This document shows, in pieces, positions 1 to 64,000 of a DNA stretch of 64,000 nucleotides. The DNA comes from Xanthomarina gelatinilytica (GTDB lineage Bacteria; Bacteroidota; Bacteroidia; Flavobacteriales; Flavobacteriaceae), in NCBI RefSeq assembly GCF_000348685.1, contig NZ_ANLA01000005.1, forward strand, positions 62,001 to 126,000. The letters run 5' to 3'. The position numbers were made by a program, and so were the translations under genes. Under the pieces are notes generated by a model. It had not been told where the DNA came from and searched no databases. It saw only the letters and a list, made by a program, of their open reading frames with translations. Numbering within the stretch: the stretch's first letter is position 1; the number at the start of each line of letters is the position of its first letter.

Positions 1-1247
1 TTTCAGATAAGAATAAAATTAAAGAAAAGTATAAAGACGTTCTTATACATCATGAGATTGAATGGGAAGAAGAAACCCATACGGAATCCAAAATTCTAAA
101 TGCCAATTTGGTTATGAAAAGCCCTGGGATTCCAGAAAGAGTGCCTTTGGTAAAACAGCTTCGGGAACAAGGGGTTCCAATTGTTTCAGAAATAGAATTT
201 GCTGCCAAATTCACCCAGGCGACCCTAGTAGGTATAACAGGAAGCAATGGAAAAACAACCACAGCATCGTTAACGCACCATATTCTTAAACAAGAATTGG
301 AGGTAGGCTTGGCCGGAAATATAGGAGATAGTTTTGCCAAGCAAATACTGGAAAAAAATTACCCAAACTATGTGTTGGAGATCAGTAGTTTTCAGTTGGA
401 CGATATTGTAGGGTTTAAGCCTCATATAGCAATAATTACAAATATTACCCCAGACCATTTGGACAGATATAATTATGAGTTTGAAAATTATATCACTTCA
501 AAGTTTAGAATTGCCGAAAACCAAACAAAAGCAGATTATCTCATTTTTGATGCAGATGACCCAGTAATTGTGGATTGGTTGGAGAAGCATCCCGTTCAAT
601 CCACATTATTGCCATTTTCATTAGTAAAAAAAAATAAAAATGGCGCGTATTTAGAAAACGATAAAATTATAATAACAATAGATAACAACTCAATAGACAT
701 GTCAACAAAGGACCTAGCATTAGAAGGGAAGCACAACATTAAAAATGCCATGGCTGCTTCAACAGTAGCTCATTTATTACGAATTAGAAAACAAACCATT
801 AGAGAGAGTTTGGAGAATTTTCATGGCGTGGAGCACAGATTGGAAAATGTGTTGAAAATTAACAAGGTTCAGTATATAAACGACTCAAAAGCAACCAATG
901 TCAATGCCACGTATTATGCTTTGGAAAGTATGGATGCCCCAACTGTATGGATAGTTGGAGGACAGGACAAAGGCAACAACTATCAAGAACTCTTTCCGTT
1001 TGTAAACGAAAAAGTAAAGGCTATTATTTGTCTTGGTGTAGACAACCAAAAGCTGATGGAAAACTTTAGCTCTATGGTAGATGTCATTATTGAAACCCAG
1101 TCTATGAGCGAGGCTGTAAAAATAGCCTATAAGTTGGCCGAATCAGGTGATAATGTTCTGCTGTCTCCAGCTTGTGCCAGTTTTGATTTGTTTGAAAACT
1201 ATGAAGATAGAGGAAGACAGTTTAAAGAAGCTGTAAGGAATTTATAA
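1..1247 (+). CDS. murD: UDP-N-acetylmuramoylalanine--D-glutamate ligase MurD, 5' end missing
   Basis: This cytoplasmic Mur ligase adds D-glutamate to UDP-MurNAc-L-Ala in peptidoglycan precursor synthesis. The reading frame is open from base 3, so the true start lies left of the window and a few tens of N-terminal residues are missing; the ATG at 108 is internal (MKSPGIPE). Visible landmarks are the KSPGI segment, the ATP-binding loop GITGSNGKTTT, EISSFQLD, NITPDHLDRY, and the C-terminal LLSPACASFD motif that typifies MurD rather than MurC/E/F. It is the first visible gene of a division and cell-wall cluster in the usual order, with ftsW 53 bases downstream. Identity is secure. Confidence 0.96.
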   Translation, partial: SDKNKIKEKYKDVLIHHEIEWEEETHTESKILNANLVMKSPGIPERVPLVKQLREQGVPIVSEIEFAAKFTQATLVGITGSNGKTTTASLTHHILKQELEVGLAGNIGDSFAKQILEKNYPNYVLEISSFQLDDIVGFKPHIAIITNITPDHLDRYNYEFENYITSKFRIAENQTKADYLIFDADDPVIVDWLEKHPVQSTLLPFSLVKKNKNGAYLENDKIIITIDNNSIDMSTKDLALEGKHNIKNAMAASTVAHLLRIRKQTIRESLENFHGVEHRLENVLKINKVQYINDSKATNVNATYYALESMDAPTVWIVGGQDKGNNYQELFPFVNEKVKAIICLGVDNQKLMENFSSMVDVIIETQSMSEAVKIAYKLAESGDNVLLSPACASFDLFENYEDRGRQFKEAVRNL

Positions 1248-1300
1248 ACCCAAATACCAATTGTTGACAAAGAGGTGGCTTAAGGTCTGGAATCGATAAC

Positions 1301-2494
1301 ATGAAAACAGTATTTAAAAACATAAAAGGAGACCGATTGATATGGGCGATTGCTGCTTTGTTGGCAATTTTCTCATTTCTTCCTGTGTATAGTGCTGCAA
1401 GTAATTTAGCTTATGTAGGAGACAGTGGAAATACATTTGCTTTCTTTTTAAAACATTTAATGCACCTGTTTTTAGGGTTTACCATTATGTATGGCGTCCA
1501 TAAAATACCTTACAGATATTTTAGGGGCTTATCCATTGTATTGATTCCTGTTGTTTTGGTTCTATTGGTTATTACCATGTTGCAAGGTACAACCATAGAA
1601 GGAGCCAATGCCAGTAGGTGGATTCAAATCCCGTTGGTTAATATGTCTTTCCAAACATCCACTTTTGCTTTTGTGGTTTTAATGGTGTTTGTGGCTAGGT
1701 ACATGTCTAAAATAAAAGATACAGAGATCACTTTTAAAGAATCCATTTTACCACTTTGGGTTCCCGTTTTCTTGGTATTGATACTTATTTTACCTGCAAA
1801 TTTTTCCACAGCAGCCATTATGTTTGTTATGGTGTTGATGTTGGTGTTTTTAGGGGGTTATCCTGTAAAGTATTTAGCTGTTATAGTTGGTACAGGTATT
1901 TTGGCATTAACGTTTTTTGTGCTTATTGCAAAGGCATTTCCAGATGCTATGCCAAATAGGGTTGATACATGGATGAGTAGAATTGAAAGTTTTTCTGACG
2001 ATGGTGATACCGAAGCGGATTACCAAATAGAAAAAGCGAAAATAGCCATAGCTACTGGAGGGATCCAAGGGGTTGGTCCTGGAAAAAGTATTCAGAAGAA
2101 TTTTCTGCCACAATCCTCCTCCGATTTTATTTATGCCATTATTGTTGAAGAATACGGCCTGTTAGGAGGGCTTACCTTAATGGTATTCTATTTATGGTTG
2201 TTGTTTAGAATAGTGATAGTGTCGCAAAAGGCAGATACCATTTTTGGAAAATTATTGGTGCTTGGTGTGGGTTTGCCCATTGTATTTCAAGCCTTGATAA
2301 ATATGGCAGTTGCAGTGGAGTTGTTTCCGGTTACAGGACAGACCTTGCCATTAATAAGCAGTGGTGGAACCTCGATTTGGATGACTTGTTTGGCATTGGG
2401 GATTATATTGAGTGTGAGTGCCAAACGGGAGGAAATAAAAGAACAAGAAGATAAGGAAGACAATCCGTTGGAAATTCTTTCGGAAGCCATATAA
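1301..2494 (+). CDS. ftsW: Cell division lipid II polymerase FtsW (SEDS family)
   Basis: This is a polytopic inner-membrane SEDS protein of 397 residues, acting as the septal peptidoglycan glycosyltransferase together with a class B PBP. About ten hydrophobic segments are visible. The family signature near the C-terminus, FPVTGQTLPLISSGGTS, is intact, and the C-terminal tail is charged (KREEIKEQEDKED). Its position between murD and murG separates it from the paralogue RodA. The ATG at 1301 precedes a short cytoplasmic N-terminus (MKTVFKNIKGDRLIW) leading into the first membrane helix. Confidence 0.95.
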   Translation: MKTVFKNIKGDRLIWAIAALLAIFSFLPVYSAASNLAYVGDSGNTFAFFLKHLMHLFLGFTIMYGVHKIPYRYFRGLSIVLIPVVLVLLVITMLQGTTIEGANASRWIQIPLVNMSFQTSTFAFVVLMVFVARYMSKIKDTEITFKESILPLWVPVFLVLILILPANFSTAAIMFVMVLMLVFLGGYPVKYLAVIVGTGILALTFFVLIAKAFPDAMPNRVDTWMSRIESFSDDGDTEADYQIEKAKIAIATGGIQGVGPGKSIQKNFLPQSSSDFIYAIIVEEYGLLGGLTLMVFYLWLLFRIVIVSQKADTIFGKLLVLGVGLPIVFQALINMAVAVELFPVTGQTLPLISSGGTSIWMTCLALGIILSVSAKREEIKEQEDKEDNPLEILSEAI

Positions 2495-2522
2495 GTAATA
2501 AAGTTTAAAGTCAAGAAAATTA

Positions 2523-3626
2523 GTGTCAACTAAAAAAACATATAGAATCATATTGTCGGGAGGAGGTACAGGAGGCCACATTTATCCTGCCATTGCCATT
2601 GCCAATGAATTGAAGCAACGTTTTCCTGAGGCTCAATTTTTGTTTGTAGGAGCAAAAGACAGAATGGAAATGGACAAAGTGCCTCAAGCAGGTTATGATA
2701 TTGAGGGGCTTTGGATTTCTGGAATTCAAAGGGAATTTACCTTAAAGAACTTAAGTTTCCCTTTTAAATTAATAAGTAGTTTGATTAAAGCGCGAAAAAT
2801 CATTAACAAATTTAAACCAGATGTGGTTATAGGAACAGGTGGTTTTGCCAGTGGGCCTTTATTGCAAGTGGCCACTTCCAAAGGGATTCCAAGTTTAATT
2901 CAAGAGCAAAATTCCTATCCAGGAATCACCAATAAATTATTGTCCAAAAAAGCCAATAAGATTTGTGTGGCTTATGATGGTTTGGATCGCTTTTTCCCTA
3001 AGGAGAAAATCATTAAAACTGGAAATCCTGTAAGGCAGGGCTTGTTGGATATTGATACCAAAAAAGAGCAAGCCCAAGCAAATTTTGAGCTTAGTAAAGA
3101 CAAAAAAACACTTTTTGTATTGGGAGGCAGTTTAGGGGCCAAACGGATTAATGAACTAATAGAAAAAGAATTGGATTTTATCCTTGCTCATAACATGCAG
3201 GTTATTTGGCAATGTGGAAAATTGTATTTCGACCAGTATAAAATCTATAATAACACCAAACACGTTCAAGTACATGCTTTCATAAACCAAATGGATTTAG
3301 CTTATGCAGCTTCCGATGTTATCATTTCAAGAGCAGGAGCGAGTTCGGTTTCAGAACTGTGTATTGTTGGGAAACCTGTTATTTTCATACCATCGCCAAA
3401 TGTGGCTGAAGATCATCAAACCAAAAACGCCATGGCCATTGTAAACGAAAAGGCAGCTTTGTTGATAAAAGAAGATGAATTGGATGTGGATTTTGAAAAT
3501 AAGTTTTCACAATTAATGGCTTCCATAGAGAAGCAAAATGAATTAAGCGAGAATATAAAAAAATTAGCATTGGTGCATGCTACCAAACAAATAGCAGACG
3601 AGGTAGAGGCATTGTTGCAAAAGTAG
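2523..3626 (+). CDS. murG: UDP-GlcNAc:undecaprenyl-pyrophosphoryl-MurNAc-pentapeptide transferase MurG
   Basis: This peripheral membrane glycosyltransferase converts lipid I to lipid II by adding GlcNAc. At 367 residues it has the normal length. The N-terminal loop [13 protein letters not shown] and the C-terminal donor-binding stretch [13 protein letters not shown] are present, with GNPVRQ at the domain junction and HQTKNA near the end. The start is a GTG at 2523; no in-frame ATG lies close upstream, and the family motif begins only about ten residues in. It sits 28 bases after ftsW and 7 bases before murC, so cotranscription is likely. Confidence 0.95.
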
Positions 3627-3633
3627 GTTTTAA

Positions 3634-4989
3634 ATGAATTTAGACAACATACATAACGTTTATTTTATAGGAATTGGAGGCATAGGCATGAGTGCTTTGG
3701 CCAGATATTTCCATGCCAAAAACAAACGTGTTGCCGGATACGATAAAACCAAAACAGAGATCACTGACGCTTTGGAAACCTTGGGTATTCAGGTTCATTT
3801 TAATGATTCGGTGTCAAACATACCAGAGCCTTTTTTTAATTACGATACCACTTTGGTGGTTTACACGCCTGCGATCCCAAAAGACAACATGGAATTGGTT
3901 TATTTTAAAAATCAGCCTGGTTTCATGGTTTTAAAACGGTCACAGATTTTAGGCATTATTACAGAGAACACTTTTTGTTTGGCGGTTGCAGGCACTCATG
4001 GCAAAACAACAACGACCAGTATTTTAGGGCATTTGCTATACGAATGCCAAGTGCCAGTAACAGCTTTTCTTGGAGGAATTAGTGAAAATTACAATTCCAA
4101 TTTAATTCTTAATGGAACCGAAGTAACTGTGGTTGAGGCAGACGAGTTTGATAGGTCGTTTTTAACGCTTTCTCCAGATATTGCATGTATCACATCAATG
4201 GATGCAGATCATTTGGATATTTATGGAGACGCTAAAGAGTTGGTAAAATCCTTTGAGGGGTTTTCAAAACGCGTGAAAGCACAAGGCAAGTTGTTTGTTA
4301 AAAACGGACTGCCAATTCATGGAATTACCTATGGAATTGAAGATGATTCAGACTATTCCATTCACAATATAACGATACAAAATGGGGTGTATGTTTTTGA
4401 TGTTAAAACACCAGAAACCACCTTGGAAAATTTACAATTTAACCTACCTGGTAGACATAATCTGTCGAATGCATTAATAGCCTTGGCGATGGCTGTAGCG
4501 TATGGTTGCCCTCACCAACAGCTCGCCAAAGCTTTAGCATCCTACAAAGGGGTAAAACGTAGATTTTCCTATCACATCCAAACAGATGAGTTGGTTTTTA
4601 TTGATGATTATGCACATCATCCAGAAGAGATCAATGCTGTTTACCAAGCTGTTCGAGAGATGTATCCCGGAAAAAAAGTGTTGGCTGTATTTCAGCCACA
4701 TCTCTTCAGTAGGACAAGGGATTTTGCAGACGAATTTGCCAAAAGCCTGTCGCAGTTCGATGAGGTGATGCTATTGGATATTTATCCAGCTAGGGAATTG
4801 CCAATTGAAGGTGTGACATCTGCTTGGTTATTGGATAAAATGGAAACTAAAAACAAACAGGTAATCAATAAAACCGAGCTTGTTTCAAAAATAAAAGAGA
4901 GTCAGGCCCAAATAGTCTTAACCATTGGTGCTGGCGATATAGGAGAAGAAGTAAAACACATTAAAAAAGCATTGAGCGTTGCGAGTTAA
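3634..4989 (+). CDS. murC: UDP-N-acetylmuramate--L-alanine ligase MurC
   Basis: This ATP-dependent ligase adds L-alanine to UDP-MurNAc, the first step of stem-peptide assembly. It has 451 residues with the MurC N-terminal dinucleotide-like loop (FIGIGGIGMSALA), the ATP loop AVAGTHGKTTTT, DADHLDIYG, and the C-terminal DDYAHHPEEI and FQPHLFSRT motifs. The stop overlaps the start of ftsQ by 11 bases. No ddl gene follows, unlike the Escherichia coli order. Confidence 0.96.
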   Translation: MNLDNIHNVYFIGIGGIGMSALARYFHAKNKRVAGYDKTKTEITDALETLGIQVHFNDSVSNIPEPFFNYDTTLVVYTPAIPKDNMELVYFKNQPGFMVLKRSQILGIITENTFCLAVAGTHGKTTTTSILGHLLYECQVPVTAFLGGISENYNSNLILNGTEVTVVEADEFDRSFLTLSPDIACITSMDADHLDIYGDAKELVKSFEGFSKRVKAQGKLFVKNGLPIHGITYGIEDDSDYSIHNITIQNGVYVFDVKTPETTLENLQFNLPGRHNLSNALIALAMAVAYGCPHQQLAKALASYKGVKRRFSYHIQTDELVFIDDYAHHPEEINAVYQAVREMYPGKKVLAVFQPHLFSRTRDFADEFAKSLSQFDEVMLLDIYPARELPIEGVTSAWLLDKMETKNKQVINKTELVSKIKESQAQIVLTIGAGDIGEEVKHIKKALSVAS

Positions 4990-5698
4990 TTGGAATTACA
5001 TAAAAATGGTTGCCCTACTGATATTGGTAGTGTTTTTATATGCTTTTTCTTCAGCAAAAAATAAGGATAGAAAAGTGTCTCAACCTATCATTCATTTTAA
5101 AGGGGACAACAACCTTTTCCTAACCCATGAGAATGTTAGTAAATTGTTAATACAAAATAAGGAGAGTGTTAAAAATAAGTCTAAAGAAACTTTAGATTTG
5201 AATGATTTAGAAGCTGCCCTGAATTCTAATCAAATGGTCAAGTCTGCTCAAGTGTATCTGTCTGTAAATGGACAACTTACGGTAGATATTGAACAAAAAA
5301 AACCTATAGCAAGAGTAAGTACACATGCATCTTATTACATAGATGACCAGGGAAGTTATATGCCTTTGTCACCTAATTACACTGCTAGAGTACCTCTTGT
5401 AACTGGAACTGTTGAAAAAAATAACCTAATACATGTTTTTAAGTTAGCTCAAAAAATTGAAGCAGATGCCTTTTTAAAGAAACATGTTATAGAGATTGAA
5501 CAAACAGAAAAAAGCACATTTTTTTTAAAATTCAGACAATGCAATTTTACAGTCCAGCTAGGAAGTTTAAAAAATTTGGAAAAAAAAATTATGAATTTAA
5601 AAGCTTTCTATAACAAAGCTTTAAAAGAAAAATCGCTAAATCGTTATTCGAATGTTAATTTACAGTTTGATAGTCAGGTTGTGTGTACTAAAATATAA
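4979..5698 (+). CDS. ftsQ: Cell division protein FtsQ/DivIB
   Basis: This bitopic divisome protein has a short cytoplasmic N-terminus, one membrane helix at about residues 9-26, then a periplasmic region with a POTRA-like section (LIQNKESVKNKSK onward) and a C-terminal beta domain, 239 residues in all. The sequence is poorly conserved, as usual for FtsQ; the call rests on topology and on the murC-ftsQ-ftsA-ftsZ order. The start is read as TTG at 4979, inside the murC end, because it supplies the basic segment MRVNWNYIK before the helix. The next ATG (5006) would leave almost no N-terminal tail. Confidence 0.88.
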   Translation: MRVNWNYIKMVALLILVVFLYAFSSAKNKDRKVSQPIIHFKGDNNLFLTHENVSKLLIQNKESVKNKSKETLDLNDLEAALNSNQMVKSAQVYLSVNGQLTVDIEQKKPIARVSTHASYYIDDQGSYMPLSPNYTARVPLVTGTVEKNNLIHVFKLAQKIEADAFLKKHVIEIEQTEKSTFFLKFRQCNFTVQLGSLKNLEKKIMNLKAFYNKALKEKSLNRYSNVNLQFDSQVVCTKI

Positions 5699-5701
5699 AC
5701 T

Positions 5702-7018
5702 ATGGAAAACAATATAGCAGTAGGATTAGACATAGGAACCACAAAAATTGTGGCCATGATTGGTCGTAAAAATGAGTATGGTAAGGTTGAGATTTTGGGA
5801 ATAGGAAAATCCAAAAGTCTAGGCGTGCATCGTGGTGTTGTAAATAATATTACACAAACCATTCAATCTATTCAATTGGCAGCACAAGAAGCCGAAGCTG
5901 CTTCCGAATTTAAAATTGAAAATGTCACTGTAGGTATAGCTGGTCAGCATATTAGGAGCCTACAGCATAGCGATTATATAACCAGGCCAAATTCCGATTT
6001 GGTTATTGATGAAGAAGATATAGAACGATTGATCAATCAAGTACATAAATTGGTCATGCTTCCTGGAGAAGAGATCATCCATGTCTTGCCACAGGAGTAT
6101 AAAGTAGATGGGCAAGCAGAGATTAAAGAGCCTATTGGAATGTACGGAGGCCGTTTGGAGGCCAATTTCCATGTGGTTGTTGGTCAGGTGTCTTCTATAA
6201 GAAATGTGGGGCGCTGTATAAAAAGTGCTGGTTTAAATCTAGAGGGCATCACCTTGGAGCCCTTGGCATCGGCAAATGCAGTTTTAAGTCAGGAAGAAAA
6301 AGAAGCAGGTGTAGCCTTAATTGATATAGGTGGAGGAACCACAGATTTGGCTGTGTTTAAAGATGGCATCATTCGTCATACAGCTGTGATCCCATTTGGA
6401 GGAAATGTCATAACAGAAGACATAAAAGAAGGATGTTCCATCATAGAAAAACAAGCCGAATTATTGAAAATAAAGTTTGGATCTGCCTGGCCAGGAGAAA
6501 ATAAGGAAAACGAGATTGTATCCATTCCAGGGTTAAGAGGAAGGGATCCTAAAGAAATTACACTTAAAAACCTATCTAAAATAATTCATGCAAGGGTTGT
6601 GGAAATTGTGGAACAGGTTTACGTGGAAATAAAAAATTACGGTCACGAAGAACAAAAAAAGAAGCTGATTGCTGGGATTGTTTTAACAGGAGGAGGCGCT
6701 CAGTTAAAGCATTTAAAGCAATTGGTGGAATACATAACAGGAATGGATACCAGAATAGGCTATCCAAACGAGCATTTGGCAGGAGACAGTGACGACGAGA
6801 TTACCAGTCCTTTATATGCCACAGCAGTGGGATTGGTTATGGATGGCTTAAAAAGACAGGAACGCAAAAAGGCCGAAAAAATTGAAAAACAGGCTGAGGT
6901 AGCGCCTCAAGTAGAGCCAGAAGATGTGGAAGAGCCACCTAAACAAAAACCGGAAAGACGTTCGTTTTTAGATAAATTGACGGAACGGGTAAAAGATTTT
7001 TTAGATAACGCAGAGTAA
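5702..7018 (+). CDS. ftsA: Cell division protein FtsA (actin-like membrane anchor of FtsZ)
   Basis: FtsA is an ATP-binding actin homologue that tethers FtsZ to the inner membrane and recruits later division proteins. The 438-residue product shows the phosphate-1 loop GLDIGTTKI, the phosphate-2 segment ALIDIGGGTTDLAVF and the adenosine motif VLTGGGAQLKHL. A charged linker rich in E, P and K (about residues 385-415) leads to a C-terminal amphipathic helix, RSFLDKLTERVKDFLDNAE, the expected membrane-targeting sequence. It begins 3 bases after the ftsQ stop. Confidence 0.97.
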   Translation: MENNIAVGLDIGTTKIVAMIGRKNEYGKVEILGIGKSKSLGVHRGVVNNITQTIQSIQLAAQEAEAASEFKIENVTVGIAGQHIRSLQHSDYITRPNSDLVIDEEDIERLINQVHKLVMLPGEEIIHVLPQEYKVDGQAEIKEPIGMYGGRLEANFHVVVGQVSSIRNVGRCIKSAGLNLEGITLEPLASANAVLSQEEKEAGVALIDIGGGTTDLAVFKDGIIRHTAVIPFGGNVITEDIKEGCSIIEKQAELLKIKFGSAWPGENKENEIVSIPGLRGRDPKEITLKNLSKIIHARVVEIVEQVYVEIKNYGHEEQKKKLIAGIVLTGGGAQLKHLKQLVEYITGMDTRIGYPNEHLAGDSDDEITSPLYATAVGLVMDGLKRQERKKAEKIEKQAEVAPQVEPEDVEEPPKQKPERRSFLDKLTERVKDFLDNAE

Positions 7019-7108
7019 AGCTAAAAACCAACATAAAGAAGAATTAATCCAATAACGGATATTTAAAAATATCGCAAAAAGTAATAGAATAATTAAAAAA
7101 CGAAATTC

Positions 7109-9049
7109 ATGAGCAGCAACAAAGAATTCGAAAGCAATATTTCATTCGATTTACCAAAAAACCAATCGAATGTTATAAAAGTCATAGGTGTTGGCGGTGG
7201 AGGCAGCAATGCTATCAACCACATGTTCCAGCAAGGTATTAAAGGAGTCGATTTTGTAATTTGTAATACAGATGCACAAGCACTTCAAAATAGTGGTGTT
7301 CCAAACAAAATTCAATTAGGTGTTAACTTAACCGAAGGTTTGGGAGCTGGTGCAAATCCGGATGTAGGGGAAAAATCTGCTATCGAGAGTTTTGAAGATA
7401 TCCAGCGCATGTTGGATACCAATACCAAAATGGTTTTTATTACAGCTGGAATGGGTGGAGGCACTGGAACAGGAGCAGCACCAATAATTGCTAAAATGGC
7501 CAAAGATCTGGATATTTTAACGGTTGGAATTGTTACCATGCCTTTTCAGTTTGAAGGAAAAATGCGTAACGAGCAAGCCCAAATAGGAATTGAAAACCTA
7601 CGTAGTGTGGTAGATTCTTTGGTAGTAATCAACAACAACAAACTTCGAGAAGTATATGGAAACCTAGGGTTTAAAGCAGGTTTTTCTAAAGCAGACGAGG
7701 TATTGTCAACTGCTGCACGTGGTATTGCAGAGGTAATAACGCATCATTATACGCAAAACATCGATTTACGTGATGCTAAAACCGTATTAAGCAACAGTGG
7801 AACGGCCATTATGGGTTCTGCCACATCCTCAGGACAAAACAGGGCACACGATGCCATTAGCAAAGCCTTAGATTCCCCTCTATTAAACGATAATAAAATT
7901 ACTGGAGCCAAAAACGTATTGCTGCTTATTGTTTCTGGTTCCCAAGAAATTACCATAGATGAAATAGGTGAAATCAACGATCATATTCAAAATGAAGCTG
8001 GTCATGGAGCCAACATCATTATGGGAGTTGGGGAAGACGAATCTTTAGAAGAATCTATTGCTGTTACCATTATTGCTACAGGATTTAATATCGATCAACA
8101 GGATGAAATCTCAAATACCGAAGCTAAAAAAGTGATTCATGCCTTGGAAGAGGACAAACCTTTTGAGCAAGATTTAACCAAAAAAGAACAGGCACCTCCA
8201 ATTATTACTCCCAACATTGAGTTGGAAGAGAAAAAAGAACCACCAGTTGTGAAGCATACTTTGGATTTGGATGAACTGGAAGAGTTGGATGGTCCGAATC
8301 ACATTTTAAGCGAAAATGAACTCGTTCCAACTACGGAAGCCATAAAAAATATGGATGTGGTTTACGATGAGGTGTTGGTAAATGCCGAGGAAGAAGATTT
8401 TGTGATTACTGAAGTTCAAAATACAGTTGAGGAACCAAAAATTGAATTTGAAGAAGAACAACAGATCACGCTTACTTTTGATATGCCCATAAGCAATTCG
8501 AACATAGAAAACAAGGATGATGACTTTGTGGTCCATGATTTGGACGAAAACATAAAAAAGATTCCTGTAAACGATTATGTTGAAATTATTCCGGTAACCG
8601 AAACCAATGAACATGGTGAAACCAGATATGCTTTGGATGATTATGTGGAAATAGAATCTGGCATCAACAAAAATCAGAAGCAAGAAAAAGTTATTGAGAT
8701 TGCTGAAGAGTTGGACAAAGAAATAGTTTTCGAAAAAAAGGTTGTAAAACCACAGGAAACTGAGGAAACTTCTGGGGAAATAGACCCTATGAATACGCCA
8801 ATTTCCGAACTGTTAAAAGAACGTGCAGAGGAAAGAAGACGTAAAATGAAGGATTTCAATTATAAATTCAATAATTCCAAAATTGATGATATAGAAAAGA
8901 CACCAGCCTACAAACGTCGTGGGATAGATCTGGATGAGACACAACATTCATCAGAAACCAACATGTCTAAAACCAGTGTGAGTATAGACGATAACGACGA
9001 CATACAATTTAGGAGCAACAATTCGTTCTTGCACGATAATGTAGATTAA
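7109..9049 (+). CDS. ftsZ: Cell division GTPase FtsZ with long acidic C-terminal linker
   Basis: FtsZ polymerises into the cytokinetic ring. The N-terminal GTPase core (about residues 15-330) has VIGVGGGGSNAINHM and the tubulin signature GGGTGTGAAP near residue 115, followed by MPFQFEGKMR and the synergy-loop region NIDLRDAKTVLSN. At 646 residues the protein is far longer than the roughly 380 of E. coli FtsZ. The excess is a Glu/Asp-rich, low-complexity linker (about 340-595). A candidate conserved C-terminal peptide, TPAYKRRGIDL, lies near residue 599 and is followed by about 40 more residues. A 90-base gap separates it from ftsA, and a strong terminator follows. Confidence 0.97.
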   Translation: MSSNKEFESNISFDLPKNQSNVIKVIGVGGGGSNAINHMFQQGIKGVDFVICNTDAQALQNSGVPNKIQLGVNLTEGLGAGANPDVGEKSAIESFEDIQRMLDTNTKMVFITAGMGGGTGTGAAPIIAKMAKDLDILTVGIVTMPFQFEGKMRNEQAQIGIENLRSVVDSLVVINNNKLREVYGNLGFKAGFSKADEVLSTAARGIAEVITHHYTQNIDLRDAKTVLSNSGTAIMGSATSSGQNRAHDAISKALDSPLLNDNKITGAKNVLLLIVSGSQEITIDEIGEINDHIQNEAGHGANIIMGVGEDESLEESIAVTIIATGFNIDQQDEISNTEAKKVIHALEEDKPFEQDLTKKEQAPPIITPNIELEEKKEPPVVKHTLDLDELEELDGPNHILSENELVPTTEAIKNMDVVYDEVLVNAEEEDFVITEVQNTVEEPKIEFEEEQQITLTFDMPISNSNIENKDDDFVVHDLDENIKKIPVNDYVEIIPVTETNEHGETRYALDDYVEIESGINKNQKQEKVIEIAEELDKEIVFEKKVVKPQETEETSGEIDPMNTPISELLKERAEERRRKMKDFNYKFNNSKIDDIEKTPAYKRRGIDLDETQHSSETNMSKTSVSIDDNDDIQFRSNNSFLHDNVD

Positions 9050-9085
9050 TTAATAGCAATTAAGTTTAGTTTTAGGGCTTCTTTC

Positions 9086-9127
9086 AAAACCCGAAGTGTC
9101 CATTGGATTCTTCGGGTTTTTCTTTTT
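9086..9127 (+). terminator. Rho-independent terminator of the division cluster
   Basis: An 11-bp inverted repeat, AAAACCCGAAG paired with CTTCGGGTTTT (9086-9096 and 9110-9120), is followed by a run of T. It lies 37 bases after the ftsZ stop. Confidence 0.85.
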
Positions 9128-9192
9128 TGTCACTCAAAAAATTTCTTGATAATGCATAAGCTTAGCAGTAGGTTTAACTGCATACTTTTTGT

Positions 9193-9200
9193 TATCTTCG
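9193..9200 (+). promoter_or_regulatory. Candidate -7 promoter element for the YqeY-like gene
   Basis: TATCTTCG matches seven of the eight positions of the Bacteroidota -7 consensus TAnnTTTG. It lies 21 bases before the ATG at 9222 and just after the ftsZ terminator. No clear TTG is seen at the -33 position. Confidence 0.45.
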
Positions 9201-9221
9201 TAGCCTCTTAAAATAGAAACA

Positions 9222-9671
9222 ATGAGTCTACAGCAAGAAATCATGGCTGCGTTAAAAGAAGCCATGAAAAGCAAAGATCAAACAGCGTTAACAGCGTTAA
9301 GGGCTGTTAAATCGGCCATCTTATTGGCTCAAACAGAAAGTGGAGCCAAAGAAGAACTGACGGAAGAACAAGAGCTTAAAATACTTCAAAAACAAGTAAA
9401 ACAGCGAAAAGACAGTGCAGCTGTTTATTTAGAACAAGGTCGTGAAGATTTGGCAGCTCCAGAATTGGCAGAAGCAGAAGTGATTTCCCAATTTTTGCCA
9501 GAGGCGCTTACCGAAGAAGAAATAGAAAAGGTAGTCGTTATGACCATAGAAAACATTGGAGCAGAAGGTATGAAAGATATGGGGAAAGTTATGGGGATTG
9601 TAAGTCAGGAATTGGCTGGAAAAGCCGATGGAAAGACCATTTCCAATATTGTAAGAGCTAAACTGTCTTAA
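9222..9671 (+). CDS. GatB/YqeY domain-containing protein
   Basis: This 149-residue cytoplasmic protein matches the YqeY family, which resembles the tRNA-binding tail domain of the GatB amidotransferase subunit. Diagnostic features are the start MSLQQEIMAALKEAMKSKD, the TALRAVKSAI helix, SQFLPEALTEEEI, and the C-terminal GKVMGIVSQELAGKADGK segment. The exact function of stand-alone YqeY proteins is not established; a role around tRNA-dependent amidation is inferred from the domain alone. It is transcribed separately from ftsZ. Confidence 0.92.
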   Translation: MSLQQEIMAALKEAMKSKDQTALTALRAVKSAILLAQTESGAKEELTEEQELKILQKQVKQRKDSAAVYLEQGREDLAAPELAEAEVISQFLPEALTEEEIEKVVVMTIENIGAEGMKDMGKVMGIVSQELAGKADGKTISNIVRAKLS

Positions 9672-9720
9672 CAGAAAACCTACGGTCTACCAGGTTTAAA
9701 ATCCAGTAGATCTTTTAAGG

Positions 9721-9757
9721 CCTGGTATCTGTCTGTCGGCAGGCAGGGAATATCAGG
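9721..9757. repeat. REP-like hairpin upstream of the GIY-YIG gene
   Basis: A long imperfect palindrome reads CCTGGTAT, CTGTCTG, loop TCGG, CAGGCAG, a three-base bulge, then ATATCAGG. The inner stem (9729-9735 with 9740-9746) has one G-T pair and the outer stem (9721-9728 with 9750-9757) has one. It is not followed by a T run and lies 10 bases before the GIY-YIG start codon, so it is unlikely to be a terminator. The CTGTCTG/CAGGCAG core resembles short palindromes scattered through Bacteroidota genomes (recalled, not searched). Confidence 0.7.
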
Positions 9758-9767
9758 TTTATAGAAT

Positions 9768-10016
9768 ATGAAATCTTATTATGTATATGTTTTGCGAAGT
9801 GATATTGACGGAAGGCTTTATAAAGGTCACGCCAATGATGTTGCAAAGCGTTTAAAAGAACATAATACAGGAAAAACTAAATCTACAAAAGGATATTTGC
9901 CCTGGAGATTAGTTTACTTTGAAACTTTTAAAACAAAACCGGAAGCAATTTTTCGTGAAAAGTATTTTAAAACTGGAAGTGGAAGAGAGTTTTTGAAAGG
10001 AAAAATAGTTAGTTAA
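9768..10016 (+). CDS. Small GIY-YIG nuclease-domain protein
   Basis: This 82-residue protein is essentially one GIY-YIG domain of the UvrC-like, stand-alone kind. The two tyrosine strands read YYVYVLRS and LYKGHANDVAKRLKEHN, with the usual Arg and His; the downstream Glu is in KPEAIFREKYFK, and GSGREFLKGK ends the domain. The classical GIY triplet is replaced by VYV and the YIG by YKG, as is common in this subfamily. Such single-domain proteins are widespread in Flavobacteriaceae and their targets are unknown. It is placed between a REP-like hairpin and a tRNA gene. Confidence 0.9.
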   Translation: MKSYYVYVLRSDIDGRLYKGHANDVAKRLKEHNTGKTKSTKGYLPWRLVYFETFKTKPEAIFREKYFKTGSGREFLKGKIVS

Positions 10017-10021
10017 TTAAT

Positions 10022-10095
10022 GGCCTCGTAGTTCAATTGGATAGAATATCAGATTTCGGCTCTGAGGGTTGGAGGTTCGAATCCTCTCGAGGTCA
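10022..10095 (+). tRNA. tRNA-Arg (anticodon TCG)
   Basis: The cloverleaf folds completely. The acceptor stem is GGCCTCG with CGAGGTC (one G-T pair), and the D arm starts GTTCAATTGGATAG. The anticodon stem TCAGA/TCTGA encloses the loop TTTCGGC, giving anticodon TCG, which reads CGA. The T stem is GGAGG/CCTCT with loop TTCGAAT, and the discriminator base is A. The CCA end is not encoded. Confidence 0.96.
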
Positions 10096-10103
10096 CAATA
10101 AAT

Positions 10104-10166
10104 AAAACATCCAAACATCAAATCAGGTTTGCTTGCATTTGAAAGTTTGGGTGTTTTGTTTTTTTC
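10104..10166 (+). terminator. Terminator after tRNA-Arg
   Basis: AAAACATCCAAAC (10104-10116) pairs with GTTTGGGTGTTTT (10145-10157) with one G-T pair, then a run of T follows. The loop is long (28 bases). Confidence 0.65.
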
Positions 10167-10209
10167 AATTTATTTTTTTCTAATATTGTAAGATTAGATT
10201 TTAATTTCC

Positions 10210-11079
10210 ATGCCCATAATTGCCCCAGAACAAGATTATTATATAGGACTATTTATTTTAGTTGTTCTGCTTGGGTTTTTACTTGTAATAGTTTCCATAT
10301 GGTTGAGACAAATAGCAGTGAGTGTTTTTGATGGCATTGAAATGGGCTTTATGATTATAACAAAACGTCCCGTTTTTATATATTTCCATCCTTTTTTAAA
10401 CAAGTTGTCGGCAAAGCAAGAAAGCATATTAAAACAACAATTCACCTTTTATAACAGACTGAATAAAAGAAAAAAAGCTTATTTTAAACATAGGGTAGCA
10501 ACTTTTATCAAACAAAAACAATTTGTGGGGAACGAAGGGTTTTTAATTACGGATGAGGTAAAAGTGTTGGTTTCTGCAACTGCTGTTATGCTTACCTTTG
10601 GTTTTAGGGATTATATTATTAGATCCATAAAAACCATCATAGTTTATCCAACCCAATATTATTCAACCGTAAATGACGATTACCACAAAGGGGAATTTCA
10701 TGTGAATCTAAAAACATTGGTGCTGTCTTGGGATCATTTCATGGAAGGATTTAGAATAGAAGATGATAAATTAAACCTGGCCATTCATGAGTTTGCACAT
10801 GCCATTCATTTTAATAGCATCTACCAAAACGATATAAATTCGGTTATATTTCTGGACACTTTTAACGAACTGAGGGAATTACTTTCAAACAACGATGCCT
10901 TGAGGTCCCGGTTGGTTCACTCCGAATATCTAAGAAATTACGCCTTTACAAACGACTTTGAGTTGCTGGCCGTGATTTTAGAGACCTTTATTGAATCTCC
11001 CAATGAGTTTCATCAACATTTCCCTAAAATCTATGCTCTGGTAAAGCAAATGCTAAATTTCAATTTCTCTGGGTATTAA
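10210..11079 (+). CDS. MtfA-like zinc-dependent peptidase (M90 family)
   Basis: The product has 289 residues. An N-terminal hydrophobic segment (about residues 10-33) probably anchors it in the inner membrane. The cytoplasm-facing domain carries the zinc-peptidase motif HEFAH at residues 193-197, preceded by LNLAIHE and followed by FNELRELLSN and a second acidic stretch, as in the MtfA family (Mlc-titration factor). In E. coli MtfA acts on the glucose regulator Mlc; no Mlc is expected in this lineage, so the substrate here is unknown. The gene runs tail to tail into the glycosyltransferase gene, and the two coding regions overlap by 20 bases. Confidence 0.85.
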   Translation: MPIIAPEQDYYIGLFILVVLLGFLLVIVSIWLRQIAVSVFDGIEMGFMIITKRPVFIYFHPFLNKLSAKQESILKQQFTFYNRLNKRKKAYFKHRVATFIKQKQFVGNEGFLITDEVKVLVSATAVMLTFGFRDYIIRSIKTIIVYPTQYYSTVNDDYHKGEFHVNLKTLVLSWDHFMEGFRIEDDKLNLAIHEFAHAIHFNSIYQNDINSVIFLDTFNELRELLSNNDALRSRLVHSEYLRNYAFTNDFELLAVILETFIESPNEFHQHFPKIYALVKQMLNFNFSGY

Positions 11080-13198
11080 TTGAATTTTTTAGAGTTTTAG
11101 TCTCTATTTCTTGGCAAGTTGCGTTATTGTGTTTCTGGAAATTGGGAATATAAAAAACAACCTGTTGTTGTATTAAAACGTCTAATACCAATTTCATGTT
11201 ATCATCCTTTGAATCCATTAAGCATTCTTTTTTCAATAAGGTTTCAACTTGAAGTTTCATGTTTTTGTTATGATATTCCAATAAAAATTCGTTGTCGTAA
11301 AGTTTTATCAAACAATCGTTTTTGCCAAAATCCAGTATTGCTTGTGGGTTGGTTTTTAAAATGGATTTTTCATTGGAATAGGCTTTTTGTAGCACTTTGT
11401 AAAGCGCTTCAAGAACCCTGTTGACAGTTACGGAATTTAAACAGATTTTATGTTCGCAATTCAAAATAACATCGTAATTACATCTAACGTTGCACACCCC
11501 TTTTTTACCCCAAATCAATTCGTTGTATTGGGCAAAATTTCCCCAACTTCCAGGGCCAGTTGGACCATAAATCCCTACTGTAGGAATATTATAGGCTCCA
11601 GCAACATGTGTAATTCCAGCATCGTTGCCAATGTGGAACAAAGCTCCTGAAAGTGCTTCCCCAACCTCGTTCATGTCTCCTGTAATATAGCTTATATGCG
11701 ACATGGGCTTTGAGAAATATGGTTCAATGGCAGGATCGTTTGGGCCCATAATAATTTTACAGTCTAAATAAGGAAAAAGTTTGGCTAAGGTTTCAATAAG
11801 TTGTGCGTATTTTTCCGTAGGCCAAATTTTAAGCAAAAAACCTGCACCATGATGAACTGTAAAATATTTCCGGCCCTTGGTTTTTTGTTGTTTAAAAAAG
11901 GGATACTCCTTATAGCTATTGTCTATTGAAATATGAAGTTTTGACACTGTATCTATATAATGCTGGATGGCATGTTGTTTAACTTTTTTATGGGTTGGGT
12001 ATTTTAGGGCATGAGGCAAATCGTAGCCTCTAAAAGCGGGATAATTGCCAAGTTCGAATATGTGGTCAAAATTATCTTCTTTTAATCTGGCCACTTCTTC
12101 GTTAATAATATTGATATTTTTTAAGTGCTTGGAAAAAAAGGAAACCAATCTAGGAGCTACGGCAAAACTTAAGCTACTCGATACAGCAGCCAATTTATTG
12201 ATGGCAGGAATGGCAAAAAAGATATCGCCTAGGCCACCATAACTTTTATAAACCAGGACTTGGCCCAAGGAAATTTCTTGAGGTTGTTTGTTTGTGTTTA
12301 AAATGGCTTCCACTTCAAGCCAGAAATCGTGTAAGGCAGCTTTCATTTCTTCTATAGCCTTTGGTTTATTGTCTGGATAGAAATCAAAGGAAAAAGTGCC
12401 AATTCTGTCGTTGCCAAGAATGTTACAACCAGAAAGAAATGCCTCTGCAGCCAATCTCCCTGATGGCTCAGGCCAAACAGGCTGACAAATAAAGGTTTTG
12501 GTCTGACCTAAAATCCCTAACACTTCTTTGTTTGAAACGGGCTCATGGAAACTTATATTTTCAGGAAGTGATTCTCTTAATTGGTTTTTTCCATAAACAG
12601 GAAATGTTTTGTCTGGATGAGCTTTGGCATAAGCAACATAAGCTTTTCCTCCTTTTAAAAAATTTAAATCCCCAAAAAAAGGAATACTGTCTTCATCTTT
12701 AAATTTTGAAGGCTGAAGATCTTCAACAGACACTGTAGGAGGCTTTATGCTATAGTTTGAAATGGCTTCGCCATAAAACTCATAATGGGATTGATAATGC
12801 TTGGGGGATTGAAATATATTCAGTTTGGCTTTGGCAAACAGTTTTCGGTACAGATGGAATTTTTTAGTGTCGCAACAGCTGCTAATCTTTCTGTCCACTG
12901 TGCAAATTATGTTACGTCTCACACAAAAATTGTAATCAAATTCTATTTTTACATAGGGTTGTTTGATGGATAATAGAAACTCGATTAGCTCTATTTCATA
13001 ACGACAACGAGATGTGCTGCAAACCACAACCAACTGGGCCCAGTGAATGCTTTTTTTTGTAACTGAAATGTTTTTAAGATTATCTAATGTAACCTGAAAC
13101 TTATTGCTAGAAGGATGTGAAATAAGTTGATTGATGGTAAGTTCGGCACCTCTGGGAGTTGATAAAGAGGTATCGTGCAAAAAAAGTATGTTCGTCAA
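11060..13198 (-). CDS. Two-domain glycosyltransferase: GT4-like plus GT9 (heptosyltransferase-like)
   Basis: The 712-residue protein appears to fuse two GT-B enzymes. Residues about 1-305 resemble GT4 enzymes: start ILFLHDTSLSTPRGAE, and a donor-site segment PEPSGRLAAEAFLSG with the paired glutamates of that family. Residues about 315-610 resemble GT9 ADP-heptosyltransferases: SYGGLGDIFFAIPAINKL, HHGAGFLLKIWPTEKY and HIGNDAGITHVAGAYNIP followed by VGIYGPTGPGSWG, then four cysteines (GVCNVRCNYD and NCEHKICL). The last 100 residues match nothing I recognise. A role in surface polysaccharide or glycoprotein glycan assembly is inferred. The start is TTG at 13198: an in-frame stop lies 24 bases upstream with no ATG between. 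Confidence 0.82.
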   Translation of the reverse strand: MTNILFLHDTSLSTPRGAELTINQLISHPSSNKFQVTLDNLKNISVTKKSIHWAQLVVVCSTSRCRYEIELIEFLLSIKQPYVKIEFDYNFCVRRNIICTVDRKISSCCDTKKFHLYRKLFAKAKLNIFQSPKHYQSHYEFYGEAISNYSIKPPTVSVEDLQPSKFKDEDSIPFFGDLNFLKGGKAYVAYAKAHPDKTFPVYGKNQLRESLPENISFHEPVSNKEVLGILGQTKTFICQPVWPEPSGRLAAEAFLSGCNILGNDRIGTFSFDFYPDNKPKAIEEMKAALHDFWLEVEAILNTNKQPQEISLGQVLVYKSYGGLGDIFFAIPAINKLAAVSSSLSFAVAPRLVSFFSKHLKNINIINEEVARLKEDNFDHIFELGNYPAFRGYDLPHALKYPTHKKVKQHAIQHYIDTVSKLHISIDNSYKEYPFFKQQKTKGRKYFTVHHGAGFLLKIWPTEKYAQLIETLAKLFPYLDCKIIMGPNDPAIEPYFSKPMSHISYITGDMNEVGEALSGALFHIGNDAGITHVAGAYNIPTVGIYGPTGPGSWGNFAQYNELIWGKKGVCNVRCNYDVILNCEHKICLNSVTVNRVLEALYKVLQKAYSNEKSILKTNPQAILDFGKNDCLIKLYDNEFLLEYHNKNMKLQVETLLKKECLMDSKDDNMKLVLDVLIQQQVVFYIPNFQKHNNATCQEIETKTLKNSINTQRN

Positions 13199-13261
13199 GA
13201 CATAGGGATTTTGAGACCCTTAAGTAGGGAAATTAAAAATATAATTGATATTAGCAATCAA

Positions 13262-13522
13262 TTACCCGCCATAATAGCCATCATCATAATAACCATCGTC
13301 ATAGTAACCGTCATCATAATAGCCATCGTCATAATAACCGTCATCGTAATAACCGTCATCATAGTAGCCATCGTCATAATAACCGTCTCCATAATAGCCA
13401 TCATCAAAAGAGCCGTTGTCATCATCACTGCTGCAAGAAGTTGCAACAGAAGCTGTTATTGAAATAGCTGAGATTGCCAATAACGCCTTTCCTGATTTTC
13501 TTAAAAAGTGCCTTCTGTTCAT
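13262..13522 (-). CDS. Small Tat-type lipoprotein with nine DDGYY repeats
   Basis: This 86-residue protein begins NRRHFLRKSGKALLA, close to the twin-arginine motif RRxFLK, then a short hydrophobic stretch and the lipobox SVATSC with Cys30. The next residues (SSDDD) fit the acidic signal that sends Bacteroidota lipoproteins to the cell surface. Residues 40-84 are nine 5-residue repeats of D-D-G-Y-Y (the second starts with G), ending GG. The ATG at 13522 is the only reasonable start. I do not recognise a family. Asp- and Tyr-rich tails suggest cation binding or a sticky surface polymer, but that is a guess. It is a lone gene between the glycosyltransferase and the CBS gene. Confidence 0.8.
   Translation of the reverse strand: MNRRHFLRKSGKALLAISAISITASVATSCSSDDDNGSFDDGYYGDGYYDDGYYDDGYYDDGYYDDGYYDDGYYDDGYYDDGYYGG
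13271..13405. repeat. 15-bp tandem repeat (nine copies) inside the DDGYY lipoprotein gene
   Basis: Nine directly abutting 15-base units on the plus strand follow the pattern ATAATArCCrTCrTC, with scattered silent changes. Each encodes one DDGYY on the minus strand. Most differences fall at third codon positions, so the peptide is kept while the DNA has drifted. Confidence 0.92.
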
Positions 13523-13683
13523 GATTAAAACTTATATTTTAAAAGTAGTAAAAAAACAATTAATTGCAAAATTTATAATTTTAAACGAAAAAATATGAGA
13601 TATTATTATGTATGATGACATTTATCATGATTTTTCGCATTTTTAATTCATAATTTTAGAACTGAATTTAAAACCAATAACAC

Positions 13684-14103
13684 ATGAAGAAAAGAGCACC
13701 AATTTCAGACATAATGACTAAAAAAGTCATCACCTTAAATCACACAGACGATTTGGAAACGGCTGAACGGATATTTAAAAGCAAAAAAATTAGGCACATT
13801 CCCGTGGTTAGTGGCGAAAAAATTATTGGCATGTTAAGCTATACCGATTTATTGAGAATCAGTTTTGCCGATGCTGTTGATGAAGATGAGGAAAATGTGG
13901 ACACTGTTGTTTACAACATGTTTACCATAGAGCAGGTTATGGCCAAGAACTTAACCAGCGTGAGTTCTACAACCACAATTAAAGAAGTTGCAGAAATATT
14001 GGCTAAAAAAGAGTTCCATGCATTGCCAGTTGTAGACAACAACAAACTTGTAGGTATTGTTACCACCACAGATTTAATAAATTACCTTTTAGAACAATTC
14101 TAA
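13684..14103 (+). CDS. CBS domain pair protein
   Basis: The 139-residue cytoplasmic protein consists of two CBS motifs, roughly residues 5-62 (DIMTKKVITL to IGMLSYTDLL) and 80-138 (VMAKNLTSVS to VGIVTTTDLI). Paired CBS modules bind adenine nucleotides and regulate partner proteins. No catalytic domain is attached, so the partner cannot be read from the sequence. An imperfect -7 element TAATTTTA lies at 13651-13658. A bidirectional terminator follows the gene. Confidence 0.92.
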   Translation: MKKRAPISDIMTKKVITLNHTDDLETAERIFKSKKIRHIPVVSGEKIIGMLSYTDLLRISFADAVDEDEENVDTVVYNMFTIEQVMAKNLTSVSSTTTIKEVAEILAKKEFHALPVVDNNKLVGIVTTTDLINYLLEQF

Positions 14104-14128
14104 CCAATTAATTATTAGTTCTAACTTG

Positions 14129-14155
14129 AAAAAGCTCCGAAAGGAGCTTTTTTTT
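14129..14155. terminator. Bidirectional terminator between the CBS gene and rpe
   Basis: AAAAAGCTCC, loop GAAA, then GGAGC followed by eight T. The A run on the left gives a T run on the minus strand, so it serves both convergent genes. It overlaps the rpe stop codon. Confidence 0.85.
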
Positions 14156-14816
14156 ATGAATTGGCAATTTGTTTTAATTGTTTGATGGTTTCTGTAGGAT
14201 TCTCGCTTTTAAACACATGGCTTCCTGCAACAAAAACATCTGCGCCAGCTTCCACCAGTTGTTTGATGTTTTTATCGGTTACTCCACCATCAATTTCAAT
14301 TTTGGTGCTTAAACCTTGTTCATCAATCATGCGTCTTAGTTTCTTGATTCGGTTGTAGGTTATGTCTTCAAATTTTTGGCCACCAAAACCCGGATTTATG
14401 GACATGAGCAGAACCATGAAACATTTGGGTAAAATATCTTCCAACACCGAAACTGGCGTTGTTAAGTTTAAGACCACTCCAGCTTTACAGCCTGCATCTT
14501 CTATTTGGGTAAGTGTTCTGTGCAAATGCACTGTAGACTCGTAATGAACAGTAATAATATCTGCACCAACCTTAGCAAAGTCTTCAATGTAACGTTCAGG
14601 TTTTTCAATCATTAAATGCACATCAAAAGGTTTGGTGGCATGTTTTTTCATGGCTTGTATTACTGGCATGCCATAAGAAATGTTAGGGACAAAATGGCCA
14701 TCCATAACATCTATATGAAACCAATCGGCATCACTGTTGTTTACCATTTCCACATCGCGTTGCAGGTTGCCAAAATCGGCTGCCAACATGGAAGGTGCTA
14801 TTAATTTTGAATTCAT
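14154..14816 (-). CDS. rpe: Ribulose-phosphate 3-epimerase
   Basis: This TIM-barrel enzyme interconverts ribulose 5-phosphate and xylulose 5-phosphate in the pentose phosphate pathway. It has 220 residues with the N-terminal signature KLIAPSMLAADFGNL, the metal/catalytic motifs HIDVMDGHFVPN and DVHLMIEKPE, MSINPGFGGQKF, and IEIDGGV near the C-terminus. The ATG at 14816 puts the APSMLAADF motif at the usual distance. A longer reading from a TTG at 14843 only adds nine unconserved residues. Confidence 0.96.
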   Translation of the reverse strand: MNSKLIAPSMLAADFGNLQRDVEMVNNSDADWFHIDVMDGHFVPNISYGMPVIQAMKKHATKPFDVHLMIEKPERYIEDFAKVGADIITVHYESTVHLHRTLTQIEDAGCKAGVVLNLTTPVSVLEDILPKCFMVLLMSINPGFGGQKFEDITYNRIKKLRRMIDEQGLSTKIEIDGGVTDKNIKQLVEAGADVFVAGSHVFKSENPTETIKQLKQIANS

Positions 14817-14850
14817 TGTTGAGTTTATGTGTTGTTTCTGCAAAAATAGG

Positions 14851-14886
14851 TAAAAAAATGAAGCCAGAGTAATCAGCTCTGGCTTC
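14851..14886 (-). terminator. Terminator of rpoD
   Basis: On the minus strand GAAGCCAGAG pairs with CTCTGGCTTC around a 7-base loop and is followed by ATTTTTTTA. It lies about 95 bases after the rpoD stop. Confidence 0.75.
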
Positions 14887-14903
14887 TTTCATCAATCAAA
14901 AAA

Positions 14904-14948
14904 CGAACAGTTTTCATATCCACAAAAGTGGATATATTATACTGTTTG
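14904..14948. other. Nested hairpin in the rpoD 3' region
   Basis: An outer stem CGAACAGT (14904-14911) with ACTGTTTG (14941-14948) encloses a perfect 8-bp inner stem ATATCCAC / GTGGATAT with loop AAAA (14916-14935). It sits between the rpoD stop and its terminator and has no T run of its own, so it is probably a structured 3' untranslated segment or a processing or stability element. Confidence 0.5.
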
Positions 14949-14981
14949 TTGCTGTTATTTAGTAGTACTCATTAAAGATTA

Positions 14982-15845
14982 CTATCCTAAATAGGTTTTT
15001 AATATTTTGCTTCTAGACGTATGTTTCAGTCTACGAATGGCTTTTTCTTTAATTTGTCTAACACGTTCCCTGGTCAGGTCGAATGTTTCTCCAATTTCTT
15101 CCAAGGTCATAGGATGTTGATTTCCTAATCCAAAGTACAGTCTAATTACATCTGCTTCACGAGGAGTAAGGGTTTCCAAGGCTCTTTCAATTTCCGTGCG
15201 TAAAGATTCGTGTAACAGATCTTTATCAGGATTTGGAGACTCACCACTATTCAACACGTCGTAAAGATTGGAATCTTCACCTTCAACCAAAGGCGCATCC
15301 ATACTTACGTGACGGCCGGAATTTTTCATGGACTCTTTAACATCGTTAATGGTCATGTCCAGTTCTTTGGCTATTTCTTCAGCACTTGGTGGACGCTCAT
15401 GGGCTTGCTCTAAAAACGCAAAGGTTTTATTTATTTTATTGATAGAACCAATTTTGTTAAGGGGCAAACGTACAATACGGGATTGCTCTGCCAAGGCTTG
15501 TAAAATGGATTGTCTAATCCACCAAACGGCATACGAAATAAATTTAAAACCACGTGTTTCATCGAAACGTTGTGCTGCTTTAATAAGTCCTAAATTCCCT
15601 TCGTTAATTAAATCTGGTAAGGTTAATCCTTGATTTTGGTATTGCTTCGCTACAGAAACAACGAAACGTAAGTTAGCTTTTGTCAACTTTTCCAAGGCAA
15701 TTTGATCGCCTGCTTTAATACGTTGTGCTAATTCTACTTCTTCGTCTGCTGTAATTAAGTCAACTTTTCCAATTTCTTGAAGATATTTGTCCAACGAAGC
15801 AGTCTCTCTATTGGTAACCTGCTTGGTAATTTTAAGTTGTCTCAT
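14982..15845 (-). CDS. rpoD: Primary RNA polymerase sigma factor RpoD (SigA)
   Basis: This 287-residue sigma-70 factor has the compact form typical of Bacteroidota, lacking the long N-terminal region 1.1. Regions in order: 1.2 ([20 protein letters not shown]), region 2 ([54 protein letters not shown]), region 3 ([14 protein letters not shown]), and region 4 ([15 protein letters not shown] with the helix-turn-helix [20 protein letters not shown]). This factor is expected to read the TAnnTTTG promoters seen elsewhere in the window. It has its own terminator. Confidence 0.97.
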
Positions 15846-16017
15846 CTAATGAATGCCTATAAATAAGTTAAGTTGTTTCTTTAATGTTATGCTTATACGT
15901 TAAAAGAACAATTTTTGTTACAAAAGAAGCGGGTTATTTTTTTTAAAATTCAAAATAATCAGGATGTGCATATAATTTATTATCTTGATAGACTTAATCA
16001 AAACAAAACATATCCAT

Positions 16018-16404
16018 ATGAAAAAACTATTATTTCTATTTTTTGCTTGTAGTATGATGCACATTTCCGCACAGGACTTGTCCACTATGGCAAAGAGTGA
16101 TTCCTCTTCGGGGAATTCCATGATTGAGAACTTGGCAGCAGATCAAGTAAAGAGTTTCACTAAAAAGTTGAATTTAAACGAAAAACAACAAGAGCAAGTT
16201 TCTGGATTGGTGGTAAGTCAATTAAAAAGCGAGAAATTTAAAAAGTTGATGGGCAGTCTGGGAGCTGATAAATTGATGGGTTCCAGTGATAATACAGACA
16301 GGATTCAATCGGCTTTACTGAGCGATGAAAGCTTTCAAAAAGAAATGGGCTCCATTTTAGATGAAAAACAAATGGAAGCCATGAAGACTTATATTCCTAA
16401 ATAA
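16018..16404 (+). CDS. Exported protein of unknown function, Met/Ser/Lys-rich helical
   Basis: The 128-residue product has a signal peptide (KKLLFLFFACSMMHISAQ), probably cleaved after SAQ. The mature part looks fully helical. The segment LNLNEKQQEQVSGLV resembles the LTxxQ-type helix of Spy/CpxP periplasmic proteins, and LLSDESFQKEMGSILDEKQMEAM is a similar second unit. This likeness is weak and the function is unassigned. The ATG at 16018 is chosen because it begins the signal peptide; a longer frame from a TTG at 15985 adds only an unconserved leader. A bidirectional terminator follows. Confidence 0.8.
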   Translation: MKKLLFLFFACSMMHISAQDLSTMAKSDSSSGNSMIENLAADQVKSFTKKLNLNEKQQEQVSGLVVSQLKSEKFKKLMGSLGADKLMGSSDNTDRIQSALLSDESFQKEMGSILDEKQMEAMKTYIPK

Positions 16405-16420
16405 CGATTCATTTATAATA

Positions 16421-16457
16421 AAAAAAAAGCCCATCAAATTTTGATGGGCTTTTTTTA
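16421..16457. terminator. Bidirectional terminator, first copy of a near-duplicate pair
   Basis: AAAGCCCATCAAA pairs with TTTGATGGGCTTT with A and T runs on the outer sides. It nearly duplicates the hairpin at 17614-17652, on the other side of the next gene. Confidence 0.85.
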
Positions 16458-16468
16458 TTAATTATAAT

Positions 16469-17524
16469 TTAACAACTAATAGATGCTAATGTAATTATAG
16501 CATAATACTGTATGTTATTTTCTAGGTCATCTATTCTAACATAAATAGATTGATTATCTTCTGTGTTTATAAATGCAATGTCAGAGGCTAAAGCATTAAT
16601 CATATTAACAGCATCGTCTTCTGTTAGGTAATAGCTTATCTCAAATGTATCTTCTAATTCTAAAGTATCAAAAATACAATAGGTATAGTCATCTAATATA
16701 AACTCTGAAATACCACTATCTACTTGTGTTTCGCATTCTTCGAAAATAAAGTTACTACATTCTTCAAAATTTGCATCACATCTTTGGTTTAAAACAAGTT
16801 CACGATTTTCATTTGTTAGTAGTAAAGAGTTTCCATCTATATACTCAACTTTCCAATCATAATTGAAAAAATCACCAGTTTCATCAGCATTAATTAGATT
16901 AATATTTATATGTAATTCATGTTCAATTATAAATACAGTCCAGGATCCATTAAATAATATACCATCCATAGTAAAGTTTGTAGCACCATCTTCTTCTATA
17001 AATATTCCACCTAAATATGTATTATCATAATTATAGCTATATCCAACTTTCAAAACACAGTTTTGTATTAGTGTGCTACACTCTAAAATTAACTCCTCAT
17101 CTAAACAATAATCAATTGCGTCTTTTAATTCCTCCTTAGTATTAATAATAACTTCATCTCCAGAGAGTAAAGTACTTGTAATTGGAAAACTAATACTTAT
17201 ACTATATGTTAGGTCTATAGCTTCTAAAAAAGTACTAAACTGTGTGTCATCTTCAATAACTGTAGTTGAGACATATTCATTTGTTTCATTAAAAGTATAA
17301 ATGGTTAAAGGGTATATAAAATTTATACAAGCAATGCTTAATTCTGGTTGTTCTTCGTCTGTTGCAATTTCTACGAGGTATTGAAACAAATCTGAATCTG
17401 CTTCAATAATTTCTACCGTATTATATTTAGGATCAGAATTGGTTATTATTTTGTCATCTGCATCATCAGAACATGAAGTTGTAAAAATTAATAATAATAG
17501 GAATGAGAGTTTGAGAATTTTCAT
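16469..17524 (-). CDS. Surface-type lipoprotein of unknown function
   Basis: The 351-residue product starts with a lipoprotein signal (KILKLSFLLLLIFTTSC), Cys18, then SDDADD, which fits the acidic surface-export signal of Flavobacteriia. The mature part is rich in Asp, Glu, Asn and Ile, mostly predicted beta, with several cysteines in short clusters (DYCLDEELILECSTLIQNC; CDANFEECSNFIFEEC). I recognise no domain. The coding DNA looks more AT-rich than flanking pnp. It is bracketed by two nearly identical terminator hairpins. Orphan proteins of this style are common and variable between related strains. Confidence 0.78.
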   Translation of the reverse strand: MKILKLSFLLLLIFTTSCSDDADDKIITNSDPKYNTVEIIEADSDLFQYLVEIATDEEQPELSIACINFIYPLTIYTFNETNEYVSTTVIEDDTQFSTFLEAIDLTYSISISFPITSTLLSGDEVIINTKEELKDAIDYCLDEELILECSTLIQNCVLKVGYSYNYDNTYLGGIFIEEDGATNFTMDGILFNGSWTVFIIEHELHININLINADETGDFFNYDWKVEYIDGNSLLLTNENRELVLNQRCDANFEECSNFIFEECETQVDSGISEFILDDYTYCIFDTLELEDTFEISYYLTEDDAVNMINALASDIAFINTEDNQSIYVRIDDLENNIQYYAIITLASISC

Positions 17525-17613
17525 AGTTAGTAGTTTTAAGTTTTTTACTTAGCAACAAAAACTATGCCTGAAAAGTGGAGTATTTTAAATAAATCAATTA
17601 TTTATACTAAAGT

Positions 17614-17652
17614 AAAAAGCCCATCAAATTTTAATTTGATGGGCTTTTTTTA
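17614..17652. terminator. Bidirectional terminator, second copy of the pair
   Basis: AAAAGCCCATCAAATT pairs with AATTTGATGGGCTTTT, followed by further T. It terminates pnp on the minus strand, whose stop is 17 bases away. The core GCCCATCAAA/TTTGATGGGC is identical to the hairpin at 16421-16457. Confidence 0.85.
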
Positions 17653-17668
17653 TAAAACATAAAAGAAA

Positions 17669-19897
17669 TTAATCTCTTTTATCTCCTCTTGGTTTTCTAT
17701 CGTCGCGTCTGTTATCTCGTCCACGATTGTTACCTCTGTTGTCTCTATTGTTGTCTCTAGGAGGTCTTTCCTTAAACCCTTCAGGTTTAGGCAAGATGGC
17801 TTTTCTGGATACTTTTTCTTTTTTGGTTCTTGGATCCAATCCAAAGTATTTTACATCAAAAACGTCTCCCATGTTCACCACGTCCGATACGTTTTCTGTA
17901 CGTTCCCAGGCCAATTCACTTACGTGCAGCAAGACTTCGTTTCCTGGAGCTTCTGTATATTCCACTACGGCACCAAAATCAAGCATTTTAATGACTTTTA
18001 CTTCGTAAATGCTTCCAACTTCCGGTTTGAACAATAAAGCATCTATTTTTGCCAAAACAGCATCAATACCATCTTGATTGGTACCTAAAATCTCCACAAT
18101 ACCTTCTTCGGTTTCTGGATCTTCATTGATAACAATGGTTGTTTTGGTTTCTTTTTGTAATTCCTGAATAACTTTTCCACCAGGACCAATAAGGGCTCCA
18201 ATAAATTCGTTTGGAATTCTTCTGGTTATCATTTTAGGAGCATGTGCTTTTACATCGGCATTAGGTTGTGCTATGGTTTCCACCAATTTATCAAGAATAT
18301 GTAAACGTCCTTCCCTTGCTTGTTTTAAAGCTTTAACAAGAATTTCGTACGATAAGCCTTTTACTTTGATATCCATTTGGCAAGCTGTGATTCCATCTGC
18401 AGTTCCTGTTACTTTAAAATCCATATCGCCTAAATGATCTTCATCACCTAAAATATCAGATAAAACAGCATATTTGTCGCCTTCAGAAATTAATCCCATG
18501 GCAATACCAGAAACGGGTTTTTTTAATTGCACTCCAGCATCCATAAGTGCCATAGTACCAGAACAAACCGTTGCCATAGAAGACGACCCGTTACTTTCCA
18601 ATACTTCACTAACCACACGCACTGTGTATGGGCAATCTTCTGGAACCATGCCTTTTAAGGCACGTTGTGCTAAGTTACCATGTCCAACTTCACGTCTAGA
18701 GGTACCACGTATAGGTCTTGCTTCCCCTGTTGAGAATGGCGGGAAGTTGTAGTGTAAATAAAAACGTTCTTCGCCTTCAAAAGACGGCATGTCTATTTGG
18801 TTGGCTTCCCTACTGGTTCCTAAGGTAACAGTTGCTAAGGCTTGTGTTTCCCCACGAGTAAAAATAGCAGAACCATGTGTTGATGGTAAATAATCCACTT
18901 CGCACCAAATAGGTCTAATGTCTGTGGTTTTACGTCCATCCAAACGCAATCCTTCGTTTAGGGTTAGGTCTCTAATGGCAGCTTTTTCGGCTTTACTGTA
19001 ATATTTGGAAATTAAACCACCCAAATCTTCCAGTTCTTCTTCAGAAAACGTGGCTTTTATTTCCTCTTTAATTTCAGCAAAGGCTGAGCTTCTTTCGTGT
19101 TTGGAAGAACCTGCTTTGGCTACAGCATATACTTTATCGTAAGCCATCTCGTGAATTTTCTTTGCCAAGTCTTCATCTTCTCTTTCTGGCTCGTATTCAC
19201 GTGTTTCTTTTTTGCCAACAGCTTCAGCTAATTTTACCTGAGCAGCACATTGTACTTTAATGGCTTCATGAGCAAATTTAATGGCTTCTGCCATTTCTTC
19301 TTCAGAAATCTCATCCATTTCACCTTCAACCATCATTACTGAATCGGCCGATGCACCTATCATCATGTCTATATCAGATTCCAATAATTGGGACTGAGTA
19401 GGGTTGATGATAAACTCACCATTGATACGTCCAACCCTTGCTTCAGAAATTGGTGTTTCAAAAGGAATATCGGATAACTGAATGGCTGCAGAAGCTGCCA
19501 ATCCAGCCATGGCGTCTGGCATAACATCATCGTCATGAGACATTAATTGAATCATGACTTGGGTTTCTGCATGATAATCTTTAGGGAATAATGGACGTAA
19601 TACCCTGTCCACTAAACGCATGGTCAATACTTCGCCATCACTTGGTCTTGCTTCTCTTTTGAAGAATCCTCCAGGATAACGTCCTGCAGCTGCAAATTTT
19701 TCGCGATAATCTACCGTTAAAGGTAAGAAGTCCACGTCGCTTTGTTGGTAATTGGAAACAACTGTACATAACAACATACATTTTCCTGATTGAACAACTA
19801 CCGAACCATGAGCCTGTTTGGCTAATTTTCCGGTTTCGATGGAGATTTCTCTGCCATCGCCAAGGTCTATGACCTCTTTAAAAACTTTTGGAATCAT
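17669..19897 (-). CDS. pnp: Polyribonucleotide nucleotidyltransferase (PNPase)
   Basis: PNPase is a trimeric 3'-5' phosphorolytic exoribonuclease. The 742-residue protein has both RNase PH-like halves: the first from about residue 10 ([20 protein letters not shown]), the second with [30 protein letters not shown] and [23 protein letters not shown] domain ([15 protein letters not shown]) and an S1 domain ([17 protein letters not shown]) follow. The last 30 residues are an Arg/Asp/Asn/Gly-rich basic tail, probably an added RNA-binding tail. It lies downstream of rpsO on the same strand, the widely conserved rpsO-pnp pairing, with a terminator-like hairpin between. Confidence 0.97.
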
Positions 19898-20057
19898 AAA
19901 TTTTTTAATTCTAATTAAACAATGGTCTCCGCCATACTGGACGGACAGGGTTGTGTTGTTGTAGTAGTAGAAAATGGCATGTAATGCCTGACCAATGAAA
20001 AACTATGAATAGCTTCTTATTTACGTATGTTAGACTCTTACGTATGAGTTATTTTAA

Positions 20058-20083
20058 AACAAAAAAGAGGCGCGAAGCCTCTT
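20058..20083 (-). terminator. Terminator or attenuator between rpsO and pnp
   Basis: AAGAGGC and GCCTCTT flank the loop GCGAA, and the plus-strand A run becomes a T run on the minus strand. It lies 11 bases after rpsO and within the rpsO-pnp intergenic region, so it may set the ratio of S15 to PNPase message. The remaining leader of pnp (19898-20057) also contains a small GGCAT/ATGCC hairpin. Confidence 0.75.
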
Positions 20084-20093
20084 AATAATGTGA

Positions 20094-20363
20094 TTATTTT
20101 CTTAATCCTAATTCTTTAACAATGGCACGATATCTCAAGATATCCTTTTTAGTTAAATAGTCAAGTAATGCACGACGCTTACCTACCAGTTTTACTAACG
20201 AACGCTCTGTGTTGTAATCTTTACGATTGTTTTTTAGGTGTTCGGTTAAGTGGTTAATTCTGTGCGTAAATAACGCAATTTGACCTTCTGCAGTACCAGT
20301 ATCGTTCTTCCCTTTACCGTGTTTTGCGAAAATCTCTTCTTTTACTTCTTTAGTTAAATACAT
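20094..20363 (-). CDS. rpsO: 30S ribosomal protein S15
   Basis: S15 is a primary 16S rRNA-binding protein of the small subunit platform. At 89 residues it has normal length, with the family motifs TGTAEGQIALFTHRINHLTEHLK, HxKDxxS-like NRKDYNTERSLVKLVGKRRALL and DYLTKKDILRYRAIVKELGLRK broken over the four helices. The ATG at 20363 follows a well-formed promoter. Confidence 0.97.
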   Translation of the reverse strand: MYLTKEVKEEIFAKHGKGKNDTGTAEGQIALFTHRINHLTEHLKNNRKDYNTERSLVKLVGKRRALLDYLTKKDILRYRAIVKELGLRK

Positions 20364-20440
20364 TCCAATATTATTTTAAATGATTTTTATGTATGGCCCA
20401 ATTACAGTTGGACAGTGATGAAAGTTTTTCTTTCAAGCTG

Positions 20441-20469
20441 CAAATATACTACTTTTTCACTAATTGCAA
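20441..20469 (-). promoter_or_regulatory. Promoter of rpsO (TTG-N18-TATATTTG)
   Basis: On the minus strand a TTG (20469-20467) is followed after exactly 18 bases by TATATTTG (20448-20441), a full match to the Bacteroidota -33/-7 pattern. It is about 78 bases upstream of the rpsO start. Confidence 0.75.
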
Positions 20470-20559
20470 TCTTTTGTAAATATTTTATTTTGAGGGGATT
20501 CATAATTTTTTAACAAAAATCACGTTTTAACAACATCTTAACCTTAAAAAAAAACAATT

Positions 20560-21405
20560 ATGAAAACCATGAAATTAAAAACCAAAACCCTTTTAAGTCT
20601 TTTGTTTTTAGGGCTTTTATTTACGGCTTGTACTGATAATGAATCTACTGAGCCGGTTTCTCAAGAAGAGGACCTTACCGAAATGGTACAATCTACTGAA
20701 ATGGACCAAATTTCTGCATCCTTGGAAGATGTCATTATTGAAATATATGAAGATCAGGAAAGCGCAGAAGCAAAAGGGATTATGAACTCCAGAACAGCTT
20801 TTGATACTTGTGTGACTGTGAGCCTGGATATGGAACAAAACTTTAGGCAGTTGACCGTTGACTTTGCTGAAGGCGGCTGCATCATTAGAGGCCATCTATA
20901 TGAAGGGCAAATAGTTATTACCTATGAGCGCGATCCACAAGCGCAAAACATTTTCTTAGGATATGTTTTAAACAACTTTTATTTTGATAACAAACATGTT
21001 ATGGGGAACAATTCCATTTTAAAGGAACTTTCCAACGATCAAGGTAATCCTCAGTTTACCCATACGGTTGATTTAACGGTTGTTTGGCCAAATGGCATGC
21101 AAGCTTCCAGGGAAGGGCAGATTGTTAGGGAGTGGATTGAAGGTTTTGATACAGGTGATTTTACCGACAATGTATTTGAGTTTACAGGTTATTGGAATGC
21201 AAGTTTTGTAAATGGAGGTTCTCATTCTTATGAGATTATTCTGCCATTGCGTCGTGAGGTAACTTGCTATCATTTTGTAAGTGGTTCCATAGATGTGGAA
21301 CGCACATTTTTTGGAGGCGTGTTAGACTATGGGGAAGGAGCCTGTGATAACTTAGCAACTTTCACCTTTACAGATGGTACTGAAATTGATATAGTTTTAA
21401 ACTGA
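20560..21405 (+). CDS. Lipoprotein of unknown function
   Basis: The 281-residue product has a lipoprotein signal (LLSLLFLGLLFTAC, Cys about residue 25) followed by TDNESTEP and an acidic, low-complexity stretch (QEEDLTEMVQSTEMDQ), then a beta-rich domain from about residue 80 to the end. Several cysteines are spread through the domain (FDTCVTV, EGGCIIRG, EVTCYHF, EGACDNL). Two related halves may exist: GCIIRGHLYEGQIVITYE and RTFFGGVLDYGEGAC both lie near Gly-rich turns. I recognise no family. It is monocistronic, with a strong terminator after it. Confidence 0.8.
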   Translation: MKTMKLKTKTLLSLLFLGLLFTACTDNESTEPVSQEEDLTEMVQSTEMDQISASLEDVIIEIYEDQESAEAKGIMNSRTAFDTCVTVSLDMEQNFRQLTVDFAEGGCIIRGHLYEGQIVITYERDPQAQNIFLGYVLNNFYFDNKHVMGNNSILKELSNDQGNPQFTHTVDLTVVWPNGMQASREGQIVREWIEGFDTGDFTDNVFEFTGYWNASFVNGGSHSYEIILPLRREVTCYHFVSGSIDVERTFFGGVLDYGEGACDNLATFTFTDGTEIDIVLN

Positions 21406-21426
21406 TAAAGTTTTTTTTCATAAAGC

Positions 21427-21459
21427 AAAAAAATGCGACCATTATGGGTCGCATTTTTT
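21427..21459. terminator. Bidirectional terminator between a lipoprotein gene and accD
   Basis: AAATGCGACC pairs with GGTCGCATTT with seven A on the left and six T on the right. It serves both convergent genes. Confidence 0.88.
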
Positions 21460-21477
21460 ATTTCATATCAAGCTTGT

Positions 21478-22335
21478 TTATTCCCTTATAGGTTGATTGG
21501 TAATCAAGTCAATATATAGATTCACTTTGTTTTTTAAGTGTTTTCTATGGGTAATAAAATCCAAGAAACCGTGTTCCAGTAAAAATTCAGAGGTTTGAAA
21601 CCCTTCCGGTAGTTCTTGTCCAGTGGTATCTTTTACAACACGTGGTCCTGCAAAACCAATCAAGGCTCCAGGTTCGCTAATATTGATATCGCCCAACATG
21701 GCAAAGGAAGCTGTGGTTCCACCAGTTGTTGGATCTGTACACAAAGAGATGTAAGGGATTCCAGCATCTGCCAGTTGTGCTAATTTAACTGAAGTTTTGG
21801 CCAGTTGCATTAAGGATAAAGCTGCTTCCATCATTCTGGCACCTCCAGATTTGGAGATAATCATGAAAGGGATTTTCTTTTTTAGGGAATAGTCTGCTGC
21901 ACGAGCAATCTTTTCGCCAACCACAGAACCCATGGAACCACCAATGAACGAAAAATCCATACAAGCAACAACTAAATCTTTTCCTTTGGATTTTCCAACG
22001 GCTGTCCTTACGGCATCTTTTAATTTGGTTTTCTCCATCGCCGCTTTTAAACGGTCTGGATATTTTTTTGTGTCCTCGAATTTTAAAGGGTCTTTGGATT
22101 CCAATTTAGGATCTAGTTCCTTAAATTTATTATCATCGAATAAAATTTCAAAATATTCCTTACTCCCAATTCTTACGTGGTAACCATCTTCTGGGCTCAC
22201 ATAAAAATTTTGTTCCAATTCTTTGGTATCTACTATTTTTCCAGTAGGGGATTTATACCACAAACCTTTAGGCGTGTCCTTTTTTTGTTCGGTTGTGGTT
22301 TGAATTCCTTTTTCTTTTCTTTTAAACCAAGACAT
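21478..22335 (-). CDS. accD: Acetyl-CoA carboxylase carboxyltransferase subunit beta, without zinc-ribbon cysteines
   Basis: AccD forms, with AccA, the carboxyltransferase that makes malonyl-CoA for fatty acid synthesis. The 285-residue product has the crotonase-like core ([67 protein letters not shown]). The N-terminal zinc-ribbon region aligns with the E. coli protein over [19 protein letters not shown] and [10 protein letters not shown], but all four metal-binding cysteines are replaced, by Ser29, Gly32, Ser47 and Asp50. Length and core are otherwise normal, so the enzyme is probably active without zinc. It is monocistronic. Confidence 0.95.
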
Positions 22336-22411
22336 ATCGATTAACGATTTTAGATTTTTAAGTACCGATTTTAATAGTTTGGATAAAACCGATTCGTGTT
22401 AAGCTAGACCA

Positions 22412-22419
22412 CAAAATTA
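22412..22419 (-). promoter_or_regulatory. Candidate -7 element of accD
   Basis: TAATTTTG on the minus strand fully matches TAnnTTTG and lies about 77 bases before the accD ATG. No clear TTG is seen at -33. Confidence 0.45.
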
Positions 22420-22458
22420 TAGTTTTGTTTTTAATAATGTGGAAACACTTATATTTTT

Positions 22459-23526
22459 TTATAAAGTATTTACATTGTTTAAATCTTCGAAAGCCTTTTT
22501 TAAACGTTCTACAAAGGTGTTTTCTCCTTTACGTAACCAAACTCTTGGGTCGTAATATTTTTTATTTGGAACATCGTCTCCTTCAGGATTTCCAATTTGT
22601 GATTGCAGATACGCTTCTTTTTCTTTCATATAATCCCTAACCCCAGACATGAAAGCGTATTGCATGTCTGTGTCTATATTCATTTTAATCACACCATAGC
22701 TTATGGCTTCACGAATTTCCTCAACTGAAGATCCAGACCCACCATGAAAAACAAAATCAATATGGTTATGGCCTACACCAAACTTTTTTGAAACGTATTC
22801 TTGAGAGTTTTTAAGGATTTTAGGTGTTAATTTTACATTCCCAGGCTTATACACACCATGTACATTGCCAAAGGCAGCAGCAATGGTAAATTGCTTGCTT
22901 ATTTTGCTTAATTCTTCATAGGCATAAGCTACTTCTTCTGGTTGTGTGTAAAGTTTGGAATCGTCCACGTCTGTGTTGTCCACACCATCTTCCTCGCCAC
23001 CAGTAATTCCTAGTTCTATCTCCAAGGTCATCCCCATCTTGCTCATTCTGGACAGGTAAGATTTGCAGATTTCTATGTTTTCTTCAATAGGTTCTTCACT
23101 TAAATCAATCATGTGGGAACTGTATAACGGTTTTCCGGTTTCTTTAAAATGTTGTTCGCTGGCATCCAGCAATCCATCAATCCAAGGCAACAGTTTTTTA
23201 GCACAATGGTCTGTATGTAAAATAACAGGAACTCCGTAAGCTTCTGCCATTAAATGGATGTGCTTGGCTCCTGCAATGCAACCTGCAATGGCAGCTTTTT
23301 GGTTTTCATTGCTCAATCCTTTACCTGCATTAAAAACACCACCACCATTAGAAAATTGGATAATAACAGGCGCATTTAAATCCCTTGCAGTTTCCAAAAC
23401 ACCATTGATGCTGTTGGAGCCTACTACGTTTACAGCTGGTAAAGCAAAGCCTTTTTCTTTTGCCAGTTTAAATATATCTTGAACTTCTTGTCCTGTTGCA
23501 ACTCCAGGTTTAATGTTGTGAGCCAT
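22459..23526 (-). CDS. fbaA: Class II fructose-bisphosphate aldolase
   Basis: This zinc-dependent glycolytic and gluconeogenic aldolase has 355 residues, matching the long class IIA form. Landmarks are the N-terminal AVNVVGSNSINGVLETARDL, the zinc-binding HTDHCAKKLLPW, the metal/regulatory segment EIELGITGGEEDGVDN, AFGNVHGVYKPGNVKL, and DFVFHGGSGSSVEEI with NIDTDMQYAF. A -7 element (TATTTTTG) lies just upstream. Confidence 0.96.
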   Translation of the reverse strand: MAHNIKPGVATGQEVQDIFKLAKEKGFALPAVNVVGSNSINGVLETARDLNAPVIIQFSNGGGVFNAGKGLSNENQKAAIAGCIAGAKHIHLMAEAYGVPVILHTDHCAKKLLPWIDGLLDASEQHFKETGKPLYSSHMIDLSEEPIEENIEICKSYLSRMSKMGMTLEIELGITGGEEDGVDNTDVDDSKLYTQPEEVAYAYEELSKISKQFTIAAAFGNVHGVYKPGNVKLTPKILKNSQEYVSKKFGVGHNHIDFVFHGGSGSSVEEIREAISYGVIKMNIDTDMQYAFMSGVRDYMKEKEAYLQSQIGNPEGDDVPNKKYYDPRVWLRKGENTFVERLKKAFEDLNNVNTL

Positions 23527-23554
23527 AATTATATAGTTATAAAGTTTGAAACTA

Positions 23555-23562
23555 CAAAAATA
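23555..23562 (-). promoter_or_regulatory. Candidate -7 element of fbaA
   Basis: TATTTTTG on the minus strand matches TAnnTTTG, 28 bases before the fbaA ATG and within the short gap after tamL. A -33 TTG is not clear. Confidence 0.5.
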
Positions 23563-23577
23563 AGAAAATTAAATAGC

Positions 23578-26106
23578 TTAGAACGGGTAATTGATACCTA
23601 TGTTATAAACAGCGTTTGAAAAATTGTAATCGTTAAACCATCTATTGTTTTCAGGATAAGACGGATCGTAGGTTTTAAAGCCTATATCGAAACGGAACAC
23701 AGCAAAGCCAAAATCGTATCTTAAGCCAAAACCTGAACCAATGGCAATATCTTTCAAGGATGCAAAATTGGTGAAGGTGGCCTTGGGGTCTGTAACATCA
23801 TCAAAAACGTTCCAAATATTTCCTGTATCGATAAAGAGGGCTCCATTGAATTTTTCGAAGATGTTAAATCGATGTTCAATATTAAAAGCGAGTTTAAGGT
23901 TGGCTTCATTAAATTCGTCGTTACTGTCTAAACTTCCTGGTCCAAGACTGTAAGCGGTCCAAGCACGATTGTCGTTTGTACCGCCAGCAAAGAAACTCTT
24001 GGAAAAGGGAATGTTTGTGGAATTGCCATAAGGAATGGCTATTCCGGCAAAACTGCGTAGGGCCAAAACGTTTTTCTTGCCCAAGTCCCAATGTTTAATG
24101 TAATCGAATTCTGTTTTAACATATTGTGAGTATGCTACATTGAACATTTCGTATTGACCAGCATTGTTTTTTGGTAAATTTCCAATTTTGGAAATGGCAG
24201 AAAACAAGTTTCCAGCCAATTCTATCTTAAACCTAAAGATGGAAAACGTTTCGTCATACAAGTTTTCCCTGTTGTCTCTGGTGAAATTAAAATTGGTGGC
24301 AAAGATCAGGTTGTCTTCAGTAAGCCTTATTTTTCTTTCGTTTATGGAATACACATCATCGTATTCTTCGTCTCCAGGTTGTAGAGAGGTGTTGCCAGAA
24401 AGCACATCGTTAATAAACGCATCGGTTTGGTTGGGATATGCTAAGTCCTCTCCATTGTTGTAACCAATGTCTTTTGAGATGTCGTTTAAGGCATCGTATG
24501 AATTGCCATAGATGCCAAAATAGTTGTCTAGATTTAAGTTTTTAACAAACTGAATGTTGAATAAATCCAATCTGTTGGTTACTAAATTAGAGGCAAACCA
24601 TTTGTAGTTAAAAATTCCGGAAACCGTTTGTTTATCTAGACCAACGTTGGTTTGACTGGAGGTAGAGATTGAAATCCTGGTACTTGGAAACATGGTTTTG
24701 GGAATGATTTTTTCGGTATTGAATGGAAAAAATAATCTTGGAATGGTAAGCTTTAAGTCGACACCAAGTTCGTTGATATCAAAAAACGGATCGCTTTCGT
24801 CTCCACCATCCTTGGAAGCTCCAATAGAACCAAATGCTGATAGTTCCAGTGTTTCGGCACCTCTAAACACATTACGCATAAGCAAACTTGGGTTAAAAGC
24901 CAAGCCAATAGATTGAATGTTGCTTTGAGACACTTCTGCACTAAAGTTTAAACCAAACTTTTTATAGGGAGTCAGTAAGATGTTGGCAGTGAGTGTGGTG
25001 TCTGGATTTTCAACATAGTCTATGCTTGGATGCTTAAACGTCTGTAAATTGTTAATATGTCTATAGGTATTGGATCTGTCTTTGTCCCTAAACACATCTC
25101 CAGGAGTTATAAAAATGGCATCAGTAATGGCTTTGGGCTTGAAGCGCATTTTGCCAAAACTATACAGGTTGAAATTTTTAAAGTTGGTGGAATCCACAAT
25201 TTCCAAGTCTTTGTTCTCATAAGAAAAATCCGTGAAAACATTGACTTCTTTAATTTTGTAAATTTTAAAAGGTTCTTTGTAGGTGGAATCTTCGGTTCTA
25301 ACAGACCTGTTTAAAATTTGCAATTCTACCTGAACTTTATTGTTGGTATTGATGGTGTCCATATCAAAATACACATAATCCTGACTAAAATGGTACACAC
25401 CAGAATTCCTTAAGTCTTTTGTAATCCTGTCTTTTTCGTTGGCAAATGTAGCTGTTCTATATTGCTCGTTTTTTTTAATAAACGATTGCTTTTCGCTTAC
25501 TTTATAGATGGAGTCTACTACTGGAGAGGCTATTTTTGTGGTAAGGGAATCTATAATATAGGGTTTGCCGGTTTTTACAAAATAGCTTACTGTGGCTTTT
25601 TTGTTTACCAAGGTATCGGTTTTTGAGGTGGCATCTACATTAAACCAGCCATTGTTAAAATAGTAAGCTTCCAGTTGTTTTTCAGATTTTTCAATCTTTT
25701 CCTTATTGACAATTACTGGAGCCTCACCTGTGGTTTTAAGCCAATTGTTAAAACCAATTCTGGCCTCGATATATTTGTCCAATTGTTTTTTGGAAAGAAA
25801 ACGTTCAAGCCTTTTTCTTTTTTTTGGTTTGGAGTCTATATTGGCATTAACTATAGAATCGATATTGGGTCTGGCTGCATTGTAAATATAGAGCCTTAAA
25901 GGTATGTTGATGATTTTTTTGTTGCGTTGCTGAAACAACAAGTTGTTAATACGTTCTGTATTGTTCTTTTTACCGTTAACATAAATGGAGTTTTCTACAA
26001 GTAAGTGCTTGTCTTCAGGAACTCTTTTTACAGAATTACAAGAATACAAAAAACCAGTAATTACAATAAATAATACTATTTTTGAGAATTGTAGTTTCAA
26101 ATACAA
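23578..26106 (-). CDS. tamL: TamL-type outer-membrane BamA/TamA homologue with lipid anchor
   Basis: The 842-residue product begins with a lipoprotein signal ending in TGFLYSC, unlike classical TamA. POTRA-like sections follow (about residues 30-400, e.g. VPEDKHLLVENSIYVNGK, KRLERFLSKKQLDKYIEARIGFN and FITPGDVFRDKD in part). A C-terminal 16-strand barrel domain holds the Omp85 signature around FFAGGTNDNRAWTAYSLGPG and ends in NIGINYPF with terminal Phe. This matches TamL, the Bacteroidota lipoprotein form of TamA, which works with TamB in the envelope. No ATG exists at the 5' end: an in-frame stop is nearby and the start must be TTG at 26106 or 26100. TamB is not in the window. Confidence 0.87.
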   Translation of the reverse strand: MYLKLQFSKIVLFIVITGFLYSCNSVKRVPEDKHLLVENSIYVNGKKNNTERINNLLFQQRNKKIINIPLRLYIYNAARPNIDSIVNANIDSKPKKRKRLERFLSKKQLDKYIEARIGFNNWLKTTGEAPVIVNKEKIEKSEKQLEAYYFNNGWFNVDATSKTDTLVNKKATVSYFVKTGKPYIIDSLTTKIASPVVDSIYKVSEKQSFIKKNEQYRTATFANEKDRITKDLRNSGVYHFSQDYVYFDMDTINTNNKVQVELQILNRSVRTEDSTYKEPFKIYKIKEVNVFTDFSYENKDLEIVDSTNFKNFNLYSFGKMRFKPKAITDAIFITPGDVFRDKDRSNTYRHINNLQTFKHPSIDYVENPDTTLTANILLTPYKKFGLNFSAEVSQSNIQSIGLAFNPSLLMRNVFRGAETLELSAFGSIGASKDGGDESDPFFDINELGVDLKLTIPRLFFPFNTEKIIPKTMFPSTRISISTSSQTNVGLDKQTVSGIFNYKWFASNLVTNRLDLFNIQFVKNLNLDNYFGIYGNSYDALNDISKDIGYNNGEDLAYPNQTDAFINDVLSGNTSLQPGDEEYDDVYSINERKIRLTEDNLIFATNFNFTRDNRENLYDETFSIFRFKIELAGNLFSAISKIGNLPKNNAGQYEMFNVAYSQYVKTEFDYIKHWDLGKKNVLALRSFAGIAIPYGNSTNIPFSKSFFAGGTNDNRAWTAYSLGPGSLDSNDEFNEANLKLAFNIEHRFNIFEKFNGALFIDTGNIWNVFDDVTDPKATFTNFASLKDIAIGSGFGLRYDFGFAVFRFDIGFKTYDPSYPENNRWFNDYNFSNAVYNIGINYPF

Positions 26107-26219
26107 ATAAATTAACTAGTAATAAAAGAGTTGGTGTTTTTTTAGAGTAATTTTCAGTTGCTCCAATCAAACTCAAAAATACATTATTTCAATTGAAAAA
26201 TATATTTAAATAAGTTTGA

Positions 26220-26945
26220 ATGTTATCTAAAAGTCAAATAAAAACAATAACGAGTTTAAAACAAAAAAAATACCGACTACAACAGGGATTATTTGTTGCC
26301 GAAGGTGTTAAGACCATTAACGAATTGCTCGCGTCCCAATTTAGTTTACAACAGTTATACACAACCAATTCCTTCAAAATTGATGCCAATCTGGAAACGG
26401 TTGTTTCTGAAAAGGAATTGAAAAAAATAAGCTTTTTAAAGACTCCAAATACTGCTTTGGCCATTTTTAAAATTCCAGAACCCAAAGCCATCAATACCAA
26501 TCAACTATTGGTAGCATTGGACAATGTACGTGATCCGGGAAACTTAGGGACCATTATTAGGCTATGCGATTGGTTTGGCATAACGGACTTGGTTTGCAAT
26601 ATAGAAACGGTAGATTGTTATAATCCCAAGGTGGTTCAAGCCACAATGGGCTCAATAACCAGGGTAAATGTGAGTTATTTAAATTTGACTGATTTTTTAA
26701 AAACTACCCATATGCCAATTTTTGGAGCTTTTATGGAAGGGGATAACATCTATAAGAGCCAGTTGCCAAACAAGGGTATTCTTGTGCTTGGTAACGAAGC
26801 GAATGGTATTTCCAGAGAGATAGAGCAGGTAATTACCACCAAAATAAGTATTCCCAGGTTTGGCCAATTACAATCCACCGAAAGTTTAAACGTAGCTACT
26901 GCAGCAGCCATTTTGTTGAGTGAGTTTCGCAGAAGTGAAAGGTAA
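26220..26945 (+). CDS. TrmH/SpoU family RNA 2'-O-methyltransferase
   Basis: The 241-residue protein has an N-terminal substrate-binding part (SKSQIKTITSLKQKKYR, GLFVAEGVKTINELL) and a C-terminal knotted SPOUT domain with all three motifs: LDNVRDPGNLGTIIRLCDWFG (split across 26520-26580), VLGNEANGIS, and FGQLQSTESLNVATAAAILL. It methylates rRNA or tRNA ribose; the exact nucleotide cannot be read. The gene is divergent from tamL and convergent with porT, with no obvious terminator in the 48-base gap. A TAAGTTTG element at 26211-26218 abuts the ATG and may be coincidental. Confidence 0.92.
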   Translation: MLSKSQIKTITSLKQKKYRLQQGLFVAEGVKTINELLASQFSLQQLYTTNSFKIDANLETVVSEKELKKISFLKTPNTALAIFKIPEPKAINTNQLLVALDNVRDPGNLGTIIRLCDWFGITDLVCNIETVDCYNPKVVQATMGSITRVNVSYLNLTDFLKTTHMPIFGAFMEGDNIYKSQLPNKGILVLGNEANGISREIEQVITTKISIPRFGQLQSTESLNVATAAAILLSEFRRSER

Positions 26946-26993
26946 TGGGCTGTTTGTTATCCGGTTGTGGCAAACCAACTTAACAGCTTGATC

Positions 26994-27707
26994 TTATTGA
27001 AACGTAAAGTTAATAAACACACCACGTGTTTTCATGGATTCTATGTTTCCAGTCCAAGGGGAATTAGGGTCTGCATCTCTAACCAGTTCATCGTTAATGG
27101 CAAAAACGCCACGAATGGATGGCGTAAACTTAAAGTAATAAAGATAAAAATCGATACCAAAACCTACTTCGTAAAAGTACATGTTTTTCTTGGTCCTAAA
27201 TTTCCCAGCACTATTGTCGTCTGGGTTATCTTCGTTACTGGACAGGTTTAAAGCCGTAGAGATACCACCTACAATAAAGGGTTTAAAATTGTTTAAACGT
27301 TTGGTGGAAACCTTTAGCAACAAAGGTACGTGTATGTATGTGGATTTCACTTCCCTTTCTAAATCGGAAGGAGAAAAGTCTATTCCGTTAAAATAAGATT
27401 CAGGATACTCCAAGGTTCTGGTGGTTATGTATAAGCCAGGTTCCAACCTTAAATCCAGATAATCGTTTATTCGCATGTTTCCTACAAGTCCTACGTTAAA
27501 ACCTGTAGATTTTGCGACTTGAATGTCTGGTTTGTCCTGTTTGTAGTCAAAATTGAAATCGTAACTGTTAAAACCAATAAAATAACCATAGCTTAAAAAA
27601 GCCTTATCAACATTTTCATCGTTTAATATTTTTTCTTTTGAAAACAGTTGTGCCGAAGCCAACTGGAACATGAATAAAAAAGCGAACAGAAAAATGATGT
27701 TTTTCAT
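26994..27707 (-). CDS. porT: Type IX secretion system outer-membrane protein PorT
   Basis: PorT (SprT in gliding flavobacteria) is an outer-membrane beta-barrel required for type IX secretion. The 237-residue product has a signal peptide (KNIIFLFAFLFMFQLASAQ), then alternating beta strands with LVGNMRINDYLDLRLEPGLY and the end GVFINFTFQ with terminal aromatic and Gln residues. The ATG at 27707 starts the signal peptide. It begins one base after the menG stop, the menG-porT order typical of Flavobacteriaceae, so both are cotranscribed. Confidence 0.85.
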   Translation of the reverse strand: MKNIIFLFAFLFMFQLASAQLFSKEKILNDENVDKAFLSYGYFIGFNSYDFNFDYKQDKPDIQVAKSTGFNVGLVGNMRINDYLDLRLEPGLYITTRTLEYPESYFNGIDFSPSDLEREVKSTYIHVPLLLKVSTKRLNNFKPFIVGGISTALNLSSNEDNPDDNSAGKFRTKKNMYFYEVGFGIDFYLYYFKFTPSIRGVFAINDELVRDADPNSPWTGNIESMKTRGVFINFTFQ

Positions 27708-27708
27708 A

Positions 27709-28437
27709 TTATTTTTTTGATGATGTATAAATTGTAGCCACTCCAAAAGTTTGTGGTCTGTTTACAACATTTATAAACCCAATTTCGCGCAAAATATTGT
27801 TTAAAGTTTCGCCATAAGGAAAAATGGAAGCAGAATCGCTTAAATATTTATAGGCGCTTCGGTCTTTGGAGAACAATTTACCAATAAGCGGCATGATATT
27901 TTTAGTATAGAGATTGTAGCCCTGTTTAAAAGGTGTTTTTGTGGGAACAGAGGTTTCCAAGATAACAAAGATGCCACCAGGTTTGAGTACGCGAAGTATT
28001 TCTACCAGACCTTTTTCCAGGGTTTCAAAATTTCTTATTCCAAATCCTACTGTAATGGCGTCAAATGTGTTGTCTTCAAAAGGTAAATTTTCAGAGTCAC
28101 CAACCACCATTTCAATTCTATCCTGCAAAGACTTGTTCAATATTTTTTCTTTCCCAACATTCAGCATGCCTTCGCTAATATCCAATCCAATGATTTTTTC
28201 GGCATTGGTTTCAGCTAGATTAATGGCCAGATCACCTGTTCCTGTAGCAATGTCCAGAATGATATTTGGATTTGTGTCTGCAACCAATTGAACAGCTTTT
28301 TTTCGCCATTTAATATCTATACCAAAAGAAATAACACGATTCAATCCATCGTATTCCTTGGAAATGGTATCAAACATTTTGGTTACTTGTTCTTTTTTAC
28401 CTAGCTCACTATTTTTATATGGCTTAACTTTTGTCAA
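27709..28437 (-). CDS. menG: Demethylmenaquinone methyltransferase (MenG/UbiE)
   Basis: This SAM-dependent enzyme performs the last step of menaquinone synthesis. The 242-residue product shows [20 protein letters not shown], the SAM loop [38 protein letters not shown], and [15 protein letters not shown] split over two lines of the family signature. There is no ATG. A TTG at 28437 gives the usual N-terminus [15 protein letters not shown]. The alternative TTG at 28455 lies inside a TAGGTTTG promoter element and is rejected. It is cotranscribed with porT. Confidence 0.94.
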
Positions 28438-28452
28438 TGTGAAATTTTTGCA

Positions 28453-28460
28453 CAAACCTA
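28453..28460 (-). promoter_or_regulatory. -7 element of menG-porT
   Basis: TAGGTTTG on the minus strand matches TAnnTTTG and lies 16 bases upstream of the TTG start chosen for menG. Its position argues against the longer reading frame. Confidence 0.55.
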
Positions 28461-28639
28461 CATATTTATTTTCAATTTAATTGAGTCCGTGAAACTCAAA
28501 ATGCGTATTTGTGGGTTTTTATTTAGTATCATCTAAAATTAAGGAACATGAGAGAAAACAGAAAGTTTTTTTAGGATTATGGTAACTTAAAATCAAATAA
28601 TTATATCTGGATATTTCCTTTAATAAATCTAATTTACAG

Positions 28640-28647
28640 TATATTTG
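28640..28647 (+). promoter_or_regulatory. -7 element of trkA-trkH
   Basis: TATATTTG followed by C is a full match to TAnnTTTG, 25 bases before the trkA ATG. The -33 region is T-rich without a clear TTG. Confidence 0.55.
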
Positions 28648-28671
28648 CACTACTTTATTACTATTTAACAC

Positions 28672-30021
28672 ATGAAAATAATTATTGCTGGAGCTGGTGA
28701 AGTAGGATTTCATTTAGCAAAATTATTGTCTTACGAATCTCAAGAAATTACCTTAATAGATACCAATAAAGAGAGTCTAACTTATGCGGACAATCATTTG
28801 GATATCAAAGTTATAAGAGGAGATGCCACTTCCATAGCCATTTTAAAAGATGCCAAAATAGAATCAAGTGATTTGTTGATTGCGGTTACCTCTTCTGAAA
28901 CAACAAACATAACAGTTTGTGTGTTGGCCAAACAACTTGGTGCCAATAGAACGATAGCCAGAATATCCAATACCGAATTTGTACACTATAAAGACGAAAT
29001 AGGGTTTACCAAGCTTGGTATAGACGAACTTATATCACCAGAATCCTTGGCAGCCTCTGAAATAGAATTGCTATTAAGTCAATCGGCATTCAATGATAGT
29101 TACGAATTTGATGGAGGTGCCTTAACCATGGTAGGATTAAACCTATCAAGAACAGCACTTTTTGTTGGAAAAACAGTGCAGGAAGCCGCTAAAATTTATC
29201 CCGAAATACATTTCGTTCCAATAGCGATACAACGTTTTGGAACACAATATACCATTATTCCAAGAGGTGATACCCAATTCAAGGAAGGCGATAATGTGGT
29301 TTTTATTACTTCTGAAGGTGGTGGACAGGAGCTTTGTACCTTAACCGGAAAAATCAATACCGAGATAAGGAACGTAATGATTCTTGGTGGAAGTAAAATT
29401 GGTTATAAAACAGCAAGGGACTTGAGCAAACAATATCCAAACATCAAGCTTATAGAGAAAGATAAAGATCGAGCCTTTGATTTGGCAGATGAATTGATTG
29501 ATGTTCTTGTAATTAATGGTGATGGGAGAAATGTGGACCTTCTGGATGAGGAAAACTTGAAAGACATGGATGCGTTTATTGCCGTAACCGGAAACTCCGA
29601 AACCAATATCATGTCCTGTCTTGTGGCAAAATCCAAAGGTGTTAGGAAAACCATTGCCTTGGTTGAAAATATGGATTATTTTGAACTGTCACATTCCATT
29701 GGAATTGACACTTTAATCAATAAAAAGCTATTGGCAGCCAACAATATTTTTAGATATATTAGAAAAGGTGAGGTTATAGCCATGACAAAACTCAATAATA
29801 TGAATGCCGAATTATTGGAGTTTAAGGTAAAACCAACCTCCAAAATTTGCAACAAATTAATAAAGGATATCGATTTTCCTAGATCTGCCATAATTGGTGG
29901 GATTATAAGAAACGGAAAAGGGCATATTGCACTTGGTGATTTTAGGGTAGGTGTAGAAGATAAAGTAGTGGTTTGCTGCTTGCCAAGGTCCATAAAACAA
30001 GTAGAAAAATTATTCCTATAA
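28672..30021 (+). CDS. trkA: Trk potassium uptake regulatory protein TrkA
   Basis: TrkA is the cytoplasmic NAD/nucleotide-binding ring of the Trk K+ system. The 449-residue product contains two tandem RCK units, each with a Rossmann loop: MKIIIAGAGEVGFHLAKLL at the start and VMILGGSKIGYKTARDL near residue 234, each followed by an acidic ribose-binding strand end (LIDTNKES, LIEKDKDR). TrkA-C subdomains follow each half. trkH starts 9 bases downstream, giving a two-gene operon. Confidence 0.95.
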   Translation: MKIIIAGAGEVGFHLAKLLSYESQEITLIDTNKESLTYADNHLDIKVIRGDATSIAILKDAKIESSDLLIAVTSSETTNITVCVLAKQLGANRTIARISNTEFVHYKDEIGFTKLGIDELISPESLAASEIELLLSQSAFNDSYEFDGGALTMVGLNLSRTALFVGKTVQEAAKIYPEIHFVPIAIQRFGTQYTIIPRGDTQFKEGDNVVFITSEGGGQELCTLTGKINTEIRNVMILGGSKIGYKTARDLSKQYPNIKLIEKDKDRAFDLADELIDVLVINGDGRNVDLLDEENLKDMDAFIAVTGNSETNIMSCLVAKSKGVRKTIALVENMDYFELSHSIGIDTLINKKLLAANNIFRYIRKGEVIAMTKLNNMNAELLEFKVKPTSKICNKLIKDIDFPRSAIIGGIIRNGKGHIALGDFRVGVEDKVVVCCLPRSIKQVEKLFL

Positions 30022-30030
30022 TTACTGTCT

Positions 30031-31524
30031 GTGAAACTTAACTACAAAATAATTTTTCATTTTTTAGGACTTCTGTTATTGTTTAATGGAGGGTTTATGC
30101 TATTATCGTCTTTAATCAGCTTGATCTATAAAGATGGTGTTACATTCAACCTGTTTCTTTCAGGAGGAATCACTATTTTGGTTGGTCTTTTGGTTATGTT
30201 CAACACCAAAGACCACAACAAGGAAATGAACAAACGAGAAGGTTATATAGTTGTTGCCTTTGGCTGGATTGTAATGACCTTGTCTGGAACCATTCCTTAT
30301 CTGTTAACAGGAAGCATTACCAGTTTTACGAACGCTTTTTTTGAGACCATGTCTGGGTATACCACTACAGGTGCAACCATTTTAAACGATATAGAGATAG
30401 TACCCAAAGGGGTTTTATTTTGGAGAAGTTTAACCCATTGGATTGGTGGTATGGGAATTATTGTGCTGGCAGTTGCTATATTGCCTTTGTTGGGTATTGG
30501 CGGCATGCAAATGTTTGCAGCTGAGGCTCCTGGGCCAAGTGCAGATAAATTGCATCCAAGAATTACAGATACAGCTAAACGTTTGTGGTTGATTTATTTT
30601 GGTTATACAGCTGCTGAAACCATTTTGTTGAAAGTTGCAGGTATGTCTTTTTTTGATGCCATCAACCATTCCTTGTGTACACTGTCAACAGGTGGTTTTT
30701 CAACAAAAAATGCCAGTATTGCTTATTGGAATGGACAACCTATAATACAATACATTATAATTGTTTTTATGTTCCTGGCAGGAACCAATTTTGTATTGAG
30801 TTACTTTGCTTTTAAAGGTAAAATCCAGAGGGTTTTAAGGGACGAAGAACTTAAGCTATATTTCAAATTCATTGCCATTTTTACCATAATAGCAGCTTTG
30901 ATCATTTATTTTAAAGCAGATTTAACAACTTCAACAATTGAACATCCCATGGTTTGGGGAAAAGCTGAAAGTTCTTTTAGGCATGCTTTGTTTCAAGTTA
31001 TTTCTGTGGTTACTACAACCGGTTTTATCACTGCAGATTATACCTTATGGACTCCTTTGTTGTTGGTTTTCTTTTTTGGGCTCATGTTTCTTGGAGGTTC
31101 GGCAGGAAGTACTTCAGGAGGTGTCAAGGTGGTAAGACATTTAATCCTTATTAAAAATGGGTTTTTGGAATTTAAAAGAGCTTTGCATCCCAATGCTGTA
31201 TTGCCTGTTAGGTATAACAATAAAGCGGTAACTGGAGATATTGTATTTAATATTCTGGCCTTTTTTATTCTATATATGTTGTCTTTTATAGTAGGAGCCT
31301 TAGTGTTTTCTATGTTTAACATCGATTTTATGTCGTCCATTGGGCTTTCGGCCTCTAGTTTGGGGAACGTGGGTCCAGCTTTGGGTAATTTTGGTCCAGT
31401 AAACAATTATGCAGCTTTGCCATCTCTTGGCAAGTGGTGGGCTTCGTTTTTAATGCTTATAGGACGTTTGGAATTGTTTACGGTTCTTATTTTATTAACC
31501 CCTTTCTTTTGGCGTAATCGATAG
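30031..31524 (+). CDS. trkH: Trk potassium uptake channel TrkH
   Basis: TrkH is the K+-translocating membrane subunit. The 497-residue product has many membrane helices and four pore-loop repeats with selectivity-filter glycines: SGYTTTGATI, LCTLSTGGFSTKNA, SVVTTTGFITADY and ASSLGNVGPALGNFG. The start is GTG at 30031, giving MKLNYKIIFHFLG. It follows trkA closely and no terminator hairpin is evident in the AT-rich region after it. Confidence 0.95.
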   Translation: MKLNYKIIFHFLGLLLLFNGGFMLLSSLISLIYKDGVTFNLFLSGGITILVGLLVMFNTKDHNKEMNKREGYIVVAFGWIVMTLSGTIPYLLTGSITSFTNAFFETMSGYTTTGATILNDIEIVPKGVLFWRSLTHWIGGMGIIVLAVAILPLLGIGGMQMFAAEAPGPSADKLHPRITDTAKRLWLIYFGYTAAETILLKVAGMSFFDAINHSLCTLSTGGFSTKNASIAYWNGQPIIQYIIIVFMFLAGTNFVLSYFAFKGKIQRVLRDEELKLYFKFIAIFTIIAALIIYFKADLTTSTIEHPMVWGKAESSFRHALFQVISVVTTTGFITADYTLWTPLLLVFFFGLMFLGGSAGSTSGGVKVVRHLILIKNGFLEFKRALHPNAVLPVRYNNKAVTGDIVFNILAFFILYMLSFIVGALVFSMFNIDFMSSIGLSASSLGNVGPALGNFGPVNNYAALPSLGKWWASFLMLIGRLELFTVLILLTPFFWRNR

Positions 31525-31668
31525 ACAGTTTTTCTAATGTAACATTTTGTAAGTTTTTTCTACTAATAAGTAAAGCGCTTTTTTCAGATTGTTAACTGAT
31601 GTTCTTTGAGTGCGATCTCAATAAAACTATCTTTTATATGTTGCCAAAATCGAAATCATACAAATGAT

Positions 31669-31697
31669 TTGATGGGTTTTTACAGTTACTACGTTTC
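31669..31697 (+). promoter_or_regulatory. Promoter of the 87-residue membrane protein gene (TTG-N18-TACGTTTC)
   Basis: TTG at 31669-31671 is followed after 18 bases by TACGTTTC (31690-31697), a one-mismatch match to TAnnTTTG, and the ATG lies 17 bases further. Confidence 0.6.
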
Positions 31698-31714
31698 ATT
31701 ACAAAACACATATT

Positions 31715-31978
31715 ATGGGTGGAGAAGGATCAATGATGCAAATGATTCATACTTTGAGAAACAATAAAAGTATGTTGAATAAAAGAAAAGACAGACGTGT
31801 TGTCAATACAAGCATTTCTGGAAAAAAACTTGAATTTCACAATACGTCAACAGAAAAAGATTTGTTGGAAATAAGATTAAAACTTCAAAAGGAAAGAAAA
31901 CAAAAGCAAGTAAAAACAATCCTAGTATTTTGTGTTTTTATGTTCGTATTGATAAGCGTGTTTATTTATTTTCATTGA
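31715..31978 (+). CDS. Small conserved-looking membrane protein (MGGEGSM start)
   Basis: The 87-residue product has a basic N-terminal half (HTLRNNKSMLNKRKDRR), a charged helix (STEKDLLEIRLKLQKERKQKQ) and one C-terminal membrane helix (about residues 67-85). It looks tail-anchored with the N-terminus in the cytoplasm. I recall the opening MGGEGSM in small flavobacterial proteins of unknown function, but no function is assigned. It has its own promoter and lies between trkH and the convergent aminotransferase gene. Confidence 0.72.
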   Translation: MGGEGSMMQMIHTLRNNKSMLNKRKDRRVVNTSISGKKLEFHNTSTEKDLLEIRLKLQKERKQKQVKTILVFCVFMFVLISVFIYFH

Positions 31979-31982
31979 TAAA

Positions 31983-32008
31983 AAAATCCACTGGAAATAG
32001 TGGATTTA
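31983..32008 (-). terminator. Terminator of the aminotransferase gene
   Basis: AAATCCACT pairs with AGTGGATTT around a short loop. On the minus strand it is followed by a T run; on the plus strand the following bases are less T-rich, so it mainly serves the minus strand. Confidence 0.75.
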
Positions 32009-32031
32009 TATTCTTATTATGAATTGTTTTC

Positions 32032-33219
32032 TTAACTAACGGCTTCCTTGATGCGTTTAATGGCTTCAATAATTTGAGCCTGACTCGCAGCATAGCTTAT
32101 TCTAATGCAATCTGGGTTTCCAAAAGCGTCACCAGTAACGGTTGCCACAAGAGCTTCTTCTAAAAGGTATAAAGAAAAATCCGTGGCATTGTGAATGGTT
32201 TTTCCTCTTAAGGTTTTCCCAAAGTAATAAGAAATATTTGGGAACACATAAAAGGCACCTTCAGGTGTGTTTGTTTTAAAGCCTTCAATTTCTGATAATA
32301 AATCGAGAACCAAATCCCTACGGATTTTAAACTCGTCTATCATGTATTTAACCTTGGAAGGAGGCTCGTTTAAAGCGGTAATGGTGGCACGTTGCGCAAT
32401 GCAGTTCGCGCCACTTGTAATTTGTCCTTGCATCTTGTTACAAGCACGTGCAATCACTTCTGGGGCTCCTATATAACCAATTCTCCAACCTGTCATGGCA
32501 AACGCTTTGGAAACACCATTGACAGTTATGGTCCTATCAAACATATCTTCAAATTGAGCCATGCTGGCATGACCATCGGTTGTGAAATTGATGTGTTCAT
32601 AAATCTCATCGGAAACCACGTAAATGTCAGGGTGTTTTTGAAGCACATCGGCTAGTGCTCTCAATTCTTCGGTACTATATAAAGAACCACTGGGATTGCA
32701 AGGAGAGCTGTACCAAATCATTTTGGTTTTAGGTGTGATGGCAGCTTCCAGCTGTTCTGGAGTCATTTTAAAATCGGTATCGATAGTCGTTTTTACTTCT
32801 ACAGGAACACCTTCAAAAAGCTCCACAATATCAGCATAGCTAACCCAATATGGACAAGGCAATATCACCTCGTCTCCTTTATTTATCATAACGGAAGCTA
32901 CATTGGCCAAGGCTTGCTTGGCACCAGTAGAAACAACAATTTGAGGTAAGGTGTAACTTAAATTGTTATCGCGTTTAAATTTGGTGATAATGGCTTCCTT
33001 TAATTCCACATAACCATCTACTGGAGAATATGAGTTATAATTCTCGTTGATGGCTTGAATAGCAGCTTCTTTTATGTAATCTGGAGTGTTGAAATCTGGT
33101 TCGCCAAGACTCAGTCCAATAATATCTTTTCCTTGTGCTTTAAGTTCCCTGGTCTTTGCTGCCATTGCTAATGTGGCAGAGGTAGACATGTTTAAAACTC
33201 TTTCTGAAAGTAAGCTCAT
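32032..33219 (-). CDS. PLP-dependent aspartate aminotransferase family protein (AspC-like, class I)
   Basis: This 395-residue fold-type I aminotransferase carries the substrate-entry segment GLSLGEPDFNTPD, the PLP-phosphate region STGAKQALANV, NPSGSLYS, DEIYEHI, the Schiff-base lysine in VNGVSKAFAMTGWRIGY, and the C-terminal RISYAAS arginine that binds a carboxylate. The sequence is of the thermophilic-type aspartate aminotransferase subgroup (I-gamma), which can also act on prephenate in some bacteria; aspartate as substrate is inferred. It is transcribed after the desaturase gene, 33 bases apart on the same strand. Confidence 0.9.
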   Translation of the reverse strand: MSLLSERVLNMSTSATLAMAAKTRELKAQGKDIIGLSLGEPDFNTPDYIKEAAIQAINENYNSYSPVDGYVELKEAIITKFKRDNNLSYTLPQIVVSTGAKQALANVASVMINKGDEVILPCPYWVSYADIVELFEGVPVEVKTTIDTDFKMTPEQLEAAITPKTKMIWYSSPCNPSGSLYSTEELRALADVLQKHPDIYVVSDEIYEHINFTTDGHASMAQFEDMFDRTITVNGVSKAFAMTGWRIGYIGAPEVIARACNKMQGQITSGANCIAQRATITALNEPPSKVKYMIDEFKIRRDLVLDLLSEIEGFKTNTPEGAFYVFPNISYYFGKTLRGKTIHNATDFSLYLLEEALVATVTGDAFGNPDCIRISYAASQAQIIEAIKRIKEAVS

Positions 33220-33252
33220 GCTGTTTGGTTGTTATGTGGTGCAAAAAAGGGA

Positions 33253-34347
33253 TTATGCCATGCTAGGCTTTCTTCCCAACATTTTCAATTGGTTGTAGTG
33301 TTCTGCTATGGCTTGCCATATGGATTGATATTCGTTATATGGCAAGCTAAATTCGTGGGCTGTTTCCCTAACGATTTTTGCTATGTTTTTATAATGAATA
33401 TGACTGATGTGCGCAAATAAGTGATGTTCCACCTGTCTGTTTAAGCCTCCAGTATAAAATTCAACAATCCAACTTTTAGGTGAGAAATTTGAGGTGGTAA
33501 ACAATTGATGGATGGCCCAAGTGTTTTTCATGTTACCGTTTTCGTCTGGTAAAGGCATTTCAGTATTAGGCATCACGTGTGCCAATTGAAAAATGACACT
33601 TAAAATGATTCCTGCTGTATAATGCATGATTAAAAACCCTATCAACACTTGCCACCAAGCGTAACCCAAGGCTAACGGTAAAACAACCCAAATGGAATAA
33701 TATATAATTTTTCCTATAATTAACTTGGTCCATTGTGTGGCTGGATTAGGAAAATCGCCATAAGACAACTTTCTTTTCAAATACACATATGTTTGTTTAA
33801 AATCTGTGGTAATTGCCCAATTTACAGTTAAAAGACCATATAGTAAAAAAGCATAATACTTTTGGTATTGATGTATTTTCAACCATTTGGAATGCTTGGA
33901 AAAACGAATGATTCTACCAGCATCAATATCTTCATCATGACCTTGAATATTTGTATAAGTATGGTGCAACACATTGTGTTGTACTTTCCAGTTGTAATCG
34001 TTGCCAGCTAAGATATGTATACTGCTTCCCATGAGTTTGTTAACCCATTTTTTACTGGAAAAAGAGCCATGGTTGGCATCGTGCATCACGTTCATACCTA
34101 CACCAGCCATACCAACACCTATGACCATCATAGACAATATTTGCAGCCAAGTAGGTAAGTCTACTGTTAATAAAAGGATCAAAGGACCTAAGAGTAAGGT
34201 AAACATGAAAACTGCTTTTAAATACAGTTTCCAGTTGCCTGTTTTTTTTATGTTATTTTCTTTAAAATAATCATTGACACGTTTGTTCAGTGTCCTGAAA
34301 AATTTTGCAGAGTCTGTTCTTGAGAACGATAATGTTTGTTTTGTCAT
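33253..34347 (-). CDS. Membrane fatty acid desaturase
   Basis: The 364-residue integral membrane di-iron enzyme has three histidine boxes, HDANH, HNVLHH and QVEHH, the last preceded by GGLNRQ as in front-end (delta-5/6 type) desaturases. No cytochrome b5 domain is fused. Four membrane helices flank the boxes. It probably introduces a cis double bond into membrane acyl chains, useful for cold adaptation; regiospecificity cannot be read. The ATG at 34347 (MTKQTLSFSRTDSA) is preferred over a TTG six codons upstream. It is divergent from rsmG. Confidence 0.92.
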   Translation of the reverse strand: MTKQTLSFSRTDSAKFFRTLNKRVNDYFKENNIKKTGNWKLYLKAVFMFTLLLGPLILLLTVDLPTWLQILSMMVIGVGMAGVGMNVMHDANHGSFSSKKWVNKLMGSSIHILAGNDYNWKVQHNVLHHTYTNIQGHDEDIDAGRIIRFSKHSKWLKIHQYQKYYAFLLYGLLTVNWAITTDFKQTYVYLKRKLSYGDFPNPATQWTKLIIGKIIYYSIWVVLPLALGYAWWQVLIGFLIMHYTAGIILSVIFQLAHVMPNTEMPLPDENGNMKNTWAIHQLFTTSNFSPKSWIVEFYTGGLNRQVEHHLFAHISHIHYKNIAKIVRETAHEFSLPYNEYQSIWQAIAEHYNQLKMLGRKPSMA

Positions 34348-34559
34348 GCTATTGTTTTTACTCAATAATGGAGATTTAAAATTTCTTTGGGGTTTGCCTC
34401 GTAATATAAATGCTTTTTTTGAAATGCCTCATGGGTTTGTCCTGAGGTACTTAACAATAATAGTACGTTTTATATACGAGTATCATATATGGTGCCAAAT
34501 ATAAATAATAATGATGTGTATCTTAATAAAGTTTTCATAAAAAAGCACAATAATTTATC

Positions 34560-34567
34560 TATTTTTG
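34560..34567 (+). promoter_or_regulatory. -7 element of rsmG
   Basis: TATTTTTG matches TAnnTTTG and lies 17 bases before the ATG at 34585. It falls inside the longer open frame that starts at 34489, which supports the shorter protein. Confidence 0.55.
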
Positions 34568-34584
34568 TCCAAAATTACAAATTC

Positions 34585-35214
34585 ATGGAACTAATCCTTA
34601 AGTACTTTCCTAAGCTTACAGACGATCAAATAGATAAATTTACTAGGTTGGAAGGCTTGTATCAAGATTGGAATCTAAAGATAAATGTGGTATCGCGAAA
34701 GGATATAGACGAATTGTATTTAAGGCATGTGCTCCATTCCCTGGCCATAGCAAAAGTGATAGATTTTAAGCCTGGAACAAACATACTGGATGTTGGTACT
34801 GGAGGAGGTTTTCCTGGTATTCCTTTAGCCATTTTGTTTCCAGAATGTTCCTTTCATTTGGTTGATAGCATTGCAAAAAAACTGAAGGTTGTGGATGAGG
34901 TTGTTGAAGGTTTGGGCTTGGAAAACGTAAAAACTACCAATAAGCGCGTGGAAGACATTCATGGTACTTACGATTTTATTGTAAGTAGGGCAGTAGCTGC
35001 CATGCCAACTTTTGTGCATTGGGTAAAAGGAAAAATTGCTAAAAAACAAAACCATGAATTAAAAAATGGGATTATTTATCTTAAAGGAGGCGATTTAACC
35101 GAAGAACTCCAGAACTATAAAACCGTTCGCATATATAACATTACAGATTTTTTTCAAGAAGACTTTTTTGAAACCAAAAAAGTGGTGCATTTGCCCATGA
35201 AATATAAAGGTTGA
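34585..35214 (+). CDS. rsmG: 16S rRNA (guanine-527-N7)-methyltransferase RsmG
   Basis: RsmG (GidB) makes m7G527 in 16S rRNA; its loss is known to give low-level streptomycin resistance. The 209-residue product has YQDWNLKINVVSRKDIDELYLRHVLHSL in the substrate-facing N-terminal part, the SAM loop ILDVGTGGGFPGIPLAILFP and VSRAVAAMP. The ATG at 34585 (MELILKYFPKLTDDQ) gives the family-typical N-terminus. An upstream ATG at 34489 would add 32 residues and place the promoter element within the gene. Confidence 0.95.
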   Translation: MELILKYFPKLTDDQIDKFTRLEGLYQDWNLKINVVSRKDIDELYLRHVLHSLAIAKVIDFKPGTNILDVGTGGGFPGIPLAILFPECSFHLVDSIAKKLKVVDEVVEGLGLENVKTTNKRVEDIHGTYDFIVSRAVAAMPTFVHWVKGKIAKKQNHELKNGIIYLKGGDLTEELQNYKTVRIYNITDFFQEDFFETKKVVHLPMKYKG

Positions 35215-35230
35215 TTTGCAGAATATATAT

Positions 35231-35269
35231 AACCAATAAAGCTTTCAATATTAAAAGGCTTTATTGGTT
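35231..35269. terminator. Possible terminator hairpin between rsmG and the T9SS hydrolase
   Basis: AACCAATAAAGC pairs with GCTTTATTGGTT, a strong 12-bp stem with a 15-base loop. Neither side has a good T run, so its efficiency is uncertain. Confidence 0.5.
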
Positions 35270-35282
35270 ATTCACAACTCTT

Positions 35283-37658
35283 TTATTTTATAATGAGTTT
35301 TGTTCTCCATGTTAAACCTGTATGAGTGTCCACATTTAAAATATACATTCCAGAAGCAGCATTTACAGGAATGGCTGTTTTGTTGCTTAGGTTTGAATTT
35401 TGATGGTAAACCATTTTTCCTGTTAAATCCATTATGGAAATAGTTGCGTTTGGATATACTTTCGTACTCAACAAGGTTAAAGTGCTTGTAATTGGATTTT
35501 GCTTTAGTTTGATGCTGTTTTCCAAATACGTTTCCGTTACTAAGGTTTCAAGTAAAATTTCGTCTAGGGCAAATGCAACATTCCCTTCGGTTAGGGTTAC
35601 GTGAGGTTCGTTGTCTGTTGGCATAAACCATGCGTCAAAAGGAGTGACACTGGTAGTTGCTCTAGCAGTTGTTATTCCATTTGGCGTGTGGAACCAATCA
35701 ATTTCATTATTGGTAATTTCAAAAGCCATGGCGCTTACACTTGGAATAAAATTAAAATAATCGGTACTTAACGAAGCTAAAAATTCGCCTACCAAACCAT
35801 CTGTAGATAAATCTTCAGTTAATTTCAGTATATCGAACAAACCACCAGAAGCAGCATCTACACCATTTGAATAAGTGAAAGCCCTGGAATCTGCATTGTT
35901 GATTCTATCGTTGGCCAGAGGGAACCACCACGCAAAATCCAAATGGACTTTACTGGTTTGAATTTGTGTGCCAGCGTTTGGGGTGAAAAAAGTTTCAACT
36001 TTCAAATCGGCTCCTGTCATCACATTAATATTTGCATTAAGAATTCTGGTGCCTGGATTTAGGTTATTCGCGTTGGCTGTGTTGTCTGGATAGCGATTAT
36101 TGACTCCACTTCCATTAATTATGGCTATGTTTCTTGTTAACTCGGGAAATCCAGAAGCCGTTAAGCCATTCATCCTGGCGTCTAAAACAGCTTTAAAAGG
36201 ATGTGCTCTTGGCAAGGCAAGTGAACTGTTAAAGGTTACTCCGTCGCTATTGGTTATATGTGGTTCAAATTGGTCTGTGAGCATTTGTCTGGCAGCCGAA
36301 GATTTCAACATGCCATCAATAATAGGTTGCAGTTCTTCCACGTTTTGGTCTCCAAGTACCCAAAAATCATCCAGTCCAAACGCTAAAAAATTAAATTGAT
36401 GTTGAAATCCTATTGGCACGTTAGCACCATGGTGAGGCGCATCAAAAGAAATCCATAGTCTTGTTTCATGGTTCATATTTTGGTTTTCCATATAGTTAAG
36501 GGCATATCTGGAAATCAATCCACCCATACTAGGGCCAATAATAACATTTTCGGCTGTGCCAACTTTTTGGGCATTTATGGTGTTTATCAATTCCACCAAG
36601 AGCATGGCATTACGTTCAATAAAATCGACTCCTCCATCAATAACAGCTGCATCTGCCGTTCTTGTGTATATGGGGAAGTTTAAAATAACCACGTCAAATC
36701 CTTCAGTTCTCACTAGGTCGCCAAGATTTGAGGTAGTGCCATTGTCGTCAAAACCCAATAGATCGTAAAGTCCTGTAATGTCCCTTCCGTCTCCAGGATC
36801 AAAACCATCAACCAGAAAAATAGGCTTGTCCAAAACATTATCTGCACTTAAATACACTTCATATTCTCCAGTTCCAGGATACGAAACAGTTTCACCATAA
36901 GGGGATAGGTCTGGCGTGATACTGGCATTAAAGGTGGTTATGACACGATTGAAAAGAGAGTATAAATCAGCATTGGAATAAGTGATTTCAATGTTTGAAT
37001 GGCGTATGATTGTTTCATCGGAATCAAGGGTTAATTTAAACGTGATTTCTTTTTTTCCAGCTTCCAAATAATCAACAACGATGTTTTGGTCCAGTACGAT
37101 GTTTCTAAACCCTGCTCCATCATTAAAATCCACTTGTATGCTTTCAATAACCCGATCTGTTGTGTTAAAAATGTTTGAAGCCGATAACACAAAGCTGGTT
37201 TGCAAACCTTTGCTACTGCTTCTTAGAGGAGCTGTTAAAGTGATGTGTTTCTGCTCGAAAACAGGATTGTTATTGGTTCTTGTTAAAAAACCATCGGAAT
37301 CTTTTCTTATGGTATTGTTTTGGAATGCTTCGTTTGTAATCGATTCATAATCACTATGAATGATGGCAAGGGGAATCACCTTGGTAAAATAACTTTGTTT
37401 GCTTTGTTCTTTTAAATGTTCCAAAGGAAGAAAACGATTTTGTAGGTCGCCATGTGCTATGGCTTTGTAAGCTTGATAAAAATTGTAATTGTTTATGGTT
37501 TTTTCATTGTAGGTTTCAAGTTCGAAAATTGGTGAACTTGTAATTAAAACCGAAGTTTCCATGTCTGAAACATCAAATTTTTGAAGTGCTTGCTTTTTGT
37601 CTTGTGCGAACACACTAGCAGATAAAAGTAAAAGTAAAGGGAAGTAGATTTTTTTCAT
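35283..37658 (-). CDS. T9SS-secreted alpha/beta-hydrolase (lipase-like) with C-terminal sorting domain
   Basis: The 791-residue protein has a signal peptide (KKIYFPLLLLLSASVFAQ), an N-terminal beta-rich section of about 250 residues, then a hydrolase section from about residue 285. That section has a PIFLVDGFDPGDGRD strand-turn and the nucleophile elbow GPSMGG near residue 375, followed by LWISFDAPHHGANVP, typical of lipases and PGAP1-like hydrolases. The C-terminal 75 residues form a type A sorting domain (LKQNPITSTLTL, ISIMDLTGKMVYHQ, ASGMYILNV, KLIIK), so it should be exported by the T9SS and possibly surface-attached. The substrate is unknown. The ATG at 37658 begins the signal peptide. 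Confidence 0.84.
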   Translation of the reverse strand: MKKIYFPLLLLLSASVFAQDKKQALQKFDVSDMETSVLITSSPIFELETYNEKTINNYNFYQAYKAIAHGDLQNRFLPLEHLKEQSKQSYFTKVIPLAIIHSDYESITNEAFQNNTIRKDSDGFLTRTNNNPVFEQKHITLTAPLRSSSKGLQTSFVLSASNIFNTTDRVIESIQVDFNDGAGFRNIVLDQNIVVDYLEAGKKEITFKLTLDSDETIIRHSNIEITYSNADLYSLFNRVITTFNASITPDLSPYGETVSYPGTGEYEVYLSADNVLDKPIFLVDGFDPGDGRDITGLYDLLGFDDNGTTSNLGDLVRTEGFDVVILNFPIYTRTADAAVIDGGVDFIERNAMLLVELINTINAQKVGTAENVIIGPSMGGLISRYALNYMENQNMNHETRLWISFDAPHHGANVPIGFQHQFNFLAFGLDDFWVLGDQNVEELQPIIDGMLKSSAARQMLTDQFEPHITNSDGVTFNSSLALPRAHPFKAVLDARMNGLTASGFPELTRNIAIINGSGVNNRYPDNTANANNLNPGTRILNANINVMTGADLKVETFFTPNAGTQIQTSKVHLDFAWWFPLANDRINNADSRAFTYSNGVDAASGGLFDILKLTEDLSTDGLVGEFLASLSTDYFNFIPSVSAMAFEITNNEIDWFHTPNGITTARATTSVTPFDAWFMPTDNEPHVTLTEGNVAFALDEILLETLVTETYLENSIKLKQNPITSTLTLLSTKVYPNATISIMDLTGKMVYHQNSNLSNKTAIPVNAASGMYILNVDTHTGLTWRTKLIIK

Positions 37659-37732
37659 CTTCAATATAGTTGGTTAGTAGATAAATATAATAAGTTCTAT
37701 TTTTAACCGGATAATTGTAAGATAAAAGGCAT

Positions 37733-37768
37733 AAAAAAACCCTTAAGAAGTAAACTTAAGGGTTTTTT
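37733..37768. terminator. Bidirectional terminator downstream of pruA
   Basis: AAAACCCTTAAG pairs with CTTAAGGGTTTT, with A and T runs outside the stem. It ends pruA on the minus strand, 20 bases after the stop. Confidence 0.85.
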
Positions 37769-37787
37769 GTATAAGGTTGTCTGTTGT

Positions 37788-39413
37788 TTATCCCAAGAAA
37801 GGGTATCTGTAATCTACAGGAGTCACAAATGTTTCTTTAATCAATCTAGGAGACACCCAACGCATTAAGTTTTGTGCAGATCCAGCTTTGTCGTTAGTTC
37901 CGGAAGCTCTTGCGCCACCAAAAGGTTGTTGCCCAACAACAGCTCCAGTTGGCTTGTCGTTAATATAGAAGTTTCCAGCACTGTTTTGTAAGGCATTGGT
38001 TGCTTCAACTATGGCATATCTGTCTGTTGCCAGAACAGCTCCAGTTAGGGCGTATTCGCTTGTTTCGTCAACCAGTTTTAAAGTTTCGGAATATTTGTTT
38101 TCATCGTATACGTAAATGGTAATTACTGGCCCAAATAGTTCAGTGCACATGGTTTCGTACTTAGGATTTGTGGTAACAATAACAGTTGGCTCAATAAAGT
38201 AACCTTTGGACTTGTCATATCCACCACCAACAATAATTTCAGCATCAGAAGCAGCTTTTGCTTCATCTATATATTTCGCCAATTTGTCAAAAGAACCTTC
38301 ATTGATAACAGCTGTTATAAAGTTGGTCATGTCTTCCGGAGATCCCATTTTAAAAGACTTCACATCTTCTACCACGTATTTTTTAACATCTTCCCAAATA
38401 TTGTTAGGGATGTAAGCTCTAGATGCAGCACTACATTTTTGTCCTTGGAACTCAAAAGCTCCTCTGGAAATGGCAGTTGCCACTTGTTTTGCATTGGCCG
38501 ATTTATGAGCTATTATAAAGTCTTTTCCACCTGTTTCACCAACAATTCTTGGGTAAGTTTTATAGTTTTCAATGTTGTTCCCGATTTGTTTCCATAAACT
38601 TTGGAAAACTGGAGTGGAACCAGTATAGTGTAATCCTGAGAAATGTGGATTTGCCATAACTGTATCTGTTATCATTCCTGGGTTTCCAAAAACAACGTTA
38701 ATCACGCCATCAGGAACTCCAGCTTCTTTAAATACATCCATGATAATTTTGGCTGAATAGATTTGGTTGTTACTTGGTTTCCAAACCACCACATTACCCA
38801 TTAAAGCCATACAAGAAGGTAGGTTTCCGGCAATAGCCGTAAAGTTAAAAGGAGTTACGGCATAGGTAAACCCTTCCAAAGGTCTGTATTCAACACGGTT
38901 CCAAGCGTCGCTTGTGCTTTCTGGTTGTTCCATGTAAATATCTGTCATGAACTGGACATTAAAACGAAGGAAATCTATCAACTCACACGCAGCATCAATT
39001 TCAGCTTGATGAATGGTTTTAGATTGTGCAATCATAGTTGCTGCATTAATTTTAGCTCTGTAAGGACCTGCAATTAATTCGGCAGCTTTTAAAAAGATAC
39101 CAGCACGTTGTTCCCAAGGCATTTGGGACCAAGATTTTCTAGCTTCAAGAGCTGTGGCAATAGCTTCCTCTACATGAGATTTTTCAGCTAAATGAAAGGT
39201 TCCAACTATATGCTTGTGGTCATGAGGAGGAGACATGGTTCTGGTATTGCCAGTTTTTACGTCTTTTCCGTTAATGTACATTGGTACATCCACTTGACTG
39301 TTATACATTTCTTTATAGGCTTTTAAAACAGCCTCTCTTTCTGGAGATCCTGGAGCATAACTTTTAACAGGTTCGTTAACAGCTATTGGTACATTAAAAA
39401 ATCCTTTTCCCAT
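37788..39413 (-). CDS. pruA: L-glutamate gamma-semialdehyde dehydrogenase (P5C dehydrogenase)
   Basis: This NAD+-dependent aldehyde dehydrogenase oxidises glutamate semialdehyde to glutamate, the second step of proline breakdown. The 541-residue product is the stand-alone eukaryote-like form, without the PutA proline dehydrogenase domain. It has TPFNFTAIAGNLPS, VWKPSNNQIYSAK, the catalytic Glu region VGETGGKDFI and the catalytic cysteine in FQGQKCSAASRAYIP, then QPFGGARASGTNDKAG near the end. No proline dehydrogenase gene is adjacent. Confidence 0.94.
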   Translation of the reverse strand: MGKGFFNVPIAVNEPVKSYAPGSPEREAVLKAYKEMYNSQVDVPMYINGKDVKTGNTRTMSPPHDHKHIVGTFHLAEKSHVEEAIATALEARKSWSQMPWEQRAGIFLKAAELIAGPYRAKINAATMIAQSKTIHQAEIDAACELIDFLRFNVQFMTDIYMEQPESTSDAWNRVEYRPLEGFTYAVTPFNFTAIAGNLPSCMALMGNVVVWKPSNNQIYSAKIIMDVFKEAGVPDGVINVVFGNPGMITDTVMANPHFSGLHYTGSTPVFQSLWKQIGNNIENYKTYPRIVGETGGKDFIIAHKSANAKQVATAISRGAFEFQGQKCSAASRAYIPNNIWEDVKKYVVEDVKSFKMGSPEDMTNFITAVINEGSFDKLAKYIDEAKAASDAEIIVGGGYDKSKGYFIEPTVIVTTNPKYETMCTELFGPVITIYVYDENKYSETLKLVDETSEYALTGAVLATDRYAIVEATNALQNSAGNFYINDKPTGAVVGQQPFGGARASGTNDKAGSAQNLMRWVSPRLIKETFVTPVDYRYPFLG

Positions 39414-39451
39414 GATTGTTTTGGTTTTGTAATTTGTAAAAATTTCAGCTG

Positions 39452-39459
39452 CAAAGGTA
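39452..39459 (-). promoter_or_regulatory. -7 element of pruA
   Basis: TACCTTTG followed by C on the minus strand is a full match to the consensus and lies 38 bases before the ATG. The -33 position has no clear TTG. Confidence 0.6.
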
Positions 39460-39558
39460 CAATATTTTTACCGATTATCTTTTCTTTGTTATGCTAAAGA
39501 CAAGTTAAAGTATTGGTTTTTTTGTAAGTTGTGCTTTGGTAACCAGACTCTAGATTTT

Positions 39559-40278
39559 ATGTGTACAGTAACAGTAGTTCCTTTAGGGCATTCCAATTTT
39601 GTGTTGACATCCAATAGAGACGAAGCCCCAAGCAGAGAGACTTTGTCTCCAGATTTTTATATGGAAGGGGATTCCAAGCTTTTGTATCCAAAAGATAAAC
39701 TTGCTGGGGGAACCTGGATTGGGGTTAGCAGCAAAAAGCGTCTTGTTTGTTTGTTAAATGGTGGTTTTACCAAACATGAACGACAGGACAGTTATAGATT
39801 GAGTAGAGGTGTGGTTGTTAAAGATTTATTGACCTCAGATTCTGTTTTAAAGACCATTGAAACATATAATTTAATGGATATTGAACCTTTTACAGTTGTT
39901 ATGATTGAATGGCAAAAGGAGCTGCAATTGTTTGAGCTGGTTTGGGATGGAACAGCCAAGCATGTTAAAAAACTCCCTATGGAACCTCATATTTGGTCAT
40001 CGTCTGCACTGTATACAAAAGCGATGAAACAATCCAGATACAATTGGTTTCAGGAGTTTCAGAAGCAAAACAGCCCAAATCCTGAGAGTATTTTGGAATT
40101 TCATCAAACAGCTGGTGCCCAACAAAAGGATTATGGTGTTGTTATGGATCGTGGCTTTGTTAAAACAACCAGTATTACACAAGTGGTAAAGAGCAACGGC
40201 ATGGTAAACATGCTGTTTTTAAATCTTTTGAATGACCAACTGTCTCAAGCAACTTTTAATGTTGATACGTCTAAATAA
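39559..40278 (+). CDS. NRDE (TANGO2-like) family protein
   Basis: The 239-residue protein starts MCTVTVVP, with Cys2 exposed after Met removal as in Ntn-type folds, and has the family-naming motif TSNRDEAPSRET at about residue 22, then AGGTWIGVSSKKRLVCLLNGG. NRDE/TANGO2 proteins occur in bacteria and eukaryotes; a role in heme handling has been proposed for some, but the biochemical activity is unsettled. The ATG at 39559 is chosen because it places Cys at position 2; a TTG ten codons upstream would bury it. Confidence 0.9.
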   Translation: MCTVTVVPLGHSNFVLTSNRDEAPSRETLSPDFYMEGDSKLLYPKDKLAGGTWIGVSSKKRLVCLLNGGFTKHERQDSYRLSRGVVVKDLLTSDSVLKTIETYNLMDIEPFTVVMIEWQKELQLFELVWDGTAKHVKKLPMEPHIWSSSALYTKAMKQSRYNWFQEFQKQNSPNPESILEFHQTAGAQQKDYGVVMDRGFVKTTSITQVVKSNGMVNMLFLNLLNDQLSQATFNVDTSK

Positions 40279-40324
40279 TCAGGAGTTTAGAATAAATAAA
40301 AACTTAAGAAAGTTATAGCGAAGG

Positions 40325-40711
40325 CTAATTTAAAGCATAAGGAGCGCTTAATTTAAACCTTGGAATTGTGACTTCAAATTTTTTGGATGTGTTAAGATTG
40401 ATCATGCTATAAAATCCATACATGGCTCCAAAAGGTGAAGACAGCAAGCATCCTGATGTATAGGTATGCGATTCTCCAGGTTTTATAACAGGTTTTTTTC
40501 CAATAACACCTTCTCCAGAAACTGTTTCTAAATTGTTCAAGGCATCCAATATGGTCCAATGTCTTGCATACAACTGTACAGAGTCTTTGCTCTGGTTTTC
40601 GATAGTGATTTTGTAACCAAAGGCAAATTGGATCTTATAATTTTTATAAAAAGTGCCTTCAAAATTGGTCTCTGCCGAAATTTTAATCCCTTGTGTAACC
40701 TGTTGAACCAT
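40325..40711 (-). CDS. apaG: ApaG domain protein (Co2+/Mg2+ efflux-associated)
   Basis: This 128-residue single-domain protein has the fibronectin-like ApaG fold: QFAFGYKITIENQSKDSVQLYARHW split over two strands, then GEGVIGKKPVIKPGESHTYTSGC and GAMYGFYSM. In enterobacteria ApaG has been linked to cobalt resistance and magnesium efflux; its molecular role is unclear. It is monocistronic or read with the T9SS plug gene, 94 bases upstream on the same strand. Confidence 0.93.
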   Translation of the reverse strand: MVQQVTQGIKISAETNFEGTFYKNYKIQFAFGYKITIENQSKDSVQLYARHWTILDALNNLETVSGEGVIGKKPVIKPGESHTYTSGCLLSSPFGAMYGFYSMINLNTSKKFEVTIPRFKLSAPYALN

Positions 40712-40805
40712 TTTTATTGGGTTTCTATTAATTGGAAAGTGCTAAAATAAAAAATTAAACGCTTAGTATCACAAAATATTAGACCATGTGCATGTTTAAC
40801 AGGGT

Positions 40806-42056
40806 TTAATTGGTAATATCTATAGAACTCGACTCGCCAACACCTATAAGTCTGTCGTATCTGGCTCCTAGATCCCTATAGTAAACCAGTACTTTATAGT
40901 TGTTTTCCGTTTCATCGTGATTGCCACTAATGGCTCCTTCCTGTAGTTGGTTGTTTTCATCTACCAACACGTATTTATAACTGTAGAACCCTTGTTTTAA
41001 TAATATTGGAACTTCGTAAACACCTCTAGCCTCATTAAAATACATTTTATTGGTTTGTGTCAATTCATAATTATTAAAATTCCCATAGACATAAATGGAT
41101 TTGTTTAATAGTTCTGGTGTGGGTAATAACGAAAAGTGTATCCAAACATAATCTGCTTCAATCCAAGGTTTTTCGGTATATAACGCATTTATTACAAAAT
41201 TTCCATTAATATCTGGGTTGTAAGTGTAAGGTTTGTTTGCCCTTACCACATCAGTAAACAGGTAATTATTGTACAGGTCGTCCAATTGAATATGCTCTAT
41301 GGCAACGTTTGCACCTTTTACATCTTTATTTTCAAAAGACAAATATTCGTTGCCTCCCCAAAAAGTGGTTTCAGAAGTGTATTTGTAAATAAGCTCATTG
41401 CCCAAGGTGTACTGTGGTTTTACATTGGAAATGGCGGTGTTTAAATTGTTGTTTTGGATAATTAATGCCTTAACCGTTTCAGTTGGGTTGTTGAACATGA
41501 TACTTGAAGAACTGATGTTTATATCCACAGTTTGTTTTTCATCCAGATATTTAACGTCTCTTGCTTTCCTTATAAACACACCTACATTTGCACTATTTTC
41601 GTAGAGCATAAACTTTCTTGAAAAAACTATTTCATCATATTCGTTATAAATATGAATCATATAATTCCCTGATTTTTTGAGTCCACGAGTCCTATCATTT
41701 GGAATAATTAAATTGTAATGAGAATAAATTTGATAGGTGTTAAAAGAGTTTTCGTAGTTTCTTATACGTTGGTTGTCATAGCCATTCATGTATTCGGCTT
41801 TGGTAAGGTTTGAAGGGGTCCAATCATAATCGTAGTGTTCAATTTTATAATAGAAATCTTCTTCGTTGCCATTTAAGGCATCAAAACCTAAAGCAATCCT
41901 GTCTCCCAATTTAATTATGGGAAGTTGGCTTTCTGGTGCTTCCCCTGTAAAAATGATGGTTTTAATGTAATCAGGAGGAGCTACTTCTACAGCTTGTCCA
42001 AAAAACAAACAAGGTATGAAAGCAATAAGCAGGAAATATTTGTGGATTCTTGTCAT
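40806..42056 (-). CDS. Type IX secretion system plug protein
   Basis: The 416-residue protein has a signal peptide (FLLIAFIPCLFFGQAVEV) and the arrangement of the DUF5103 family: IKLGDRIALGFDALNGNEEDFYYKIEHYDYDW across the first domain, FNTYQIYSHY, an N-terminal part ending near IFSRKFMLYEN, and a C-terminal immunoglobulin-like part (IYVYGNFNNYELTQTNKM). In Flavobacterium johnsoniae this family was identified as the Plug that closes the periplasmic side of the SprA translocon. The function is inferred from family resemblance. Together with porT it supports an active T9SS in this organism. Confidence 0.84.
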   Translation of the reverse strand: MTRIHKYFLLIAFIPCLFFGQAVEVAPPDYIKTIIFTGEAPESQLPIIKLGDRIALGFDALNGNEEDFYYKIEHYDYDWTPSNLTKAEYMNGYDNQRIRNYENSFNTYQIYSHYNLIIPNDRTRGLKKSGNYMIHIYNEYDEIVFSRKFMLYENSANVGVFIRKARDVKYLDEKQTVDINISSSSIMFNNPTETVKALIIQNNNLNTAISNVKPQYTLGNELIYKYTSETTFWGGNEYLSFENKDVKGANVAIEHIQLDDLYNNYLFTDVVRANKPYTYNPDINGNFVINALYTEKPWIEADYVWIHFSLLPTPELLNKSIYVYGNFNNYELTQTNKMYFNEARGVYEVPILLKQGFYSYKYVLVDENNQLQEGAISGNHDETENNYKVLVYYRDLGARYDRLIGVGESSSIDITN

Positions 42057-42175
42057 AATGTTTTATTTCTTCTGTAAATATAAACAATTTTTATGCCTAA
42101 GCATTTTTAACTATTTAGAATTGATATAAATAACAAACTTCGTGTAACTGTAGTATTTTTTCATATAGAAATTCG

Positions 42176-42183
42176 TAAATTTG
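42176..42183 (+). promoter_or_regulatory. -7 element of the nqr operon
   Basis: TAAATTTG followed by C is a full match to TAnnTTTG, 64 bases before the nqrA ATG, leaving an untranslated leader of about 58 bases. Confidence 0.6.
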
Positions 42184-42247
42184 CACGGATTTTTGAGTAG
42201 ATCAAATATCTTAATCACATTTACTATTAACAAATAGATTTATAAAC

Positions 42248-43603
42248 ATGTCAAACGACATTAAGATTAAAAAAGGTCTGGACATTAAACTTAAAGGTGA
42301 AGCTGAAAAAGCGACTGAAAACGCTATTGTTAGCAACTACTGTACCTTAAGGCCAGAAGATTTCCATGGAGTTATCCCTAAATTGTTAGTAAAAGTTGGT
42401 GCCAAAGTGAAAGCAGGAGAAGCTGTTTTTTACGATAAATCCAACGAAGCTGTTAAATTTGCTTCGCCTGTTTCTGGAGAAGTTATAGAGATTTTACGTG
42501 GAGAAAAAAGAAGGATATTAGCTATAAAACTTCAAGCAGACAAGGAGCAGGTTTACCAAGATTTTGGAAAATTTGATGTCCAATCGGCAAATGGTGAAGC
42601 TGTTAAAGCACATTTGTTGGCTTCTGGTTGTTGGCCATTTATAAAACAACGTCCTTACGATATTATTGCTAAGCCAAACAGAACGCCTAAAGCCATTTTT
42701 ATTTCGGGTTATGCTTCTGCACCATTGGCAGCAGATTTGGATTACACCTTAAAAGGAAAAGAAGCAGAGTTGCAAGCAGCAGTCACTGCCTTAGGGAAAT
42801 TAACCGAAGGTAAGGTGCATGTATCTGTAGGCAAAAATAGCACTTCACCTTTAGCTGGTTTGTCTGGAATTACTTTACATAAAGTTTCTGGGCCACATCC
42901 TTCTGGAAATGTTGGAACCCAAATCAATAAAATTGATCCAGTTAACAAAGGCGAAGTGGTTTGGACTGTAAATGCTCAAGACCTGGTTATTATAGGGGAA
43001 TTGCTTTTAACCGGAACATTCAATGCTGAACGTATTGTTGCTTTGGCAGGATCTTCCATAAAAAAGCCAAGATACTTTAAAACCAAAATAGGTAGCGAAA
43101 TAGCAACCATGGTTTATGATAATGGTATTGATAAAGACAGCAATGATAGGATTATTTCCGGCAATGTTTTAACTGGAAAACAAGTTAGTCCAGATGGGTG
43201 TTTGGATTATTACAGCAATATAATCACTGTAATCCCTGAAGGAGATGATTATGAGTTTTTTGGATGGAACAAACCCGTATTCAATAAGGTTTCCACCTCT
43301 AGAGCCCTTACGTTCTCTTGGATGACACCAAACAAAGAATATGAGTTGGACACCAATACAAATGGGGAGCATAGAGCTTTTGTGCTAACAGGAAATTACG
43401 AAGAAGTATTTCCGTTGGATATTTATCCGTTACAAATCTTAAAAGCATGCATGTATACAGATTTAGATGAAATGGAAGCTTTGGGTATGTACGAAGTAGC
43501 TCCTGAAGATTTTGCCTTAACAGAATTTGTTTGTGTATCTAAACAACCTCATCAAGAGATTATAAGAAAAGGTTTAGACGTAATGATTAAAGAAATTGGA
43601 TAA
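42248..43603 (+). CDS. nqrA: Na+-translocating NADH:quinone reductase subunit A
   Basis: NqrA is the cytoplasmic, quinone-site-related subunit of the six-subunit Na+-pumping NADH dehydrogenase. At 451 residues it is full length: IKIKKGLDIKLKGEAEKA, then PEDFHGVIPKLLVKVGAKVKAGE (biotinyl-lipoyl-like section), SGPHPSGNVGTQINKIDP, and DIYPLQILKACMYTDLDEMEALGMYE near the end. It is the first gene of nqrABCDEF and is separated from nqrB by an array of four hairpins. Confidence 0.97.
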   Translation: MSNDIKIKKGLDIKLKGEAEKATENAIVSNYCTLRPEDFHGVIPKLLVKVGAKVKAGEAVFYDKSNEAVKFASPVSGEVIEILRGEKRRILAIKLQADKEQVYQDFGKFDVQSANGEAVKAHLLASGCWPFIKQRPYDIIAKPNRTPKAIFISGYASAPLAADLDYTLKGKEAELQAAVTALGKLTEGKVHVSVGKNSTSPLAGLSGITLHKVSGPHPSGNVGTQINKIDPVNKGEVVWTVNAQDLVIIGELLLTGTFNAERIVALAGSSIKKPRYFKTKIGSEIATMVYDNGIDKDSNDRIISGNVLTGKQVSPDGCLDYYSNIITVIPEGDDYEFFGWNKPVFNKVSTSRALTFSWMTPNKEYELDTNTNGEHRAFVLTGNYEEVFPLDIYPLQILKACMYTDLDEMEALGMYEVAPEDFALTEFVCVSKQPHQEIIRKGLDVMIKEIG

Positions 43604-43606
43604 TTA

Positions 43607-43737
43607 TTCATTTCGTGTAGCGAAATGAAAAATACAACTTTATTCATTTCGTGTAGCGAAATGAAAAATACAACTTTATTCATTTCATGTAGCGAAATGA
43701 AAAATACAACTTTATTCATTTTGTGTTACGAAATGAA
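43607..43737. repeat. Four tandem hairpin repeats between nqrA and nqrB (36-bp unit)
   Basis: Copies start at 43607, 43643, 43679 and 43715. Each unit begins with a palindrome, TTCATTTCG, loop TGTAG, CGAAATGAA, followed by the 13-base linker AAAATACAACTTT plus A. Copies 1 and 2 are identical; copy 3 changes the closing G to A; copy 4 (hairpin only) reads TTCATTTTG with loop TGTTA, which keeps the stem through a G-T pair. The array fills nearly the whole 154-base nqrA-nqrB gap and has no T run suited to a terminator. Confidence 0.95.
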
Positions 43738-43757
43738 AAATTTTTAAAAAAAGAACC

Positions 43758-44957
43758 ATGGGTTTAAAAAGCACATTACATAACTTAAAAGAAAAGTATA
43801 AGGGAACCAAAATGGCTCCAGCGTTCAATGCGCTACATACTTTTTTATACTTGCCAAATGAGACCACGCATAACGGAACTCATATAAAAGTGGCAGACGA
43901 TTTAAAACGTACCATGAATACGGTAATCATGGCAATGATTCCTTGTTTGATTTTTGGAATGTTTAATGCTGGATATCAACATTTCGCAGCTCTAGGAACT
44001 CCTGTGGATTTCTTGTCCTGGGACGCTTTTTATATAGGATTGATTAAAGTGTTGCCACTGGTAATTGTATCTTATGGGGTTGGATTGGGAATAGAATTTT
44101 TATTTGCAATTATCAAGGGTCATGAAGTTGAAGAAGGCTATTTGGTAACTGGAATGCTAGTGCCTTTAATTGTGCCTATAGACACGCCTCTATGGATGCT
44201 TGCAGTGGCAGTAGTTTTTGGGGTTGTTATTGGGAAAGAAATTTTTGGAGGAACAGGGATGAATATCCTAAATCCTGCCTTAACCATTCGCGCCTTTTTG
44301 TTCTTTGCATATCCAACCTGGATGTCTGGAGATAAAGTATGGGTTCATGGTGCAGTTGCAAGAGATAAAGCCATTGCGGCAGGAGAAAATTTAGATGCTA
44401 TTTCTGGTGAAACCATTTTGGGAGCTTTGGCTCAAGGTAAAGAAACAGTCTATTCCGTTGCAGATATGTTTTATGGATTTATTCCAGGTTCAGTAGGGGA
44501 AACCTCTACTTTATTGATACTATTGGGAGGTTTATTCCTAATATTCACAAAAATAGGTAGCTGGAGAATCATGTTGTCTTCAGTGTTAGGAGCCATTGTC
44601 ATGGGACTAATTTTTAATGGTCTTGTAAATGCAGAGGTTATATCGCAAGGAAGTAAATTTTACGGGTTGATGAGTACTCCATATTGGGAACACCTGTTAA
44701 TTGGAGGTTTTGCTTTTGGTACTGTATTTATGGCAACAGATCCTGTAACAGCATCTCAAACAAATAAAGGAAAATGGATTTATGGATTCTTAATAGGTTT
44801 TATTTCTATCATGATTCGTGTATTCAATCCTGCGTATCCAGAAGGTGTTATGTTAGCGATCTTATTAATGAACGTGTTTGCACCAACCATCGATCATTAT
44901 GTGGTTCAAGGTAACGTGAAACAAAGAATGAAACGTCTTAAAGTTAAAAACGCATAA
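43758..44957 (+). CDS. nqrB: Na+-translocating NADH:quinone reductase subunit B
   Basis: NqrB is an integral membrane subunit that carries covalent FMN and riboflavin and forms part of the Na+ path. The 399-residue product has about ten membrane helices, the segment KEIFGGTGMNILNPALTIRAF, GFIPGSVGETSTLLILLGG and FMATDPVTASQTNKGKWIYG. The candidate FMN-attachment threonine is T219 in DAISGET, where the usual ApbE target is close to Dxx(S/T)GA(S/T); the Glu in place of Ala is noted. It starts after the hairpin array and ends 3 bases before nqrC. Confidence 0.96.
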   Translation: MGLKSTLHNLKEKYKGTKMAPAFNALHTFLYLPNETTHNGTHIKVADDLKRTMNTVIMAMIPCLIFGMFNAGYQHFAALGTPVDFLSWDAFYIGLIKVLPLVIVSYGVGLGIEFLFAIIKGHEVEEGYLVTGMLVPLIVPIDTPLWMLAVAVVFGVVIGKEIFGGTGMNILNPALTIRAFLFFAYPTWMSGDKVWVHGAVARDKAIAAGENLDAISGETILGALAQGKETVYSVADMFYGFIPGSVGETSTLLILLGGLFLIFTKIGSWRIMLSSVLGAIVMGLIFNGLVNAEVISQGSKFYGLMSTPYWEHLLIGGFAFGTVFMATDPVTASQTNKGKWIYGFLIGFISIMIRVFNPAYPEGVMLAILLMNVFAPTIDHYVVQGNVKQRMKRLKVKNA

Positions 44958-44960
44958 GAA

Positions 44961-45755
44961 ATGGAAAAGAGAACAGATAAAAATTCATATACCATTATTT
45001 TTGCCATTGGAATGGTGTTGGTTGTTGGTGCATTATTGGCATTTACAGCGTCATCTTTAAAACCAAACATTATAGAAAACCAACGTTTGGAAAAGCAGCA
45101 AAATATTTTATATGCTATGGGTATTAACGATAACGACGAGTCCAGTGCTGTGTTTATCTCTACAGATAAAGCCCCTGAAGCTTTTAAAAATAATGTTACA
45201 GATCAATTGGTCATTACTGTAGATGGTAGTGGGAAAATATTGAAAACACAAACACGTGATGAATATTTTAACGAAACCAAACAAGAGCCTTACTTAATTG
45301 ATGTTAAAAAACAAAAAGCAAATGCAAAGAAAGGTGAGCCAAGAAAATTACCTTTATTTGTTGGTCAAAATACGGAAGGTAAAACCGTTTATGTAGCGCC
45401 AATTTACGGCAAAGGTCTTTGGGATGCCATTTGGGGTTACGTGGCCATGGATGAAAACATGGTAGTTCAAGGTGCTTATTTTGATCACAAGGGAGAAACA
45501 CCAGGTTTAGGTGCAAATATTAAACAGCGCTACTTTATGGATGATTTTTATGGAGAGCATTTGTTAAATGAAGCAGGTGTTTTTAAAGGGATAACCGTTG
45601 CCAAAGGTAATGCCGATCCTAAAAACGTAGACAAAACCGATAATGAGGTAGATGCCATTGCAGGTGCAACCATTACAGGTGATGGTGTAACAGCAATGAT
45701 AAAAAGCGATTTAAAGCTTTACAAGCCTTATTTTGATAATTTAAAAAACAATTAA
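44961..45755 (+). CDS. nqrC: Na+-translocating NADH:quinone reductase subunit C
   Basis: NqrC has one N-terminal membrane helix (about residues 11-30, FAIGMVLVVGALLAFTA) and a periplasmic FMN-binding domain. The flavinylation motif DAIAGATIT is at residues 231-239, with T237 as the likely FMN-phosphothreonine. GLWDAIWGYVAMDE and HKGETPGLGANIKQ are further family landmarks. At 264 residues it has normal length. The tight spacing to nqrB and nqrD (3 bases each) supports one operon. Confidence 0.96.
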   Translation: MEKRTDKNSYTIIFAIGMVLVVGALLAFTASSLKPNIIENQRLEKQQNILYAMGINDNDESSAVFISTDKAPEAFKNNVTDQLVITVDGSGKILKTQTRDEYFNETKQEPYLIDVKKQKANAKKGEPRKLPLFVGQNTEGKTVYVAPIYGKGLWDAIWGYVAMDENMVVQGAYFDHKGETPGLGANIKQRYFMDDFYGEHLLNEAGVFKGITVAKGNADPKNVDKTDNEVDAIAGATITGDGVTAMIKSDLKLYKPYFDNLKNN

Positions 45756-45758
45756 CCT

Positions 45759-46409
45759 ATGGGACTTTTATCAAAAAAAGATACGAAATTAATTACAGAT
45801 CCATTAGCAGATAACAACCCAATTACCATACAGGTACTTGGTATCTGCTCAGCTTTGGCAATTACAGCAGAGTTAAAAGCTTCAATTGTGATGTCTATTT
45901 CTGTAATATTTGTATTAGGAGTTGGGAATGTTGTTATTTCTTTAATAAGAAACATTATCCCTTCAAAAATTAGAATTATTGTGCAACTTGTTGTAGTTGC
46001 AGCTTTGGTAATTATTGTTGATCAAGTCCTTAAGGCCTTTGCTTACGAATTAAGTAAAACCTTGTCTGTATTCGTAGGACTTATTATTACAAACTGTATC
46101 ATTATGGGACGTTTTGAAGCTTTTGCTTTAGGAAACGGTCCATGGCGATCTTTCTTGGATGGAATTGGTAACGCACTAGGTTATGGTGTTATATTGATTA
46201 TTGTAGGATTTTTTAGGGAGTTACTGGGATCTGGAACCTTATTGGGATATCCAGTATTGGGGAATCCAATTCCAGGAGAACTTTCTGGGCTATATGCATT
46301 AGGCTATGAAAACAATGGATTTATGTTATTATCTCCAATGGCCTTGATTGTTGTTGGAATCATCATTTGGGTACAACGTAGCAAAAATAAAGCATTAATA
46401 GAAGATTAA
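45759..46409 (+). CDS. nqrD: Na+-translocating NADH:quinone reductase subunit D
   Basis: This 216-residue integral membrane protein is one of the two pseudosymmetric subunits (D and E) that enclose an intramembrane iron-sulfur cluster. It contains LGICSALAITAELKAS, with the conserved cysteine in the first helix, VGLIITNCIIMGRFEAFALGNG with the second cysteine (split at 46078), and IGNALGYGVILIIVGFFREL. A 73-base repeat-like spacer separates it from nqrE. Confidence 0.96.
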   Translation: MGLLSKKDTKLITDPLADNNPITIQVLGICSALAITAELKASIVMSISVIFVLGVGNVVISLIRNIIPSKIRIIVQLVVVAALVIIVDQVLKAFAYELSKTLSVFVGLIITNCIIMGRFEAFALGNGPWRSFLDGIGNALGYGVILIIVGFFRELLGSGTLLGYPVLGNPIPGELSGLYALGYENNGFMLLSPMALIVVGIIIWVQRSKNKALIED

Positions 46410-46482
46410 TAAGGAAACAGTGTACAGTCACAGTTTACAGCACAAACTGTTCACTAAGACTGAGACTGAAAACTAAAAGAAT
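46410..46482. repeat. CAGT/ACTG-rich intergenic repeat between nqrD and nqrE
   Basis: The spacer is built of short CAGT, CACAGT and ACTGAGACTG-like words in both orientations, which could fold on each other (CAGTTTACAG with CTGTTCACT nearby). I recall such ACTGAGACTGAAAACT strings as scattered intergenic repeats in flavobacteria, not verified here. No reading frame or promoter is evident in it. Confidence 0.5.
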
Positions 46483-47256
46483 ATGGAACATATAGAATTA
46501 TTTTTCAAATCGATATTTATAGATAACATGGTATTTGCTACGTTCTTAGGAATGTGTTCGTATCTGGCTGTATCTAAAAAAGTAAAAACGGCTGTAGGTT
46601 TAGGAGCTGCAGTAATTTTTGTATTGGCAATTACAGTGCCTTTAAACTGGTTATTGGATCAATTCCTTTTACAGCCTGGAGCCTTAACTTGGTTGGGCGC
46701 AGAATATGCCGATTATGATTTAAGTTTCTTATCGTTTATTATGTTTATTGCTACCATAGCAACCATGGTACAGTTAGTAGAAATAATAGTAGAGAAATTT
46801 TCACCTTCATTATATAATTCACTAGGTATCTTTTTACCACTAATTGCAGTAAACTGTGCAATTTTAGGAGGCTCCTTATTTATGCAATCTAGAGAGATAG
46901 CTACTTTAGGATTAGCAACAACCTACGGAATAGGATCTGGAATAGGATGGTTCTTAGCCATTCTTGCCATTGCTGCCATTCGTGAAAAAATCAGGTATTC
47001 AAATGTTCCAGCGCCATTAAGAGGCCTAGGGATTACCTTTATAATCACTGGATTAATGGCAATAGGTTTTATGAGCTTTGGTGGTATGTTAACAGGAGGA
47101 GACGATGCTGCCCAACCGGAAACAGAAACGGTTCAAGTACAGGATCAACCTGAAACAAAAGATGTTTCCCTTGTTAAAGAAGAGAACAATACAGAGGAAA
47201 ATGGCATGTCTGATATGGAACAAAAAACTTTAGCCAACAACACAATAAATGAGTAA
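46483..47256 (+). CDS. nqrE: Na+-translocating NADH:quinone reductase subunit E with acidic C-terminal tail
   Basis: NqrE pairs with NqrD in the membrane and shares its iron site. The first 205 residues match the family: [22 protein letters not shown] with the conserved Cys, [13 protein letters not shown] with the second, and [21 protein letters not shown]. The product is 257 residues, about 50 more than usual. The extra tail (from about residue 208, [18 protein letters not shown] onward) is acidic, disordered-looking and rich in Glu, Gln, Thr and Asn. It overlaps nqrF by 8 bases. Confidence 0.95.
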
Positions 47257-48568
47257 CATGATAGTATTAGCAGCAGGTACATTAGGAACAATCATTATAA
47301 CAGTAGTCGCTTTCTTAATAATTACATTGTTATTAGTTGCGTTGTTATTAGTGGTAAAACAAAAATTATCTCCATCAGGTCCAGTAAAAATCACTATCAA
47401 TGGAGAAAAAACAATTGAAGTAGCATCTGGAGGTAGTTTACTATCAACTCTAGGTTCAGAAAAAATATTCTTACCATCTGCTTGTGGTGGTGGTGGAACA
47501 TGTATTCAATGTGAGTGTCATGTATTATCTGGAGGAGGCGAAGCGTTACCAACAGAGACACCTCATTTTACACGTAAAGAATTACAGCAAGGGGCACGTT
47601 TATCTTGTCAGGTAAAGGTGAAACAGGACATGGAAATCACCATTCCAGAAGAAGTTTTTGGAATCAAGAAATGGGAAGCAACCGTTGTACGTAATTATAA
47701 CGTGGCGTCTTTCATTAAAGAGTTTGTAGTGGAGATTCCGGAAGACATGGGTTATAAGGCAGGTGGATATATTCAAATTGAAATCCCACCATGTACTATT
47801 AAATATGAAGATATTGATATTACAGCTCATCCAGAAGAGCACGATACACCAGACAAGTTTCAAGCAGAATGGGATAAATTTGGTCTTTGGCCACTTGTTA
47901 TGAAAAACGATGAAACAGTAGAAAGAGCATACTCTATGGCTTCTTATCCAGCAGAAGGAAGAGAAATTATGCTTAACGTTCGTATCGCTACACCACCTTG
48001 GGATAGAAATAAAAACGGATGGATGGATGTAAATCCAGGTGTAGCTTCATCATATATCTTTGCTCAAAAACCAGGAGATAAAGTAACCATATCTGGTCCT
48101 TATGGTGAGTTCTTTATAAACGAATCTGAAGCTGAAATGCTTTATGTTGGAGGAGGAGCTGGAATGGCACCTATGCGTTCTCACTTATATCATTTATTCA
48201 AAACCTTAAAAACAGGTAGAAAAGTAACCTATTGGTATGGTGGACGTTCAAAACGTGAGTTGTTCTACTTAGAACATTTCCGTGAGTTGGAAAGAGATTT
48301 TCCAAACTTTAAATTCTATTTGGCACTCTCAGAACCATTACCAGAAGATAACTGGAAAGTGAAAGAAAGTATTGATGCTCCTGGAGATGGTTTTGTTGGG
48401 TTTATTCATAATTGTGTTATTGATAATTATTTAAATCATCATGAAACACCAGAAGATATTGAATTATATTTCTGTGGTCCACCATTAATGAACAAAGCTG
48501 TTCAAAAAATGGGTGAAGATTTTGGAATCCCAGATGAGAATATCAGATTTGATGATTTTGGAGGATAA
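47249..48568 (+). CDS. nqrF: Na+-translocating NADH:quinone reductase subunit F (NADH-oxidising flavoprotein)
   Basis: NqrF takes electrons from NADH. The 439-residue product has an N-terminal membrane helix (about residues 8-31), a 2Fe-2S ferredoxin domain with [10 protein letters not shown] plus a distal cysteine in ARLSCQVKV, an FAD-binding section (RAYSMASYP), and an NADH-binding section ([30 protein letters not shown]) ending FDDFGG. ATG at 47249 overlaps the end of nqrE. A clear terminator closes the operon. Confidence 0.97.
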
Positions 48569-48591
48569 AGCTTCCAATCTAAAATAACCAT

Positions 48592-48621
48592 AAACCCAAT
48601 ACGAAAGTGTTGGGTTTTTTT
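48592..48621 (+). terminator. Terminator of the nqr operon
   Basis: AAACCCAATAC, loop GAAA, GTGTTGGGTTT followed by more T. It lies 24 bases after the nqrF stop. Confidence 0.88.
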
Positions 48622-48681
48622 ATGCTCACATTTTATAATTGTTTCGATGACATAGTATATTAACTTAAAAAGCTATTAATC

Positions 48682-51600
48682 ATGAAACGATTTTTACTAC
48701 TCACGCTATTATTGCTGGCAAGCACAATAGCAATGGCTCAAACCACATGGACTGGTCTTGGAGCTAATTCTAACTGGAACAATACAGACAATTGGAACAC
48801 CAATATTGTCCCTACAGTTACTGATGATGTGATTATTCCAACAGGATTTACAGTTGATGTTAATGTATCAGCCTCCATTAAATCCATTCAGTTACAAGGA
48901 AATTCAACGTTAAATATTGGAAATAATTTAACTTTTACTCAGGCTTCAAATTTTGCTGGTGGCACAACAATTAATTGGAATTCAGGTTATATAACAGGAA
49001 CTTCTACTTCGCTTACCAACAATGGAACAATAGCTGTATTCAATAGCAATGTTTTTCTAGGAAGCTTGACAACACTTATTAATAATGGACAAATAAACTT
49101 TAACGGAACAGGCGATATTTACATTGTAACAGATGCCGTTTTGAACAATGCAATTACTGGTACCATTTCATTTTTAGCAGATGGAGGTAGATTTTCAGAA
49201 TCTGGTAATGGTTCTAACCTATTAACTAACGATGGTCTTATTGTGGTTACCCTTCCTGATGTTAACGACGAAGTCTTTATTAATGCCGAGTTTCAAAATA
49301 ATGATGGAACCATTCAAGTCAACAATGGTATCTTGAATTTTAACAATGGAAGTCTGGATGCTCAAGTATTGACTGATGGGATTTATAATGTGGCATCAAC
49401 AGGCATCATAGATTTTGATAGTGCCATTACCTTAAGTGGAAGTTTATATGGGGCTTTGAACGGTACTATAAATTGGCGAAATAATACCAAGGTAGCTTTG
49501 GGAAATAATGCATATTTTAATTTTACTGGAAATGCAACCATAAATTGGACATCTGGAGCATTGGTTGGTGGAGGCACTTTAACCAATAATTCCGTAATCA
49601 ATCTGTTGACAGGAAATGTTTTTATAAATGATGCTTCAATATTGGAGAATAATTCAGAGATTCGGTTTACTGGAACAGGCGATATTTACATTGGTACTGA
49701 TGGCGTAGTTAACAACACTTCGTTAGGTACCATTTCATTTTTGGCACATGCAGGTAATTTTGTAGAATCAGGAAATGGTACGAACATTTTAACAAACGAC
49801 GGACTAATTGTTGTTGATCTTCCTGATGCTAACGACCAAGTCTATATTTATACTGAGTTTCAAAACAATGATGGCACCATGCAAGTTGATAATGGTATCT
49901 TGAATTTTAGTCATAGTGTTTTAGAAGCCCAAGTATTAACAGATGGTATTTATAATATAACATCAACAGGTACTATAGATTTTGATAGTGCCATCACTTT
50001 AAGCGGAAGTTTAACGGGAACAATAGACGGTACCTTAAATTGGCGAGGCAATACCAATGTAGCAGTAGCTGATACGGCATTTTTTGACTTTACAGGAAAT
50101 GCAACCGTAAGTTGGGTTTCTGGAGCATTAGTAGGTGGAGGTACGTTGACCAATAACTCCACAATTGATGTTTTGGCAAGTAACGTGTTTATTTTTGATG
50201 CATCATCCCTAGAAAATAATTCAGATTTACGATTTACGGGAACAGGTGATATCTACATAAGTGTTGATGCCTTGGTTAACAACACAGCTTTGGGGATTAT
50301 TTCATTTTTGGCGGATGGTGGTAATTTTTCAGAATCGGGAAATGGCACAAACTTATTGACCAACCATGGACTCATTGTTGTTGACCTTCCAGTTGTTAAT
50401 GACCAAGTTTATATCAATACCGAGTTTCAAAATAATGATGGCACCATTCAAGTCAATAATGGTATCTTGAATCTTAATAATAGTGTTTTAGGCGCTCAAG
50501 TATTGACCGATGGAATTTATAATGTGGCAGCAACAGGAACGATAGATTTTGATAATAACATCACCTTAAGCGGAAGCCTATCAGGAACTTTAGACGGTAC
50601 ATTAAATTGGCGAGGCAATACCCATGTAGCCTCTAGTGATACGGCATCCTTTGACTTTTCTGGAAATGCAACCGTTAGTTGGGTGTCTGGGGCATTAGTT
50701 GGTGGAGGTACATTGGCCAATAACTCCACAATTAATCTGTTGACTGGCAACGTATTTATATACGATATGTCCTTGCTATTAAATAATTCTTTATTACAGT
50801 TTATAGGAACTGGAGATATTTATATTGATACAGATGCTGAATTAAGAAATAATGCCTCAGGTCTTATCGATTTTCAGACAAATGGTTCTGGTATTACACC
50901 ATCAGGTAATGGAATTAACCTACTAAATAACCAAGGATTGGTAAAAAACACATCAGGAGGAAATGTGACTATTAGTGCCGAAACTGAAAACTCGGGTACT
51001 ATTGAAGCTACATCAGGTGTATTGAGCATCTCTACGTCATTGGACAATCAAATTGGAGGAAGACTATCAGGAGTTGGAACTATTAACCTACCATCAATTG
51101 CTAACTTAACCAACGATGGAAATGTATCTCCAGGTTTGTCACCAGGAACCTTAACGCTTTCAGGGAATTATTTGTCTTCAAGCAATTCGGTTTTAGAAAT
51201 GGAACTTAACGGACTTACACCTGATACACAGCATGACGTACTTGCTATTTCAGGGACAAACGTGATTTTTGAAGGTATGGTTGATGTTACCTTAGGATTT
51301 CAACCAAGTATAGGAGATACATTTACAATTGCAACAGTAAGTGGTACAATCGCTACAGGAAATCTTGTATCTCCAATTTATGCAGAATACGATTGTTTGC
51401 AATATACATTTGATGTGAGTTATCCAAATAACGATAGTGTTTTGTTAACTGTTTCAGATGAAGCAGATGTACACAATCCTGTTGTTATAACTCAAGATAT
51501 AACTTTAACTCTTGATGCTACTGGAAATGCCAGTATTACTACAAACGATATAGATAATGGATCGACAGATAATTGTGGTATAGACACGATGAGTTTGGAC

Positions 51601-52467
51601 ATGGCAACCTTTACCTGTAACAATTTAGGAGCTAATACAGTAACCTTAACAGTTACAGATGTTAATGGGAATGTAGCTAATAACACCGCAATAGTTACAG
51701 TAGTGGATAATATATTGCCATTGGTTGTCACTCAAGATCTAACAGTGCAATTGGATGCTTTGGGGAATGCAAGCATTACGGCAGCACAAGTGGATAATGG
51801 CTCAAGTGATAATTGCTCCATAGCAAGTTTGGACTTGGATGTTACCGATTTTACCTGTGCCAATTTAGGAACAAATACAGTTACTTTAACAATTACGGAC
51901 CAAAGTGGCAATAGTGCTTCAGCTTCAGCAACAGTGACGGTTGAGGATAACATAGCTCCAACCATAAATTGTCCTTCTGGATTTACAGTAGAATCTAATG
52001 GAGATTTCACTTTACCTGATTATTATTTAGATGGTCTCGTTACAGTTGACGACAACTGTGGTATTAGTAGTGTGGTTCAAACACCATCTGCAGGATCTAT
52101 TTTACCTGATGGATATTATGATATAGATTTTATTGTTACAGATATTTTTGGGAACTCAAAAAGTTGTATGTTTCAAATAAAAGTTGAAGACCTTACCCTA
52201 AATGTCAATGCCTTTGAATTAACAGAATCCCACATTGTATTGTATCCAAATCCGGCAACAAATATGGTAACCCTAAAAAACAATAGCCATGTGAATTTAA
52301 AATCAGCTACAATTATTGATGTCAAAGGAAGTGTCATTCAAAAAATCAATTTGGAAGCTATGGGACCAAAAAAAACCATTTCGTTGCAGGATTATGCAAG
52401 TGGCGTTTATTTTGTAAAGATTTACTCCGAAACCTCTTCCATAGTTAAACGATTGATCAAACAATAA
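48682..52467 (+). CDS. Giant T9SS-secreted beta-repeat protein with HYR-like domains
   Basis: The 1261-residue protein has a signal peptide (KRFLLLTLLLLASTIAMAQ). Residues about 20-140 read like a G8-type beta-helix opening (TTWTGLGANSNWNNTDNW, VPTVTDDVIIPTG). Three near-identical 189-residue units follow, plus a degenerate fourth, rich in NG, GTGDIYI and LTNDGLIVV: a parallel beta-helix look. An SPGLSPGTL segment near residue 820 recalls autotransporter-type stalks. Three HYR/immunoglobulin-like domains (about 933-1012, 1013-1092, 1093-1170) contain DNCxI and LTVTDVNGN motifs. A type A sorting domain begins with IVLYPNPATN near residue 1187. A surface adhesin or matrix role is inferred only from architecture. 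Confidence 0.87.
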   Translation: MKRFLLLTLLLLASTIAMAQTTWTGLGANSNWNNTDNWNTNIVPTVTDDVIIPTGFTVDVNVSASIKSIQLQGNSTLNIGNNLTFTQASNFAGGTTINWNSGYITGTSTSLTNNGTIAVFNSNVFLGSLTTLINNGQINFNGTGDIYIVTDAVLNNAITGTISFLADGGRFSESGNGSNLLTNDGLIVVTLPDVNDEVFINAEFQNNDGTIQVNNGILNFNNGSLDAQVLTDGIYNVASTGIIDFDSAITLSGSLYGALNGTINWRNNTKVALGNNAYFNFTGNATINWTSGALVGGGTLTNNSVINLLTGNVFINDASILENNSEIRFTGTGDIYIGTDGVVNNTSLGTISFLAHAGNFVESGNGTNILTNDGLIVVDLPDANDQVYIYTEFQNNDGTMQVDNGILNFSHSVLEAQVLTDGIYNITSTGTIDFDSAITLSGSLTGTIDGTLNWRGNTNVAVADTAFFDFTGNATVSWVSGALVGGGTLTNNSTIDVLASNVFIFDASSLENNSDLRFTGTGDIYISVDALVNNTALGIISFLADGGNFSESGNGTNLLTNHGLIVVDLPVVNDQVYINTEFQNNDGTIQVNNGILNLNNSVLGAQVLTDGIYNVAATGTIDFDNNITLSGSLSGTLDGTLNWRGNTHVASSDTASFDFSGNATVSWVSGALVGGGTLANNSTINLLTGNVFIYDMSLLLNNSLLQFIGTGDIYIDTDAELRNNASGLIDFQTNGSGITPSGNGINLLNNQGLVKNTSGGNVTISAETENSGTIEATSGVLSISTSLDNQIGGRLSGVGTINLPSIANLTNDGNVSPGLSPGTLTLSGNYLSSSNSVLEMELNGLTPDTQHDVLAISGTNVIFEGMVDVTLGFQPSIGDTFTIATVSGTIATGNLVSPIYAEYDCLQYTFDVSYPNNDSVLLTVSDEADVHNPVVITQDITLTLDATGNASITTNDIDNGSTDNCGIDTMSLDMATFTCNNLGANTVTLTVTDVNGNVANNTAIVTVVDNILPLVVTQDLTVQLDALGNASITAAQVDNGSSDNCSIASLDLDVTDFTCANLGTNTVTLTITDQSGNSASASATVTVEDNIAPTINCPSGFTVESNGDFTLPDYYLDGLVTVDDNCGISSVVQTPSAGSILPDGYYDIDFIVTDIFGNSKSCMFQIKVEDLTLNVNAFELTESHIVLYPNPATNMVTLKNNSHVNLKSATIIDVKGSVIQKINLEAMGPKKTISLQDYASGVYFVKIYSETSSIVKRLIKQ
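49105..50805. repeat. Three tandem 567-bp DNA repeats within the giant T9SS gene
   Basis: The motif GGAACAGG(C/T)GATAT recurs at 49105, 49672 and 50239, exactly 567 bases apart, with a degenerate fourth at 50806. Long stretches are nearly identical between units, so they amplified recently or are kept alike by recombination. Copy number could vary between strains. Confidence 0.93.
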
Positions 52468-52497
52468 ACAAGTTCGTTTCATGTTCTTTGTTTACAG

Positions 52498-52530
52498 AAA
52501 GAGGCTGTTCATGTATGTGATAGCCTCTTT
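52498..52530 (+). terminator. Terminator of the giant T9SS gene
   Basis: AAAGAGGCT pairs with AGCCTCTTT around a 15-base loop and is followed by TATA-type sequence. The stem is good but the T run is short. Confidence 0.65.
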
Positions 52531-52568
52531 TATATTAAATTATTTGATGAAGAGGATATAAAATATAT

Positions 52569-52625
52569 CCATGCTCACATTTTTTGAATTTTCCGATGAT
52601 ATGTTATAGCTATTAATTATTAATG
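52569..52625 (+). other. Decayed copy of the upstream leader of the giant T9SS gene
   Basis: This stretch repeats, with changes, the sequence at 48622-48684: both contain ATGCTCACATTTT, then TTTC(C)GATGA, then AGCTATTAAT and an ATGA in the same order. No reading frame follows here (TTCTTAATTATTTT has stops in sequence). It is probably the remnant of a duplicated gene start whose body is lost. The rest of the 295-base gap 52468-52762 holds two terminators and nothing else I can support. Confidence 0.55.
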
Positions 52626-52656
52626 AGGGATTTCTTAATTATTTTTAGTTTTTGGT

Positions 52657-52688
52657 GAAAAGGGCTGTTATAAAAGACAGCCCTTTTC
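52657..52688. terminator. Bidirectional terminator downstream of the CHAT gene
   Basis: GAAAAGGGCTGT pairs with ACAGCCCTTTTC around an 8-base loop, with A-rich and T-rich sides. On the minus strand it follows the CHAT gene stop by 75 bases. Confidence 0.72.
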
Positions 52689-52762
52689 TATACTCACAAG
52701 TCATAATTAAGACATTCGTGGATATTTTCAGACACTGAGTAAAAGTAAAATTGTCATTTGTT

Positions 52763-55700
52763 TTATTTGTTACCTTGTCTTTTAAGGATTATTAGCAATA
52801 TTGATAGTATTGCGAAACCAAGGATCCAATATAGATAATTGTTGGAAGTAGTTAGATTGATGGGTGACGTATCGCCAATTAGAACCAATCCAGCCCAATA
52901 TTGTGGATTCATGGTTCGTCCTTTTGCTGTAGTTAAATAACTTAATTTGGCCTGTTGCAAAGCTAGGTCTTTATCCATACCATTTTTGATGTTCTTGTAA
53001 AACAGTTCAATAATTTCGGCACTGGATTGCTCATCCACTTTCCATAAGCTGGTTAAAATGCTTTCGCTTCCAGCATAATTAAAAGCGTGAGCTAAAGATA
53101 TCATTCCTTCACCAGCCTGATATGATGGTTTTCCAGTTTCACAAGCCGTAAGTATCGCCAAATTAGATGATAAATTAATATTGTAAATTTCGTAGGTATA
53201 TAAATAACCATCTTCTTTGGATGACGCGTCTGTTGATTTGGCAAAAACCAGTCTTGAAAGTTCAGGAGATAAGTTATTGGATTCTGCATGTGTGCCAATA
53301 TGGATGATTTTGTGCTCTTTTGCACTGTTTTTAAAAATATGTTCGGTAGAGTTTTCATTTAAAAAAGAGTCGCCATTAAACAGGTGTGAAGATTTTTCTG
53401 CCAAATCTTTGGTAAAAGGTTGTGGCAAAAGGGTTAAATACGCTTTGTCCAAATCTATAGAATCCTTGATTTTAATTTGATACTCTTCTTTCATTTTATC
53501 GTTGAATTCAGGCACAAATGCAATAAAATTTTCTTTATAACCTATGGTTTTGGTTTCGTTGCCCAACAGGAACAAACTGTAATTATATGATACTATGTGT
53601 TTAGCCAACAAGCTGTTAGTGGTAAATTCTGAATAGGACTGTATGGCTTTGTCTGTTAACATTTCAAAACTTAGGTTAAATAATTCGCCATCTGGAATGA
53701 TAATCACTTTTTTGGTTGCGATAGCAGGTTCTAAAGGCTTCCATAGTGTTTTATATAGATTGTATAGATGTATGCCATTGGATTTTATCTGAAATGGATT
53801 TTCAGTCAATTTTAAAATATTGTTTTTTGCAGTCTTGTAGTTTAGTTTAAAAATTTGTTTTCCGTTTTCAGTTAAAACAATGGCATATAGATTGTTGTCG
53901 TTAAATACATAGCGGACAACCGTTGTGTTTTCTGGAATGTGTTTATGCAGTTTATTCAAAGGTTCCTCAATAGAGGCATATCGCATTTTATAGTATTTAG
54001 GGTAGTTGTTCTTCAGGCTATCCAAAAAAGAGTTCCAATTGGAATTAGTATTAAAGAAAGTTTCAAAACTACCATCGGTTGCACTTTCAATGGAAGCATT
54101 CATTTTGCTTTTTAAATAAGTTTCCCTAGCTATTATTTCTTTTGGGATGTTAGCAAAAGCCAAATTGTTTTTAAGGTTCAACCTGGACCTTATACGATTG
54201 TAAACACTGGACTCATGAAGGGTTAAAAACTTTGAAAGGTAGGCTTGGTTGTCTGTTAGGTTGAACAAGTCCAATAAAATTTGTTTGGAAAAATCAAAAA
54301 GCTCATTGTTTTCAGTTATCAGCAAACTTAAATCGTCGTAAGATTTAATAATTTCTTTTCGTTGATTTAATATCGCAATACCATCATTTAATTGGTTTAA
54401 CAGTTCTTTTAAAAAAGTGTCGGTTTTGTTTGTATTTAAATAATAACTGGATTTGGCATTTATTAGTAACGCTTTGGGTTTTCTGTATTGTATTTGTATG
54501 GAATCCGTAAAATTGGTGGTAGTAAGATTTTTGTTGTTTAGCATGTTTAAAGCTTCATTGCTGTACGCTTGTGCATCTTTGTAATGCTTTAGTTTAAAAT
54601 GAACTTCGGCCAAATTTAGAATGTGATGAAAACCTTGCAATGTGTTGTTGAAATCGCTTGTTTTTATAAAATGGTAGCATTCTTCAGCTAAAGATATGGC
54701 TTTTTCGGTATCCTGTATTTTGGCGTAAAATAAGGACATGTCTATCAATTCGTCCAAATAATCCCTTGTATATTCGTTTTTTCCCAAAGATTGTCTGTAT
54801 AAGGAATCGGCTTCTAGAAAATACTTTTTGGCATTTTTAAAATCACCTAGCTCATCACTTATGGTGGCTTTGGTGGATAAGGCGCTGGCATGCCAATAAA
54901 ACTGAGTGTTTTTGCTCGTGTTAATTCTATAAAGAGCCTGGTCTATTAAATTGTTTGCAGCATTAAAATCCCTTAAACCCATTTTTGCCTGTGCCGAAAT
55001 AATTTGTGAAATGGTAATGTTATTGTCTTCAGGAGCTAAGGTTTTCAGTTTTTTTCGATAGGAGTAGGAAATAAGCTCGTCGGCTCTTTCAAATTCCCCA
55101 ATGGAATGATAAAAGGAACCTAAATTGTCAATTGCAGCCAATTGATGCTTTAAAGCCCTTAATTTTTTGGATTCGTCTGTAGAAATTTCTATAAATGTTT
55201 GAAAGCTGGCAATGACTTCTTTTGATGCTTGAATGGCATCATCTACATGGCCTAAGGCATGGTTTAAAACAGCCATGTTCATTTTTACCAATGCAGGACG
55301 ATAATAGGAATTCATAGGGTTTTTTTCAACCTGTTCCAGCATTTTGTAAGCTTGGTTAAAATAGTACAGACTACTATCCAGTTTAGCCGAATACCACATC
55401 ATGCCTCCAAGGGCATTATAGGTTTTATGTAGTGATTCATAGTCTTTTGTTTGCTCTTTTTCCATGGTTTTAATGGACATGGTATACAGTGCTTTAGCCA
55501 TTGCCATATCTCCAAGATTGGATGCCAAATAACCAAGATTATGATATATGCCACTAATGTCAGCTTTCCTTGGGTCTTCAATCTGTTTGGCAATTTCAAG
55601 GGCTTTTTCAACAGTTGTGTAGGCTCTTTTGGTATAACCTGCATCATCATAAATCCAGGCCAATTCCAAGAGTACCTCTTTATCCACAAAAGGAATTTGA

Positions 55701-56008
55701 TACTGGTTTAATTCTTTTCCAAAGGTTTCGGCTCGTTTTATGGCCACATCGTGATTTCCATTGGCCAATTTTAAACTGCCTACCAGAGCGATGTATTTTA
55801 TTAAACTGTCTGTATTTTTTTCCGTGCGATACCTATCAAGTTGTTTCTCTAACTCAATTCTAGCTTCTGTCATTGCCTCTTTGTCCAAAAGTTTTTGAAT
55901 ATAAGCAATGTTTTGAATGTCTGACCCTTGGGACCAAGTGGTATGAAAACTACCTATAAATAGCAAAACAACAAAGATGGTTACTACGTCTTTAAAAATT
56001 GTTTTCAT
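52763..56008 (-). CDS. Exported, membrane-anchored TPR-CHAT (caspase-like) protease
   Basis: The 1081-residue protein has a signal peptide (KDVVTIFVVLLFIGSFHTTWS), about 500 residues of tetratricopeptide helices (e.g. DISGIYHNLGYLASNLGDMAMAK), a linker, and a CHAT domain at about 750-1040. The catalytic dyad is visible: His907 in HIGTHAES and Cys956 in LTACETGKPSYQAGEGM, followed by the family-typical SLWKVDEQSSAEIIELFY. A C-terminal helix (about 1057-1075) precedes RQGNK, so both TPR and CHAT should face the periplasm with the tail in the cytoplasm. It is the last gene after sigma and anti-sigma genes, 11 bases downstream, so the three are one operon. Proteolysis of a partner is inferred. 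Confidence 0.88.
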   Translation of the reverse strand: MKTIFKDVVTIFVVLLFIGSFHTTWSQGSDIQNIAYIQKLLDKEAMTEARIELEKQLDRYRTEKNTDSLIKYIALVGSLKLANGNHDVAIKRAETFGKELNQYQIPFVDKEVLLELAWIYDDAGYTKRAYTTVEKALEIAKQIEDPRKADISGIYHNLGYLASNLGDMAMAKALYTMSIKTMEKEQTKDYESLHKTYNALGGMMWYSAKLDSSLYYFNQAYKMLEQVEKNPMNSYYRPALVKMNMAVLNHALGHVDDAIQASKEVIASFQTFIEISTDESKKLRALKHQLAAIDNLGSFYHSIGEFERADELISYSYRKKLKTLAPEDNNITISQIISAQAKMGLRDFNAANNLIDQALYRINTSKNTQFYWHASALSTKATISDELGDFKNAKKYFLEADSLYRQSLGKNEYTRDYLDELIDMSLFYAKIQDTEKAISLAEECYHFIKTSDFNNTLQGFHHILNLAEVHFKLKHYKDAQAYSNEALNMLNNKNLTTTNFTDSIQIQYRKPKALLINAKSSYYLNTNKTDTFLKELLNQLNDGIAILNQRKEIIKSYDDLSLLITENNELFDFSKQILLDLFNLTDNQAYLSKFLTLHESSVYNRIRSRLNLKNNLAFANIPKEIIARETYLKSKMNASIESATDGSFETFFNTNSNWNSFLDSLKNNYPKYYKMRYASIEEPLNKLHKHIPENTTVVRYVFNDNNLYAIVLTENGKQIFKLNYKTAKNNILKLTENPFQIKSNGIHLYNLYKTLWKPLEPAIATKKVIIIPDGELFNLSFEMLTDKAIQSYSEFTTNSLLAKHIVSYNYSLFLLGNETKTIGYKENFIAFVPEFNDKMKEEYQIKIKDSIDLDKAYLTLLPQPFTKDLAEKSSHLFNGDSFLNENSTEHIFKNSAKEHKIIHIGTHAESNNLSPELSRLVFAKSTDASSKEDGYLYTYEIYNINLSSNLAILTACETGKPSYQAGEGMISLAHAFNYAGSESILTSLWKVDEQSSAEIIELFYKNIKNGMDKDLALQQAKLSYLTTAKGRTMNPQYWAGLVLIGDTSPINLTTSNNYLYWILGFAILSILLIILKRQGNK

Positions 56009-56019
56009 AATAGGTAAGG

Positions 56020-56757
56020 TTAATCCTCTAACTCAGAAAGTATGGTTTTGCTATCAGCCATATTGCTTTGTTTAAGGGTTTCTTTTGCAAGTTCTATTTT
56101 GTTATTTTTCAAATAGGCTAATCCCAAGTAATAAAAAGCATCATTTTTAAAAGCACTTTCTTTAAGTTCCGTTACTTTTTCCAAGTAGCTAATGGCTGTG
56201 GTTGTTTCTCCCTTGGCCAAATAAGCCGAACCCATAAAATAATTAAGCGTATCGTTTTCAGGTTTGTTTGTTAACAAGGGTTGCCATTTGTTAATGGCCA
56301 ATTGGTAGTCCTGTCTTTTGTAATTTACCATGGCATCATAAAACACAAAATTGTCTTGAGTGCTCATGGTAGTTGGTAAACCTGGATCTGGAGCGTAATA
56401 TTTGCTGTATAATTTAGAGTTGGAATTTCCGTTGAAAAACCAGAAACTTCCAACAGCAATTATTACTGCTGCAGCTGCTACCCACTTCCTAAAGTCCAAA
56501 TGTCTTACTTTTGAAGGTTGTTCCATAGGGCTTTTGGTATCTGGGAGTTCGTTATGGAATGTCTCAATTTTCTCTGTTAGAGCTTGTGTTTCTATCCCTA
56601 AAAGCAAAGTTTTGATATCTTCCACCTGATTTTTAAAATCGGGATTATTGTTAAGTTTTTCTTCAAAACCGGCTAGTTCATCAGGTGTCATATTATTATT
56701 GATATAACGCTCAATGTATTCTAATTCCTCTTGGGTTATGTTGTAATTTGGGTTCAT
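56020..56757 (-). CDS. Membrane-spanning TPR protein, probable anti-sigma factor
   Basis: The 245-residue product has a cytoplasmic-looking N-terminal part of about 88 residues (ITQEELEYIERYINNNMTPDEL, then FEEKLNNNPDFKNQVED), which resembles the start of Bacteroidota anti-sigma proteins. One membrane helix lies at about 91-108 (KWVAAAAVIIAVGSFWFF), and a C-terminal domain of about three TPRs (YQLAINKWQPLL, GSAYLAKGETTTAISYLEKV, YYLGLAYLKNNKIELAKETL). With the usual topology the TPRs face the periplasm. It lies 4 bases after the ECF sigma gene and 11 before the CHAT gene. Anti-sigma function is inferred from position and shape; no zinc motif is present. Confidence 0.75.
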   Translation of the reverse strand: MNPNYNITQEELEYIERYINNNMTPDELAGFEEKLNNNPDFKNQVEDIKTLLLGIETQALTEKIETFHNELPDTKSPMEQPSKVRHLDFRKWVAAAAVIIAVGSFWFFNGNSNSKLYSKYYAPDPGLPTTMSTQDNFVFYDAMVNYKRQDYQLAINKWQPLLTNKPENDTLNYFMGSAYLAKGETTTAISYLEKVTELKESAFKNDAFYYLGLAYLKNNKIELAKETLKQSNMADSKTILSELED

Positions 56758-56761
56758 GCTA

Positions 56762-57337
56762 TTATCTCTTTTTCAAGGCCAATTCTCTTAATTTTTGCAT
56801 GCATCTATATTTTTTGTTTCTGGTAGATGCTGCGTCCAATTGCAGCTCTTCTGCAATGGTGTTCATGGATTTTTTTTCAAAATAAAATTTTGTCAATAAA
56901 TCTTTGCAAGGCAAGCCTAAGTCTTTAAAGGCTTGCATGACACCTTGTAATCGGTTTTCTTTTAAAATGTCATCATGGGATTCTTGGGTTTCTTTGTTTG
57001 AAATTTCAAAATGATTTAATTTAGAGGCAACCACTGTTTTTTTATAATGTTTAGAGCGTAAATGGTCCATCCACTTGTTTTTGGAAATGGTGTATAAATA
57101 ACCGTTTAAGGAATGATTGTTTTGTGGTGTGAACTTGTTGGTTTTTACATTGTTCCAAACTGTTATAAAAGCTTCTTGATAAACATCCTTTGCATGTTCC
57201 TTAGTGCCACTGTTTTTTAAAACAAAAGCTTCCACTTTATGAAAATTGCTTTGATACAGTGATTTTAAAACACGCTCATCATTGTTTTTTATGAGCTCTA
57301 TAATTTGCGAGCTGTTTATATCTGTAAGTGTATTCAA
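56762..57337 (-). CDS. ECF-type RNA polymerase sigma factor
   Basis: This 191-residue protein has sigma region 2 (VEAFVLKNSGTKEHAKDVYQ, EAFITVWNNV, LNGYLYTISKNKWMDHLRSK) and region 4 with a helix-turn-helix (KSMNTIAEELQLDAASTRNKKYRCMQKL split over the two helices), separated by a linker and lacking regions 1 and 3. The start is TTG at 57337: upstream there is an in-frame stop with no ATG. A TATCTTTA element (57366-57373, minus strand) is a one-mismatch -7 match. Its targets are unknown; control of its own operon is the simplest guess. Confidence 0.88.
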   Translation of the reverse strand: MNTLTDINSSQIIELIKNNDERVLKSLYQSNFHKVEAFVLKNSGTKEHAKDVYQEAFITVWNNVKTNKFTPQNNHSLNGYLYTISKNKWMDHLRSKHYKKTVVASKLNHFEISNKETQESHDDILKENRLQGVMQAFKDLGLPCKDLLTKFYFEKKSMNTIAEELQLDAASTRNKKYRCMQKLRELALKKR

Positions 57338-57440
57338 GTGATTTTCAATTTTCTGTATCTTATATTAAAGATAGTAGAAAGTTGCAATATGTCACATCAT
57401 TTTTGACGAACTGTATTTTATTAAGTTAAAATGAAATTTT

Positions 57441-58583
57441 TTAATAACCATTATCAGTTTCTTCCAAGTGTTGCCAATTATAGTTGTTGGTAGTGTTGTC
57501 TGTATTTGGATTCCATAACGAATTGTCTGTTGCTATATAATCGTTATTATGGTTCATCCATACATTGTTTTCATAGCCATCTACTTTATAAATGTTTCCA
57601 GAGGCATCTGTCATGTTTCTTCTTTCGTAAATACCATCTATATATTTTGCATGACCAGCATCAGATGCTGCCTGATTGCTTCTCCAAGCATTGTATTGGT
57701 TGTCCATAGCCTGACTTCTGGCTCTTCCTGCCGCCAGGATTTGCTGTCCTTGTGCCTGGATGCTTGCCATGCGTTGTTGGTGTGCAGCATTGCTTTGTTG
57801 AGCTGCTTGCGCATAATATTGATTGTTTGTCTGGACCCATTGCGGATTTATCTGGAAGTTTATCAAGGCATTTATATAGGTGTTTTTGGCACTCTCGTAT
57901 TCAGCTTTTGGCGCTTCCAAACTGTTTAGGGTGTAGCCCCAATCCAATCCACCAATGCTGGTATATTGCGCTATGAAATAACGAACAATTACCATGGATA
58001 ACTTGCCATCTGGACCTTCCCACTCTGTAACCACACAATCTGTTTGTCTTTGTTCTGGTGTGGATTTAAACAAATAACTGTTAAATTGTTTATCAAATTG
58101 AGCCAGTTGAGGTAATGGAAATTGATTGATGTATCTACCTCCTTGAGATTCTATAAAGGGTTTTAATTCTTCATTTATAAGTAGCTGTAAACTTTTTATT
58201 GGTTTTACATTGCCTCCACTTTGCAAGGTAAATTGATTCCTTTGTGGACTGTTTGAATAAAAGAACGAATTGAAAATCTCGTTGTAAACTTTCACACCAT
58301 TGGGCGCTTCAAATAAAATGTTTTCGGCATTTGCTTCTTTTTTTTTCCAAGTGCTTGGAATTGGCATAACTCCAATGGGCATCCCAAATTGTTTGTTCAT
58401 CACGTAATAAGGTTTCAAACCTTGGTTTCCAGTGTTGTTTTGTTCGGAAATGGCTGCTTGGTCGTTCAGTTTGTTTTCGGTATCAAAACTGTATTCTTGC
58501 AGTGTGGTGTTCTCTTTATCTTCGCCACAGGAATTTAGTAAAATAAGGATAAAAAGTAACCAAAGGATGTTAAAGCGTTTCAT
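57441..58583 (-). CDS. Lipoprotein of unknown function upstream of the sigma/CHAT operon
   Basis: The 380-residue product has a lipoprotein signal (FNILWLLFILILLNSC, then GEDKEN). A globular middle part starts FGMPIGVMPIPSTWKKK and includes VVTEWEGPDGKLSMVIVRYF. A Gln/Ala-rich helical part (about 255-310: QYYAQAAQQSNAAHQQRMA, QAQGQQILAAGRARSQAMDN) probably forms a coiled coil, and the Asn/Tyr/Trp-rich end reads YKVDGYENNVWMNHNNDY. I recognise no family. It is on the same strand as, and 103 bases ahead of, the ECF sigma gene, so it could be part of that system or a target of it. Confidence 0.78.
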   Translation of the reverse strand: MKRFNILWLLFILILLNSCGEDKENTTLQEYSFDTENKLNDQAAISEQNNTGNQGLKPYYVMNKQFGMPIGVMPIPSTWKKKEANAENILFEAPNGVKVYNEIFNSFFYSNSPQRNQFTLQSGGNVKPIKSLQLLINEELKPFIESQGGRYINQFPLPQLAQFDKQFNSYLFKSTPEQRQTDCVVTEWEGPDGKLSMVIVRYFIAQYTSIGGLDWGYTLNSLEAPKAEYESAKNTYINALINFQINPQWVQTNNQYYAQAAQQSNAAHQQRMASIQAQGQQILAAGRARSQAMDNQYNAWRSNQAASDAGHAKYIDGIYERRNMTDASGNIYKVDGYENNVWMNHNNDYIATDNSLWNPNTDNTTNNYNWQHLEETDNGY

Positions 58584-58674
58584 AATGTTCGTGTTATATA
58601 AACATATCGAAACACGTTACAAATGTCATCACAAAAGATGTTTAAATTTTACAAATATTTTTCAAATTAAGAAT

Positions 58675-59133
58675 TTATGACAACATCAAGGCTTTAGAAG
58701 TTTTGATTTGAGGTTGAAATTGAAATAATTGGTTACAATCCATAACATCTGGCATGTTGTCTAGTTTACACAGGAATTGTACTACAGCCGAAAGCCCTAA
58801 AAACAAAACCTCTTTATCTGTAGGGTTTTTAGGTTTTTTGTTATTATGATGAAGAGGCAATTGATAGCCACAAGCTTTTAAAAATTGGGCTTCTATATGC
58901 AACAATTCCAATGGGGAATAGCCATTGAAGGTTTTGCCGAATTTTTGATTTACCATTCCTATGTAATTTAATGTGGTGGAACCATGATTGTCTGAAAGGT
59001 GTTTCCAAGCATCTGTATGGTCCAAAATATTCCCAACGGCACATTGTTTGCAACACTCTGGATTTAAGGTGTTGTTGTGGAAAGCTGTGTATAGTTTTTG
59101 TATGGCTAAGTCTAATCTTTTTGTTGTTTTCAT
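58675..59133 (-). CDS. Conserved-looking flavobacterial protein with Cys cluster
   Basis: The 152-residue cytoplasmic protein starts TTKRLDLAIQKLYTAFHNN and has the cysteine cluster NPECCKQCAVGNIL, then WKHLSDNHGSTTLNYIG and YSPLELLHIEAQFLKACGY. I recall near-identical proteins in Flavobacteriaceae, often labelled NQR subunit F because they sit near nqr genes. The sequence shows no NqrF domain, so that label looks wrong. The three nearby cysteines could bind a metal or cluster. The ATG at 59133 is preferred over a TTG 69 bases upstream. Confidence 0.75.
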   Translation of the reverse strand: MKTTKRLDLAIQKLYTAFHNNTLNPECCKQCAVGNILDHTDAWKHLSDNHGSTTLNYIGMVNQKFGKTFNGYSPLELLHIEAQFLKACGYQLPLHHNNKKPKNPTDKEVLFLGLSAVVQFLCKLDNMPDVMDCNQLFQFQPQIKTSKALMLS

Positions 59134-59296
59134 AGTTTTAGCTTTAAAGTTTGGAACAATAAGATACAAATTTTGATGGAAAAGGAAACGGTTTAAATAC
59201 AACTTTAACTAGAAGTATTTGAAAAAAGCGTTTGAAATTTATGAATATTTTGAGTTAAACTATTTTTAAATCTGCTGAAGACAAATTTTTTAATAG

Positions 59297-59304
59297 TAAT
59301 TTTG
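59297..59304 (+). promoter_or_regulatory. -7 element just before the ORF at 59309
   Basis: TAATTTTG fully matches TAnnTTTG but ends only 4 bases before the ATG. With the usual spacing the transcript would start at or very near the ATG. No -33 TTG is apparent. Confidence 0.45.
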
Positions 59305-59308
59305 TGGT

Positions 59309-59686
59309 ATGAAAAAAGCACTTTCAGCACAGGAATTACATTATCTGGCCATGAACCACGTTGGGAAGGAATTGGAAGCTCGTGGTTTTGAATTTATAGC
59401 TGTAAACAGTAAATTAAAAAAACATCCGCAATTTGTATGTATGGACAAGACCAAACAATATTATTTTGTAATTGTTCGTGCAGTGATTTTACCTGAAAAC
59501 CCTAATAATTATGACGTGGTTTGGATGGAATCCTTTAAAAAACACGCCATGGAAAAAGACGCCAAGGTCTTGTATGCAGGTGTAGGACTGGGTAACCCTC
59601 AAGGCGAAGACTTGCCAATTTATTTAAACGAAGAATACTTGATTGAATACAATGGCATTCAAGTAGTAGAAACAAATTTAAATTAG
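59309..59686 (+). CDS. Small conserved-looking protein upstream of apbE
   Basis: The 125-residue cytoplasmic protein has alternating helices and strands: LSAQELHYLAMNHVGKELEARGFEF, QFVCMDKTKQYYFVIVRAVI, YDVVWMESFKKHAMEK, ending EYLIEYNGIQVVE. It resembles a restriction-endonuclease-like or PDDEXK-like alpha/beta arrangement only loosely. I do not recognise a defined family. It lies 7 bases before apbE on the same strand, and a role connected to NQR assembly is conceivable from the context alone. Confidence 0.75.
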   Translation: MKKALSAQELHYLAMNHVGKELEARGFEFIAVNSKLKKHPQFVCMDKTKQYYFVIVRAVILPENPNNYDVVWMESFKKHAMEKDAKVLYAGVGLGNPQGEDLPIYLNEEYLIEYNGIQVVETNLN

Positions 59687-59693
59687 CTTTAAG

Positions 59694-60725
59694 ATGAACA
59701 ATGAAAGATTAGGGACTCGTTGTTGTTTCGCTCATAGCGAGAAATCTTCTTATTTCACATTAGTATTACTGGCATTCTTTTTATTGGTTTCCTGTAATAA
59801 AGAACCAAAAAACACCAAGTTGTCCGGAGCTGTTTTTGGGACATCCTATTCTGTGATTTACGATTCAGGAATAAATTACCAAAAACAATTTGATAGTTTG
59901 TTTTATGTCATCAACAAATCCATGTCAACATATCAGGCCAATTCAGACATTTCAAAAATAAATAGGAATGAAGCTTTTGCGATAGATGAGCATTTTGCAA
60001 AGGTATTTGATGCTTCAAAAGACATTTACAAGCAAACCCATGGTGTTTTTGATCCAACCATTGGTGCAGTGGTCAATGCTTGGGATTTTGGTCCTGAAGG
60101 ACATATAGAACGTTTGGATAGTTTAAAGATAGATAGTTTGATGCTTAGTGTTGGCCTGGACAAGGTAAACAGGCAAGGTCTAAGCATAAAAAAACAAAAC
60201 CCCAAAACATTTATTGATTTTAACGCCATTGCCAAAGGGTATGGCGTGGATGTTATAGGCCTGTTTTTGGAAAGCAAAAACATCTCTAATTATTTGGTGG
60301 AAATAGGTGGTGAAATTAGGGCTCGAGGAAAAAATTTGGATAAACAGTCTGCTTGGAAAGTAGGTGTGGAAGAACCGCATTTTGATGGATCGCAATCTGT
60401 TTTAAAAGCTATTTCCATTCACAATGAAGCCATGGCGACTTCTGGGACTTACAGAAAGTTTAAAACCGATGCCAATGGCCATAAATACTCTCATATTATA
60501 GATACGCAAACAGGTTATCCCAGCAAAACCAATTTATTGAGTGTTTCGGTTATTGCCAAGGATTGCATGACGGCCGATGCTTATGCCACAGCTTTTAAGG
60601 CCATGGGAATTGATGCCGTTAAGGATTTTTTAAAAACACATCCAGAATTAAAGGTGTTTTTAATTTTTGAAAACGACAGCAAGGAATTGGAAACCTTGTC
60701 CTTAAATGGGTTTCCTGAGAGTTGA
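59694..60725 (+). CDS. apbE: FAD:protein FMN transferase ApbE (lipoprotein)
   Basis: ApbE attaches FMN to threonines of NqrB and NqrC in the periplasm. The 343-residue product has a lipoprotein signal ending LLAFFLLVSC, then the FAD-binding core: VFGTSYSVIY, MSTYQANSDISKINRN, HGVFDPTIGAVVNAW, FNAIAKGYGVDVIG, VEIGGEIRARGKN, EAMATSGTYRKF, and the metal-binding DCMTADAYATAFKAMG. The first 17 codons (NNERLGTRCCFAHSEKSS) are unlike a normal signal-peptide start and overlap a short hairpin repeat (GTTTCGCTCATAGCGAGAAA), so either a repeat has altered the N-terminus or the start is inside. It follows the small ORF by 7 bases. Confidence 0.94.
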   Translation: MNNERLGTRCCFAHSEKSSYFTLVLLAFFLLVSCNKEPKNTKLSGAVFGTSYSVIYDSGINYQKQFDSLFYVINKSMSTYQANSDISKINRNEAFAIDEHFAKVFDASKDIYKQTHGVFDPTIGAVVNAWDFGPEGHIERLDSLKIDSLMLSVGLDKVNRQGLSIKKQNPKTFIDFNAIAKGYGVDVIGLFLESKNISNYLVEIGGEIRARGKNLDKQSAWKVGVEEPHFDGSQSVLKAISIHNEAMATSGTYRKFKTDANGHKYSHIIDTQTGYPSKTNLLSVSVIAKDCMTADAYATAFKAMGIDAVKDFLKTHPELKVFLIFENDSKELETLSLNGFPES

Positions 60726-60945
60726 ATACCGTAAAACAGTTTGGACTTTGTCTTGGTTATAAGGATTTTACCAAAAAATATTCTTTATTATTTATGTGAG
60801 ATGTCATTTAAAAGAAGAATTTAACATTTTGCCGAAAAATTTTAAATTCTTGGTTTTTCCTACAAAACTTCTCTTATTTTAGTTGGTAACTTGTTGATAT
60901 GTTGACGCTAACACATATTTTTTTGCTAAACTAAATATTACATTA

Positions 60946-62232
60946 ATGAAATCCCTCTTTATCACCTTTTTTCTTCTTATCGGTATTTTTTCCATTCATT
61001 CACAGACAGAACAAGAAATTGGATCTGTTTACATAAAAAGAGCTGAAGAAAGCTTTAAGGAGGGGAATATGGATGAAGCTAGGGATTATTTTAAAAAAGC
61101 CAGACAATATATCAAAGAAATAGAGGACAGCAAAGTGGCCAGGATAGGAGCGCTTTTAAGTGATGATATAGGAGATTATCAAAAAGCACAAATTCTTACC
61201 AAGCGCTATTTTGATTTAAACCCGGAGAAATCTACAGATGAATATTTGGAGATGCTGGAATTATATGTTCATATTGAAGAAGCTTTGGAAGCTAAAAAAA
61301 TAGAACAGATAAAAATAGCCGAAGAACAAATTCGTGAAGAAAATAAACAAAAACGTTTGGATTCCCTTACCAATGTTTGGACTCAAAGATCCAATATGTT
61401 TTACTTAAACATAGATAGTATAGGTACTTTTAACCAATACAATGTTGCCATTTATAAACTTGAAGACCATATAGGTCTTATGGATCACTTGGGGCAGGTT
61501 GTCATTGAAGCGAATACCTATAAACATGCTTTGGATTATGATGGTTACGTGCTGTTTATGGACGATAAAATAAAACCCACCCGATTATTTTGCTATAATG
61601 CTTCTACCAAAAAAGGATATCAGCTTCCAAGCATAACCCAATTCGACCCTCAAGCTTACGATTATGGAAAGGTGATGTTGCCAAGAGCGAATGGTTTACT
61701 GGTTGCTTATCCCAACAACGCCTCCAATGTGCTAATTTTTAATTTGAATGCGCAGGAATTTCAAAAAGGTTTAGATAAAAAAGAATATTTAAAAACACTC
61801 AAAAAAAACGATATCATAGAAAAATACAACAATGATCTTCAAATTAAAATTGAAAAAAACTGGTACGAATTAGGAGATGCCTTAGGAGGAGGGATTCATC
61901 CATTATACGAACACAAAACAAAACTCTACGGGTTTTTAAATACGTTTAATGGAACGGTTTATACCTCTAATTATTATAGCCATTTTGGCGCTTTCTGTAA
62001 TGGGAAATTTCAAATTGTAGAAAATAACAAACATCTATGGATGGATGTTGAAGGATTGAAATACGAAGATAATGAGAATGAAAGTGGTGCTTATTCTGGA
62101 GCATCAACTTTTGTAAAAGACAATACTGGAAAATATAAAATCGTTCAAAAAGTTGATGGTAAAAACAAATTGGTTTATGGAGATGAACAATTGCCAATGC
62201 TGAACGATTTTTTGGCACAACAATCCAATTAA
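60946..62232 (+). CDS. Exported protein with N-terminal TPRs, function unknown
   Basis: The 428-residue product has a signal peptide (KSLFITFFLLIGIFSIHSQ), TPR-like helices at about residues 25-115 (YIKRAEESFKEGNMDEARDYFKKA, LLSDDIGDYQKAQILTKRYF), a charged coiled coil (about 115-140, KKIEQIKIAEEQIREENKQ), and a beta-rich C-terminal half (DHIGLMDHLGQVVIEANTY, GVLFM-type strands, GNGKFQIV-type repeats) that may be a propeller. I recognise no family. Its own promoter is not obvious in the 220-base upstream gap, which otherwise shows nothing I can support. Confidence 0.78.
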   Translation: MKSLFITFFLLIGIFSIHSQTEQEIGSVYIKRAEESFKEGNMDEARDYFKKARQYIKEIEDSKVARIGALLSDDIGDYQKAQILTKRYFDLNPEKSTDEYLEMLELYVHIEEALEAKKIEQIKIAEEQIREENKQKRLDSLTNVWTQRSNMFYLNIDSIGTFNQYNVAIYKLEDHIGLMDHLGQVVIEANTYKHALDYDGYVLFMDDKIKPTRLFCYNASTKKGYQLPSITQFDPQAYDYGKVMLPRANGLLVAYPNNASNVLIFNLNAQEFQKGLDKKEYLKTLKKNDIIEKYNNDLQIKIEKNWYELGDALGGGIHPLYEHKTKLYGFLNTFNGTVYTSNYYSHFGAFCNGKFQIVENNKHLWMDVEGLKYEDNENESGAYSGASTFVKDNTGKYKIVQKVDGKNKLVYGDEQLPMLNDFLAQQSN

Positions 62233-62233
62233 C

Positions 62234-62257
62234 AAAGGTTTATGCAACCCTTTTTTT
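62234..62257 (+). terminator. Weak terminator after the TPR protein gene
   Basis: AAAGGTT and AACC(C)TTT flank a short loop and lead into seven T. The stem is short and has one unpaired base. Confidence 0.5.
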
Positions 62258-62258
62258 G

Positions 62259-63026
62259 TTAGGGTTTAAATACCACTGGAATAATTTCGCCTTTGGCTAA
62301 ACAATATTTAAGGATGTCGCTTTTGGAAAGGGTTGCTGTGTAATCCACTTCTTCAACTTTAAAACCAATGCTTCTAAGTTTATCAAAATAATCCCGACCA
62401 TAAATCCTAACATGGTCATACTGTCCAAAGATTTTAGCTCGCTCTTTTTTATTGGTTATGGTATTGTCTTCAAAAGTTTTTGCCCTGGATAGATCTTGAG
62501 GGATTTGAAACACACCAAAACCACCTGGTTTTAAAATTCTGTATAGTTCCTGCATGGCTTTGGTGTCGTCTGGAATATGTTCCAATACATGGTTACAGAG
62601 AATAACATCAAATTCATTATCCTTGAACGGAAGTTTGCAAATATCTGCTTTTACATCAGCCAATGGCGAGTTTAAATCGGTTGTCACATATTCCAGGTTT
62701 TTCATTTTTCTAAAGCGTTTGTAAAAAGCTTGTTCTGGTGCAAAATGAAGGACTTTTAGATTTTTGGAAAAGAATTCTGTGTCGTTTTTCAAATACAACC
62801 ATAAAAGTCTATGACGTTCCAAACTCAAGGTTGAAGGCGAAAGTACATTGTTGCGTTGGTTGCCGTAACCATAAGGCAAAAACATTTTAAAGCTTTTACC
62901 ATCTATGGGATCTAAATATGTGTTGCCTTTTAAAAACCAAGCTAAAACAGGTCTTGCCACATAACTTAACCTGATAAGTATGGGTCTTGGAATGGTGTTT
63001 AGGATGAATTTGAATAGTTTTTTCAT
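62259..63026 (-). CDS. Class I SAM-dependent methyltransferase
   Basis: The 255-residue protein has a Rossmann methyltransferase domain at about residues 85-190: VLHFAPEQAFYKRFRKM (motif I without the usual Gly-rich form), YVTTDLNSPLADVKADICKLPF, FDVILCNHVLEHIPDD, and LYRILKPGGFGVFQIP. The N-terminus (KKLFKFILNTIPRPILIRLS) is basic and partly hydrophobic, suggesting membrane association. The substrate cannot be read; a link to glycan or lipid modification is only suggested. The ATG at 63026 is chosen; the frame stays open upstream but the added residues are unconserved. Confidence 0.85.
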   Translation of the reverse strand: MKKLFKFILNTIPRPILIRLSYVARPVLAWFLKGNTYLDPIDGKSFKMFLPYGYGNQRNNVLSPSTLSLERHRLLWLYLKNDTEFFSKNLKVLHFAPEQAFYKRFRKMKNLEYVTTDLNSPLADVKADICKLPFKDNEFDVILCNHVLEHIPDDTKAMQELYRILKPGGFGVFQIPQDLSRAKTFEDNTITNKKERAKIFGQYDHVRIYGRDYFDKLRSIGFKVEEVDYTATLSKSDILKYCLAKGEIIPVVFKP

Positions 63027-63064
63027 AGTTGTTTCGCAGAGGTACTCAGGGATTTCACAGAGAA

Positions 63065-63443
63065 TCACTGAGGCGTGTTTATAAAACGTTTGGTGCCGTT
63101 TTTTAATAATTTTGTATGAAAATTAATTAATAAACCTAAAGGGTAGTTTCCTAATTTCATATATGTTAAAATTTAAGCAGTATGTACATAAGTAAAAGTT
63201 TCAACAGTTTTTAACTCGAAGACAGCTTTGTTTTCAACAAGTAAATCAATTCTAAAACCATGGTCTAACTTAATATCTTTATAAACAATAGGCAAAGCAA
63301 TTTCTTTAAAAACATATTATCCAATGGACTGAAGATCAAAAAAAGAGACATTCTTGATAGGCAGATTCCAATAAAACAGGATCTTAAACACGATGGACAT
63401 TTAAGGCAACTCCAATAATCTTTTCAGTTGGTTTATTATTCAT
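63065..63443 (-). pseudogene. GxxExxY family gene, disabled by stops and a frameshift
   Basis: Reading the minus strand from the ATG at 63443 gives a recognisable GxxExxY (PD-(D/E)xK-like) protein: NNKPTEKIIGVALNVHRV, then a stop (63384-63386), DPVLLESAYQECLFF, a +1 frameshift in a run of seven A (63338-63344), DLQSIG, a stop (63317-63319), VFKEIALPIVYKDIKLDHG and FRIDLLVENKAVFELKTVET, a stop (63173-63175), and [20 protein letters not shown] to the final TGA at 63065. The Glu and Lys of the nuclease-like core (DLLVEN, FELKTV) remain readable. The gap 63027-63490 holds this relic and a repeat-like stretch with CGCAGAGG and CACTGAGG words (63029-63074). Confidence 0.9.
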
Positions 63444-63490
63444 AATTCCTTGGGTATCTCGGTAAGACCCTACGAATCTTGTTGTAAAAG

Positions 63491-64000
63491 CTAAAGCACT
63501 AAAGCTTTTTGTCTAAACTCATCTTCTTCATTGGAAACAATCCCTAAAGCTTCATAGATATAAGCAAAAGTAGAAAGCAGTTCTGGTTTGCCATCTACAA
63601 GGGCCACATTGTGTTCAAAATGAGCACTTGGTTTGTTATCTAAGGTGGTTATGGTCCATCCATCCCTATGTTGTTTAATTCTATGGGTTCCCATGTTTAT
63701 CATAGGCTCTATGGCAACAACCATCCCTTCAATAAACTTTTTCCCACGACCACGTTTTCCGTAATTTGGCATTTCTGGATCTTCATGCATTTTTCGTCCC
63801 AATCCATGACCCACAAGTTCCCTTACAACACCATAACCGTGAGCTTCACAATATTTTTGAATGGCAAAGCCTACATCGCCAACACGATTGCCTAATTTAA
63901 ACTCCCTAATACCAACATACAAAGATTCTTTGGTGACATCCAATAATTTTTGGATTTCAGGATCAATTTCACCCACGGCAAAGGTATATGCGTGATCTCC
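63491..64000 (-). CDS. map: Methionine aminopeptidase type I, N-terminal part outside the window
   Basis: MetAP removes the initiator methionine from nascent proteins using two metal ions. The visible 169 residues are the C-terminal part: GDHAYTFAVGEIDPEIQKLL, then YGVVRELVGHGLGRKMHEDP with the metal-ligand His, PNYGKRGRGKKFIEGMVVAIEPM with a ligand Glu, and FEHNVALVDGKPELLS with the last Glu. The frame stays open to the window edge, so the GTG at 63976 is internal and the start lies to the right. The extended loop KQHRDGWTITTLDNKPSAHFEH is typical. Confidence 0.96.
   Translation of the reverse strand, partial: GDHAYTFAVGEIDPEIQKLLDVTKESLYVGIREFKLGNRVGDVGFAIQKYCEAHGYGVVRELVGHGLGRKMHEDPEMPNYGKRGRGKKFIEGMVVAIEPMINMGTHRIKQHRDGWTITTLDNKPSAHFEHNVALVDGKPELLSTFAYIYEALGIVSNEEDEFRQKALVL

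Follow-up and report, generated by a model that had tools for sequence, protein, structure and literature searches.

What does an exported protease of the TPR-CHAT type do beside an ECF sigma factor and a membrane protein that could hold that factor? Members of the CHAT protease family have been described in cytosolic defence systems and are related to separase, and to our knowledge no substrate has been assigned to the many that occur in Bacteroidota. The question is raised by three genes of Xanthomarina gelatinilytica, within a stretch of 64,000 nucleotides (the window; contig NZ_ANLA01000005.1, positions 62,001 to 126,000, numbered here from its first letter). Searches of the CHAT and sigma-factor literature among open-licence papers gave, among the matches listed, no title on a trio of sigma factor, anti-sigma factor and CHAT. 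The genes follow one another on the minus strand in the order sigma, anti-sigma, TPR-CHAT, with intergenic gaps of 4 and 11 bases:

56762..57337, minus strand: ECF sigma factor, 191 aa, TTG start, matching TIGR02937
56020..56757, minus strand: anti-sigma candidate, 245 aa, with a cytoplasmic N-terminal domain, one transmembrane segment and periplasmic TPRs (topology predicted)
56428..56484, minus strand: transmembrane segment of the anti-sigma candidate, residues 92-110 (hydropathy)
52763..56008, minus strand: TPR-CHAT protease, 1081 aa, predicted to be exported and C-terminally membrane-anchored
52871..53761, minus strand: CHAT (separase/caspase-like) domain, residues 750-1046 (PF12770)
53288..53290, minus strand: codon of catalytic His907 (codon read, conservation)
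53141..53143, minus strand: codon of catalytic Cys956 (codon read, conservation)
52784..52840, minus strand: C-terminal transmembrane anchor of the CHAT protein, residues 1057-1075 (hydropathy)
57441..58583, minus strand: lipoprotein upstream of the sigma gene, with no family match over cut-off, a recurrent neighbour of the window's CHAT clade

The first product belongs to the ECF sigma factors (TIGR02937, sigma70-ECF, 66.8 bits against a cut-off of 42.9; Pfam Sigma70_r2, 42.9 bits). It stays below the cut-offs of the narrower TIGR02985 (74.9 versus 126.4 bits) and of the III-E sigma family NF041236 (38.1 versus 100 bits). The second gene lies directly after it and encodes a predicted cytosolic N-terminal domain and one hydrophobic segment, the layout of a single-span anti-sigma factor. 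Five K/R residues precede this segment and two follow it, an excess that places the TPRs outside the membrane, the orientation being read from charge only. Its profile retrieved mainly TPR proteins from the PDB among the matches listed (60 of 68), and no curated anti-sigma profile was reached (NF052375, 19.5 bits against a cut-off of 100, E 8e-4 only). A fused model with the sigma factor scored a pLDDT of 88.9 and a pTM of 0.63 for the fusion as a whole, and a Foldseek search with this fusion returned weak matches only, none with E up to 0.001. The 245-residue membrane protein probably holds the sigma factor.

The third product is a CHAT peptidase (PF12770, 143.7 bits, cut-off 24) with a His/Cys dyad that is kept in 114 of 114 related CHATs, comprising 45/45 from the clades whose anti-sigma factors carry Arg or Lys at the position described below and 69/69 from the Met clade to which the window belongs. 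The best fold matches of the protein include solved structures of Csx29. In PDB sequence searches, the isolated CHAT domain matched Csx29/TPR-CHAT chains, and the whole-protein alignment found TPR proteins among the matches listed (60 of 217). Hydropathy marks an N-terminal segment (residues 3-21), a signal peptide by inspection, and a second segment (1057-1075) that is followed by the basic tail LKRQGNK; together they fit best with export of the protein and its attachment to the inner membrane through the C-terminus. A sequence-only reading of the locus had already described three tightly spaced minus-strand genes for an ECF sigma factor, a single-span protein with far-side TPRs and a protease with intact His907 and Cys956, and had drawn the parallel with Csx29. 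These points hold, the far-side TPRs as a prediction. Its signal peptide and periplasmic protease likewise stand as predictions, to which the C-terminal anchor, absent from that reading, is now added.

Conservation was followed in a scan of 576 stretches, of which the best 80 were kept and gave 79 loci that carry a CHAT related to that of the window, and in a phylum set of 80 regions chosen to cover genera among the matches listed (one, L102, gave no CHAT frame). At 60 of the 79 loci from the best 80 of 576 stretches, sigma, anti-sigma and CHAT are adjacent in the same order. Across Bacteroidota the linkage is maintained in four gene layouts, and it is retained where CHAT is transcribed apart from sigma, convergently or divergently, as it often is. 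The X. gelatinilytica genome itself encodes four CHATs, all with a pair of sigma factor and TPR anti-sigma factor, three of them adjacent to it and one about 5 kb away. A C-terminal membrane anchor is present in 45 of 46 CHATs near a TPR anti-sigma factor and in 21 of 71 other CHATs; the one unanchored exception, L140, has a weak anti-sigma match (7e-11) with no evident TPRs. Among the 66 anchored CHATs, 21 have no TPR anti-sigma factor within 1.7 kb, although in 8 of those cases the pair lies at a distance of 2-6 kb. The trio is a real, conserved module and not a chance arrangement. Some CHATs adjoin other genes than the sigma/anti-sigma pair. The lipoprotein gene upstream of the window's trio recurs at 36 of the 79 loci from the same best 80 of 576 stretches.

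If the protease acts on its neighbour, a site should be sought in the anti-sigma candidate and a matching pocket in CHAT:

56362..56391, minus strand: membrane-proximal motif PDPGLPTTMS, residues 123-132, with the proposed cut M131/S132 (conservation)
53402..53404, minus strand: codon of Leu869, an S1-type position in helix alpha-1, Glu in Arg-type relatives (alignment)
53030..53032, minus strand: codon of Glu993, just after strand beta-5, Asp in Arg-type relatives (alignment)

The top-conserved anti-sigma residue in the R/K clades is basic (R 41, K 2, n=43). It lies outside the membrane and N-terminal to the TPRs, and is followed by a small or polar residue. All 71 intact anti-sigma factors of the window's clade have Met at the same position (PDPGLPTTM-S), and D124, G126, L127 and M131 are kept in 61/61 anti-sigma factors at loci from the best 80 of 576 stretches. 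The small residue after the conserved R or M is mostly G or S. The motif and the TPR fold barely overlap (residues 316-324 of the model for the motif, 323 onward for the TPR match). Arg also occupies the position in five non-TPR anti-sigma factors, as read by eye. On the side of the protease, an acidic residue in helix alpha-1, at the position that binds P1 Arg in Arg-specific clan-CD peptidases, is present in 44 of 45 R/K-clade CHATs and in none of 69 from the Met clade. Residue 993 directly follows strand beta-5 in the CHAT model; its equation with separase D2151 was rejected, since the stated equivalent, K670, aligns with window residue 997.

The counted sequences are related and not independent, which makes the Fisher p values too strong. 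Some genomes were entered twice (the window also as L008; among others L062/L175, L056/L182 and L252/L214), so that 65 of the 69 Met-clade CHATs and 70 of the 71 intact anti-sigma factors are distinct, as are all 45 CHATs and 43 anti-sigma factors of the R/K clades. The Met-clade CHAT set includes L059, with its anti-sigma gene elsewhere in the genome, and L200, with a frame that stops short of residue 993. Left out were CHAT reading frames of up to 600 aa, anti-sigma matches worse than 1e-20 (L082, L140) and L088, with an anti-sigma gene 7.5 kb off.

Joint change of pocket residues in CHAT and of one spot in the anti-sigma factor suggests that the protease cuts there and so releases the sigma factor. 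On the tree, the switch to Met with a non-acidic pocket happened once, L071 being no more than a partial repeat, and the usual divergence between clades could thus account for the joint change; about thirty other CHAT columns also differ between the Met and R/K clades. Motif conservation and joint pocket change would result equally if the motif sat uncut in the active site as a pseudosubstrate and the anti-sigma factor restrained the protease, to be released together with the sigma factor. The CHAT fold is that of separase, which securin holds (PMC9729208, in the part of the article available). We nevertheless regard this arrangement as unlikely, because a small residue right after R or M suggests a bond open to cleavage and a membrane-bound anti-sigma factor with a cytosolic domain fits a signal relay better. 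Somewhat less likely again is a sensor complex without proteolysis, in which TPRs would contact TPRs, the motif would be a docking patch, and either a change of conformation or a site-1 protease of general use would free sigma. Both proteins do have TPRs, and binding of Csx30 by Craspase is independent of activation according to the available portion of PMC10028731; against this stand the catalytic dyad in every one of the 114 CHATs compared and a conservation focused on a single residue and the small one after it.

Anti-sigma factors that have parted from CHAT bear on the function of the motif. In six orthologous Met-type cases without CHAT, the motif has decayed and the TPRs are kept. Four of the six lack an intact sigma gene, which is either absent or split, and relaxed selection may therefore contribute to the loss, although the TPRs stay. 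Not counted here were L232, with CHAT cut by the contig end, and L233 and G442, with CHAT elsewhere in the genome. Two Arg-type orphans, G003 and G058, keep R-G with no CHAT found; both are drafts of about 80% completeness, and the G003 contig spans the expected place, where CHAT is absent. R at the motif position occurs, too, in seven anti-sigma factors of family f22 whose genes lie at 2.5-4 kb from a CHAT with no anchor; this residue is thus not tied to the anchored type of CHAT. That CHAT is a mere output of sigma, a secreted co-transcribed protease with other substrates, and that the motif has its role for sigma or in TPR structure, is very improbable: other gene neighbours of some CHATs, the recurrent lipoprotein gene and the R-G of the two Arg-type orphans would suit it, but in the window's clade the motif decays on CHAT loss while the TPRs stay, CHAT is often transcribed apart from sigma yet linked, and the motif hardly enters the TPR fold.

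We therefore favour, with a probability of about 0.7, a transmembrane signalling cassette in which a tethered periplasmic CHAT of the separase type cuts the anti-sigma factor after M131 and frees the sigma factor. With its N-terminal domain, the TPR anti-sigma factor would keep the ECF sigma factor at the inner membrane. Upon an envelope signal, the exported cysteine protease, tethered by its own C-terminal segment, would act as a dedicated site-1 protease and cut the periplasmic linker that leads to the TPRs, some 20 residues from the membrane: at M131|S132 here, and after Arg or Lys in most related systems. An RseP-type intramembrane protease could then finish off the trimmed anti-sigma factor; the genome carries a gene for an RseP-family site-2 protease (TIGR00054, 210.2 bits, cut-off 147.55). 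The sequence-only reading proposed that CHAT senses a signal through its own TPRs and cuts or unlocks the TPR domain of the anti-sigma factor. Action on the anti-sigma factor gains support from the conserved site, the joint pocket change and motif decay on CHAT loss; the TPR domain as target gives way to the short motif between membrane and TPRs as the likely one.

Such a cassette would offer a predicted substrate, bond and specificity code for a large CHAT family, as well as a possible route from envelope signals to transcription in Bacteroidota. More tentatively, tethered periplasmic separases might serve across the phylum, each as the dedicated site-1 protease of its own anti-sigma factor. 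One or two residues of the pocket would read a lineage-specific code of a single residue, which is Met in the clade of the window and otherwise Arg by default. The type III-E output of protease, inhibitor and sigma factor might then be a cytoplasmic version of an older envelope cassette. We think this wider view, taken as a whole, doubtful as it stands.

Several known systems share parts of this design. Unlike eukaryotic separase, the protein is bacterial, with predicted export and a predicted membrane tether; a preference for Met is predicted for the window's clade, and sequence alignment gives D2151 no acidic counterpart in the window CHAT. Bacterial caspase systems likewise combine genes for a caspase-fold protease, an ECF sigma factor and a TPR (DUF1822) protein in one neighbourhood; by their description in the accessible text of PMC8195603, they pair EACC2/TRADD-N with DUF1822, with no membrane TPR anti-sigma factor or CHAT. 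In the ECF54 group, CHAT, subtilase and carboxypeptidase genes lie near the ECF sigma gene and proteolysis has been proposed (PMC8999054). Conserved CHAT proteins near ECF sigma genes are common to both systems. ECF54, compared by description from the part of that article available, is presented as lacking an anti-sigma factor, whereas a membrane TPR anti-sigma factor is the regular partner here and a candidate is present at the window's locus. The RseA/DegS/RseP cascade resembles the proposed one in its single-span anti-sigma factor, an expected periplasmic site-1 cut and the RseP-family gene; the site-1 protease here would be a dedicated CHAT cysteine protease beside its own anti-sigma factor, not DegS.

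The closest counterpart is the type III-E Craspase (Csx29, Csx30 and CASP-sigma/RpoE); in the excerpts available, its locus likewise combines a TPR-CHAT with an ECF sigma factor and an inhibitor that binds sigma, the corresponding binding here being predicted. Membership of a defence island was rejected: none of the four proteins has a PADLOC family match at E 0.01, and the 99.98% complete draft genome has no match to the RAMP family (PF03787) and hence no gRAMP/Cas7-11, in keeping with the sequence-only view of a locus free of CRISPR parts. In Craspase, cutting of the inhibitor relieves sigma (PMC10028731, available portion), and varied P1 residues are tolerated at non-conserved cut sites (PMC11106740, as far as its available text goes). 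By contrast, protease and proposed site are here predicted to be periplasmic with both partners membrane-anchored, the putative inhibitor combines TPRs with a transmembrane segment, and one P1-like residue is conserved. By this analogy, the window's system would work like the Craspase output outside CRISPR, and it could be useful for asking where that output originated.

The ECF sigma factor, membrane TPR anti-sigma candidate and TPR-CHAT protease encoded in the window form a unit, made up of three genes:

56762-57337, minus strand: ECF sigma factor gene
56020-56757, minus strand: single-span anti-sigma candidate, 245 aa
52763-56008, minus strand: TPR-CHAT protein, 1081 aa

The gene set, its gaps of 4 and 11 bases, and the protease dyad of His907 and Cys956, all described in the sequence-only reading, were confirmed in the sequence. 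Absent from that reading were a second membrane segment in the CHAT protein, a C-terminal anchor (residues 1057-1075) followed by a basic tail, and a lipoprotein gene immediately upstream of sigma (57441-58583), which recurs at related loci. This gene is present at 36 of 79 listed loci (from the best 80 of 576 stretches), and at 29 of the 60 complete trios among them; the lipobox Cys19 is invariant in all 17 sequences aligned (A10: window, relatives in L059 and L060, listed loci). Pfam and NCBIfam gave no match over the cut-off for the lipoprotein and its relatives. The trio also adjoins a gene for a large repetitive protein with a type IX secretion tail (48682-52467), to which 32 proteins within the 79 listed loci match. 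A hairpin and short T run, read by eye, lie between this gene and the CHAT gene (52658-52687); the hairpin was not among the predictions of a terminator scan.

The operon first proposed from the window holds in related genomes: co-directional sigma, anti-sigma and CHAT genes are adjacent at 60 of the 79 listed loci, all of which code for a relative of the window's CHAT; the median gaps are 4 and 5 bases. Seven further loci have the sigma/anti-sigma pair elsewhere in the fetched stretch, two begin at a contig edge, and at ten the pair was not found in the fetched stretch; in six of these ten the lipoprotein gene directly precedes CHAT. Noted apart from this count were two loci with tandem CHAT genes beside a single sigma/anti-sigma pair (L056 5646-12202, L073 6636-12641), and a relative in which the CHAT gene is broken into two reading frames, as if decaying (L063 9451-12663).

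This genome itself encodes four CHATs and as many full-length TPR anti-sigmas, and has 21 sigma-70 region-2 matches in its 3.05 Mb. A sigma/anti-sigma pair adjoins three of the four CHATs, co-directionally in the window and convergently, with overlapping ends, at the other two. A divergent gene cluster separates the fourth CHAT from sigma, 4.7 kb distant, and from anti-sigma, about 5.3 kb distant. There (L007 5126-8860) the CHAT is followed by genes named by eye as retropepsin-like and a LuxR-type response regulator; genome G003 keeps the retropepsin-like gene at the locus (L227) where CHAT is missing. Beyond the sigma gene of both convergent trios lie collagen-like GxY lipoproteins (L005 13011-13604, L006 14839-15426), possible members of the regulon. 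Across 60 family genomes, CHAT and anti-sigma occur together in 19, CHAT only in 6, anti-sigma only in 3 and neither in 32; a CHAT lies no more than 10 kb from 25 of 32 full-length anti-sigma matches, and an anti-sigma no more than 10 kb from 26 of 37 CHATs. Neither protein was found in G038, from the same genus. Among 397 family genomes, the window-type anti-sigma occurs in 51 and matches to the window CHAT (A4 search) in 50, with 45 in common, one of which (G036) has a CHAT of sister type only. Of the five genomes with CHAT only, four (G026, G365, G367, G476) likewise have the sister type.

Sampling the phylum through 80 regions taken from a search of 198 genomes gave 84 CHAT reading frames longer than 600 aa; among the matches listed, an anti-sigma lies within 1.7 kb of 26 and within 6 kb of 38. 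The 26 belong to families f1, f4, f5, f8, f15, f20, f22, f33 and f37; 11 further families have CHATs, none with an anti-sigma within 1.7 kb. Four gene layouts occur among the 26, one with CHAT between sigma and anti-sigma. In a midpoint-rooted CHAT-domain tree the layouts intermix inside one large clade, with at least one separate occurrence (L116, L117, L137) within a clade of mostly unanchored CHATs. A C-terminal membrane segment marks 45 of 46 CHATs that have an anti-sigma match no further than 1.7 kb away, versus 21 of 71 that have none (117 CHATs longer than 600 aa). The sole unanchored member of the 46 (L140) has, by inspection, a lipoprotein-type signal sequence instead; the anti-sigma beside it lacks evident TPRs. 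A CHAT clade spanning several families (L093, L097, L098, L101, L109, L123, L136, L142), some of whose members adjoin a MurQ-like gene (by eye), has no sigma or anti-sigma found nearby; an end-of-protein scan called all eight anchored, L123 doubtfully on inspection.

The anti-sigma carries a conserved site close to the membrane. Across 43 R/K-clade anti-sigmas, which share a mean pairwise identity of 0.22, conservation peaks at one basic residue (R 41, K 2), located 34-43 residues past a conserved transmembrane Ala; the next residue is G in 24, S in 12, D in 3, N in 2, T in 1 and A in 1. All 71 intact anti-sigmas of the window's clade have Met at the corresponding place, within P-D-P-G-L-P-T-T-M, followed by S in 49 and G in 22. 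In a sigma/anti-sigma fusion model, a juxtamembrane helix (304-312) and the first TPR helix (from 329) flank the coil that holds the motif, with Met in a block of mean confidence 71 and neighbouring blocks at 94; PDB TPR folds match only from about residue 323 onward. Five anti-sigma candidates that adjoin sigma and CHAT genes but show no evident TPRs (L113, L130, L131, L139, L140) also have, by eye, R then S/G outside the membrane, at varying distance. Those of L113, L130 and L131 end in a GLYYWKLE-type domain.

Six genomes have an anti-sigma at the syntenic place and no intact CHAT there (L230, L231, L235, L236, L237 and L238, the last keeping a 113-aa remnant). All six anti-sigma reading frames are full length, and the motif has decayed: it retains 25 of 48 of the positions conserved among intact anti-sigmas, whereas the TPRs retain 135 of 156 (p 3e-6) and the cytosolic domain retains 38 of 48 (p 0.009; Fisher values, overstated since the sequences are related). 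M131 is kept in one of six. Sigma was not found in L231, L236 and L237, is split in L238 and scores lower in L230 and L235, so motif loss is partly general decay. Also against a simple dependence on CHAT, R-G is kept in R-type anti-sigmas of G003 and G058, draft genomes in which CHAT was not detected, and seven f22 anti-sigmas with an unanchored CHAT 2.5-4 kb away have the R. In the six genomes without an intact CHAT the TPRs stay conserved, a hint that their role goes beyond the proposed cut.

The protease differs between clades as well, with classes assigned by clade, not by residue. Of the 45 R/K-clade CHATs, 44 have Glu at position 869 (model helix alpha-1) and 44 have Asp at position 993, which directly follows strand beta-5. 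Among the 69 Met-clade CHATs, none is acidic at 869 (L 54, I 6, V 6, then A, F, T) and 68 have Glu at 993. The single R/K exception at both (L071: M869, E993) pairs with a K anti-sigma; the other K anti-sigma (L037) pairs with a CHAT carrying E and D. Since the closest sisters (L042, L045, L241, L243) keep E and D, with R where an anti-sigma is present, and the basal Met-clade member L085, from another family, has both changes, the two fall on the same branch as far as the sample goes. This is essentially one evolutionary event, and about 30 other CHAT columns differ between the clades, so a joint change with the anti-sigma residue is suggestive only. In gingipain R and MALT1, helix alpha-1 supplies the acidic residue binding P1 Arg, and the equivalent place in separases is Glu or Asp (PMC4626109). 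Where no TPR anti-sigma lies nearby, Glu869 is also present in 50 of 55 CHATs, and L059, among the remaining five, belongs to the Met clade; an Arg preference would thus be the family default.

The gene linkage, the topology signals, the conserved dyad, the conserved site, its change alongside the protease and its decay once CHAT is lost are all observed; we propose that CHAT would cut the anti-sigma at M131|S132, after which sigma would be freed. Release of anti-sigma factors often proceeds by a periplasmic cut and then RseP, as is established and also described in PMC10028731; an RseP-family gene is present in this genome. The open-licence literature searched yielded no paper on this trio. 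In its output the trio would work like Craspase, without Craspase's defining parts. In the ECF54 group CHAT genes lie close to sigma, but the group is described as having no anti-sigma (PMC8999054). An ECF sigma and a TPR protein are also neighbours of other bacterial caspase systems (PMC8195603).
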